From Spirochaetia bacterium (GTDB lineage Bacteria; Spirochaetota; Spirochaetia; PWKH01): DNA of 36,889 bases. Where the stretch lies: assembly GCA_007116075.1 (NCBI GenBank), contig SKJE01000162.1, positions 1 through 36,889 of the forward strand. Reading direction: 5' to 3'. The notes under the pieces are model-generated. The model did not search any database and was not told the origin of the DNA. It worked only from the letters and a program-made list of their open reading frames with translations. Within the stretch, counting starts at the first letter, position 1, and each line of letters opens with the position of its first letter. Positions 1-36,889 of the stretch are shown in pieces. The position numbers and the translations under genes are program-made.

Positions 1-1
1 C

Positions 2-433
2 CTGAATGATCATCAGGAGGAGATGAAACGGATCTGCTATCTTGCCCGCCAGATCGGCATAGAACTGTTCACCCTCTACGTTGGAGGGATGCCTCTCCAG
101 CTGTTCTGGAACAGCAGCCGCCCGGTGGACCTTTCGCGGATTATTACCATAGCAACCCACCTGCGGCGGTACCAGAGCGGCAGGGAGGTGCCCCTGTATG
201 TAGTGCGGACGCTCCTCGGGGATGTGGACTTCAATCTCACAAGTACCGTTGTCTACAGTGAACCCGACCGTGTATTCCTTGCACTCCATCCCTATCGTTG
301 GGAGTATTTCCGCTCCATCCAGGAGGACTGGTCCTGGCCTGAGGGGGTATATGTGGATGACCAGGGACAGCCGGTGGTACCGGTGAAGGGACTGACTGTT
401 GAGACAAATAAGGAATTTTTTCTCTATACCTGA
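2..433 (+). CDS. Unrecognised protein, 5' end outside the window (partial)
   Basis: The frame is open from base 2, so the reading frame probably enters from the left edge. The first ATG in the window (base 23) has AGGAGG only two bases before it, which is too close to act as a ribosome binding site; those bases are more likely codons for Gln-Glu-Glu. About 144 residues are visible. The protein is soluble, rich in Arg, Trp and Tyr, and has no signal peptide or membrane segment in the visible part. I do not recognise a family and assign no function. It converges on the M23 peptidase gene and overlaps it by 10 bases. The frame is trusted because it is long, fills the space up to the neighbour and shows the same GC-rich codon use as the surrounding genes. 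Confidence 0.6.
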   Translation: MNDHQEEMKRICYLARQIGIELFTLYVGGMPLQLFWNSSRPVDLSRIITIATHLRRYQSGREVPLYVVRTLLGDVDFNLTSTVVYSEPDRVFLALHPYRWEYFRSIQEDWSWPEGVYVDDQGQPVVPVKGLTVETNKEFFLYT

Positions 434-1092
434 AGACCCAGCAGCAGCAGGGGATCGGGGCAGTTGGAGAGATAGTGTCTCCGGTCTGCCTGGGTGCATA
501 CCCCCGGATAATCTCCCCGTCGGCCCTCCATGTCCCTGATGATTTGGAAGTGGAGGTGGCTCGGCCACTGTCCGTTCTCTTCAGGGGTGCCCACCCAGGC
601 AAAAACTGTTTCCCTGGGTATCTTCATGCCCTCTGATAAGCGGGGAAGGGTGGACCTGGAGAGATGGCCGTAGAGGGTATGCCAGGTGACCCCTTCGGTG
701 GTATGCCGCAGGATCACCGTGGGCCCGTAGTCGCCGTAGGCCCGGTTGTCCTGGAAACTGTGCACCTCTCCGTCTACCGGTGCAATTACTGAAGTGCCCT
801 CTTTGGTCCAGATATCTATACCGATATGGATACTCCTGGGCTGTTTGGCATCAAATAGACTGCTTCTCCGGTAGATGATCCGGTCCTCATCATAGGCTCC
901 CAGGGCAACGGAGGTACTGTATGTACTGAGCTGCTGGTCCACATACGTGATGAATGCCCGGGTATCAGAAAGGTCAAGGACTTCCAATTGCTTGTTGTCC
1001 ATGCCCAAGTCGAGCATGGGGAGAGGAATGTCGGCGAGATCATAGGGCAGGATCTTTGCCGGTGCAAGGGATTTCAGAAGTTCTTCAAACAT
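424..1092 (-). CDS. M23-family (LytM/lysostaphin-type) metallopeptidase
   Basis: A protein of 222 residues, predicted to be a zinc endopeptidase fold that cuts peptide cross-links in cell wall, or a relative acting on another substrate. The M23 signature is complete: H89xGxD93 (read as HIGID), the YGHL motif with H143, and HLHF with H179 and H181. The catalytic domain spans about residues 85-205, preceded by an unrecognised region of about 80 residues. No signal peptide or membrane helix is seen, which is unusual for a cell-wall hydrolase, so a cytoplasmic role or non-classical export is possible. The start chosen (ATG at 1092) has AGGAGG ten bases upstream; an in-frame ATG at 1221 would add 43 residues but has no comparable signal and would read through the promoter. 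It is divergent from topA. Confidence 0.8.
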   Translation of the reverse strand: MFEELLKSLAPAKILPYDLADIPLPMLDLGMDNKQLEVLDLSDTRAFITYVDQQLSTYSTSVALGAYDEDRIIYRRSSLFDAKQPRSIHIGIDIWTKEGTSVIAPVDGEVHSFQDNRAYGDYGPTVILRHTTEGVTWHTLYGHLSRSTLPRLSEGMKIPRETVFAWVGTPEENGQWPSHLHFQIIRDMEGRRGDYPGVCTQADRRHYLSNCPDPLLLLGLQV

Positions 1093-1108
1093 AGTCTCTG
1101 TACCTCCT

Positions 1109-1143
1109 GGATCAATCATACATGGTTGATCCGGTGCTTGCAA
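1109..1143 (-). promoter_or_regulatory. Promoter with overlapping inverted repeat, M23 peptidase gene
   Basis: On the minus strand TTGCAA (1143-1138) and TATGAT (1120-1115) are separated by 17 bases, with the predicted start point near 1108, right at the ribosome binding site. A perfect 7-base inverted repeat, GGATCAA (1109-1115) and TTGATCC (1126-1132), brackets the -10 box. This is the position expected of a repressor operator. Confidence 0.6.
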
Positions 1144-1200
1144 CAGTCCCGACTTCCGTAATCCGGGGAGAAAAACAACGCCCATGATAACCGTGGTCCC

Positions 1201-1229
1201 TTGACGCTCTGGATAATTCATAGCTAAAT
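1201..1229 (+). promoter_or_regulatory. Candidate topA promoter
   Basis: TTGACG (1201-1206) is a 5/6 match to the -35 consensus. Seventeen bases later lies CTAAAT (1224-1229), a weak -10. Predicted transcription would start near 1236, giving a leader of about 30 bases that contains the GAGGAG ribosome binding site at 1251-1256. Confidence 0.4.
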
Positions 1230-1266
1230 AGAGAACAATCCCCTGATCTTGAGGAGTGTTAGGTTC

Positions 1267-3834
1267 ATGAGTGAGAAAGTGCTTGTCATTGTTGAGTCCC
1301 CCACGAAGGCGCGTACGATTAAGCGTTTTCTACCCAAGGAGTATCTTGTGGAGGCAAGTGTCGGTCATATCCGTGATTTGCCCCAGAGTGCTGCGGAAAT
1401 ACCGAAGAGCGTAAAACAGGAACCCTGGTCGAAGCTGGGGATCGATGTCGATAACGACTTTGCTCCCCTCTATGTCACACCCCGGGGTAAGGGCAAGGTG
1501 ATCAACCAGCTGAAGAAACTGGTCAAGCAGGTGGACCGGATCCTCCTGGCTACGGATGAGGACCGGGAGGGGGAAAGCATCTCCTGGCACCTGCTGCATG
1601 TGCTCAATCCCGGGGTTCCCGCCCAGCGAATGGTGTTCCATGAAATCACCAAGCGTGCCATAGAGCATGCCCTCTCCCACGGAAGGGAGATCAACATGAA
1701 CCTGGTGAATGCTCAGGAGACCCGGAGGATTCTCGACAGGCTCTACGGGTATACCCTTTCACCCCTGATCTGGAAGAAAATTGCCTACGGTCTTTCTGCG
1801 GGACGGGTTCAGTCCCCCGGACTGCGTCTTATGGTGGATCGGGAGCTGGAGCGCATAGCATTTCATCAGAGCAGCTACTGGGATGCAGCGGCTGATCTCT
1901 ACAGAAACTCGGACGGTGAGGACAAGAGCTTCGAAGCTAAACTCGAATCCTACAAAGGAACGAGGGTTGCGGGAAGCAAGGATTTTGACTCAACCACAGG
2001 GAAATATAAGGATAAGAAACAGACACTACTTCTCGATGCATCTTCTGCTGCCCATCTGGTTGAGGAGGTGAAATCCCTGCCCTGGAAGGTTCAGTCGGTC
2101 ACCCAGCGGGAGAGCAAAACCAGACCGGCACCCCCGTTTATTACATCAACACTCCAGCAGGAGGGCAACAGGAAACTGAAACTCTCTGCACGGCAGACCA
2201 TGCAGGGTGCACAGCGACTCTATGAACAGGGTTTTATTACCTACATGAGAACTGATTCACCTGCTCTCAGCAGGGACGGAATAGCATCCGCACGGGAAGC
2301 GGTGGAAAAACACTTCGGAAAAGAATATCTCTCTGGTGAGCCGCGCCAATACAGCTCAAAGTCCCGGGGGGCCCAGGAGGCCCATGAGGCGATCCGGCCT
2401 GCGGGAGAACGGTTTCGTCATCCCAAGGAGACGGGACTGACCGGCCGCGATCTGTCTTTGTACTCACTCATCTGGAAACGGACCCTGGCCACACAGATGG
2501 CTGAGGGTCTCAAGGCCACCACAACCGCTAAGATTGCTGCAGGTGAGGCGGTATTCAGCGCTTCCGGGACAAGGATTCTCTTTCCGGGTTTCATCAGGGT
2601 GTATGTGGAAGGGAAGGATGACCCCGAAGCAGTCCTTGATGACCGGGAGAACTGGCTGCCGGAGCTAACCGAAGGTATGGAACTCTCCCTGAAATCCCTT
2701 GAGGCGATCTCCCATGAGACGAAGCCCCCTGCCAGGTATACCGAAGCGAGCCTGGTCCGGCAGCTTGAGCAGCTGGGCATCGGCAGACCATCGACCTATG
2801 CCTCAATTATTAATACCCTCTATCAGCGGGGGTATATACGGAATCAGGGTAATGCCCTAGTTCCTACCTTCACGGGCATTGCGGTTATTCAGCTTTTGGA
2901 GGAGAACTTTCAGAATCTGATCACCTACAGTTTTACCTCTTCTATGGAGGACAACCTGGACAGCATTGCCGATGGTGAGGTTGACCGTCTTGAGTATCTG
3001 CGGTCGTTCTACTTCGGGGAGAAAGGACTGAAACAGCAGGTTGAGCATCGGGAACAGCATATTGATCCTGAGGTGTGCCGGATTGTGCGGCTTCCCCAGA
3101 TAACCAGTATAGACGGAATACGAATCGGTAAGTTCGGTCCCTATGTTGTTGTCAAGATGCAGGAGGGAGAGGAGATCCATGCTTCCATACCTGAGGTTAT
3201 AGCCCCTGCGGATCTGACGGATGAGGATGTCCAGAAGCTTATTAAAGCCCAGAAGGAGGGTCCCAAGCCCATCGGTACTGATGAGCGGACCGGTTTACCG
3301 ATATATTTTCTTACCGGCCGTTATGGTCCCTACTATCAGTTGGGGGAGGCGACCAAGGAGGAGCCGAAACCCCGGCGGGCAAGCCTCCCTGCAGACAAAA
3401 CCCATGAGTCAATGACTACCGAGGAGATCAGCAAGCTGCTGAGCCTGCCGAGAAGCCTTGGCGACCATCCTGAAACCGGGAAAGAGGTGATTACCCATAT
3501 CGGCAGATTCGGTCCCTTTGTGAGCCATGACGGCGAGTTCAGGTCACTGAAAAAGGACGATGATGTGTATACCGTTGATCTGGACAGGGCATTGGAACTG
3601 CTTGCTGAACCCAAGATCGGCAGGGGCTCAAAGAAACTGAAGGATCTCGGCAGTGTGGGAGGAAAAGCCCTGGCTGTCTATTCCGGCAAGTACGGTCCAT
3701 ACCTGAAACATGGTAAAAAGAATGTATCCCTGCCGAAGAATCTGCAGGATGTCCAGAAAGCCCAGGAAATCACCAAGGAGCAGGCGGAAAAGATTGTTAA
3801 GAAGCCTGTGGTAAAAAGGAAGCGCTCCTCCTAG
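1267..3834 (+). CDS. topA: DNA topoisomerase I (type IA)
   Basis: The enzyme relaxes negative supercoils by cutting one strand through a 5'-phosphotyrosine link. It has 855 residues. Toprim domain at the N-terminus (VIVESPTKA, then DEDREGE for metal binding); catalytic tyrosine Y326 in GFITYMRTDS; then the rest of the topoisomerase core. The C-terminus has no four-Cys zinc fingers and instead carries at least four Topo_C-type repeats (GRFGPYV, GRYGPYY, GRFGPFV, GKYGPYL), ending in a basic Lys/Arg tail. The start is ATG 1267, preceded by GAGGAG at ten bases; a TTG in the same frame at 1249 lies inside that ribosome binding site and is rejected. It overlaps the convergent SdpI gene by four bases at the stop codons. 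Confidence 0.97.
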   Translation: MSEKVLVIVESPTKARTIKRFLPKEYLVEASVGHIRDLPQSAAEIPKSVKQEPWSKLGIDVDNDFAPLYVTPRGKGKVINQLKKLVKQVDRILLATDEDREGESISWHLLHVLNPGVPAQRMVFHEITKRAIEHALSHGREINMNLVNAQETRRILDRLYGYTLSPLIWKKIAYGLSAGRVQSPGLRLMVDRELERIAFHQSSYWDAAADLYRNSDGEDKSFEAKLESYKGTRVAGSKDFDSTTGKYKDKKQTLLLDASSAAHLVEEVKSLPWKVQSVTQRESKTRPAPPFITSTLQQEGNRKLKLSARQTMQGAQRLYEQGFITYMRTDSPALSRDGIASAREAVEKHFGKEYLSGEPRQYSSKSRGAQEAHEAIRPAGERFRHPKETGLTGRDLSLYSLIWKRTLATQMAEGLKATTTAKIAAGEAVFSASGTRILFPGFIRVYVEGKDDPEAVLDDRENWLPELTEGMELSLKSLEAISHETKPPARYTEASLVRQLEQLGIGRPSTYASIINTLYQRGYIRNQGNALVPTFTGIAVIQLLEENFQNLITYSFTSSMEDNLDSIADGEVDRLEYLRSFYFGEKGLKQQVEHREQHIDPEVCRIVRLPQITSIDGIRIGKFGPYVVVKMQEGEEIHASIPEVIAPADLTDEDVQKLIKAQKEGPKPIGTDERTGLPIYFLTGRYGPYYQLGEATKEEPKPRRASLPADKTHESMTTEEISKLLSLPRSLGDHPETGKEVITHIGRFGPFVSHDGEFRSLKKDDDVYTVDLDRALELLAEPKIGRGSKKLKDLGSVGGKALAVYSGKYGPYLKHGKKNVSLPKNLQDVQKAQEITKEQAEKIVKKPVVKRKRSS

Positions 3835-4472
3835 CGGCTGTGTCCAGCCGAGAACTTATAGGAGTAGAAGTAGAGCACAAAGACCATGAGCACCAGTGAT
3901 GCGGTGCCGATCCAGAAAGAGATACGTCCCGCTGCAGGGCTGAGAACCATAAAGATTACACCGGTAATGATGAACAGCAGCCTGCCGAACCGGTGGGTGT
4001 GTTCCCAGTTTTCCTTGTCTTCGACACTCCAGGGGGTCCTGATTCCGACACTATGTCCATAGGGAATATGGGGCAGCAGTACCCCGGTGATGATCAGGGC
4101 GAGACCGAGCAGCAGCTTAATGATCAGCGGGATGGGCAGCTGGATCCCCAGGTTGTACAGCAGGATAACCCAGTGGATACCGATCAGAAAAAAGAGAAAA
4201 AAACCCATGGTGAGCCCATAGGCATATCGATGTTTCTGGAATTCCCTTCCTTCAGGGTGAACGGAGGGAGAGCGGGAGATCAGCCAGAGGGCAAGCACGG
4301 GAATGAGGGCAGTAAGTATCAGTATATATTTCGATCCTTCCGAGATCGAGGTTCCATCGGTATCCCATCTGGTCATAATTGATGAAGGAAGAGATGGAAG
4401 CAGGATTATCGTGATGATGGTAGAAATACCGGTAAGGATCAATACGGCTGGAATAATTGCATTTCTTTTCAT
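3831..4472 (-). CDS. SdpI/DUF1648 family integral membrane protein
   Basis: A membrane protein of 213 residues with about six hydrophobic segments. The N-terminal part has the DUF1648 pattern (two Pro-Ser-rich turns, then RWDTDG), and the C-terminal half carries the SdpI hallmark VGIRTPWS followed by NWEHTHRFGG-like NWEHTHRFGR. In Bacillus the SdpI protein gives immunity to a toxin peptide and acts as a signal receptor; most relatives have no known role, and no SdpC/SdpR partner is seen here, so I do not infer immunity. ATG 4472 has GGGAG six bases upstream. It converges on topA. Confidence 0.8.
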   Translation of the reverse strand: MKRNAIIPAVLILTGISTIITIILLPSLPSSIMTRWDTDGTSISEGSKYILILTALIPVLALWLISRSPSVHPEGREFQKHRYAYGLTMGFFLFFLIGIHWVILLYNLGIQLPIPLIIKLLLGLALIITGVLLPHIPYGHSVGIRTPWSVEDKENWEHTHRFGRLLFIITGVIFMVLSPAAGRISFWIGTASLVLMVFVLYFYSYKFSAGHSR

Positions 4473-4502
4473 AGATGCTCCCGGAAGTTGGTGGTACCGT
4501 CG

Positions 4503-4531
4503 ATTATGACCTCACTGCCCCAGTCGGTCAA
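4503..4531 (-). promoter_or_regulatory. Promoter of the SdpI-family gene
   Basis: On the minus strand TTGACC (4531-4526) and CATAAT (4508-4503) are separated by 17 bases, 5/6 matches to both boxes. The predicted start near 4496 gives a leader of about 24 bases that contains the ribosome binding site. Confidence 0.55.
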
Positions 4532-4540
4532 GAGGATTAA

Positions 4541-4590
4541 AAAATAAGTGATTGTTTTAAGAAGGAAAATAAGTGATTGTTTTAAGAAGG
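4541..4590. repeat. Perfect 25-bp tandem duplication
   Basis: Two identical adjacent copies of a 25-base AT-rich unit, 4541-4565 and 4566-4590, each starting AAAATAAGTG and ending TTTTAAGAAGG. They lie between the divergent SdpI promoter and the tRNA-Asp promoter, ending two bases before its -35 box. Confidence 0.95.
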
Positions 4591-4592
4591 GA

Positions 4593-4622
4593 TTGACAAA
4601 AAAAGGCAAATAGGTCATGTTA
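4593..4622 (+). promoter_or_regulatory. tRNA-Asp promoter
   Basis: A perfect -35 box, TTGACA, lies at 4593-4598. The -10 is less clear: CATGTT (17-base spacing) or ATGTTA (18) at 4616-4622. Either gives a start 5-10 bases before the mature tRNA at 4635. AT-rich repeats just upstream could act like an UP element. Confidence 0.5.
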
Positions 4623-4634
4623 TCTCTCGAACAC

Positions 4635-4708
4635 GGGGGCGTAGCGAAGCTGGTTATCGCGCCGGCCTGTCAAGCCGGAGATCGCGGGTTCAATCCCCGT
4701 CGCTCCCG
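4635..4708 (+). tRNA. tRNA-Asp (anticodon GUC)
   Basis: A complete cloverleaf of 74 bases. Acceptor stem GGGGGCG with CGCTCCC (one G-T pair), D-stem GCGA/TCGC, anticodon stem CCGGC/GCCGG closing the seven-base loop CTGTCAA (anticodon GTC), variable loop AGATC, T-arm GCGGG-TTCAATC-CCCGT, discriminator G. The 3' CCA is not encoded and must be added after transcription. Confidence 0.97.
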
Positions 4709-4710
4709 TA

Positions 4711-4740
4711 GGACTGTCTTTTTGGAGACAGTCCTTTTTT
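4711..4740 (+). terminator. Intrinsic terminator after tRNA-Asp
   Basis: A perfect eight-pair stem, GGACTGTC with GACAGTCC, closes an eight-base loop and is followed by six T. It starts two bases after the tRNA end, so this is a single-tRNA transcription unit. Confidence 0.93.
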
Positions 4741-4754
4741 ATGTGCTCTAACCG

Positions 4755-4784
4755 TTTACCTTTCGGCCATTAACCCGTTATACT
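4755..4784 (+). promoter_or_regulatory. Promoter of the MscS gene, predicted leaderless
   Basis: TTTACC (4755-4760) and TATACT (4779-4784) are spaced 18 bases apart. The ATG at 4791 begins six bases after the -10 box, where transcription is expected to start, and no Shine-Dalgarno sequence is present. Confidence 0.6.
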
Positions 4785-4790
4785 GGATTG

Positions 4791-5915
4791 ATGGAATTGC
4801 CGGCGATTATACAGAACATATTAAGTGAGATTGGGCTCTATGTGTGGGCGCTGCTCGTGGTAGCCCTTGGAGTAATCTTGCTGCTGGTTATCAATGGTGT
4901 GCTCAAGAGGAAAATCAGGAAGCTTGAAGAAGAGCAAGCCCAGTCAGAGACTCAGGCTTTCGGCCGCTCTCTGCCGGTATACCGGTTCTTCCAGCGTATA
5001 GCAGTACCAATGATTTTTCTCGGTATCCTGTCAATCGGCTTAAATATGGTAGACTTTGATGAACGTATACAGGCTATTGTACAGGGAGTCTTTGCCCTGA
5101 TCATGACAATCATCATCGTCCGTTCCATCAATAAGGGCATCGAGCTGAGTTTCTACCGTCATTATGAGAAGGATCGGGCTAACCATGAACAGGAAAAAAA
5201 CCTTAAGCCGCTGATTTCACTGGTTAAATTCATCCTCTGGATTGTGGGACTGCTCTTTCTTCTGGCTAATCTCGGATTGGATGTATCTACTGCAGTAGCA
5301 GGTCTCGGAGTCGGTGGTATTGCCGTGGCCATTGCAGCTCAGGGTATCCTGGGTGATCTCTTCAGCTACTTTGTCATATTCCTCGATAAACCCTTTGAAC
5401 TCGGTGATTTTATTATCTTTGGCGATAAGATGGGGATCGTGGAGAAGATAGGTATCAAGTCCAGCAGGATCCGTGTGCTCAGCGGAGAGGTGCTGGTGAT
5501 ATCCAATTCAGATCTCACCTCTTCGAGAATCCATAACTATAAGCAGATGAAGCGCAGGAGGGTCGTATTCACCATCACCGTGACCTATCAGACAACACAG
5601 GAGCATGTGGAGCAGATTCCATCCATCATCAAGTCGGTGATTGAGTCGGTCAAGGTCATAGACGGAGTAACCGTCGACCGGTCCCACTTCCAGTCCTTCG
5701 GCAGCTATGCCCTGGTATTTGAATCGGTATACTATGTTCCCTCCCCAGACTATGTGGTCTATATGGATGTGCAGCAGGAAATTTACCAGAAGATCTACAA
5801 AATCTTCAATGAAAAGGACATTGAATTTGCCTATCCCACCCAGAAGATCTATCCAGCTCAGGAACAGCCCCTGCAAATCACCTCGATTTCTCCACCGGAG
5901 TCGACTGTTGAATAA
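4791..5915 (+). CDS. MscS-type mechanosensitive ion channel
   Basis: A small-conductance mechanosensitive channel of 374 residues that releases solutes on osmotic downshock. Hydrophobic segments lie at about residues 15-35, 65-110 (two) and 140-190 (two). The last contains the Ala/Gly-rich pore helix (VAGLGVGGIAVAIAAQGILGD) in which small residues alternate as in MscS TM3, followed by the family motif region LDKPFELGDFI. The remainder is the cytoplasmic beta-rich and alpha/beta vestibule with conserved ISNSDL. Two more N-terminal helices than E. coli MscS place it with the YbdG/YnaI-like members. An in-frame TTG one codon before the ATG is not needed. It stands alone after the tRNA terminator. 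Confidence 0.9.
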   Translation: MELPAIIQNILSEIGLYVWALLVVALGVILLLVINGVLKRKIRKLEEEQAQSETQAFGRSLPVYRFFQRIAVPMIFLGILSIGLNMVDFDERIQAIVQGVFALIMTIIIVRSINKGIELSFYRHYEKDRANHEQEKNLKPLISLVKFILWIVGLLFLLANLGLDVSTAVAGLGVGGIAVAIAAQGILGDLFSYFVIFLDKPFELGDFIIFGDKMGIVEKIGIKSSRIRVLSGEVLVISNSDLTSSRIHNYKQMKRRRVVFTITVTYQTTQEHVEQIPSIIKSVIESVKVIDGVTVDRSHFQSFGSYALVFESVYYVPSPDYVVYMDVQQEIYQKIYKIFNEKDIEFAYPTQKIYPAQEQPLQITSISPPESTVE

Positions 5916-6055
5916 GTAGTATGATTATTTATTACAAAATCTGCTGAATCTGTAACGAAAGGTCGCCCTGTACGTTTCTTATAGTAGGTAAGTGAGCAGG
6001 GGTCATCTCTTTTTTTAATCAAGTACGTAACCCTCTGCTGAAAGGAGAGAAGAGT

Positions 6056-6589
6056 ATGAAAAAGAAGGTGTGTACAATCCTTATCGTATTAGTGGTTGCA
6101 GCAGCTTTTCCAGCTGTTGCGGATATACAGGTTGATATCGGGGTGAATGTGCCGTTTCTCTTCGGAGTTGAATTTGCCGACGAAGATGCACAGCAGTGGT
6201 CTGAGTACGCTTTTGTGCTTCCTGATGCAAAGGTGAGTTATTTCATGGAATTCGGTAATCTCAAGCTTGGAGCGGGACTGCGGGCCTTTACCATTATTCT
6301 TGAGTCACTTGTGTATCCCACAGTGACTGCGGAATATGACATCTCAGATGTTCGTTTGTCCGCCAGCATCGGCGGAGGAGCCTTTGCCCTTATAGGACTT
6401 TATAACGATATTTTTACCGGTAATATCTGGATGCCGGAGGTCAGTGCGATCTACCGAGTGAATGAATGGTTCGGTCTTGGAGTCGGGGCAACTGGGTTTT
6501 TTATTCCTGGTGAAGAGGAACTGGTCGAGAATCCCTTTCCATACGCAGCTTACGCCCTTGCACGCTTTACCCTCGGGGGTAAAGAGTAG
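6056..6589 (+). CDS. Secreted beta-rich protein, probable small outer-membrane barrel
   Basis: A protein of 177 residues starting with a clear signal peptide: MKKK, a hydrophobic core to about residue 18, then Ala-Val-Ala-Asp as probable signal peptidase I site near residue 22. The mature part alternates polar and hydrophobic residues with Gly and aromatic residues at strand ends (repeats such as LKLGAGLRAF, VRLSASIGGG, FGLGVGATGF), and its last strand ends near ARFTLGG. This is typical of spirochaetal small outer-membrane barrels. ATG 6056 is preceded by AAAGGAG. I cannot name a family or substrate. It is flanked by gaps of 140 and 63 bases, so it is probably monocistronic; in the 140-base gap upstream I see only a weak hairpin near 5995-6045. 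Confidence 0.65.
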   Translation: MKKKVCTILIVLVVAAAFPAVADIQVDIGVNVPFLFGVEFADEDAQQWSEYAFVLPDAKVSYFMEFGNLKLGAGLRAFTIILESLVYPTVTAEYDISDVRLSASIGGGAFALIGLYNDIFTGNIWMPEVSAIYRVNEWFGLGVGATGFFIPGEEELVENPFPYAAYALARFTLGGKE

Positions 6590-6616
6590 ATAGAGGTGTT
6601 TTTCTGATATTTCTCT

Positions 6617-6645
6617 TTTAAAACCAGGGATTCATCGGGTATACT
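6617..6645 (+). promoter_or_regulatory. Promoter of the DUF4954 gene, predicted leaderless
   Basis: TATACT at 6640-6645 is seven bases before the ATG at 6653. A -35-like TTTAAA (6617-6622) lies 17 bases upstream. There is no Shine-Dalgarno sequence. Confidence 0.5.
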
Positions 6646-6652
6646 TGGGTAT

Positions 6653-8671
6653 ATGAGTGAGCGAACTGAATATAGGAAGTTGACCGATAAGGAAATTCTG
6701 CTGCTTGAGGCGAACGGATGTCATGCTGAATCATGGGATCTTATCCAGGTGGTCCAGAATTTTAATCCTCAGCGACTGAGCCAGGTCTCCTTCTTCGGGG
6801 AGAACTGGCTCGGGGCTTTTACCGGCACCCTGGAGATTCCCAACGGAGGGACCGTCCAGACCGGTATCCATAATGCCATCCTTGAGTCGGTCACCGTCGG
6901 TAATGATGTATATATCTACAAGATCGGAGCACGCATTCGCCGGTATCATATCGAAGACCGGGCTGTCATAGATCATGTGGGTGAGATGATTTCCCACCCT
7001 GGAAGCAGTTTCGGTAATGCCGTAGAGGTGAAAGCCGTCAATGAGAATGGCGGCAGAACGGTTAAAATCTACGATACGATGAATTCCCATGCAGCATATC
7101 TTCAGTCGGCCTTTCGCCACCGCAGTCTCCTAGTAGAACGGCTTCAGGATATGGCGAGTGTGCGCTCCTCCCGGTTGGCTCATACACTTGGAAGGGTGGG
7201 GGTCGGATCTGTGATCAGGCACACGAAAATTATCAGGGACGTGAACTTCGGTCCCTCCTGCATAGTGGATGGAACCTCGGCCCTGATAAACGGCACGGTT
7301 ATGAGTAACCAGGAGATGCCTACCCGGATCGGGGTAAATGTATATGCCCGTAATTTTATTATCCAGGAGGGATCCGTGATCGGCTTTGCTTCCTGCCTGG
7401 AGAATTCCTTTATCGGGCAGGCGGTGAAGATAGAGAAGCTCTTCTCCTCAATTGACTCCCTTGCCTTTGCAGGCTCTGAATTCGGTCACGGAGAGATAGC
7501 ATCGGTCTTTGCCGGTCCCTTCACGGTAAGTCACCATAAGGGTACCCTGCTGATAGCCTGCGGTCTCTCATTCTTCAATGCCGGCAGCGGTACCAATCAG
7601 AGCAACCATATGTACAAACTGGGACCTAACAGCCAGGGGATGATGGAGCGGGGGTGCAAGACTGCTTCCAATGTCTACCTGCGCTGGCCGAAACGCATCG
7701 GTGCGGGAACGGTAATTCTTGGTGAACATGTGAGTCCCTGTGATCTTCATCGATTTCCCTTCTCATTTCTCATAGAGGTCAGCCAACAGAGCATGTTATG
7801 CCCGGGCAGAAATATCCGTACCATAGGTATCCTTCGGGACATGGAAAAGTGGAAACGCAGGGACAGTCGACGTGGTCCAATCATCAGGGACAGATTGAAT
7901 TTCACCCTGATCAATCCGGCCACCATGCAGGCCATGGCCGAGGGTGCGGATGAGTTGAAGCATCTGGAACAGCTGGACCATGATCAAGAAAAGATATCCC
8001 TGGAAACCTTTTTTATTCGCAGGAAGGATCTCCTTGAAGGAGTCGAGCTCTATGATCTGCTGATGCGTTCCTACCTCGGCGAGGTCTTTATGAAAGTCCT
8101 GGAAACGTTATTTGACAGGGATAACGTGACCGCAGAGGATGTCCATAGATCACTCACTGGAACTTCAGCAGAGGGGAGGGGAGCCTGGATGGATGCCGGC
8201 GGCATGATTGCACCGGTATCAAGGATCTATCGGCTGGTAGATGAAATCGAATCCGGATCAATCACAGATCCTGAAGCGCTGGATAGAGCCATTGATGGGA
8301 TCTTCGGAAGTTATGAGGCTGATGAGCTGGACTGGTGTATCCATCGGATTGAACAGCGCAAGTATGCGCCTCTTGAGAAGTTTGAACTAGGTGACTACCG
8401 GGGTATCGTCAGACACTGGATTGATGCGGAGCGCAGGCTTCATGACCTGCGCTATGAGGATGCCAAAAAAGAATTCTGTCAGTCCGCCATGGCGGGCTAT
8501 GGCGCAGTCCCGGGAGACCCTGATATGATGGAGCAGGATTTTTTCGCGGTACAGCATACCCTTGATGAGAATCCGGCAATTGTGCTGCTCCACGAGAAAC
8601 TGCAGCAGCAGGAACTTCTGGCGGAGCGGGCCCTTAATCTTCTGGGAGCTGTTTTGGAATTACAGGAGTGA
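6653..8671 (+). CDS. DUF4954 family protein (predicted left-handed beta-helix)
   Basis: A protein of 672 residues recognised as DUF4954 from its central GSGTNQSNHMYKLGP motif (residues 311-325) and overall plan. Residues about 75-300 show hexapeptide-like repeats with Ile/Val at regular spacing (for example VGNDVYIYKIG, IGVNVYARNFIIQEGSVIG), as in nucleotidyltransferase/acyltransferase beta-helices. Residues about 420-660 are largely alpha-helical. No signal peptide. The function of the family is unknown to me; some members are labelled as UDP-N-acetylglucosamine pyrophosphorylase-like, but no nucleotidyl-transferase GxGTRxxP loop is visible, so I do not accept that for this protein. It overlaps the convergent phosphodiesterase gene by 12 bases. 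Confidence 0.8.
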   Translation: MSERTEYRKLTDKEILLLEANGCHAESWDLIQVVQNFNPQRLSQVSFFGENWLGAFTGTLEIPNGGTVQTGIHNAILESVTVGNDVYIYKIGARIRRYHIEDRAVIDHVGEMISHPGSSFGNAVEVKAVNENGGRTVKIYDTMNSHAAYLQSAFRHRSLLVERLQDMASVRSSRLAHTLGRVGVGSVIRHTKIIRDVNFGPSCIVDGTSALINGTVMSNQEMPTRIGVNVYARNFIIQEGSVIGFASCLENSFIGQAVKIEKLFSSIDSLAFAGSEFGHGEIASVFAGPFTVSHHKGTLLIACGLSFFNAGSGTNQSNHMYKLGPNSQGMMERGCKTASNVYLRWPKRIGAGTVILGEHVSPCDLHRFPFSFLIEVSQQSMLCPGRNIRTIGILRDMEKWKRRDSRRGPIIRDRLNFTLINPATMQAMAEGADELKHLEQLDHDQEKISLETFFIRRKDLLEGVELYDLLMRSYLGEVFMKVLETLFDRDNVTAEDVHRSLTGTSAEGRGAWMDAGGMIAPVSRIYRLVDEIESGSITDPEALDRAIDGIFGSYEADELDWCIHRIEQRKYAPLEKFELGDYRGIVRHWIDAERRLHDLRYEDAKKEFCQSAMAGYGAVPGDPDMMEQDFFAVQHTLDENPAIVLLHEKLQQQELLAERALNLLGAVLELQE

Positions 8672-9445
8672 CTGAAGCAGGGCTGTCTGGTCGGTACAGA
8701 TCCCGTCCGTCCCGTACTCCAGGAGTTGATGCATCTCCTGGGCATTGTTGATAACCCATGCATGAACGAAGAGCCCCGCCTGATGATACTGCCTAATCAG
8801 CCTGCTGTTGATAAAGGTGACTCCCTTGTACCTGGAAGGAACCTGAAGCGCCAGCGCTGGTAGACTGTTTCTGGTAAAAAGCACTCCTGCCTTGGCCATA
8901 AGAATAATGCCTGCAGCCTCGGCGGCTCCGCAGCTGGTTGCCGCTTCGGGCAGCAGGGCCCTGAGGATGCGTAGATTCCCGTCGTGCACACTGGCGCACA
9001 TAACCCGGTCTATAGCGTCGTGCCGGGTAAGTATCTCCGCTAGGGCTTCTGCCATGGGACGACCCTTCTGCTTCATATCTACGTTGAACTTGATACCCGG
9101 AAAGGCCTCAAGAGCCTCTGAGAGGGTGGGCAGGGTAATTCCCTTACCCCGGTAGGGAAAGGTTTTTCCTCCATCCGGGGAGAAATGGTACCCAAAATCA
9201 AGTTGTTTCAGTTTTTTTAAGCTCATCTTATCCACAGAACCACTTTCACCGGTGACCCGGTCCACCCGCGAATCATGGATGACGACAACTTCACCATCAG
9301 CACTGAGATGCACATCAGTCTCTATACAGTCTGCTCCGGCCACCAGGGCAGACTGGAACGACTCCAAGGTGTTCTCGGGACAATGCAGACTGTCTCCCCT
9401 GTGGGCCAATACCCGCGGGGAAGGATATAGAAAAGGATGGGACAT
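8660..9445 (-). CDS. Glycerophosphodiester phosphodiesterase
   Basis: It hydrolyses glycerophosphodiesters to glycerol-3-phosphate and an alcohol. With the start at 9445 it has 261 residues, the usual size for cytoplasmic (UgpQ-like) members. GDPD motifs: AHRGDS (H15, R16), PENT (E24, N25), IETDVHLSADG (E42, D44) and VIHD (H57), then the C-terminal HAWVINN and GTDGICTD. An ATG at 9508 in the same frame would add 21 residues (including LLAISCG) that resemble a signal peptide or lipobox but lack N-terminal basic residues; neither start has a strong ribosome binding site (GGAAG is two bases before 9445). Location in the cell is therefore uncertain. It is divergent from the LacI-type regulator. 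Confidence 0.9.
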   Translation of the reverse strand: MSHPFLYPSPRVLAHRGDSLHCPENTLESFQSALVAGADCIETDVHLSADGEVVVIHDSRVDRVTGESGSVDKMSLKKLKQLDFGYHFSPDGGKTFPYRGKGITLPTLSEALEAFPGIKFNVDMKQKGRPMAEALAEILTRHDAIDRVMCASVHDGNLRILRALLPEAATSCGAAEAAGIILMAKAGVLFTRNSLPALALQVPSRYKGVTFINSRLIRQYHQAGLFVHAWVINNAQEMHQLLEYGTDGICTDQTALLQSLL

Positions 9446-9600
9446 ACTTCCACTGTATGAGGAACCACAGGAAATTGCAAGCAGAACATATACAGCACAC
9501 ATGTGCAATAAATATTCATGATCAAATATGCTTCATCAATACGGTTATAAATGAATATACTGTTACAATATATAACTATAAAAACGTATACAATTATCTC

Positions 9601-9628
9601 TTGACTTCTCGTATAAGTGATTTATAAT
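9601..9628 (+). promoter_or_regulatory. Promoter of the LacI-family regulator
   Basis: TTGACT (9601-9606) and a perfect TATAAT (9623-9628), 16 bases apart. Transcription should begin near 9635. Confidence 0.7.
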
Positions 9629-9634
9629 GTTTTT

Positions 9635-9654
9635 ACACGGTATAGAAACCGTGT
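9635..9654. promoter_or_regulatory. Palindrome at the predicted start point, candidate operator
   Basis: ACACGGT (9635-9641) and ACCGTGT (9648-9654) form a perfect seven-base inverted repeat with a six-base centre. It begins at the predicted +1 of the regulator gene, fitting autorepression. As RNA it would also form a hairpin in the short leader. Confidence 0.5.
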
Positions 9655-9665
9655 GCATAAATGGT

Positions 9666-10691
9666 ATGAATAAGCAAGTGACGATTAAAGACATAGCGAA
9701 AATCGCCGGCGTGAGCCACTCAACGGTCTCCCGGAGCCTGAATGACAGCTCCCTGGTTTCTGCTAAAACAAAACAGGCCATCCAGCGCATAGCCCGGGAT
9801 CTGGACTTCGAATTCAATGCAAGCGCCCGCAGCCTTTCCACCAGAAAGACCGGAACCGTGGGAGTCATTTTTCGGGCAGTATTCGAAAACACAGGGACCT
9901 ATTTTTACTTGGATATGATGCTCAAGGGGATCCGCCACGCCTTTGAACACGTTTCACTGGACAGTATCATAGCCTACCCGAGAAATCCCTATACCCACCA
10001 GAGCAATATCCAGCGAATGATCCGGATGAAGAAAGTGGACGGCCTGCTGATTGTCCATCCCTGGGTTTCCCTGCAGGACTGGGAGTTTATCCAGCAGTCC
10101 GGGATCCCCTACGTGGTGCTGCACTTCAAGCCGAAGGGAGTAAGCTACGGAGATATGGACTATATCTTTGCGGATCATGAGTACGGCGGCTATCTTGCGG
10201 CGGACTACCTGATCCGCAGCGGAAACCGACGAATCGTCTGTATCACTGAGGACTCCTCCGATCTCCAATTCATTGAACGGACTGCGGGATTCAAGCGAGC
10301 CCTCGCCGCGGCGGATATCGACCTGCTGCCCAATTCTGTCATCAAGGGGGAATGCTCCTTTGATTTCGGATATCAGATGATTCATGACCATCGGGGTATT
10401 CTTGATGAAATAGATGCCATCTTTGCTGAAGCGGACATTATAGCCCTGGGGATGATGGATGCCCTGAAGGACCTTGGATTACGGGTGCCCGAGGACATCC
10501 GGATCATGGGCTATGACGATATTGAATTCGGACATATGTACCGGCCGAGACTCTCCACGGTGCACCAGCCCAGAGAGGAGATGGTGCGCAGGGGCTGTGA
10601 ACAGCTGGTTCGACTGATGAACCAAACCTCCTCGAAGGGGGAGCTGCAGGAAGTAGTACTGCCTGAACTCGTGATTCGGCAATCCTGCTGA
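9666..10691 (+). CDS. LacI/PurR-family transcriptional regulator
   Basis: A sugar-responsive repressor of 341 residues. Residues 4-25 form the helix-turn-helix (VTIKDIAKIAGVSHSTVSRS), followed by the hinge region ending near ARSLST, then a periplasmic-binding-protein-like effector domain (VGVIF to the C-terminus) with the family's GYDDIEFGHMYRPRLSTVHQP segment. An ATG at 9627 in the same frame lies inside the -10 box and cannot be the start. ATG 9666 puts the helix-turn-helix at the usual position; no Shine-Dalgarno is visible. It sits directly upstream of the sugar transport operon in the same direction, so it most likely controls that operon and itself. Confidence 0.92.
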   Translation: MNKQVTIKDIAKIAGVSHSTVSRSLNDSSLVSAKTKQAIQRIARDLDFEFNASARSLSTRKTGTVGVIFRAVFENTGTYFYLDMMLKGIRHAFEHVSLDSIIAYPRNPYTHQSNIQRMIRMKKVDGLLIVHPWVSLQDWEFIQQSGIPYVVLHFKPKGVSYGDMDYIFADHEYGGYLAADYLIRSGNRRIVCITEDSSDLQFIERTAGFKRALAAADIDLLPNSVIKGECSFDFGYQMIHDHRGILDEIDAIFAEADIIALGMMDALKDLGLRVPEDIRIMGYDDIEFGHMYRPRLSTVHQPREEMVRRGCEQLVRLMNQTSSKGELQEVVLPELVIRQSC

Positions 10692-10708
10692 TTTCAGTGC
10701 AGACCTGT

Positions 10709-10724
10709 CCATGGATGTCCATGG
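10709..10724. promoter_or_regulatory. Inverted repeat upstream of the sugar operon
   Basis: CCATGGA and TCCATGG form a perfect seven-base inverted repeat around TG, in the 84-base gap between the regulator and the binding-protein gene. Candidate operator; its sequence differs from the palindrome at 9635-9654. Confidence 0.4.
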
Positions 10725-10741
10725 GCATAACATTGAATAGA

Positions 10742-10762
10742 CTTGGATATCTGGTATCCAAG
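10742..10762. promoter_or_regulatory. Second inverted repeat next to the ribosome binding site of the sugar operon
   Basis: CTTGGATA (10742-10749) and TATCCAAG (10755-10762) form a perfect eight-base inverted repeat with a five-base centre. It ends immediately before the AAAGGAG of the binding-protein gene, so it could be an operator or a leader hairpin. I could not find a convincing promoter in this gap. Confidence 0.45.
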
Positions 10763-10775
10763 AAAGGAGTAGTCT

Positions 10776-12041
10776 ATGAAAAAGGTTGTAGTAGTACTGT
10801 TAGTGTTCCTGATGGCCGGTGCAGCGGTATTTGCCGCCGGTCAGCGGGAGACAGTTGATGAGAAAGTGGTGACCGTCTTCGGCGCCTTTGTGGATGAAGA
10901 GGCGAGACGATTTGAGGAGGCAATTCGTCCCTTTACGGACGCCACTGGAATCGAGGTTCGCTATGAAGGATCCAGTGAATTTGAGACCCTGATCAGCGTA
11001 CGGGTTGAGGGCGGAAACCCTCCGGACATTGCAGCGCTTCCCCAGCCGGGACTGATGCAGAACTTTGCCCAGCAGGGACACCTGGTTCCCATGTGGAACA
11101 GCTTGGAACAGCTCGTTGACAGCAACTATGCCCCCGTCTGGAAGGACCTGGGATCTGAGGGAGGAACTCCCTACGGCGTATTCCACCGGGTAAATGCAAA
11201 GAGCTTTGTATGGTATCCCAAGAAAGCCTGGGACGCTGCCGGTTATGAAATCCCAACTACCTGGGATGAACTTGAAGCACTCATGGATCAGATGGTTGCC
11301 AATGGGCATACCCCCTGGGCGATCGGCATAGAGTCCGGCGGCGCAACCGGCTGGCCCGGAACAGACTGGGTAGAGGATGTCATGCTGAGAACAGCAGGAC
11401 CGGAAGTGTACCAGCAGTGGATCGACAATGAAATTCCCTTCAACCATCCAGCGGTGAAGGAAGCCTTCGAAATCGTCGGAGACATCTGGTTTAACGACGA
11501 CTATGTCTACGGCGGCAGGAACTATATTCTCACCACCAGCTTTGGTGACTCCCCCCGGCCGCTCTTCGAAGATCCTCCCCGGGCTATGATGCACCGGCAG
11601 GGTAATTTTGTAACAACATTCTTCCCTGACAGAATCCAGGATAACCTTGAGCAAGAGGTAGGAGTATTCCCCCTTCCTTCAATTAATCCTGAATGGGGCA
11701 TTCCTGTACTCGGCGGAGGGGACCAGTTTGTAGTCTTCAACGATACCCCTGAGGTTCGGCAGTTCATGGAATTCCTGGCAACCTGGGAATCAGGCAAACT
11801 GTGGGCTCAGGCAGGCGGGGCTCTCTTTCCCTACCTTGACCAGGATCTCGATGCATATCCCAATGAAATTGAACGCTCCCTGGCAGAGGCTCTGGTGAAT
11901 GCTGAAGTGTTCGGATTTGACGCTTCTGACCTGATGCCCGGACAGGTCGGTGCCGGAAGTTTCTGGACCGGAATTGTTGACTGGGTGAACGGAAGGAATC
12001 TGGATACCGTACTGAATACTATCCAGAGAAGCTGGCCGTAG
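10776..12041 (+). CDS. ABC transporter sugar-binding protein (MalE/AglE-like)
   Basis: An extracytoplasmic solute-binding protein (family 1) of 421 residues. A signal peptide of about 20-21 residues (MKKVV, hydrophobic core, AVFA before AGQ) directs it to the periplasm; no lipobox Cys is present. The mature protein has the family layout: an early region EARRFEEAIRPFTDATGIEV, PPDIAALPQPG for the first lobe, and PTTWDELEALMDQM in the middle. Many Trp and acidic residues fit binding of an oligosaccharide. ATG has AAAGGAG six bases upstream. It begins an operon with two permeases and a disaccharide phosphorylase, which points to import of an alpha-glucoside-type disaccharide. No ATPase gene is present, so a shared MsmK-type ATPase elsewhere is probable. 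Confidence 0.92.
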   Translation: MKKVVVVLLVFLMAGAAVFAAGQRETVDEKVVTVFGAFVDEEARRFEEAIRPFTDATGIEVRYEGSSEFETLISVRVEGGNPPDIAALPQPGLMQNFAQQGHLVPMWNSLEQLVDSNYAPVWKDLGSEGGTPYGVFHRVNAKSFVWYPKKAWDAAGYEIPTTWDELEALMDQMVANGHTPWAIGIESGGATGWPGTDWVEDVMLRTAGPEVYQQWIDNEIPFNHPAVKEAFEIVGDIWFNDDYVYGGRNYILTTSFGDSPRPLFEDPPRAMMHRQGNFVTTFFPDRIQDNLEQEVGVFPLPSINPEWGIPVLGGGDQFVVFNDTPEVRQFMEFLATWESGKLWAQAGGALFPYLDQDLDAYPNEIERSLAEALVNAEVFGFDASDLMPGQVGAGSFWTGIVDWVNGRNLDTVLNTIQRSWP

Positions 12042-12059
12042 GAATTAGAACAGACATAT

Positions 12060-12090
12060 CGGTGGCCGCTTAGTGCTTTGGCGGCCGCCG
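12060..12090 (+). other. Intercistronic hairpin after the binding-protein gene
   Basis: CGGTGGCCGC (12060-12069) pairs with GCGGCCGCCG (12081-12090) with one G-U pair and an 11-base loop. No T run follows, so it is not an intrinsic terminator. Such hairpins after binding-protein genes often protect the upstream message and raise binding protein over permease. Confidence 0.7.
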
Positions 12091-12126
12091 AGTTATTGGT
12101 TCGGTACTGAACAATAGGAGCGTGTT

Positions 12127-13239
12127 ATGTCAGAACAGGATACATCTGCATCTTCAGGGGGAATCGGGGGCAGAGCAGTGGTAACACTGGGGAGAATTCT
12201 GATCTCCATCTTTATTCCCTTTGTGGCCTTTGTGGTGCTCTGGGGAGGATTCATATTTCTTCGGGATACGAATGCACCCCAGGGCATCATCGCCTCGGTA
12301 GCAATTATCTGGGGAGTCGGGGGGGTGGCGCTCCTCTTCTGGGTAGCCGACTGGGTGGTGAATCGGCTGCCGCTGCAGACAGCCAAGAAACTGCAGCCCT
12401 TCGTATTTGTCGGACCCGCCCTGGTTATCCTCGGCTGGTATCTCTTTATCCCGGCCCTGCGCTCTCTCTATTTAAGCTTCTTTGATGCCCGCTCCCAAGC
12501 TTTTGTGGGTCTTCAGAACTATGTGTTTGCTTTCACAGATCCGAAGATGCTTGAATCCTTCGTGAATAACCTCATGTGGATTGTACTGGGTACAGGCGGT
12601 GCGGTAGGCTTCGGGCTGATCATCGCCCTGCTGGCAGACCGGTCCAGGTTTGAAAAATTCTTCAAGGCCCTGGTGTTTCTTCCCATGGCAATCTCCTTCG
12701 TCGGTGCGGGTGTTATCTGGCGGTTCGTCTATGCCTATAAGCCCCCTATGGAGGAACAGATCGGACTGCTCAATGCGATGGTCACCTTTTTCGGCGGAGA
12801 GCCCCAGGCGTGGTTTACCATGCAGCCGTGGAACAACATATTCCTCATTGTCATTTTGGTATGGCTGCAGACCGGATATGCCATGGTGATTATTTCAGCA
12901 GCCCTGAAGGGGATCCCTTCCTCAATTATTGAGGCAGGCAGGATCGACGGGGCAACTGAGATGAAGATTATCATCAGGATTATCATTCCCTCAATATTTT
13001 CCACACTGGTGACGGTTGCCACGACGATCATCATCATATCCCTGAAGATTTTCGATATTGTATTTACCATGACAAACGGGAACTACGGAACGGAGGTCAT
13101 TGCAAGTATGCAGTACAAGCAGATGTTCCGGTTTCTCCACTACGGCCGGGGTTCAGCAATTGCCATGGTTCTGGTGATCGCCGTTATACCTGTCATGTGG
13201 TACAACCTGAGACAGTTCAGTAAACGGGAGGGATTCTGA
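12127..13239 (+). CDS. ABC sugar transporter permease (MalF/AglF-like)
   Basis: An inner-membrane permease of 370 residues. Two extra N-terminal hydrophobic segments (about residues 20-40 and 55-80) come before the six-helix core common to MalF-type permeases. The EAA loop that contacts the ATPase is seen as EAGRIDGATEMKIIIRIIIP. TAGGAG lies seven bases before the ATG. The stop codon overlaps the start of the next permease (TGATG), so the two are translationally coupled and expected to form a heterodimer. The long N-terminal region resembles the alpha-glucoside AglF type more than simple UgpA types; this is judged by eye only. Confidence 0.92.
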   Translation: MSEQDTSASSGGIGGRAVVTLGRILISIFIPFVAFVVLWGGFIFLRDTNAPQGIIASVAIIWGVGGVALLFWVADWVVNRLPLQTAKKLQPFVFVGPALVILGWYLFIPALRSLYLSFFDARSQAFVGLQNYVFAFTDPKMLESFVNNLMWIVLGTGGAVGFGLIIALLADRSRFEKFFKALVFLPMAISFVGAGVIWRFVYAYKPPMEEQIGLLNAMVTFFGGEPQAWFTMQPWNNIFLIVILVWLQTGYAMVIISAALKGIPSSIIEAGRIDGATEMKIIIRIIIPSIFSTLVTVATTIIIISLKIFDIVFTMTNGNYGTEVIASMQYKQMFRFLHYGRGSAIAMVLVIAVIPVMWYNLRQFSKREGF

Positions 13240-14144
13240 TGACACTGGAAAAAAGAAAAGCTGCAAAATGGAAAGTCGTTATAAATATCATCCTCCTGTT
13301 CATCGTACTGATCTGGACGATGCCTACAGTTGGCCTGTTTATCTCATCCCTGCGTCCCCAGGATGAGGTGATGAATACTGGATGGTGGACTACCTTTACC
13401 GACGGGACTCGGTTCAACCTGGATAACTACCGTCAGGTTCTTGGAGGACGGGATCACACCTATGTAGATGCTGCAGGTAACACGGTCCGTGCCAGTGGAG
13501 ACAACCTGAGCCAGGCATTTGTAAACAGCTTGACTGTTACCATTCCCTCGGTGATTATTCCCCTGCTGATAGCAGCGGCGGCTGCCTTCGGGTTTGCCTG
13601 GCTTGAATTCCCGGGAAGAAAGATCTTCTTTACCATTGTGGTTGCACTCCTGGTGGTTCCCCTCCAGATTGCCCTGATCCCGATCCTGCGGGATTACCAG
13701 CGCATTGGGCTTACAGGATCCTACCTGGCCATATGGCTGGCTCATACTGGATTTGGTCTTCCCCTGGCAACATACCTGCTGTACAACTACATCAGCACAA
13801 TTCCCCGGGATATCTTTGAGTCTGCCTTCCTCGACGGTGCAAAACAGATGACCGTGTTTACCCTGCTGGTGCTTCCCCTCTCCATACCTGCCATAGCTTC
13901 ATTGGCAATCTTTCAGTTTCTCTGGGTATGGAATGACCTGCTGGTGGCTCTGGTATTCCTGGGAGGTACTGCAGATGTCGCGGTGCTTACCCAGCGGCTT
14001 GCCAGCATGGTGGGATCCCGCGGCCAGGACTGGCACCTGCTCACGGCAGGAGCATTTGTAACCATGATCATACCCCTGGCGGTATTCTTCGGGCTCCAGC
14101 GGTTTTTCGTGAGAGGACTGATGGCCGGATCAGTGAAGGGTTGA
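13239..14144 (+). CDS. ABC sugar transporter permease (MalG/AglG-like)
   Basis: The second inner-membrane permease, 301 residues, six predicted helices, the first at about residues 12-33. A periplasmic loop of about 60 residues between helix 1 and helix 2 (including the DGTRFNLDNYRQVL segment) is typical of AglG/MalG-type subunits. EAA loop: ESAFLDGAKQMTVFTLLVLP. Its ATG overlaps the stop of the preceding permease and uses the GGGAGG in the end of that gene as ribosome binding site. It is followed after 23 bases by the phosphorylase fusion. Confidence 0.92.
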   Translation: MTLEKRKAAKWKVVINIILLFIVLIWTMPTVGLFISSLRPQDEVMNTGWWTTFTDGTRFNLDNYRQVLGGRDHTYVDAAGNTVRASGDNLSQAFVNSLTVTIPSVIIPLLIAAAAAFGFAWLEFPGRKIFFTIVVALLVVPLQIALIPILRDYQRIGLTGSYLAIWLAHTGFGLPLATYLLYNYISTIPRDIFESAFLDGAKQMTVFTLLVLPLSIPAIASLAIFQFLWVWNDLLVALVFLGGTADVAVLTQRLASMVGSRGQDWHLLTAGAFVTMIIPLAVFFGLQRFFVRGLMAGSVKG

Positions 14145-14167
14145 GATGTTTACATGAGGAGTTCCCC

Positions 14168-17062
14168 ATGGATGATACCTGGAGAATTGTTGAGACGGAC
14201 AAGAGCGAGAGAGACCTCGCCCGTCGGGAGAGCCTGTTCTCCCTGGGAAACGGGTATCTTGGGTTTCGAGGATTTTTCACTGAGCGGAGGCCGGCGTATC
14301 ATCCCGGGATCTTCTTAAATGGATTTTATGAACTGACACCTATCCTGTACGGAGAGCACGCTTATGGCCTGGCGAAATGCAACCAGACCATGCTGGACCT
14401 GCCGGACTGCAGATTCATGGAGGTGGCCCTCAATGGTGAGACCTTTCACCTGGCCTCCGGCACGGTGCATGACTACCGACGGGAACTGAACTTTCGAACG
14501 GGGGTCCTGACCAGGGAGGTGTCATGGACCAGCCCCGGCGGAACAAGCGGTCATCTGAAGTGGGAGAGCCTGATCTCCCTGGAACGCAGACATATCGGGG
14601 CTATGCGGTTTACCCTGGAGACGGATCCCGGCACCGATGTGCGGATTCGCTCCACCATAGCCCTCCCTTCGGAACGACCCCGGGACGAATATGATCCAAG
14701 GGTAAGTACCAAGCTCATGCGCCCCCCGCTGGAACAGCGAAATTCGCATTTTGAACAGCATGACCGAAGCTATGAGATCTACAGCTCCTTTGAAACCATA
14801 GAAAGCAAGTTATCCCTGCTCTGCGGGGTAGTGCTGCGCTATGCTCAGTCGGTCTATGCGACCAAGGAAGAGAGTGAATTCAGCCTGCCCTATATAACGC
14901 TCTGCAGCCAGTCCCAGTCTGTTACGCTGGAAAAGGTTTTCTATTACCACAGTAATCCCCAGGCTCGCGAGGTCAGGCAGAGCCGTTCTGCGGCTCAGGA
15001 GCTTTCCTGGGAGGACCTTGTGGCGGAACAGAAGCAGCATCTTGATGCCTTCTGGCATCGCAGTGATGTTGAGATCCAGGGGGACGATCTGCTCCAGCGG
15101 GCCCTTCGGTTTAATCTATTCCAGCTGTACCAGTCAACGGGAAAGGACGGACGGACCAGCCTGGCTGCAAAGGGCCTGACAGGAGGAGGGTATGAAGGGC
15201 ACTATTTCTGGGACACCGAAATATACGGCATGCCCTTTTTCACCTTTACCACTCCCGATACAGCCCGATCCCTGATTGCATACCGGATATCTATCCTGGA
15301 AAGGGCTATCCAGCGGGCTGAGGAGCTCTCCCAGCGGGGTGCGCTCTTTCCCTGGAGGACGATCAACGGCATGGAGGCCTCGGCGTATTATCCCGCCGGT
15401 ACTGCCCAGTACCATATCAATGCTGACATCGCCTACAGCATATTTCAGTATCTCGATGTGACCGGAGACCGTTCTATCCTGACCGACGGAGCCGCCCGGC
15501 TGCTCTGCGAGACCTCCAGGCTCTGGGAGGATCTGGGGTTTTACAATCCTGCCCGGGGGGGCGCATTCTGCATCAATGAGGTTACCGGTCCGGACGAGTA
15601 CTCGGCTCTGGTGAACAATAACTTCTACACCAATGTCATGGCCCAGTACCACCTGCTGCGGACCGTGGAGATCTTCGAGGATGACCCAGGTCTCCGGAAA
15701 CTTGCAGGCACCGATGAAGAAGAACTTGAGCTCTGGAGACGTGCCGGTGAGCAGATGTACATTCCCTTTGATCGGGATACAGGAATTCATCCACAGGATG
15801 ACAGCTTCCTTGAGCGGGAGCGTTGGGATTTCGAGCATCGTCCCAGGGATAAGTATCCCCTGCTGCTCTATTACCATCCCCTGGTTATATACCGATACCA
15901 GGTACTCAAGCAGGCCGATGCGGTACTTGCGCTGCTGCTGCTCAGTGACCGGTATCCATGGTACCAGCGCAGGAGGGACTTCACCTACTATGAGCCCCTG
16001 ACTACCGGTGACAGCTCACTGTCCGCCTGCATTCAGGGAATTGTCGCCTATGACTGCGGATATCCAGAGGAGGGGCTGAAGTACTGCAGGAACACCTCCC
16101 TGATGGATATTGAGGATCTCCATAAAAACACCAAGGATGGGCTGCATACCGCCGCCATGGCTGGTTCCTGGATGTCCATGGTCTTTGGTGTGGCTGGATT
16201 TCGTTATACCGGAGGTATTCCGCGGTTCCGTCCGGTTCTTCCGGATCAGTGGAGCAGCCTTACCTTTCCACTTACCCTGAAGGGTATTAGACTGGAGGTG
16301 CAGATTGAACCCGAGAAGACAACATACCGAAGCACCGGCGGTCCTGTTACGATCTATCACAGATCTGACCGGATAGATCTGGACGGCTCAGAAAGCATCC
16401 CCACCCGTCCCCAGTTCAAGGGGGCAGTCTTCGACCTCGACGGAGTGATCACTTCCACCGATGAGTTTCACTTTCGGGCATGGAAGCAGCTAGCCGATCG
16501 TCAGGGGTGGCATTTTGACCAAAGTATCAACAGGAGGCTGCGGGGAGTGAGCCGTCGGGAATCACTCATGATCATCCTTCGGGAGAATAACGTTGTCCTG
16601 GGGGAGGACACACTGCAGGCACTCACCGATGAGAAGAACCGGTGCTACCGCAGCTCCCTGGAGGAACTGACCCAAAATGATATCCTGCCGGGAATCAGCG
16701 AACTGCTGGAGACCCTGAGGGGTGAGGGCATTCTGCTGGCTGTTGCTTCGGCAAGCAGGAATGCTTCTTTTATCCTTGAACAGCTTGGTCTGCAGGAGGC
16801 CTTTGATGCGGTGGTGCCCGCCGGTGAGGTGATCCTGGGGAAACCCGACTGCGAGGTCTTTGCCCGCGCTGCTGATATGCTCGGGCTCTGGCCTGAGGAA
16901 TGCGTCGGGATAGAAGATGCAGAAGTGGGGATCATCAGTATCAAGGAGGCAATGATGAAGGCGGTGGGAGTCGGGGAGGCGGTGAAGGACAGCTCCTGGG
17001 ATCTCCATGTTGATGAACCCGCCCTGCTGTCCTATGAAGATATGCTCGCGCTCTTTCGGTGA
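14168..17062 (+). CDS. Fused GH65 disaccharide phosphorylase and beta-phosphoglucomutase
   Basis: A bifunctional enzyme of 964 residues. Residues 1 to about 740 are a complete GH65 inverting phosphorylase (kojibiose/nigerose/maltose/trehalose phosphorylase group) with N-terminal beta-sandwich (LFSLGNGYLGFRG) and catalytic barrel. The general acid is predicted to be E477 in VTGPDEY. Residues about 750-964 are a HAD-fold beta-phosphoglucomutase: FDLDGVI with nucleophile D756 and acid/base D758, then ASAS, a Lys in GKPD, and GIEDAEVGI. The first half would release beta-glucose-1-phosphate and the second turn it into glucose-6-phosphate. In E. coli the same two steps are separate proteins (YcjT, YcjU) beside an ABC transporter. 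The exact disaccharide cannot be read from sequence. ATG 14168 has GAGGAG upstream; an in-frame TTG at 14141 is rejected. Confidence 0.93.
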   Translation: MDDTWRIVETDKSERDLARRESLFSLGNGYLGFRGFFTERRPAYHPGIFLNGFYELTPILYGEHAYGLAKCNQTMLDLPDCRFMEVALNGETFHLASGTVHDYRRELNFRTGVLTREVSWTSPGGTSGHLKWESLISLERRHIGAMRFTLETDPGTDVRIRSTIALPSERPRDEYDPRVSTKLMRPPLEQRNSHFEQHDRSYEIYSSFETIESKLSLLCGVVLRYAQSVYATKEESEFSLPYITLCSQSQSVTLEKVFYYHSNPQAREVRQSRSAAQELSWEDLVAEQKQHLDAFWHRSDVEIQGDDLLQRALRFNLFQLYQSTGKDGRTSLAAKGLTGGGYEGHYFWDTEIYGMPFFTFTTPDTARSLIAYRISILERAIQRAEELSQRGALFPWRTINGMEASAYYPAGTAQYHINADIAYSIFQYLDVTGDRSILTDGAARLLCETSRLWEDLGFYNPARGGAFCINEVTGPDEYSALVNNNFYTNVMAQYHLLRTVEIFEDDPGLRKLAGTDEEELELWRRAGEQMYIPFDRDTGIHPQDDSFLERERWDFEHRPRDKYPLLLYYHPLVIYRYQVLKQADAVLALLLLSDRYPWYQRRRDFTYYEPLTTGDSSLSACIQGIVAYDCGYPEEGLKYCRNTSLMDIEDLHKNTKDGLHTAAMAGSWMSMVFGVAGFRYTGGIPRFRPVLPDQWSSLTFPLTLKGIRLEVQIEPEKTTYRSTGGPVTIYHRSDRIDLDGSESIPTRPQFKGAVFDLDGVITSTDEFHFRAWKQLADRQGWHFDQSINRRLRGVSRRESLMIILRENNVVLGEDTLQALTDEKNRCYRSSLEELTQNDILPGISELLETLRGEGILLAVASASRNASFILEQLGLQEAFDAVVPAGEVILGKPDCEVFARAADMLGLWPEECVGIEDAEVGIISIKEAMMKAVGVGEAVKDSSWDLHVDEPALLSYEDMLALFR

Positions 17063-17124
17063 GGCTGGATGATTCAGCGCCAATGAAGTATACTCTTCCC
17101 AGAACTCGTGCAAGGAGGACCAGG

Positions 17125-18510
17125 GTGGAGTATGATCGAGAGTTCCTGGATGAACTGCTGAAGACAGCCCTGTCAAAGGGGGGAGATGAGGCTGAAGTGT
17201 TCCTGGAGAACAGCAGCATCACCTCAATCCGGGCGGATGACCAGCGTATCCGGGGCATCCAGCAGGGTATCTATGCCGGAGCGGGAATCCGCATTATAAC
17301 CGGCACCAACTATCTGTATGTATATACCAGTAATCCCGATATACCTAGACTCAGGGAGCTTGCCCTGGGTGCCGCAGAGGCTGTACGGATCGGCCGCAGG
17401 GGCAGTGCGGCACCTTTGGGAGATCTGCTCCAGGATTCTCTCCATGCTCCCCAGATGGATCCCTCCGGGATTCCCTTGGAGGATAAAACAGCACTGCTGC
17501 TCCGGGCTGACCATTCCGCCAGGGAGTATTCACCCCTGATCCATGATGTGATGGTCAACTACGGTGACTGGGACCAGGGTGTGACTATTGCCCGAAGTGA
17601 CGGCACCTACTGCCAGGATCGGCGGGTTCGGACCAGATTCTCAGTGACCGCCGAAGCCCAGCAGGGGGAACGAAGGGAGAACGGATCCTGGAACCCCGGG
17701 TTGGCCATGGGAAGCGAGTTCTTTGACCTGATTCCTCCAGAGACTGTTGCCCGGGAGGCGGCCAGATCGGCCTGTGCCCTGATGGATGCGGACTATGCTC
17801 CCCAGGGATCAATGCCGGTGGTGTTGGCTCATGAATTCGGCGGGGTGATCTTTCATGAGGCCTGCGGCCATGCCTTGGAATCAACCAGTACCGCCAAGGG
17901 CGTTTCCCCCTTCTCGGAAAAAATGGGAAAGCGGATTGCATCGGCCAAGGTGAGTGCCTTTGATGACGGAACAATGGACCACGGGTGGGGCTCCTCGGCC
18001 TTTGATGATGAGGGTGTGAAGACTTCCCGGACCAGGCTGATCCATCGGGGGAAGCTTGAATCATTCATGGTCGACCGGATCGGTTCCCGGCAGCTGGATC
18101 ATCCGCTGACCGGTAACGGCCGAAGGGCTTCCTACCGGTTTCCGCCGGCATCCCGGATGACCAACACCTTTATCCAGCCCGGTAAAAAGACCCCCGAGGA
18201 GATCATCGCTTCGGTGGAACGGGGGCTCTACTGCAGGAAAATGGGCGGAGGATCAGTGAATACCGCCACGACTGAATTTAACTTTGCTGTTCATGAGGCG
18301 TACCTTATTATTGACGGTAAGATCGACCGTCCTATACGGGGGGCGTCACTGATCGGTACCGGCAGGGATGTGCTGCGCAGGATTGAGGAAGTGGGAAACG
18401 ATCTGGAGTTGGGTGCGGGAATGTGCGGATCTGTATCAGGATCCCTGCCAGCAGCGGTGGGACAGCCGACGCTGCTTGTTTCATCCCTGGTTGTAGGAGG
18501 AAGATCATGA
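17125..18510 (+). CDS. tldD: TldD metalloprotease subunit
   Basis: The catalytic half of the TldD/TldE zinc protease, which in E. coli degrades unfolded peptides and matures microcin B17. 461 residues. The metal site HEACGH (H244, E245, H249) is present, and a Cys in GAGMCGS near the C-terminus is the likely third ligand. The start chosen is GTG 17125, six bases after AAGGAGG; a GTG at 17059 overlapping the previous stop and an ATG at 17083 in the same frame would give 483 or 475 residues but lack a good ribosome binding site. It is 62 bases after the phosphorylase fusion and overlaps tldE by four bases. Why it lies at the end of a sugar operon is not evident. Confidence 0.93.
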   Translation: MEYDREFLDELLKTALSKGGDEAEVFLENSSITSIRADDQRIRGIQQGIYAGAGIRIITGTNYLYVYTSNPDIPRLRELALGAAEAVRIGRRGSAAPLGDLLQDSLHAPQMDPSGIPLEDKTALLLRADHSAREYSPLIHDVMVNYGDWDQGVTIARSDGTYCQDRRVRTRFSVTAEAQQGERRENGSWNPGLAMGSEFFDLIPPETVAREAARSACALMDADYAPQGSMPVVLAHEFGGVIFHEACGHALESTSTAKGVSPFSEKMGKRIASAKVSAFDDGTMDHGWGSSAFDDEGVKTSRTRLIHRGKLESFMVDRIGSRQLDHPLTGNGRRASYRFPPASRMTNTFIQPGKKTPEEIIASVERGLYCRKMGGGSVNTATTEFNFAVHEAYLIIDGKIDRPIRGASLIGTGRDVLRRIEEVGNDLELGAGMCGSVSGSLPAAVGQPTLLVSSLVVGGRS

Positions 18511-19862
18511 AAAAACGACGTGCCCAGGCGAAGATGTTTCTAGGCAGGCTCGAACGTTCCAACCTCTCTTCAGCGGAGGTATACTATCGGGAGACCCGGG
18601 GACTTGATATCAGCGGGTATGACCAGCAGATAACCGGCATCCGGTCCTATACCGAGGAGGGATTGTCGGTCCGCACCGAGGACGGTAACCGTATCGGTAG
18701 CAGCTTTACCGAACTGACGGACCGGAAGCACCTTGAACAGGCTCTTGCACAAGCAGCAGAGCAGGTGCAGTACCTTCCTCCCGATACTGGACACGTGCTC
18801 TACCCGGGAGACCGGGAGCTTTTTGATGATGACTGCAGCAGCAGGGAGCTTGAGCAAATTCCTGCAGAGCGAAAACAGGACTTTGTCCTGAAACTTGAGC
18901 GGGCAGCCCGGGCCCTTGATGCCAAAGTGCTTTCAGTGCCTACTTCACGGTACCTGGAATCACACCAGGTGATCACCATTGTGAACTCCCGGGGAATGAA
19001 GAAGGTGCAGCGGTTCTCCTCATGTGCTGCGCTGATCCAGGTGAGTGCCGGCAATACCCGCCAGGTCCACAGCGGATCCTATGCCGTGGCCGACCGGGTG
19101 TTTTATCATCTATCTCCCCTGCGGATAGCCCAGGAGGCGGTTATGCGTGCTGTGGAGAAGATGAATCCCCGCAGCATTGACTCCGGTACCTATCCTGTTG
19201 TGTTTTCCCCTGAGGCGGCATCCCAGCTGCTTGGGGCTTTCTTTCTCTCTCCCTATGCACCCTGGTTTGCGGAGAATGTCATGAAGGGCCGATCTCCCCT
19301 TGCAGGGAAGATTGGGGAGCAGGTGGCGTCACCGGAGGTGACTATCTATGATCATCCGGAAGGTAGCTCCCTCTATGCCCGGAAATTCGATGATGAAGGG
19401 GTGAAGACACGAAAATTGATACTGCTCCAGCAGGGGGTGCTCAAGGAATTTGCCCACTCAGTCTATGCGGCATCCCGGCTCGGCACATCACCCACCGGCC
19501 ACGGTCTGCGTGCTTCATTCATGGCTCCGGTAGTGACCGGACTGCACGCGCCATGCTTGACCAACGGGGAACATGACCTTGAGGAGCTGTTTGATCTCTG
19601 CGGTAGTGGTGTATATATCACTGAACTTGACGGTCTGCATGCGGGTGTGGACGTACTCACGGGGAACTTCTCGCTGTCAGCCGGTGGATTCCAGATTGCA
19701 GAGGGAAAACAGAAGAAGAGCGTCGGCAAGTGTGTTGCTGCTGGAAATATTTTTGAGCTGCTTGAGGATATTGCAGCGAAGGGCTCTGACCGCAGGGAGG
19801 ATTCCCTCCAGCGCTTCTCGAGCCCCTCACTGCTGGTAAAGCGTCTGTCGATCTCAGCCTAG
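18507..19862 (+). CDS. tldE: TldE/PmbA protease subunit
   Basis: The non-catalytic partner of TldD, 451 residues, with the same fold but no HExxxH motif, as expected for TldE. It matches the family in the N-terminal region (EVYYRETRGLDISGYDQQI), the DDEGVKTRK segment and the C-terminal GNFSLSAGGFQIAEGK. ATG 18507 overlaps the tldD stop as ATGA and follows GGAGG by six bases, so the subunits are translationally coupled. A longer frame from 18423 would lie inside tldD and is rejected. It overlaps the convergent cysE by four bases. Confidence 0.93.
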   Translation: MKKRRAQAKMFLGRLERSNLSSAEVYYRETRGLDISGYDQQITGIRSYTEEGLSVRTEDGNRIGSSFTELTDRKHLEQALAQAAEQVQYLPPDTGHVLYPGDRELFDDDCSSRELEQIPAERKQDFVLKLERAARALDAKVLSVPTSRYLESHQVITIVNSRGMKKVQRFSSCAALIQVSAGNTRQVHSGSYAVADRVFYHLSPLRIAQEAVMRAVEKMNPRSIDSGTYPVVFSPEAASQLLGAFFLSPYAPWFAENVMKGRSPLAGKIGEQVASPEVTIYDHPEGSSLYARKFDDEGVKTRKLILLQQGVLKEFAHSVYAASRLGTSPTGHGLRASFMAPVVTGLHAPCLTNGEHDLEELFDLCGSGVYITELDGLHAGVDVLTGNFSLSAGGFQIAEGKQKKSVGKCVAAGNIFELLEDIAAKGSDRREDSLQRFSSPSLLVKRLSISA

Positions 19863-20773
19863 CCTTTGATGGACCTGAAGGTGATATTGGGTGCCTCCAT
19901 GTACACCATGGTGTTGGCCGGTACGTCATCCTTCAGCCAGACATTGCTGCCGATCAGGGATTTGGCACCGATGGTAAGGTCGCCGAGAATGGTTGCATGG
20001 GCATAGATGGTAACCTGGTCCTCTATGGTGGGGTGACGTTTTTTCCCCTTGATGATGTTGCCGCAGGAATCCTTAGGAAAACTTAAAGCCCCCAGGGTGA
20101 CTCCCTGGTAGATCTTCACATTGTTCCCGATGATCGTGGTCTCACCGATTACTACTCCGGTACCATGGTCAATAAACAGCCCCTCGCCGATGGTTGCCCC
20201 GGGATGGATGTCGATACCGGTCTGGGAATGGGCGATTTCATTCATGAGTCGCGGGATCAGGGGAACTCTTCTGCTGTACAGCACATGGGATACCCGATGA
20301 ATAGCCAGGGCTCTCAGCCCCGGATAGCAGATTACAATCTCCTCTTCGCTTCTTGCTGCGGGATCACCATTGAAGGCTGCCTTCACATCATATTTGAGCA
20401 CCTCCCGGATCCCTGGAATCGCATCGAAGAGGGCATCCACCGCCTCAGCGGCAAGCCTGTTACATTCTTCCTTCGGGCAGTCGTTCAGGGGACACTCATG
20501 CTTGTAGGCGAGCAGTACCTGCTCTTCCAGGTCCTTGATCACCTGGGATATTAAGTCTCCTACAATATAGAGTACATTTTCCCGGGTGATCTCCCTTTTA
20601 CCTGAGTATCCGGGAAACAGAATCTCCAGCAGCTGATCCACGATAGAGCTGATGCTCTTGATGTCGGGAAGCCTTTTGACATCGATAAAGTTAGTTCCCG
20701 ATGTTTCGTCGTAACTGGTCAGTATACGCTTGAGGTATGTTCCGGTTCGCCCGGATCCGTCATGCTGGTCCAT
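19859..20773 (-). CDS. cysE: Serine O-acetyltransferase
   Basis: It makes O-acetylserine from serine and acetyl-CoA, the first step of cysteine synthesis. 304 residues. The N-terminal helical domain spans about residues 1-185 and is longer than in E. coli CysE, with four Cys clustered in the segment HECPLNDCPKEEC. The C-terminal left-handed beta-helix has the SAT signature GIDIHPGATIGEGLFIDHG, followed by GETTIIGNNVKIYQGVTLG and HPTIEDQVTIYAHATILG. ATG 20773 has GGAGG seven bases upstream; a longer frame to 20944 is rejected. It overlaps the end of trmJ by 14 bases, so the two form one operon. Plant/SatA-like organisation is possible. Confidence 0.93.
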   Translation of the reverse strand: MDQHDGSGRTGTYLKRILTSYDETSGTNFIDVKRLPDIKSISSIVDQLLEILFPGYSGKREITRENVLYIVGDLISQVIKDLEEQVLLAYKHECPLNDCPKEECNRLAAEAVDALFDAIPGIREVLKYDVKAAFNGDPAARSEEEIVICYPGLRALAIHRVSHVLYSRRVPLIPRLMNEIAHSQTGIDIHPGATIGEGLFIDHGTGVVIGETTIIGNNVKIYQGVTLGALSFPKDSCGNIIKGKKRHPTIEDQVTIYAHATILGDLTIGAKSLIGSNVWLKDDVPANTMVYMEAPNITFRSIKG

Positions 20774-21515
20774 GGTAATCCTCCTGGGTTGGTTCTCTTC
20801 TCTGTGTAAGGTTGGGAATCTTTTTGAACATTTTTTCCAGCCGCTGGGCCTCCCGCTTTGTGAGGCCTGAGCGGGCGAAGATATCCCGGTAGAACCGGTG
20901 TACCTCCTCCCGTTCGTCGAGTTTGAAGAACCCGATCTGGCCAAAACTGTCCATAATATGCGTAACCAGAAGGTCCAGCTCTTCCCGCTGGATCGGCTGG
21001 TAGGCCAGAGAGCTCACCAGTCCGCGGCGCAGGGTATAGGTGATCACCTGTACCGCCTGGGAGAGATTCATGCTGGGAAAGGATTCACTGGTGGGAATAC
21101 GCACCGCCGCATCACAGCAGTTGAGCTCCTCCACAGTCAGCCCGTCGGCCTCCCTGCCGAATACCACCGATATAGTTCCTCCTCCCAGAGTGGAGATATG
21201 CTGGGCAAGCTGTTCCGGAAGAAATGAGAAATACTTCCGGAATTTTCCCCTTCTCCGGGTAGCCCCGACGCTGAAGATTCCGCCGGCGAGGGCTTCTTCC
21301 AGGGTTGCACATCTTCGATGCTCTTCATATATGTCGAAGGCATGGACAGCCATGGTCCTGATACGCTGCAGGTCATACTCCCTGTCCCCGATAATACATA
21401 ACCGGGTGCATCCCATGTTTTTCATAGCCCTGCAGACCGAGCCGATATTCCCGGCCTCAGTTGGTTCCACCAGGATAATCTGGATCTGCTCAAGTTTTTT
21501 CTCTTTGCTTATCAT
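20760..21515 (-). CDS. TrmJ-like tRNA 2'-O-methyltransferase (SPOUT family)
   Basis: It would use S-adenosylmethionine to methylate a ribose 2'-OH, in TrmJ at position 32 of tRNA; an rRNA target cannot be excluded. 251 residues. SPOUT motifs: VEPTEAGNIGSVCRAMKNMG near the N-terminus, FGREADGLTVEEL, and IPTSESFPSMNLSQAV with the trefoil-knot Asn/Ser. A helical C-terminal extension of about 90 residues ends the protein, as in TrmJ. ATG 21515 has no Shine-Dalgarno and lies eight bases after a TATACT box, so the message is probably leaderless or nearly so. It is first in an operon with cysE. Confidence 0.88.
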   Translation of the reverse strand: MISKEKKLEQIQIILVEPTEAGNIGSVCRAMKNMGCTRLCIIGDREYDLQRIRTMAVHAFDIYEEHRRCATLEEALAGGIFSVGATRRRGKFRKYFSFLPEQLAQHISTLGGGTISVVFGREADGLTVEELNCCDAAVRIPTSESFPSMNLSQAVQVITYTLRRGLVSSLAYQPIQREELDLLVTHIMDSFGQIGFFKLDEREEVHRFYRDIFARSGLTKREAQRLEKMFKKIPNLTQRREPTQEDYHGPA

Positions 21516-21523
21516 ATGATGGC

Positions 21524-21551
21524 AGTATATAGAGTATTGCCACTTTAGCAA
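21524..21551 (-). promoter_or_regulatory. Promoter of trmJ-cysE, predicted near-leaderless
   Basis: On the minus strand TTGCTA (21551-21546) and TATACT (21529-21524) are 16 bases apart; the trmJ ATG begins eight bases after the -10. It interleaves with the plus-strand promoter at 21537-21565. Confidence 0.5.
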
Positions 21552-21565
21552 AGGTGATTTATATT
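21537..21565 (+). promoter_or_regulatory. Promoter of the AI-2E family permease gene, predicted leaderless
   Basis: TTGCCA (21537-21542) and TATATT (21560-21565) are exactly 17 bases apart, and the ATG at 21572 starts six bases later, at the expected first transcribed base. Confidence 0.65.
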
Positions 21566-21571
21566 GTACCC

Positions 21572-22720
21572 ATGATCCAAGACAGCGAGGCTCCAGACAG
21601 GACTGATCGGACAAAGAAAATTGCACTCGGCATAGCCCTATTTGTGCTCATCTCCTTTGTGTTGAAAGCAGCGAGCAGTATAACCCTGCCTCTGGCAGTT
21701 TCGTTTTTTCTCTTTCTTATTCTTAACCCGATGGTTAATAAGATGGAACAGAACAGGATTCCCCGGTGGCTGGCTATTGTCTTTGCCATCCTGCTGCTGC
21801 TGCTGTTCTTCGTGCTGCTGTTCTTCTTCTTCACCATAGCAATCAACTCGTTTATCAACCGGGTGCCGAAGTATTTTGCCCGGTTTGATGAAGTATTCGG
21901 CAGCTTTGGGGAAACCCTCGGCCCCGCCCTGGGTCTGACTCCCGGATCGGGTCTCTCGGAGCTGGTGGACTGGAAGTCCATGCTGATCAATGCGGTGACC
22001 GTTGCTTCCGGTTCTATTGTGAATATCATCTCCTCCTCGATCATCATATTTATTTTTGTGCTTTTTCTCCTGCTTGAGCGCCAGTCCCTTATACCTAAGG
22101 TGAAAGTGGCCCTTCCCAACAGGGGCAGCATGCGCCTGGCAATCATGTTCGAGCGGATTAACAGGCAGATATCCCGGTATCTGGTGGTGAAGTCTATTAT
22201 CAGCTTGATCACGGGGGTGCTCTTCTACTTCGGCTCCCTGGCGGTGGGACTGGATTTTGCTATTATCTGGGGAGTGCTGGCGGTGATGTTCAACTTCATC
22301 CCCAATATTGGATCAATCATCATAACCCTGCTTACAATCGTCATGTCGGTGCTTCAGTTCTTCCCTGATTACGGAAGAATTATCTATGTTGCCATGATTA
22401 TGAGCATGATCCAGCTGGTTATGGGAAATATCCTAGATCCCCGGTTCCAGGGGAACCAGCTGAATCTGAGCCCCTTTATCATTCTAGTGTCCCTGGCCTT
22501 CTGGGGATATATCTGGGGAATCATGGGGATGTTTCTGGCGGTGCCGATTATGTCTATTGTCCAGATCTTCTGTTCAAACGTGAAGGGACTGCGGCCCCTG
22601 TCGGTGATGTTCAGCAGCGGGAAGCGCTATCGGGCACAGATCCGTGAGGAGGACCGCCGCCGCAAGGAGCGCTATGAACGCATGCGGGAGCAGCGGCGGG
22701 AAAAGAGAAAACAGGGGTAA
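21572..22720 (+). CDS. AI-2E family (PerM/YdiK-type) membrane transporter
   Basis: An inner-membrane protein of 382 residues with about seven or eight helices. Family features are the paired N-terminal helices (ALFVLISFVLKAASSITLPL, then a second long segment rich in Leu and Phe), a large periplasmic/amphipathic loop (NSFINRVPKYFARFDE), and the C-terminal signature FIPNIGSIIIT ... LDPRFQGNQLNLSPFIIL with GMFLAVP. Members export autoinducer-2 or act as Na+/H+ antiporters; the substrate here cannot be told. The C-terminus is a charged tail of about 40 residues rich in Arg, Lys and Glu, perhaps coiled coil. The ATG at 21572 is chosen over a GTG at 21554, which would lie upstream of the -10 box. 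Confidence 0.88.
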   Translation: MIQDSEAPDRTDRTKKIALGIALFVLISFVLKAASSITLPLAVSFFLFLILNPMVNKMEQNRIPRWLAIVFAILLLLLFFVLLFFFFTIAINSFINRVPKYFARFDEVFGSFGETLGPALGLTPGSGLSELVDWKSMLINAVTVASGSIVNIISSSIIIFIFVLFLLLERQSLIPKVKVALPNRGSMRLAIMFERINRQISRYLVVKSIISLITGVLFYFGSLAVGLDFAIIWGVLAVMFNFIPNIGSIIITLLTIVMSVLQFFPDYGRIIYVAMIMSMIQLVMGNILDPRFQGNQLNLSPFIILVSLAFWGYIWGIMGMFLAVPIMSIVQIFCSNVKGLRPLSVMFSSGKRYRAQIREEDRRRKERYERMREQRREKRKQG

Positions 22721-22734
22721 ATCCTGATGCTCCC

Positions 22735-22763
22735 TTTTCACAAAACTTCATCAAGGTTATACT
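22735..22763 (+). promoter_or_regulatory. trpS promoter
   Basis: TTTTCA (22735-22740) and TATACT (22758-22763) are 17 bases apart. Transcription would start near 22770, leaving a 31-base leader that holds the TAAGGA ribosome binding site (22786-22791). No attenuator-like structure is seen. Confidence 0.55.
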
Positions 22764-22800
22764 GCACTCATTACTGAAACAGACGTAAGGACATGACTAG

Positions 22801-23850
22801 ATGGAAAAACGCCGAATACTGACTGGAGATCGTCCGACGGGCAAGCTGCATCTCGGACACTACGTTGGATCACTGCAGAATCGAGTGAAACTGCAGCATG
22901 AATATGAATGCTTCTTTATCCTGGCTGATCTGCATACCCTGACCACAAAACCCGAGAAAAGCTCGGTTGAGGAGATAGCCACACATACCAGGGATCTGGT
23001 GCTTGACTATATAGCCTGCGGCATCGATCCGGACAAGTCGGTAATCTATTTGCAGTCTGCGGTCCATGAAGTATATGAGATGAACCTCTTTTTTGAGATG
23101 ATGGTGACTGTACCGAGACTCCAGAGAATCCCAAGTCTCAAGGATATGGCTAAGTCCGCTGACCTGCAGGAAATGCCCTTTGGACTGCTCGGATACCCTA
23201 TACTCCAGGCAGCTGATATTCTCATGCCCAGGGCTCACCTGGTGCCTGTGGGCAAGGATAATGAATCCCATGTTGAGCTGACCCGGGAGATTGCCCGCAG
23301 GTTCAACTATCTCTACGGTGATGTGTTCAATATCCCCGATGTACTTATAGGCAATGTGGGCTCCCTGGTAGGGACTGACGGAAATACGAAGATGTCAAAA
23401 TCCCTGAACAACGCCATTTATCTCTCGGATTCAGCCAGAATAGTTGAGAAAAAGGTATCCGGTATGTATACCGATCCAAATCGTGTCCGTGCTGATATCC
23501 CTGGAACAGTGGAGGGCAACCCGGTTTTTATCTATCACGACGTCTTCAATTCCGACAAGGGTGAGGTGGAGGATCTCAAAGAGCGCTACCGGACCGGCCG
23601 GGTGGGGGACGTTGAGGTGAAGCAGAAACTTACCCGGGCATTGAACGGATTCCTGGATCCTATCCGTGACAAGCGGGAAGATATAGCCTCCCGGAAGGGT
23701 TATGTGGATGAAGTGATCTATGAGGGAACGATGAAAGCCCGGGAGGAGGCACGGATGACCCTCCAGGCGATGAAGAAGGCCATGGGGATCAGCGGTATAT
23801 GGAACAGGATCAGCAGAAAAGCAGAACAGGCGAGAAAGAGCAGGAGCTAG
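22801..23850 (+). CDS. trpS: Tryptophanyl-tRNA synthetase
   Basis: It charges tRNA-Trp. 349 residues, a normal length for bacterial TrpRS. Class I signatures are present: the HIGH motif as KLHLGHYVGS near the N-terminus and KMSKS at residues 197-201, with the TrpRS-specific segment GYPILQAADIL between them. TAAGGA lies nine bases before the ATG. The MutY-like gene follows after 50 bases and is probably cotranscribed. Confidence 0.97.
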   Translation: MEKRRILTGDRPTGKLHLGHYVGSLQNRVKLQHEYECFFILADLHTLTTKPEKSSVEEIATHTRDLVLDYIACGIDPDKSVIYLQSAVHEVYEMNLFFEMMVTVPRLQRIPSLKDMAKSADLQEMPFGLLGYPILQAADILMPRAHLVPVGKDNESHVELTREIARRFNYLYGDVFNIPDVLIGNVGSLVGTDGNTKMSKSLNNAIYLSDSARIVEKKVSGMYTDPNRVRADIPGTVEGNPVFIYHDVFNSDKGEVEDLKERYRTGRVGDVEVKQKLTRALNGFLDPIRDKREDIASRKGYVDEVIYEGTMKAREEARMTLQAMKKAMGISGIWNRISRKAEQARKSRS

Positions 23851-23900
23851 GGGAGTATCTTTTTCCCCCCTGTTCATCCACCGGGGAAGTACATCCAGTC

Positions 23901-24740
23901 ATGAGATCTCAATTCCAGGATGGGGTGTACCGCTATTATCGTGAGCACGGGAGGTCCCTTCCCTGGAGGGATAGCTGTGATCCCTATGAAATCCTGGTCT
24001 CGGAGATGATGCTTCAGCAGACCCAGGTTTCCCGGGTACTGCCGAAGTATCATGCATTTCTTGACCGATTTCCCACCTTGAACGAACTGAGCAGATCATC
24101 CCTTGCGGAAGTGTTCTCTCTCTGGCAGGGCCTCGGCTATAACCGCCGGGCCCAGGCGCTGCTGCAGATCGCCCGTCAATGTCCCCGGGGACTGCCGGAT
24201 ACAAGGGAGGAACTGCTGCAGCTGCCCATGGTAGGTCCTGCAACTTCTGCTGCGGTCCTTGCCTTTGCATGGAACCGTCCGGTGCTCTATCTGGAGACTA
24301 ATATCCGGCGGGTGCTGCTCTATGCGTTCTTCTACGAGCAGCAGGAGGTATATGACCGTACACTCTATCCCGTACTTGAGTATCTGCTGGACCGGGATAA
24401 CCCAAAACAGTGGTATTATGCCCTTATGGACTATGGGGTGTACCTGACCCGGCTCCTGCCGAATCCGAATCGGCGAAGCGCCCACTATACCCGGCAGGCT
24501 CCCTACCAAAATTCAAATCGCCATGTACGTGGAACTATCCTTTTGATCCTCAATGAGCGCGGACCGGTACGGCTGGATGAATTGGTTGATTATGCTTCCT
24601 TTGATCCTGACCGGGTCCGGGAGACCGCCCTGAAGCTCGAACAAGAGGGATTCATTGAAATCGACCGCCCGAACTCTGCTTCAGAGGAGGAGCCCTCCTA
24701 TGGTGAATGGCGTATGAGGATACCCTCGAACATAGTGTGA
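23901..24740 (+). CDS. MutY-like HhH-GPD DNA glycosylase without iron-sulfur cluster
   Basis: A base-excision glycosylase of 279 residues, most like A/G-specific adenine glycosylase. It keeps LPWR, the SEMMLQQTQV helix with E35 (E37 in E. coli MutY) and the helix-hairpin-helix LPMVGPATSAAVLAFA. The usual catalytic Asp of the LDGNV motif is replaced by E132 in LETNIRRV, and the four Cys that bind the cluster are missing. From about residue 210 a winged-helix-like domain (LILNERGPVRLDELVDYASF) replaces the usual C-terminal NUDIX-like domain. Residue 1 is set at ATG 23901, which aligns with MutY; an in-frame ATG at 23799 inside trpS would add 34 residues. Neither start has a strong ribosome binding site. 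Confidence 0.8.
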   Translation: MRSQFQDGVYRYYREHGRSLPWRDSCDPYEILVSEMMLQQTQVSRVLPKYHAFLDRFPTLNELSRSSLAEVFSLWQGLGYNRRAQALLQIARQCPRGLPDTREELLQLPMVGPATSAAVLAFAWNRPVLYLETNIRRVLLYAFFYEQQEVYDRTLYPVLEYLLDRDNPKQWYYALMDYGVYLTRLLPNPNRRSAHYTRQAPYQNSNRHVRGTILLILNERGPVRLDELVDYASFDPDRVRETALKLEQEGFIEIDRPNSASEEEPSYGEWRMRIPSNIV

Positions 24741-24790
24741 ACATTATATAATAAACTATGAATATTGCACAAAAAAATTGCAGAAAAGTA

Positions 24791-24819
24791 TTGATTTTAT
24801 GCAAAACATGCTGTATAAA
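24791..24819 (+). promoter_or_regulatory. Promoter of the candidate small RNA
   Basis: TTGATT (24791-24796) and TATAAA (24814-24819), 17 bases apart. Predicted start near 24826. Confidence 0.6.
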
Positions 24820-24825
24820 CGTACC

Positions 24826-24948
24826 TACCCTGCAATTTCCTGGAACATCGGAGCGGGTACCCGCTCGCTTCGACTAATCTGAGTTCTCCCTTTCAGGGGG
24901 AGCGAAGACCGGCCCATATACTCCTTACGAGCTATATGGGCCTTTTTT
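24826..24948 (+). ncRNA. Candidate structured small RNA of about 120 nt
   Basis: No open reading frame explains this stretch. It runs from a good promoter to a strong intrinsic terminator, and a separate promoter for the next gene follows, so it looks like its own unit. By eye it can fold as hairpin GAGCGG-GTAC-CCGCTC, then a stem CTTCG/CGAAG enclosing CTCCC/GGGAG, then the terminator stem. It lacks the SRP RNA apical motif and is too short for a typical 6S RNA. Alternatively it is a terminating leader (riboswitch-like) of the hexokinase gene. Confidence 0.5.
24911..24948 (+). terminator. Strong intrinsic terminator
   Basis: GGCCCATATA (24911-24920) pairs perfectly with TATATGGGCC (24933-24942); CTC/GAG can extend the stem inside the 12-base loop. 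Six T follow (24943-24948). Confidence 0.93.
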
Positions 24949-24961
24949 GGGCTATTATTTC

Positions 24962-24991
24962 TGGACAAACCCCTATATCTTTTCGTACAAT
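24962..24991 (+). promoter_or_regulatory. Hexokinase promoter
   Basis: TGGACA (24962-24967) and TACAAT (24986-24991), 5/6 matches each, 18 bases apart. The start near 24998 gives a leader of about 33 bases. Confidence 0.6.
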
Positions 24992-25030
24992 GGCCTGCAT
25001 ACGACTGGTCACAAAACAAGGAGCGTCACC

Positions 25031-26335
25031 ATGCTGTTTTCAAGAAGTGCCGATTCATTTCTGATGTCCCACGGTATCCATCCCGAGCAAGTAGATATGG
25101 ATCTCTTATGCAGGAGGTTTCTTCATGAAATGCATGAAGGCCTGCGGGGAGACCCGTCATCCCTGGCCATGCTTCCCACCTTTGTATCAGTCAAGGATAC
25201 AATTCCCTCCGGAGAACCGGTGATTGTGCTTGATGCGGGGGGGACAAACTTCCGTTCATGTCTGGTGACCTTTGATGATGAGGGCAAGTCCTATATATCA
25301 AGTTATTCCAAGCAGCCCATGCCGGGCAGTAAGGGTCTTCTCAGTAAGGATGAGTTCTTTCATGAACTGGCATCCTACACCCTTCCGCTTATCAAGGAGA
25401 GTGCTACCGTCGGGTTCTGCTTTTCATATCCCACCGAGAGTACACCCGGCCGGGACGGACGGGTGCTGCATTTTTCAAAGGAGGTTCAGGCCCCTGATGT
25501 TGTGGGAGAGCTTGTGGGAGAGAACCTTAAGCATCTTTTTCTCCAGCATCAGCCGGAGGGTAGATGGACTATAACGATCCTCAACGATACCGCGGCAACC
25601 CTGCTGGCCGGAAAAATAGCGGCCCGCAAGCACTACAGCGGATATATCGGCTTTATCCTGGGAACCGGCACCAACACAAGTTATGTGGAATCCTGTGAGG
25701 CTATCGGTAAGATCGACCGGCTATCCTTTTCGGGTGCTAACCAGATCGTGAATGTGGAAAGCGGGGGGTTTTTTCTCGGACTGAGTGATCTGGACCGACA
25801 GTTCTATGATACTACAAAGCATCCTGAAAGTTATCATTTTGAGAAAGTGGTCTCCGGGGCGTATCTTGGGCCCTATGTGCTGTTCGTACTGCACCAGGCA
25901 GCCCGGGAGGGGCTGTTCTGCGAAGAGACCTGCAGAAGTATTCTTGAGATAAAGACCATGAGCACCATCGAGATGGATGACCTGCTTCATACCCCGGATG
26001 TTCCTTCGGTGCTCCACCATGCCTGCGGTGAGAACCTGATGGACCGTTCTCTGGTCTACCAGATTGCAGACCGCCTGATTGAGCGGGCAGCCCGGTTATC
26101 AGCGGTGAACCTGTCTGCTGCGGTGCTGAAGTCCGGAGCGGGAGGTGATCCCTCCCGGCCGGTCTGCATCAATGCCGACGGAACCACGTTCCTGAAGACC
26201 CACCACCTGAAAAAGTACACTGAAGAGTACCTTCGGGAGTATCTGGTGGAACAGCACGGCAGGTTCTATGAGATGATCCATGTCGATAACGCGCCGGTAC
26301 TGGGAGCAGCTATCGCAGGTCTCCAGAACCGGTAA
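25031..26335 (+). CDS. Hexokinase, eukaryotic type
   Basis: It phosphorylates glucose and similar hexoses with ATP. 434 residues, with the fold of eukaryotic hexokinases (PF00349/PF03727) rather than bacterial glucokinase or ROK kinases. Motifs: phosphate loop LDAGGTNFRS (residues 67-76), the sugar-binding segment GFCFSYPTES, catalytic D186 in ILNDTAATLLAG, the second phosphate loop ILGTGTNTSYVE, and NVESGGFF. Such hexokinases are a known feature of treponemes. AAGGAG lies eight bases before ATG 25031; a longer frame to 24947 starts in the terminator and is rejected. It could handle the glucose released by the phosphorylase fusion. It overlaps the convergent APH-like gene by 26 bases. Confidence 0.93.
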   Translation: MLFSRSADSFLMSHGIHPEQVDMDLLCRRFLHEMHEGLRGDPSSLAMLPTFVSVKDTIPSGEPVIVLDAGGTNFRSCLVTFDDEGKSYISSYSKQPMPGSKGLLSKDEFFHELASYTLPLIKESATVGFCFSYPTESTPGRDGRVLHFSKEVQAPDVVGELVGENLKHLFLQHQPEGRWTITILNDTAATLLAGKIAARKHYSGYIGFILGTGTNTSYVESCEAIGKIDRLSFSGANQIVNVESGGFFLGLSDLDRQFYDTTKHPESYHFEKVVSGAYLGPYVLFVLHQAAREGLFCEETCRSILEIKTMSTIEMDDLLHTPDVPSVLHHACGENLMDRSLVYQIADRLIERAARLSAVNLSAAVLKSGAGGDPSRPVCINADGTTFLKTHHLKKYTEEYLREYLVEQHGRFYEMIHVDNAPVLGAAIAGLQNR

Positions 26336-27254
26336 GCAGCAGCGGGCTGCCCAGGGGGGAGATATCCCTTGCACCGGTTAAGTGAACAAGAAACCAGGAG
26401 GGGTCCTGGGTTCTCACTCCTGCCAGGGCCCACTGCAGTTCGCTTGTGAGGGCCCAGAACCGTGCCCGGTCAATCATCTCTTTGATCCCGGGATAGTGGC
26501 GGCTTATCAGGGCGGCAAAACCTTCTCCGTAATCGTTAATAATACTCGAGATATCATAGGCGGGATCACCAAGTCCGGCGGATCCGAAATCGATAATGCC
26601 GGTTATCCGTCTGCTGTCAGGATCATAGAGAATGTGATAGGAACGGAGATCACCATGAATCAGATATTCCCGGCAGTCCATAAAGGTATTGTCACCGATA
26701 AGCGGATGAAAAATTTCCTCTATCTGATCTTGCATATATGAACTGAGAAAGGGGAATAGTTCCTGTTGTAATTCATCGAGCAGGGAGAGCCAGTCGTTAT
26801 AGCTCTGGTAGGTAAGTGAACGCTTCACCTCTCCTGCCTCCTGCCTGCGTCCGGGCAGATGGTGCATATTCCGCAAGAAGAGTGCCAGCTGTTCAGCTAT
26901 AGCTTGCTGGTCCTTTCTGGGGAACTGCAGCAGCTGATTCCTTGACAGCGGTATACCCGGTATGGCCTCATAGCTGATAAACCCCTGATCATAGCTCCGC
27001 CATACAGGCACTGCAAGATTAGAGCGGTCTTGGATGAACTCAAGGCAGATCCGTTCCTGCTCCATGTCCTCCAGCACCCAGGTATACCGGGGAAAACGAA
27101 AGATGATGTTGGAGTTAATAATGACGATATCATTGAGCATGCCGTCCCGGTTGTGCTCAACCTCTTCAATAACAAGATCAGGCCGCACCTGAGTAATCTG
27201 CTGCAGATGTTCTCGCTGGATCAACGCTTCCCTGTTCATCCTCCGTTTTGGCAT
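26310..27254 (-). CDS. APH/choline-kinase fold phosphotransferase
   Basis: A protein-kinase-like small-molecule kinase of 314 residues (aminoglycoside phosphotransferase family, PF01636). Brenner-like motif IHGDLRSYHIL with catalytic D202, where the usual metal-binding Asn position is His, as in some APH(2'')-type members; the metal Asp D222 is in IIDFGSAGLGDP. The substrate cannot be inferred, and presence of the fold is not evidence of antibiotic resistance. AGGGGGA precedes the ATG by about five bases. It follows the GGDEF gene on the same strand by 41 bases and is probably cotranscribed. Confidence 0.85.
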   Translation of the reverse strand: MPKRRMNREALIQREHLQQITQVRPDLVIEEVEHNRDGMLNDIVIINSNIIFRFPRYTWVLEDMEQERICLEFIQDRSNLAVPVWRSYDQGFISYEAIPGIPLSRNQLLQFPRKDQQAIAEQLALFLRNMHHLPGRRQEAGEVKRSLTYQSYNDWLSLLDELQQELFPFLSSYMQDQIEEIFHPLIGDNTFMDCREYLIHGDLRSYHILYDPDSRRITGIIDFGSAGLGDPAYDISSIINDYGEGFAALISRHYPGIKEMIDRARFWALTSELQWALAGVRTQDPSWFLVHLTGARDISPLGSPLLLTGSGDLR

Positions 27255-27295
27255 GCTATCCCCCTTATGCTAAGGAGATTATAGCACGAATCAGA

Positions 27296-29515
27296 TCAGG
27301 AGGTGATATTGTTCTTAAGAAGCCGAAGAGCAGCATGGTTCATTTCGCTGTATACGCAGTAGCGGTTCTTACCCTGGTGCTTAGCTGAATACTGTGCCTT
27401 GTCGGCCAGATTGAGCAGTTCGGCAAATTCCGATGCATCCTGGGGATACATACTCACCCCGATGCTTGCTCCCACTTCGAACTGCTCCCGGCCGATACTC
27501 AAAGGCTGGCTGAGGGCTTGGATCAGCTTGTCCAGGATGATATAGATCGAGTCCTGCTTTTTCATATCGCTGAAGACCGCCACAAATTCATCTCCCCCCA
27601 GCCTGGCGATCAGGTCACTTCTCCTCAGGGCTTTTCTCATCCGCCTGCTCAAGATCCTCAGGGCTTCATCCCCTGCCCAGTGACCGAGGGTGTCATTGAT
27701 GGGTTTAAAATTGTCAATGTCGATAAAGCACACAGCAAAGGGGGTCTGGTTTCGTTTGGCCAGCATCAGCATCGGAATAGACCGCTCATAGAGCAGATGC
27801 CTGTTGGGCAGCCCTGTCAGGTCATCATATATTGCAAGCTGCTCAATCTTGGTGTGGGCATCCTTGAGTTCCCGGTGGGCAAGGCTCAACCGTTCCTTCT
27901 CATCCCTGAGGGATTCATTGGTCTTCTTGATCTCCTCCATGATGCGGAAGTTTGCCGTTGATATCGCCATCTGGTTGGCCAGCAGCTTGATTACATCAGC
28001 ATCCTGGGACGAATAGGAATCCGGCTCTAATGCCTTGAGGCTGAGAACGCCCAGCAGTTCCCCCCTGGCTTCCAGGGGAATGAGAAGTATCGAACTGTAG
28101 TCGTTTAACTTGTCTGACACCGGTCCTTCCCGGAATTGATACCCCTCTGCTGCCACATCCCGGATAAGCAGCTGTTTCCGGGTTCGTGCACAGTATGCCT
28201 CTATGGAATTCCGATCCTGAAAATCTATATCAGGCTGGTCCTGGACATACTTATCCTGTGCAATATGGTAACGGTACTGAAGCTTGCGACGGTCCTGATA
28301 GAAAAAGATGACACTGAAGGCATCCACCGTGAAGAGCTGCTTCAACTTCAGATAGAGGCTGTCGATCATAAGGTCAAGATTAAGCAGTGAGTTAATCTCA
28401 TCAGCCAGGGAGTTGATATTTTTTATCAAGTCATAGGAGTGTCGGAGGGATGCGCTGCGTTTCTTGAGGAAATCCCTTTCAGCGCTGATTGAACGGTTGC
28501 TGTAGGAAAGCTCCATAGAACGAATATCACTGAGTACCTTTTTCTGGACCGCATTGCTGTTGATCTCCATCACCTCCCGGCTGCAGGTGTAGGCTTTTTC
28601 ATAGGCACCAATTGACTCATAGAGTCCCATGAGGGACTTCGCAATCTCAAGGACATGCTGGTTCAGACCGTGCTGTTGGGCGAGATTACGGGCCCGCTTC
28701 AGCCGATCTATTGCATCGGCTGACCGATCCTTGATACTGTCGATCCTGGCCAGGAGGTGCAGAGACTCCACTTCAGTCTGGAAAAACCCTCTGGATACCG
28801 CCTGGTCAAGCGCAATAGTGAGAAACTGTTCGCTCCGGAGATAGTCGTGCTGGTCCAGGTAGATGGTACCGACGGTGAGCAGCACTTCAGGAGTCTGGGC
28901 AAACTGGCGGGATTCAAAGCATTCCAGTGCAGCGTGCAGGTGATTAAGGGCTTCATCAACATCCCCGGCAGTACTGAGGGAGCTGCCCAGATAGAGATGA
29001 ACCAGACCCTGCTGGTGGACATCGCCGGTTACTTGTACCGCCTCCTGGGCTGCTTGAAGATACCTCAGGGCTTTACTCTGCATGCTGATAAGCATGTATA
29101 CCCTGCCGAGATATATATTTGCATACCCGTAATGATAGACATCATTCTGCTCTACCGCCAGCTGCTTTATATCTAGAAACTGGTACACCGCCTTTGCATA
29201 TTTGCTTAAGGTCAGGGAACAGACACCGAGGGAGGTACGGATACTCATATACAACGTTCTGGCTGCATCGTCTCTGGGTGGAGAGATCAACTTAAGCCCC
29301 TCCTGCAGTTTCTCCTGGGCCTTGGCGGCATCGGACTGATAAAGATCCGCTGTTGCCTCTACATAGAGCAGCCGTGCATAGGCGAGGGGATTTGTCTGTG
29401 GTTCAAGTTGGTTTTTTAAGGTGCATGCCTGTTCTCGACAAGCGAGGGGATTCTGTCTCAGTCCATCCAGCAGATGGTCAATCAGCTGGGATGTGTTTTC
29501 GTCTAGATTGCCCAT
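27296..29515 (-). CDS. TPR-GAF-GGDEF protein, probable diguanylate cyclase
   Basis: A cytoplasmic signalling protein of 739 residues. Residues about 10-330 are TPR-like helical repeats, about 335-380 a coiled coil, about 385-520 a GAF domain, about 530-560 a second coiled coil, and the last 170 a GGDEF domain. The active site is canonical GGDEF (640-644) and is preceded at five residues by RRSD, an RxxD inhibitory site, so it should make cyclic-di-GMP under product feedback. No membrane helix, so signals are likely cytoplasmic or protein-borne. ATG 29515 has GAGG seven bases upstream; a TTG two codons earlier is rejected. The ribosome binding site lies in one arm of a large inverted repeat (29522-29579). 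Confidence 0.93.
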   Translation of the reverse strand: MGNLDENTSQLIDHLLDGLRQNPLACREQACTLKNQLEPQTNPLAYARLLYVEATADLYQSDAAKAQEKLQEGLKLISPPRDDAARTLYMSIRTSLGVCSLTLSKYAKAVYQFLDIKQLAVEQNDVYHYGYANIYLGRVYMLISMQSKALRYLQAAQEAVQVTGDVHQQGLVHLYLGSSLSTAGDVDEALNHLHAALECFESRQFAQTPEVLLTVGTIYLDQHDYLRSEQFLTIALDQAVSRGFFQTEVESLHLLARIDSIKDRSADAIDRLKRARNLAQQHGLNQHVLEIAKSLMGLYESIGAYEKAYTCSREVMEINSNAVQKKVLSDIRSMELSYSNRSISAERDFLKKRSASLRHSYDLIKNINSLADEINSLLNLDLMIDSLYLKLKQLFTVDAFSVIFFYQDRRKLQYRYHIAQDKYVQDQPDIDFQDRNSIEAYCARTRKQLLIRDVAAEGYQFREGPVSDKLNDYSSILLIPLEARGELLGVLSLKALEPDSYSSQDADVIKLLANQMAISTANFRIMEEIKKTNESLRDEKERLSLAHRELKDAHTKIEQLAIYDDLTGLPNRHLLYERSIPMLMLAKRNQTPFAVCFIDIDNFKPINDTLGHWAGDEALRILSRRMRKALRRSDLIARLGGDEFVAVFSDMKKQDSIYIILDKLIQALSQPLSIGREQFEVGASIGVSMYPQDASEFAELLNLADKAQYSAKHQGKNRYCVYSEMNHAALRLLKNNITS

Positions 29516-29521
29516 AGTCAA

Positions 29522-29579
29522 CCTCTATACTTTTTTTGATACACAAAGTATACACAAAAATGTGGAAAAAGTATAGAGG
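29522..29579. repeat. 14-bp perfect inverted repeat overlapping the ribosome binding site of the GGDEF gene
   Basis: CCTCTATACTTTTT (29522-29535) and AAAAAGTATAGAGG (29566-29579) are perfect reverse complements with 30 bases between them; the interior also holds GTATAC and CACA/TGTG. On the minus-strand RNA the AGAGG ribosome binding site pairs with CCTCT. No T run follows, so it is not a terminator. Confidence 0.9.
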
Positions 29580-29588
29580 ACTACAATG

Positions 29589-31409
29589 TTAATGTTCAGC
29601 TTTGCTGATGATCATCCTGTGCCATGCAAGAAGCAGCGCCTCACCTTCAGGGTCGTGTCCCTTCAGGTCCGCCATCACCCTGAATACCGGTTCAGTTCCG
29701 GACTTTCTCATCCAGATGCTTCCCTTCGCAGTATCCTGATGGTCAAAAAAGACAATGCGCAGTCCCCCTGAAGACAAACTTCTGAACTGGGACCCGACTC
29801 CTTCGAGACTCCGGGTTCCTTCAGTATTGTACTCTCTCCAGGATACAAAACCGAATCGATTCTTAAGCATCTGCCGGTCCCGCTGCCAGGAAGAACTGAA
29901 GCACTCTTCGTAGCTGGTTTTGAGCTGTTCCTGGTCTGCACTGTATATTTCAAGGAGTGCCCGGGGGTCAGAACTTGCGGTGGTGGTATATGCAGGCAGG
30001 GTGCCAATGATATCTGCTAGGGTAAAACCCTTCTGGGGAGCGTCCATGATACCGGCAGCTTCGCACCACCGGGAAAAAAGTCCCTTGGAGGAACCCTCGT
30101 CCCTCAGGGTAAGCAGCTTGATCAGGGAGAGCAGGGTGTTCAATGGGTCCCGTACCGTTGAGGGATGGGTAATGTTACCCCCGTTTGATCCCTCGCCGAG
30201 CACCCGCACCTGGTATCCCTGTTCCCTGAGCTCCTTTGCAAGGTTTACCACATTCGCCTCTCCCACTTCCCCACGAAACACCTGGGCATTGAACCGGGAG
30301 GCCACTTCATCTACAAGCAGGGATGTGGCACAGTTTACAGCTACCGCCGGGCGTTGTGTACCGTTTGCTGTGTATGCCAGTTCCGAGAGTACTACCAATG
30401 CAAACAGCTTCTGCGCCTCCAGCCGACAGGCCTTGCCTGTGTTCTCATCTATATAGACGATGTTTCCCCGGTCTCCGTCATTATCGTAGACAATACCGAT
30501 CTGAAAGGAGGGATCCCGACTGTAGGCGGCCTCAAGGGCTTTTATGCAGGGATTAAGATTATCCCCCTCGGGCAGGATTCCGTGGGCAATGACTCCAGGA
30601 ACGTGGTTCATAGCTGCTGTGGGAATATCTATAGAATGGAGGAGGGACTCGTCTATGGATGTAGTCCGGGCTGAACCATTATAGTCTATCAGGATTGAGA
30701 GAGGTGCTTCGGCGACACCCGAGCGTATACGGCTGTAGAGTGAATCCTGGCCGCAGATGCACATGCTGTCGGCGGCAGTGTGTCCGGTGAACTCGCGGTA
30801 CACCTCAAGACTCTGCTGCTTATATGCTTCTCGGCGGCTCAGTACCTGGAACAGGTGGTCCATGGGGACTTTATCCAAGGTTCCCAGAGCCTGCTGTATG
30901 CAGTCGTCATGGGTTATCAGGGAGGTATATTCCGTAATAAGCTCCCGGGACTCCTCCCCGGGTATCACTCCCGCAGGACCAAGGAACTTACATCCATTAT
31001 GTCCCAGAGGATTGTGACTTGCGGAGATATAGATTCCCCCCTGCAGGGTGTGGTCAGACATAACCCATGCAATAACTTCGCATACTGCAGCCTGCCCGAG
31101 GCTGCGTACTTCCCACCCTTCACTGATGAGGGCTGCTGCAATGAGCTGCTCAAGTATTTCACCCGTAGGCCTGGTATCCCGGGCAGTGATGAGCACCCGG
31201 GTATCCGGACTCTTTCTTCTGAGATACCGGGAATACGCCAGTGCAGCTGTAACAGCTATCACCTGATGGGCAGGCGCTGTATCTGTAGAACTGCTGTGCT
31301 CTCCTCCATCTCGGGCAAAGACTGTTCTCCATCCCGATGCGGAGAGAATCATCTGCCGATGGGCAGAAAGAACCTGATCGTGGGTAGGAACTGGAGTTAT
31401 GAATTTCAT
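29589..31409 (-). CDS. Alpha-D-phosphohexomutase (phosphoglucomutase/phosphomannomutase)
   Basis: It interconverts hexose-1- and hexose-6-phosphates through a phosphoserine. 606 residues with all four family sites: phosphoserine S131 in SASHNP, metal loop DNDGDR (D309, D311, D313), sugar-specificity loop GEGSNGG (405-411) and the phosphate-binding RKSGTEP near residue 578. The length suits the long PgcA-type bacterial phosphoglucomutases; the GEGSNGG loop does not let me decide between glucose and mannose. ATG 31409 has GGAGG four bases upstream. The frame continues upstream to 31640 but that part lies across the divergent pyridoxal kinase promoter region and is rejected. Confidence 0.93.
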   Translation of the reverse strand: MKFITPVPTHDQVLSAHRQMILSASGWRTVFARDGGEHSSSTDTAPAHQVIAVTAALAYSRYLRRKSPDTRVLITARDTRPTGEILEQLIAAALISEGWEVRSLGQAAVCEVIAWVMSDHTLQGGIYISASHNPLGHNGCKFLGPAGVIPGEESRELITEYTSLITHDDCIQQALGTLDKVPMDHLFQVLSRREAYKQQSLEVYREFTGHTAADSMCICGQDSLYSRIRSGVAEAPLSILIDYNGSARTTSIDESLLHSIDIPTAAMNHVPGVIAHGILPEGDNLNPCIKALEAAYSRDPSFQIGIVYDNDGDRGNIVYIDENTGKACRLEAQKLFALVVLSELAYTANGTQRPAVAVNCATSLLVDEVASRFNAQVFRGEVGEANVVNLAKELREQGYQVRVLGEGSNGGNITHPSTVRDPLNTLLSLIKLLTLRDEGSSKGLFSRWCEAAGIMDAPQKGFTLADIIGTLPAYTTTASSDPRALLEIYSADQEQLKTSYEECFSSSWQRDRQMLKNRFGFVSWREYNTEGTRSLEGVGSQFRSLSSGGLRIVFFDHQDTAKGSIWMRKSGTEPVFRVMADLKGHDPEGEALLLAWHRMIISKAEH

Positions 31410-31495
31410 GGAACCTCCAAGCATACGGATATGGATAAAACCATAGCATGATTGGAGGAATTTGTATATTATGGGGGCATCTAGGGAGGTGTGAT

Positions 31496-32377
31496 ATGAT
31501 CCGACCGGTGCCGAAAGTTGCAGCTGTCCACGATATTTCCGGGTACGGGAGGGCATCCCTCTCTGTGGTGCTTCCTGTGATGGCTGCCCTGGGAGTACAG
31601 GTCTGTCCCCTTCCGACTGCGCTGCTCTCGACCCAGACAAGCGGGTTTACGGGATATCATTATCGTGACCTTACCGATGACATGAAACGTACAATGAATC
31701 ATTGGAATGAGATTGGACTGAGGTTCGATGGAATCTACAGTGGTTTTCTTGGTTCATCCAGGCAGATTGCCTGTGTAATCGACCTGATCAGCAATTTTGC
31801 CGATGACGCCGCATTGGTGGTGGTGGATCCGGTCCTGGGTGATGAGGGGGAGTCCTACGGTCCGATAACCGATGAGCTGGTTGCCGGTATGAGAGAACTG
31901 ATCGGCCATGCGGATGTGATCGTACCCAACCACACCGAAGCTTCACTGCTTCTCGGGGAGCCCTATAGGAGTGATATCACCGAAGACCAGGTGATTCGAC
32001 GGATGAAACGGCTCTCTGATGTCGGGCCATCACTGGTGGTGATTACGAGTGTGCCTATTGCCAGCCGGAGGGAGAGCAGTTTTGTGTATATGTATGACCG
32101 GATAGAGGAGACAGCCTATCGGCTGGAGGCACCCCTCCTTCCTGCAGCATATCCCGGATCAGGAGATATGTTTGCTTCAATTATGACTGCATCCCTGATG
32201 CAGCGTCTGCCCTCAGACCGGGCGGTGGCCCGCGCTGCCGAGTATGTAGCTCAGGCAATCCAGGAAGCCCTGGATGACCAAGTGCCCATCAGGGAGGGAC
32301 TGCTCATTGAGCCGGTGCTGGCAAGACTGGCGGGCGGAGAGATCACCTTTTCCTGCACCGTGGTGAGGGAGGGGTAG
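31496..32377 (+). CDS. Pyridoxal/pyridoxine kinase
   Basis: A ribokinase-fold vitamin B6 salvage kinase of 293 residues. PdxY/PdxK features: VHDISGYGRASLSVVLPVMAALG split around the N-terminal glycine loop, the STQTSGF lid segment with the family's QTSG pattern, VDPVLGDEG in the core, VPNHTEA, and the anion-hole/catalytic motif as YPGSGDMFAS with the catalytic Asp. GGAGGT lies five bases before ATG 31496; an in-frame ATG at 31448 is less likely. It is divergent from the phosphohexomutase and is followed after three bases by the nucleosidase gene. Confidence 0.9.
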   Translation: MIRPVPKVAAVHDISGYGRASLSVVLPVMAALGVQVCPLPTALLSTQTSGFTGYHYRDLTDDMKRTMNHWNEIGLRFDGIYSGFLGSSRQIACVIDLISNFADDAALVVVDPVLGDEGESYGPITDELVAGMRELIGHADVIVPNHTEASLLLGEPYRSDITEDQVIRRMKRLSDVGPSLVVITSVPIASRRESSFVYMYDRIEETAYRLEAPLLPAAYPGSGDMFASIMTASLMQRLPSDRAVARAAEYVAQAIQEALDDQVPIREGLLIEPVLARLAGGEITFSCTVVREG

Positions 32378-32380
32378 CTC

Positions 32381-32986
32381 ATGGTACTGGTGACCGCCGC
32401 CATGAAGGCAGAGCTTCAGGGATTCTTCCGGCAGGACATAAAGACATCCAGGATGGCTGCATACGCCCTGGGGACAGGAGAAACAGCCAGTACTGCGGTG
32501 CTGCAGCAGCTTCTTGAGCAGTATACCCCGGAGGCGGTGATACACCTGGGAATCTGTGCATCCATAGACCAGGATATGCCTCTAGGTTCTGCCTTCATGC
32601 CCGACTGGGCGGCCCGGGAAGCATCTCCGGATGACACCGTCGGCTTTGATTCAAAGCAGGGAGAGCTGTTTTCCCATGTGCTGGTACAGGTGCTCAGGGG
32701 AGTTCGGCTTTGCCGGGGCGGTGGAATGCTCACTGGGGAGACATTCTTCACCCAGAAGATGAAACAGGAGATCAGCAGGGATTCACGGTTTGCGGCATTC
32801 CGCGGGGCAGACATGGAAAGCGCCGGGTTAGCCAGGTGCTGCGCCGATATGCATATTCCCCTGGTGGTTGCCAAGGCGGTATCCGACGATCTTCACAGCC
32901 CGGGACCTAAACGGCTTGCCCGGTTTATCGACAGATGGTCTGGGATGTTTGCTGAAGCCTGCTATCTGTATCTCGGAGCAATATAA
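32381..32986 (+). CDS. Nucleoside phosphorylase/nucleosidase family protein (MTAN-like)
   Basis: A small member (201 residues) of the PNP/UDP family, likely to cleave a purine nucleoside such as methylthioadenosine or S-adenosylhomocysteine. Seen: HLGICASID for the glycine-rich substrate loop, GADMESAGLARC with the ribose-binding Met-Glu, and AVSDDL with the catalytic Asp. It is about 30 residues shorter than typical MTAN, the N-terminus beginning directly with VLVTAAMKAEL. Some such short members are labelled futalosine hydrolase or 'nucleosidase'. GGAGGGG is eight bases before the ATG, inside the end of the kinase gene, so the two are coupled. Confidence 0.8.
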   Translation: MVLVTAAMKAELQGFFRQDIKTSRMAAYALGTGETASTAVLQQLLEQYTPEAVIHLGICASIDQDMPLGSAFMPDWAAREASPDDTVGFDSKQGELFSHVLVQVLRGVRLCRGGGMLTGETFFTQKMKQEISRDSRFAAFRGADMESAGLARCCADMHIPLVVAKAVSDDLHSPGPKRLARFIDRWSGMFAEACYLYLGAI

Positions 32987-34038
32987 CTGGTGCAGTACTC
33001 CCGGAGCCGCTGCTTTTCAGTCTCCGCTATGTGGGCGGCAGTCCGTTTGAGCCGCAGGATGTGGGCCCTGCTGATGTCATCCATAGGGATCGGCTTGTTT
33101 CCCTGGTTCCCGGCAATACGGTCATAGGTGACCTCCGGGAGTGATGTAAGCACCTGCTCTGTGGTGTGGTACTGTCCTGATGAGTAGATATGCAGCAGCG
33201 GTACCCCCTTTGACGGAGTGACCCAGTCAAGGATTCCCATCCGCTTGAGTCCCTGCATAGGCAGTGAGAAGAGACTTCCTGCTGTACCGATGGAGAGCAT
33301 GTGGAATTTTCTGGCTTGGGGAAAAAGACGCTTCGCCTCAAGATAGGCGTAGAGGGAAGGATTATTTGCAACCACCCCGCCGTCAATAAAGCACAGTTCC
33401 TTTCCTGTGTCCGGTGATGGAATAAAGGCCGGAGAAAAATACGTTGGAGCTGCAGTAGTGGCACGGGCGGCCTCAGCCATGGAAAAGGCGGGATTGCGAT
33501 ATGAGCGAAAGAGGTAGGGAGTTCCTTCAATACACTCATAGGCGGTGACCACCAGAGGTGTCATTGCATCTTCCATCAGCCTGGTCCCGAACACTTCCCT
33601 CAGGACCTCAGCGAGGGACTGTTCATCATATTTCTCCATAAAGAACTGTCCCAGGGGCCCCAGCTGCCTCAGCGGGCCTTTAGAGAAGATGTCCCCGCTG
33701 CGGGTCTCATAGAGCTCAAGGAGATTCTCCAGGGTCATGGCCGGCAGGAGCGGCTCAGGCTTGTCGTTTTTCCGCTTCCAGAATCCCTTTTTTATCTGGT
33801 GATCATCATGGCGTTCAAGCTCTTGGGGGGCGGTGAGGCCGAGGGCAATCAAGCCGCCGGTGGAGGTACCTGCAATCAGGTCAAAATAGGTATACAGAGG
33901 CTGATGAAGACCGAGGGACTCCAGCTGTTTCTGCAGCGCAATAAGAATGGTAATGGGAATGATTCCCCGGATACCGCCCCCATCCAGGGACAGGATAGTG
34001 ACATCCCGCTGTTCTGTACGACCAAAGGGTAACTTCAT
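32962..34038 (-). CDS. Patatin-like phospholipase/acylhydrolase
   Basis: A lipid acyl hydrolase of 358 residues with a Ser-Asp dyad. Motifs: oxyanion-hole glycines SLDGGGIRG (residues 17-25), nucleophile S59 in GTSTG, and D219 in IDGGVVANNPS. The family includes CapV-type effectors of CBASS defence, but no cGAS-like nucleotidyltransferase is next to it, so a housekeeping lipase or a phospholipid remodelling role is the simpler reading. No signal peptide. ATG 34038 has no Shine-Dalgarno; a promoter ending five bases upstream suggests a leaderless message. It converges on the nucleosidase gene with a 25-base overlap. Confidence 0.9.
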   Translation of the reverse strand: MKLPFGRTEQRDVTILSLDGGGIRGIIPITILIALQKQLESLGLHQPLYTYFDLIAGTSTGGLIALGLTAPQELERHDDHQIKKGFWKRKNDKPEPLLPAMTLENLLELYETRSGDIFSKGPLRQLGPLGQFFMEKYDEQSLAEVLREVFGTRLMEDAMTPLVVTAYECIEGTPYLFRSYRNPAFSMAEAARATTAAPTYFSPAFIPSPDTGKELCFIDGGVVANNPSLYAYLEAKRLFPQARKFHMLSIGTAGSLFSLPMQGLKRMGILDWVTPSKGVPLLHIYSSGQYHTTEQVLTSLPEVTYDRIAGNQGNKPIPMDDISRAHILRLKRTAAHIAETEKQRLREYCTSYIAPRYR

Positions 34039-34043
34039 AGGCT

Positions 34044-34073
34044 ATGATGGGTGTAAATACGTCGGTTGGTCAA
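34044..34073 (-). promoter_or_regulatory. Candidate promoter of the patatin gene, possibly leaderless
   Basis: On the minus strand TTGACC (34073-34068) is followed after 18 bases by CATCAT (34049-34044), a 4/6 match; the ATG begins five bases later. Confidence 0.4.
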
Positions 34074-34093
34074 GGGATCATGATAGGCAGCAG

Positions 34094-34133
34094 AAAAAAG
34101 AGCCGTCAGGATTTTTATGGATCCTGACAGCTC
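34094..34133 (-). terminator. Intrinsic terminator of the lipoprotein gene
   Basis: On the minus strand GAGCTGTCAGGAT pairs with ATCCTGACGGCTC (13 pairs, one G-U) around an eight-base loop and is followed by TTTTTT. It begins 12 bases after the stop codon. Confidence 0.93.
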
Positions 34134-34145
34134 CCATTCTTACCC

Positions 34146-35402
34146 TCAGCGGGCCTGCTCAATGGCCTGTTCGGCCAATACTACAAATTCATCAATATGG
34201 ATCGTAACCCCCGATACAGCATCTGTGTAGCCGCCGTCATCGTAGGGAATATCGGTACTCTGGGTACGAAGCAGTTCGTTTTCTACTCGCTGGGCCTGGA
34301 CGTACCACTCATCAATGGCGCCGCCCCGGGCAACCATCTGATAGCCGCCTTCCAAGTCAACGGTTTTCTTGTCCCTGCCGTCACGATGGGTAGCGCTCCA
34401 GTTTACATCGGCAATAAAGCCGTTGACTACTGTGAGGGTAACGTTTCCCTTCCAGCCAGACGATGCATATTCATCCGCTTCTGCATGGTACACTCCGTCT
34501 GCAAGATCGGGGTACTCAACAGGACCGTGATCCAGAGATGCCTGCACTAGTTTAACGAAATCATCTATATGAATCGTGACCCCTGAAACTGCATCAGTGT
34601 ATCCATCATCGTCGTAGGGAATAGCCGGATCTTGGGTATCAACAAGCAGATTTTCCACTCGCTGGGCCTGGACGTACCATTCATCGATGGCGCCGCCCCG
34701 GGCAACCATCTGGTAGCCGCCGTCCCGGTCAACAGATTTCTTGTCCCTGCCGTCACGATCAACAGCACTCCAGTTGACTCCTGCGATATACCCGTTGATA
34801 ACATTAAAAGCTACGGTGGATCTCCAGTTTCCTGAATATGCCTGAGCAGAGGTGAAATAGATCCCGTCCTCATATGCTCCCGGGCCTGAAGGTCCTTCTG
34901 CAAGGGCCTGGTCCACCAGGTCGTAGAATTCAACAACACGAATTGTCACCCTTGAGATATCATCGGTATGGCCCCGGTCACTGGTATAGGAGATCGCCGA
35001 AGGATCCTGTGTTTCCAGCAGGTATGCTTCGGTGCGCTCTGCCTGGACGTACCATTCGTCGAGAGCGCCGCCCCGGGCAACCATCTGATAACCGCCCATC
35101 TTGTCCAGGGTTTTCTTGTCAGGTCCCGAATCACGGTGTACTCCGTTCCAGTCAGCCCAGACGAAGTCGCCCTGTTCCACTTCAAAGGACACTACATATT
35201 TCCAGCCCGATGAGGCGTAATCATCTTCCATGGCAAAATAGATCCCGTCGGCAAACGCTCCCGGTTCCGCAGCTGGTGCAGCGACGGCAACGGGGGTCTG
35301 CTCGGGAGCAGCTGCCTGGGGTGCAGGTTCACTCTGCTGACCGCAGCCGATAAGGGCTGTCGCCGCCAGAAGCACAATGCCAAAAAATACTATACGTTTC
35401 AT
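34146..35402 (-). CDS. Lipoprotein with three tandem FMN-binding-like repeats
   Basis: A surface or periplasmic lipoprotein of 418 residues. Signal peptide MKRIVFF to LIG with lipid-modified C20, then a 30-residue Ala/Pro-rich linker, then three repeats of about 124 residues (about 51-172, 178-300, 303-418). Each repeat runs ADGIYF or similar, GW-K/R..V.F.V..G, W......RDGRDKK, GGYQMVARGGAIDEWYVQAQRVE, and ends TDAVSGVTIHIDEF. The last segment resembles the flavinylation motif of FMN-bind domains (SGAT), here SGVT in repeats 2 and 3 and SRVT in repeat 1; the Thr is kept. The family may be that annotated as major membrane immunogen lipoproteins (Tpp15-like), from memory. AGGAGG precedes ATG 35402 by five bases. 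Confidence 0.85.
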   Translation of the reverse strand: MKRIVFFGIVLLAATALIGCGQQSEPAPQAAAPEQTPVAVAAPAAEPGAFADGIYFAMEDDYASSGWKYVVSFEVEQGDFVWADWNGVHRDSGPDKKTLDKMGGYQMVARGGALDEWYVQAERTEAYLLETQDPSAISYTSDRGHTDDISRVTIRVVEFYDLVDQALAEGPSGPGAYEDGIYFTSAQAYSGNWRSTVAFNVINGYIAGVNWSAVDRDGRDKKSVDRDGGYQMVARGGAIDEWYVQAQRVENLLVDTQDPAIPYDDDGYTDAVSGVTIHIDDFVKLVQASLDHGPVEYPDLADGVYHAEADEYASSGWKGNVTLTVVNGFIADVNWSATHRDGRDKKTVDLEGGYQMVARGGAIDEWYVQAQRVENELLRTQSTDIPYDDGGYTDAVSGVTIHIDEFVVLAEQAIEQAR

Positions 35403-35439
35403 GTTTCCTCCTAACATAATGATCAAAAGAATTACCTGT

Positions 35440-35468
35440 ATTATAAGGTTAATAAAAGACTAAGACAA
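35440..35468 (-). promoter_or_regulatory. Promoter of the lipoprotein gene
   Basis: On the minus strand TTGTCT (35468-35463) and a perfect TATAAT (35445-35440), 17 bases apart. The start near 35433 gives a leader of about 30 bases with a strong ribosome binding site. Confidence 0.7.
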
Positions 35469-35476
35469 TATCTCCC

Positions 35477-35505
35477 TTTCCTTAATCGAGCGTTTTCGCT
35501 ATAGT
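35477..35505 (+). promoter_or_regulatory. Promoter of the NusG-domain-II gene, predicted leaderless
   Basis: TATAGT (35500-35505) ends six bases before the ATG at 35512; the -35 region is poor (TTTCCT at 35477-35482). No Shine-Dalgarno. Confidence 0.5.
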
Positions 35506-35511
35506 TTTGGC

Positions 35512-35886
35512 ATGTTACGGTTGCGGCCTGCGGACTTGGTTATACTCCTCATTACTATTGTGATTATCACAGGCCTGTCTGTCTCCATCTATGGAAGAAC
35601 CGGGGAGGCATCCCAGGTCCGCATAGAGGGCTCCGGACAGGAGTGGATCTATCCCCTTGATCAAGATTCCTGGATACACATTCCCGGCCCCCTGGGAGAT
35701 ACGGAGGTGGTGATTGAGGAGGGGAAGGTCCATGTGCATGATTCCGCGTGCCGAAACAAAATCTGCGTTACCACAGGAATTATTGAGCGGGTAGGGCAGT
35801 GGATCATCTGTCTTCCCAATGATGTGTTCGTCAGAATTGAGGGTGCCCTAGAAACTGAAGGGGAGGTGGATGATGTCGCCTTCTGA
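35512..35886 (+). CDS. NusG domain II (DUF1312) membrane-anchored protein
   Basis: A protein of 124 residues with one N-terminal membrane helix (about residues 8-27) and an extracytoplasmic domain of the NusG_II family: EVVIEEGKVHVHDSACRNKICVTTG followed by GQWIICLPNDVFVRIEG (shown as two pieces of one motif region, residues about 66-113). Two Cys of the DSACRNKIC pattern are kept, as is CLPN. The same architecture is found in EetA of the Listeria flavin-based electron transfer locus (established family resemblance, not a search result). It overlaps the Gx transporter gene by 17 bases and is clearly in an operon with it. Confidence 0.88.
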   Translation: MLRLRPADLVILLITIVIITGLSVSIYGRTGEASQVRIEGSGQEWIYPLDQDSWIHIPGPLGDTEVVIEEGKVHVHDSACRNKICVTTGIIERVGQWIICLPNDVFVRIEGALETEGEVDDVAF

Positions 35887-36403
35887 TCATCCTGTGCGTG
35901 TCCGGGACGTAGCACTTCTAGCTGCCTTCGCACTTTTTTTATCGACAATTGAGTATGTGATCCCCAAGCCCCTGCCGTATATGCGCATAGGTCTTGCAAA
36001 CCTGGCAATAATGATCGGCATCGGGTGTCTTACTATGAAGGAATATTCACTTCTGGTCATTCTGAAGATACTTGGACAGGGGGTGCTGCACGGGACCCTG
36101 TTCTCATATATTTTCTTGTTCTCCCTCGGCGGCAGTCTCTCCAGTGCTGTGGTGATGCTGCTGCTCTACAGATCACTAAGAAATAGGGTGTCCATGGTCG
36201 GTATCAGCATAGCCGGCGCCTTCGTAAGCAATATCGTACAGATCCTGCTCGCCCGGATGCTGCTCTTCGGACAGGCCGCATGGCTCATAGCTCCCCCCTT
36301 TCTGATCACTGGACTGGCGGCGTCCCTGCTTCTCGGTTTTTTTGCCCAGGGATTTATGGAGCGCTCCCGATGGATAGCTTCCAGGATGCCGGGGAGCAGT
36401 TGA
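35870..36403 (+). CDS. Gx transporter family protein (Hpre_diP_synt_I)
   Basis: A membrane protein of 177 residues with about five helices. Family features: LPYMRIGLANLAIMIGI near residue 35-50, LKILGQGVLHGTLFS and SLGGSLSSAVVM. Members are often named heptaprenyl diphosphate synthase component I, but the fold resembles ECF transporter substrate subunits; EetB of the Listeria electron transfer locus belongs here. GGGAGG sits four bases before ATG 35870 and seven before the next ATG (35873); either could serve. It is coupled to the genes on both sides (17-base overlap upstream, TGATG downstream). Confidence 0.88.
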   Translation: MMSPSDHPVRVRDVALLAAFALFLSTIEYVIPKPLPYMRIGLANLAIMIGIGCLTMKEYSLLVILKILGQGVLHGTLFSYIFLFSLGGSLSSAVVMLLLYRSLRNRVSMVGISIAGAFVSNIVQILLARMLLFGQAAWLIAPPFLITGLAASLLLGFFAQGFMERSRWIASRMPGSS

Positions 36404-36889
36404 TGAATAGAAGAAACATTCCCCTGGCCTCGGGGCTGCTGATGCTTCCGGCCCTGGTATTCCAGAATCATCTGCCCAGTCTTATCATCCAGGCACTGTT
36501 TCTCATGCTGCTGCAGCTGCTTCTGGGAAGACGCATAAAGATACTTCCCAATCTGGTAATGCTGTTGAGCATCACCACACTGAACCTCTTTCAGCCCTTT
36601 GGAAGGATCCTTGTTACCCTCTTCTCGCTCCCTGTGACCCAGGGGGCATTGGAACTCGGCTTTCGACGTTCCTTCACCCTGATCGGGTTGATCTATCTCT
36701 CCCGGTTCATGGTGATATCCCGTCCGAGATTTCCCGGCAGGCTGGGCAGACTCTTATCGCTGCAGTTCACTTATTACGAGGGATTTCTCACCAGGAGAGT
36801 GTCTCTTCGGCCCTCTGTGATTGTGGAGAGTCTGGATGAACTTTTGTGTGAACTGGAAAGGGAGGGAGGATCCGATGAGCAGCCGGTCA
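36403..36889 (+). CDS. Membrane protein of unknown function, cut by the window edge
   Basis: At least 162 residues from ATG 36403, which overlaps the previous stop as TGATG. Hydrophobic segments lie at about residues 8-45, 50-62, 68-80 and 88-103, followed by a basic stretch and the segment FTYYEGFLTRR. The pattern NLFQPFGRILVTLFSLPVTQ then GALELGFRRS is reminiscent of CbiQ/EcfT transmembrane subunits of ECF transporters, which would suit an S-component-like Gx transporter next door, but I hold this weakly. A likely ribosome binding site (GGAGGGAGGA) and ATG at 36875 in another frame suggest that the following gene overlaps its end. Confidence 0.65.
   Translation, partial: MNRRNIPLASGLLMLPALVFQNHLPSLIIQALFLMLLQLLLGRRIKILPNLVMLLSITTLNLFQPFGRILVTLFSLPVTQGALELGFRRSFTLIGLIYLSRFMVISRPRFPGRLGRLLSLQFTYYEGFLTRRVSLRPSVIVESLDELLCELEREGGSDEQPV

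Follow-up and report, generated by a model that had tools for sequence, protein, structure and literature searches.

A probable small RNA gene of the seed type, conserved between a mutY-like gene and hexokinase in one genus of spirochaetes

In the genome of an uncultured spirochaete (G000; 2.2 Mb, 200 contigs, 93.9% complete), the interval between a mutY-like gene and the hexokinase gene contains a compact transcription unit that is very probably a real small RNA gene. A sequence-only reading of the window, the whole 36,889-nt stretch of DNA analysed here, had proposed a free-standing small RNA gene at this place, and comparative sequence evidence now supports it: a conserved promoter, an invariant 5′ segment, hairpins with compensatory changes, an intrinsic terminator, and the lack of both an Rfam match and a conserved reading frame. 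The unit represents a novel family within a recognised class, that of the seed-type small RNAs. The explanation that we favour, and hold to be probable, is an independently transcribed, trans-acting RNA of this type that masks Shine-Dalgarno sequences without a recognisable Hfq; its mechanism, taken separately, is plausible.

The unit is flanked on the same, forward strand by a gene for an HhH-GPD (mutY-like) protein at 23799-24740 and by the hexokinase gene at 25031-26335, both assigned by Pfam. It was compared with two other species of the genus (G001 and G002) and with a genome of the sister genus (G003), and was present in all three species of the genus, each time between the mutY-like gene and hexokinase. 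PF00730 is the sole Pfam match of the mutY-like protein, which, judged by eye, seems not to have the cysteine cluster expected at the C terminus of a MutY. Elsewhere in the window, at 14162-17062, a glycoside-phosphorylase-like protein is apparently fused to a beta-phosphoglucomutase-like HAD domain (recognised by eye from a DLDGV motif), and the gene for this fusion follows those for an ABC sugar transporter and a LacI-type regulator.

The promoter proposed upstream of the unit consists of a -35 hexamer TTGATT (24791-24796) and a -10 hexamer TATAAA (24814-24819) on the forward strand, separated by a 17-nt spacer and matching the consensus at 9 of 12 positions. Taken on its own, this promoter is weak evidence. 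A consensus scan that demanded T at position 6 did not list TTGATT-17-TATAAA, gave a weak, shorter terminator in place of the long one, and found promoter-like sites about as frequently in shuffled sequences as in the window. The proposal gained weight from the three-species alignment, in which the -35 block AGTATTGA, overlapping the hexamer, is invariant in 8/8 columns and the -10 block GTATAAA in 7/7, against only 2 of the 18 columns of the spacer between them. Invariant blocks around a randomised spacer point to a promoter of the unit's own, as is characteristic of a trans-encoded sRNA, with a predicted +1 at about 24826-24827. Further upstream, a block ACTATGAATATTGCACAAAA (24755-24774, forward strand; 14/20 columns invariant in the three species) is a candidate UP element or regulator site for the small RNA.

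The proposed small RNA spans about 120 nt on the forward strand (24827-24946), its 5′ end being predicted from the -10 box and its 3′ end from the terminator. It opens with a 24-nt segment, ACCCTGCAATTTCCTGGAACATCG (24827-24850), which is identical in all 24 columns in G000, G001, and G002 and which we propose as the seed. Counted from the -10 box, the invariant stretch begins at the eighth nucleotide in two species (G000 and G002) and at the seventh in G001, which is where the 5′ end is expected. Since the hexokinase proteins of the three species are 70% identical, the complete identity of this segment and of the promoter blocks implies strong selection. The same comparison bears on the simplest alternative, namely that there is no functional RNA here, merely the terminator of a mutY-like operon with neighbouring palindromes. 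Such a terminator could also end mutY transcription, but this account leaves both the invariant -35 and -10 blocks and the identical 24-nt segment unexplained in species whose hexokinases have diverged to this degree, and we regard it as very improbable.

The first 21 nt of the segment are predicted to be mostly unpaired in G000, and they are accompanied by two anti-Shine-Dalgarno-like motifs within the segment, CCCUGC and UUUCCUGG, complementary to the Shine-Dalgarno-like sequences GCAGGG and CCAGGAAA, respectively. The UUUCCUGG part could pair with the second stem-loop in G001 and, in part, in G002, so that the folding model gives a conserved seed that is mostly free in G000 and partly paired in the other two species. 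Concealment of the seed by this stem-loop exceeded that in shuffled sequences in G002 alone (0.034, compared with 0.56 in G000 and 0.67 in G001), and no conserved switch is therefore claimed.

About 84 nt, folding into two hairpins, separate the promoter from the terminator hairpin. Stem-loop 1 (24848-24873, forward strand) keeps 9/9 pairs in the three species and carries two compensatory double changes (G-C/A-U and A-U/G-C), whereas stem-loop 2 (24878-24908, forward strand) has little sequence in common among them, although a hairpin is predicted in each; taken alone, it is more stable than its shuffles in G000 (0.01) and G002 (0.008) but not in G001 (0.21). The terminator (24911-24948, forward strand) comprises the arms GGCCCATA...TATGGGCC and a T tract. 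Its strength had been asserted from the sequence, and the hairpin at 24911-24942 indeed reaches a predicted -19.7 kcal/mol in G000, followed by six T, with values of -18.4 to -19.7 kcal/mol across the three species. The structured unit of some 120 bases described earlier likewise holds up, with three stems and a predicted free energy of -53.1 kcal/mol for 24827-24946 (z = -5.8), a stability attained by 0/200 dinucleotide shuffles. Folding from 24826 instead gave z = -5.55, and the reverse strand gave z = -1.9; in the three species the values were -5.8, -5.5, and -5.1, with 0/200 shuffles equal in each. Conservation of the stems, which the sequence-only reading had named as a check, is upheld in part. 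Pairs are kept, as stem 1 and the eight-pair terminator contain standard pairs in 51/51 cells, compared with 23-47% in slid-partner controls, and the two double changes are present; however, column shuffles yielded an equal number of double changes in 63/500 cases. With three full sequences only, the covariation is accordingly modest.

No frame of at least 6 codons beginning with ATG, GTG, or TTG was found in the RNA unit of the window, which agrees with the earlier statement that it contains no reading frame. CTG-initiated frames of 9-39 codons do cross the conserved segment, and could suggest a small mRNA for a short peptide, either dual in function or mistaken for a non-coding RNA. Their lengths and sequences vary between species, no ATG, GTG, or TTG start occurs in the conserved segment, and the compensatory changes preserve pairing; a peptide is thus an extremely improbable product. 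The unit therefore combines an intrinsic terminator, a length within 50-300 nt, and the absence of a conserved reading frame, as is usual for sRNAs. Its dissimilarity to SRP, 6S, tmRNA, and RNase P RNAs, also stated earlier, was confirmed with Rfam 15: there was no match to the unit at the gathering threshold, and covariance-model searches below the family threshold gave nothing meaningful for the unit at E ≤ 10 or for its homologues at E ≤ 5. Elsewhere in the window, a tRNA (4635-4708) gave the sole gathering-level match.

In a sequence search of 60 relatives, 42 genomes gave some match at E ≤ 1, mostly to a short fragment. Beyond such fragments, only the genome itself and its two congeners were matched (E 3e-14 and 2e-12), and it is this conservation in two congeners that raises the unit above chance; the next best value was 0.0016, and fragment matches at this value or worse were dropped as chance. 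A weak opposite-strand match in G001 is due to the palindromic terminator of the unit there. A covariance model built from the three sequences recovers all three (E 1e-25 to 2e-30) and, over 394 genomes of the class, yielded no credible further member: 7 genomes had a match at E ≤ 0.1, three of them members of the genus. The other four were rejected, as the match lies mainly in the terminator and antisense to an open frame in G357 (L074), antisense to a sugar-kinase-like gene in G513 (L075), in a hairpin and terminator that follow a protease-like gene in G344 (L076), and antisense to a cobU-like gene in G336 (L077), the last three assigned by eye. A 24-mer search with up to 3 mismatches over 296 genomes of the phylum, a sample outside which G001 and G002 fall, gave matches in two genomes, the genome itself and G110, the latter discarded as antisense within a coding frame. 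The exact 20-mer was found in four records of genome contigs, two from the congeners and two without the rest of the unit, and in none of the viral contigs; the plasmids and phages searched contained no match.

In the sister genus, G003 has no match to the covariance model. The terminator motif GGCCCATA-N-TATGGGCC nevertheless occurs once there. G000 and G001 likewise have a single occurrence, at this locus, and G002, where the arm carries a G-U variant, has none. In G003, the motif stands at a contig end (C197), with a 170-codon gene of unknown function (L034 2851-3363, contig 197) and then hexokinase downstream of it; the mutY-like gene is at another contig end (C43), and the stretch between C43 and C197 is unassembled. 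Judged from its sequence and position, the G003 terminator is probably orthologous to that of the genus. After mutY in G003, a TATTGAT motif is seen at a similar distance, and no clear -10 box is visible. The RNA family is thus detected in this genus only, plus a partial trace in the sister genus.

The position of the unit directly upstream of hexokinase, on the same strand in three species, raises the question of whether it is instead a cis-acting leader, namely a riboswitch or attenuator within the 5′ UTR of hexokinase whose off state is the terminator, an alternative that had been noted from the outset. The order of promoter, structured RNA, terminator, and gene is also the anatomy of an attenuator. 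Hexokinase, however, has a separate promoter of its own 3′ of the terminator, as the sequence-only reading had maintained: TGGACA-18-TACAAT (24962-24991, forward strand) is conserved in the three species, with 9/10 and 5/6 columns of its hexamer blocks conserved and the spacer randomised. Moreover, no upstream alternative partner was found for either terminator arm beyond what shuffles provide (0.40-0.99 in three species), so that the locus shows neither the antiterminator pairing nor the promoterless gene of an attenuator. In G003, where the terminator alone is seen, the 170-codon gene intervenes before hexokinase. These three observations (a promoter of its own for hexokinase, no antiterminator, and the intervening gene) weigh against the leader, which we now consider improbable. 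Pairing of the seed with the start region of the gene also ranks among the poorest (-8.3 kcal/mol, p = 0.92, meaning that 92% of random window segments pair equally well or better), and the small RNA is not predicted to base-pair with hexokinase.

Targets elsewhere were sought through complements of the seed. Among 33 start regions in the window, the best seed pairing reached p = 0.097. A 17-mer complement search with up to 3 mismatches in four genomes gave 79 seed-like matches, including the three small-RNA genes themselves; 70 of these loci were examined, nine G003 matches without a locus being left out. The best-looking site (G000, contig 193) was rejected, as it falls within the coding motif of a cobU-like gene and precedes an alternative start by 32 nt. 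Seed-like 17-mers outnumber those of a reversed-pattern control in the sister genus as well (16 vs 0), which has no known complete copy of the RNA, and their excess hence probably reflects coding bias. The cobU-like motif FQDIAGM (by eye; L043 1501-1517 and L077 1501-1530) is itself nearly complementary to the seed and occurs also in a genome without this RNA, which makes it a trap for target prediction. The pattern CCAGGAAA-ATG was counted 188 times, and none of the 30 loci examined among the matches listed was at a convincing start. The 8-mer TTGCAGGG with an ATG within 14 nt was found 57 times in three genomes, and 3 of the 51 matches examined were at convincing ribosome-binding sites: two in G001, preceding genes for an ABC-transporter solute-binding protein and a DHH-family protein, one in G002, preceding a class-III aminotransferase gene, and 0/8 in G000. 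These are different genes, none common to the species as far as tested, and as putative targets they are leads only.

The absence of a conserved target among those sought also favours a different kind of RNA, one that binds or titrates a protein through the invariant 24-nt segment, in the manner of 6S, a CsrA sponge, or another such RNA. In addition, 24 invariant nucleotides are long for a base-pairing seed, and two GGA motifs lie within or at the end of the segment in G000 and G001. On the other hand, no Rfam family such as 6S matches, no GGA repeats were seen in loops, and G002 has GAA in place of the second GGA, with its pairing kept; the segment also lies at the 5′ end and is mostly unpaired, as in seed-type sRNAs. 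We judge protein binding to be unlikely.

Hfq (Pfam PF17209, E ≤ 1) was detected in 0/4 of the family genomes, which are 81-94% complete; the same profile found Hfq in 6/14 named genomes used as a control. Among other spirochaetes, Borrelia burgdorferi is described as being without Hfq and Leptospiraceae as having it (PMC11607428).

Returning to the seed-type small RNA, the following scheme would be consistent with the features above. Transcription from the sigma-70-type promoter would start near 24826 and terminate at the 24911-24942 hairpin, and the product would be some 120 nt long. The 5′ end of this RNA, ACCCUGCAAUUUCCUGGAACA, would be largely single-stranded and serve as the seed, whose CCCUGC and UUUCCUGG motifs may pair with the purine-rich ribosome-binding sites GCAGGG and CCAGGAAA. 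Given this complementarity, the RNA would most likely repress several mRNAs, or reshape their decay, by occluding their Shine-Dalgarno regions. Stability of the RNA and presentation of the seed would be provided by stem-loops 1 and 2 and protection of the 3′ end by the terminator, and the whole would work without a recognisable Hfq.

Enterobacterial seed-type sRNAs such as OmrA/B and RybB have a conserved 5′ end and depend on Hfq. The present unit resembles them in its invariant 5′ segment at the transcription start, the hairpins behind it, and its intrinsic terminator, but differs in that no Hfq was detected (0/4 genomes), and there is no homology. The Gram-positive, Hfq-independent, C-rich RNAs RoxS/RsaE and FsrA are similar in being trans-encoded and in pairing with Shine-Dalgarno sequences through short C-rich stretches, and RoxS is reported to use such pairing in a host where Hfq has no global role (PMC8216469). 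In contrast to these, the motif here is at the free 5′ end within 24 invariant nucleotides, and no relationship was detected (no Rfam match). Within the phylum, SR0440 ('DsrA') of Borrelia burgdorferi, which reportedly has no Hfq, is described as an sRNA that may act by base pairing (PMC11607428). Borrelia is a distant spirochaete, and the likeness is one of description only. Among the titles listed in a search of the spirochaete small-RNA literature, which covered few subscription journals, none concerned an sRNA at a hexokinase locus. A public metatranscriptome from the sediment of Cock Soda Lake, the probable habitat of the congeners, carries the accession SRP144042 (PMC6704655). CSSed10 denotes a dataset from soda-lake sediment of moderate salinity (PMC6146748), the name probably standing for Cock Soda Lake sediment 2010.

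As to physiological role, a solute-binding protein gene is one of the G001 leads at a TTGCAGGG site, and the RNA gene adjoins hexokinase. From these leads, we tentatively raise a more far-reaching and rather doubtful reading, in which the RNA would act independently of Hfq in free-living spirochaetes and mask Shine-Dalgarno sequences so as to regulate sugar uptake and central metabolism. Its 24-nt seed would then serve several targets, and as stem-loop 2 can hide the UUUCCUGG half in some species, the RNA could alternate between sets of targets. The gene itself is small, and its edges are defined within a few bases. A conserved and probably seed-type sRNA whose host genomes contain no detectable Hfq, it offers a concrete, testable case of how spirochaete small RNAs may act without the usual chaperone.

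Follow-up and report, generated by a model that had tools for sequence, protein, structure and literature searches.

A probable left half of a Listeria-type flavin-based electron-transfer locus at a contig end of a two-membrane spirochaete

The window analyzed here is an entire contig of 36889 bases (G000:C127) from a fragmented spirochaete MAG (G000; 2.2 Mb, 93.9% complete), and its right edge is the assembled contig end. At that end lies a divergent pair of transcription units: a gene for a PplA-like lipoprotein is read from the minus strand, and eetA, eetB, and a third gene for a small membrane protein are read from the plus strand (Table 1). The third gene occupies the position that fmnA holds in Listeria-type loci. 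The eetA and eetB genes overlap by 17 nt (35870/35886), and eetB overlaps the third gene at 36403, which confirms the coupled operon proposed in an initial annotation of this DNA. That annotation also named a lipoprotein, a NusG_II protein, and a Gx transporter (here the PF07456 protein); all three are in place, and profile matches confirm their families. It described the operon as running off the window, which is correct for the right edge, but that edge is the assembled contig end, and the locus is truncated there, at 36889. The collection holds four genomes of the order to which the source organism belongs (G000, G001, G002, and G003, at 94, 81, 85, and 89% completeness), and eetB is present in all four.

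Table 1. Features at the right end of the contig (positions in the window).
Feature	Position	Strand	Basis or remarks
pplA-like lipoprotein gene, 418 aa	34146..35402	-	Lipobox LIGC, three FMN_bind-fold domains; NF041941, 2KZX, AF2/Foldseek
eetA-like gene, 124 aa	35512..35886	+	One N-terminal TM helix and NusG_II, PF07009 E 3.7e-23
eetB-like gene, 177 aa	35870..36403	+	ECF S-component-type membrane protein, PF07456 E 1.2e-36
Small membrane protein gene, fmnA position	36403..36889	+	Truncated at contig end; 162 aa present of a total of about 190
Intrinsic-terminator-like hairpin, 15 pairs, U tail	34098..34135	-	Just 3' of pplA
Sigma-70-like promoter, candidate, 10/12 match	35440..35468	-	Divergent intergenic region, upstream of pplA
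Thr154 codon, predicted FMN acceptor, domain 1	34944..34946	-	Sequence; altered motif TDDISRVT (Gly to Arg)
Thr277 codon, predicted FMN acceptor, domain 2	34575..34577	-	Sequence; TDAVSGVT
Thr401 codon, predicted FMN acceptor, domain 3	34203..34205	-	Sequence; TDAVSGVT

Chance alone would give 2.3 terminator-like sites in the region, where three occur, and the stem that follows pplA is by far the longest. The promoter-like site is offered as a suggestion only, the number of such sites not being above chance. A patatin-like phospholipase gene (32962-34038, minus strand) adjoins pplA and is kept in all four genomes of the order; its product scores 183.6 bits against the NCBIfam CBASS phospholipase model, for which the cut-off is 200. 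A nucleosidase-family gene (32381-32986, plus strand) weakly resembles futalosine hydrolase (35 bits; cut-off, 125), in a genome without MqnA.

The lipoprotein (P0001) carries a signal peptide with a lipobox and three repeats of approximately 120 residues, spanning residues of about 52-170, 178-294, and 301-418. It matches the NCBIfam PplA model NF041941 with an E-value of 9e-29 and 100.6 bits, which is far below the curated cut-off of 325 and makes the protein PplA-like rather than PplA in NCBI's strict sense. It also matches PDB entry 2KZX (E 1.8e-35). The score against Pfam FMN_bind (PF04205) is 21.6 bits, just under the cut-off of 22, whereas three close orthologues (60-65% identity) score 28.2, 33.1, and 46.3 bits. 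An AlphaFold model of the protein based on ten homologues (pLDDT 80, pTM 0.77) contains one fold in three copies, and Foldseek matches it to 2KZX (E 2.5e-10) and to 3O6U, which has been named as the nearest structural neighbor of domains that carry covalent FMN (PMC10339131). The repeats belong to the FMN_bind/PplA fold. Placement outside FMN_bind, the outcome against which the initial annotation had set its flavinylation-like lipoprotein, is ruled out by the 2KZX match, the orthologue scores, and the Foldseek result, and the description of the protein holds.

Each repeat contains a predicted FMN acceptor threonine. When compared with the ApbE substrate motif, which is Dxx[ST]GA[ST]-like, the three motifs (SRVT, SGVT, and SGVT) keep the acceptor Thr and have V in place of A, and that of domain 1 also lacks the Gly. 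Domain 1, with Arg for Gly, may not be modified by FMN. Listeria PplA carries its FMN on Thr143 and Thr265, and Ser can stand in for Thr (PMC8906456). Among PplA-like relatives, Clostridia and Bacilli included, the 'A' position of SGAT is most often occupied by V, and all motifs found have T or S as the acceptor; the first of these observations rules out a novel flavin motif. Three domains are also found in the PplA-like protein of one Clostridia MAG (L035). What had been flagged as a new, three-headed, noncanonical FMN domain is thus ordinary for PplA-like proteins, in which three or more domains and SGVT/GVS motifs are common features. The lipoprotein resembles SaFMN3, which binds three covalent FMN groups (PMC10339131), and other multi-flavinylated proteins, for which up to 13 sites have been predicted (PMC8238504), in having three tandem FMN domains with Thr acceptors. 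The SaFMN3 domains, however, are shorter, and the P0001 model matches them only weakly (8p2a, TM 0.55 of target). The genome encodes a second PplA-like FMN_bind lipoprotein (L004; contig C38, 4932-5189; NF041941 E 1e-33), with no EET genes beside it in the stretch covered.

Because the edge of the window is a contig end, the genes missing past 36889 were sought in relatives. The close relatives G001-G003 are spirochaete MAGs labelled CSSed, which we take from these labels to be soda-lake sediment MAGs. In all three, patatin and pplA lie on one side, followed by eetA, eetB, and the fmnA-position gene, a convergent apbE, and then ndh2 and the polyprenyl synthase gene; apbE sits immediately past the position homologous to 36889. 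The G001 contig stops within ndh2, and the rest of that gene is on another contig. A neighborhood containing apbE, ndh2, and polyprenyl synthase, which the initial annotation had suggested looking for, is therefore found directly beyond the homologous point in each of the three relatives. G000 itself has ndh2, which shares 76% identity with its G002 counterpart, and the polyprenyl synthase gene (PF00348, E 1e-57) on a separate contig, C81, and the encoded Ndh2 has a C-terminal membrane part with TM segments at 551-605. On C81, ndh2 is not beside the apbE site; upstream of ndh2, a DUF6232 gene (L029:3954-4556) takes the position that apbE has in the relatives. An imperfect inverted repeat of 17 bases borders this stretch on both sides and may be the trace of an insertion. 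In G000, G002, and G003, the next gene after polyprenyl synthase encodes a PorV/FadL-like outer membrane protein (L012:7447-8541, L011:6644-7789, and L029:1-525); nothing links it to electron transfer.

No apbE was found in a search of the 93.9% complete G000 MAG. This is best explained by an assembly gap, since the contig breaks off right in front of the apbE position and the two Rnf/Nqr-type operons of this genome would need ApbE. We reject a loss of ApbE from the lineage, as the three nearest genomes have apbE exactly beyond the contig end and G000 keeps other flavinylation targets. The Listeria-like gene set that had been proposed for the locus accordingly stands with respect to apbE, ndh2, and polyprenyl synthase in the relatives' block, but DmkA is encoded elsewhere in the genome and the apbE of G000 itself was not recovered.

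A profile of the three-domain protein matches 29 of 393 Spirochaetota genomes, all in the class of the source organism, and 20 neighborhoods around these matches were inspected. The full block is present in three (L082, L083, and L086), which belong to another Spirochaetia family. Three more (L084, L085, and L090) have pplA beside ndh2 and polyprenyl synthase, and in a further three (L087-L089) a two-domain pplA is followed by a UbiA gene and then by polyprenyl synthase and ndh2. The other neighborhoods contain pplA without the remaining genes close by within the stretch covered. Two spirochaete MAGs (L033 and L034) show the same block order, and their lipoprotein is longer, with an additional, divergent fourth repeat; Clostridia (L035 and L037-L039) have the same components as the spirochaete block. 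In L090 (4954-8833), pplA and ndh2 adjoin genes resembling UbiD, UbiX, and UbiA, along with those for an ABC transporter whose binding protein is NMT1-like; these neighbors could be a set for the uptake and processing of quinone precursors. Similar UbiD and NMT1-like genes occur near apbE and ndh2 in L038 (names in both loci assigned by eye).

This distribution bears on whether EetA, EetB, the fmnA-position protein, and ApbE mainly supply flavin to Rnf/Nqr, with the neighborhood of PplA being incidental. G000 has two Rnf/Nqr-type operons, the FMN_bind subunits of which give strong matches, and many Clostridia have EetB genes together with Rnf (PMC9973259); the block, however, stays with pplA and ndh2 in several spirochaete families as well as in Clostridia, and we regard a main role in Rnf/Nqr supply as unlikely. 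Given that these operons need ApbE, part of the module could nevertheless serve them.

The Pfam name of PF07456 would make EetB one half of a heptaprenyl diphosphate synthase and the operon one for isoprenoid synthesis, in line with the polyprenyl synthase gene nearby in relatives. Listeria EetB, however, binds FAD, resembles ECF S-components, and is needed for FAD export (PMC9973259), rendering a prenyl synthase subunit highly improbable. In the FAD exporter of Listeria, EetB serves as the FAD-binding S-component and FmnA as the T-component; both are required for FAD export and PplA flavinylation, and fusions of EetB with ECF-T proteins are known (PMC9973259).

The protein at the fmnA position has no significant match in Pfam, NCBIfam, or PDB profiles. 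In hhalign comparisons with seven ECF-T (CbiQ family) proteins from the same four genomes, it scored no better than column-shuffled controls, the alignments being shallow, and its AF2 model was poor (pLDDT 45) and was left out of the fold search. With Pfam, PDB, and hhalign giving nothing above controls, a recognizable ECF-T could not be demonstrated. The gene is nonetheless kept after eetB in syntenic spirochaete loci, and in one locus (L097:295-1782) EetB and the fmnA-position protein are fused in a single polypeptide of 495 aa. Because of this retention, this fusion, and the known EetB/ECF-T fusions, the protein is likely a partner of EetB; it may have an ECF-T fold.

Each of the four genomes encodes one UbiA. 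Those of G000 and G002 are closest to DHNA polyprenyltransferases, with a UbiA score of 201 bits against a cut-off of 277, and the G000 protein shares 43% identity across 307 aa with the UbiA encoded beside pplA in L089. Its gene is near apparent carotenoid genes (identified by eye), outside the EET block. The profile match and the identity to a pplA-linked UbiA indicate that it is probably DmkA. Searches for the MenD and MqnA/D families, both positive in control genomes, found no member in any of the four genomes, and four independent assembly gaps at these completeness values would be a coincidence of approximately 2 in 10,000. Without MenD or MqnA, the quinone would have to be imported or replaced. 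Like Lactiplantibacillus plantarum (PMC10746273), the lineage may obtain DHNA, or a precursor resembling it, from outside. That quinone-auxotrophic EET bacterium also combines a DHNA prenyltransferase and a polyprenyl synthase with the lack of DHNA synthesis; unlike its auxotrophy, the possible one of the spirochaete, and with it an outside source of DHNA, is deduced from gene absence in incomplete genomes.

By a published rule, EET is indicated by an NADH dehydrogenase with a TM helix encoded inside a flavinylation gene cluster (PMC8238504). Such an arrangement is present in G001-G003, L033, L034, L082, L083, and L086, whereas ndh2 of G000 is on a separate contig. The components found in G000 are the FMN_bind-type, PplA-like lipoprotein together with EetA and EetB (PF07009 and PF07456, both above cut-off), and counterparts of DmkA and DmkB are present as the UbiA near DHNA prenyltransferases and the PF00348 polyprenyl synthase. 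In gene content, gene order, homology, and fold, the locus corresponds to the left half of a Listeria/Enterococcus-type locus, and we consider it probable that it functions as such, in flavin-based extracytosolic electron transfer in a two-membrane spirochaete. Several observations weigh against this assignment: no apbE was found in the MAG, ndh2 is away from the apbE site, neither MenD nor MqnA is present, no ECF-T similarity is detectable in the fmnA-position protein, and the Rnf/Nqr-type operons need ApbE. A two-membrane envelope, moreover, leaves no exit route for electrons that we know of.

The comparison with Listeria draws on an NCBIfam profile, papers, and clostridial loci, and flavinylation, the direction of electron flow, and FAD export are proposed by analogy with Listeria work (PMC9973259, PMC8906456). 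In the proposed mechanism, membrane-anchored type II NADH dehydrogenase (Ndh2) would oxidize NADH and reduce a demethylmenaquinone-type quinone, the product of DmkB (the polyprenyl synthase) and of DmkA (the separately encoded DHNA prenyltransferase). Electrons would then pass from the quinone to FMN groups covalently bound on the PplA-like lipoprotein, and from there to an extracytosolic acceptor. ApbE would attach FMN to Thr277 and Thr401, and perhaps to Thr154, using FAD exported by EetB together with the small fmnA-position membrane protein and ECF ATPases; EetA would be an accessory protein with a putative role.

Alternatively, these electrons could stay in the periplasm, with the PplA-like protein feeding a periplasmic reductase or a soluble acceptor, so that transfer is extracytosolic but not truly extracellular; we give this somewhat less than an even chance. 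The cell has two membranes, no outer-membrane redox conduit was recognized in the stretches covered, and the genome encodes further FMN_bind proteins, including the second PplA-like lipoprotein; extracytosolic reductases commonly receive electrons from FMN-binding domains (PMC8238504). On the other hand, spirochaetes are able to put lipoproteins on their surface, the PorV/FadL-like gene follows polyprenyl synthase in this lineage, and no reductase gene was recognized adjoining the block in the loci examined, for which annotation was nonexhaustive.

The spirochaete system shares with Listeria-type EET the PplA-like lipoprotein, EetA, and EetB. In relatives, the same block also encodes ApbE/FmnB, polyprenyl synthase, and an Ndh2 that has a membrane part at its C-terminus, again as in Listeria-type EET. 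The spirochaete system differs in its two-membrane host, in having three flavin domains instead of two, in a dmkA outside the block, in a pplA divergent from eetAB, and in the protein without detectable ECF-T similarity at the fmnA position. The cad/cAD1 pheromone-precursor module of Enterococcus and other bacteria has the same cad-apbE-ndh-polyprenyl synthase gene set, and a spirochaete was named in 2019 among its carriers (PMC7074142). That text, in contrast to the present locus, contains no spirochaete anatomy, no eetA/fmnA analysis, and no multidomain PplA. The novelty initially suggested for a spirochaetal version is therefore lost for the carrier itself but retained for the conserved spirochaete arrangement of the block, which is new, as are an fmnA-position protein that lacks detectable ECF-T likeness yet is once fused to EetB and a lineage with a DHNA prenyltransferase but without MenD/MqnA. 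Flavin EET genes have also been predicted in Gram-negative-type cells of Candidatus Effluviviacota, the first such claim outside Gram-positives, made in 2024; in those cells, which also have multihaem cytochromes, Nuo is the proposed electron source of the chain, whereas the spirochaete has a dedicated Ndh2 (PMC11323493).

Our analysis extends a known flavin EET system, described mainly in Gram-positive bacteria and only recently claimed outside them, to a two-membrane spirochaete, in a version conserved over several Spirochaetia families, some with single-contig genomes. As a tentative proposal, which we hold to be possible although rather unlikely, the fmnA-position protein would represent a new family of membrane partners for the EetB FAD exporter, forming with the three-flavin PplA a diderm-specific electron-export system dependent on quinone precursors from neighbors. 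A DHNA prenyltransferase without MenD or MqnA suggests quinone cross-feeding in sediment communities. The finding also raises the question of how a PplA-type chain, which in Gram-positive bacteria ends at the cell surface, works behind an outer membrane.
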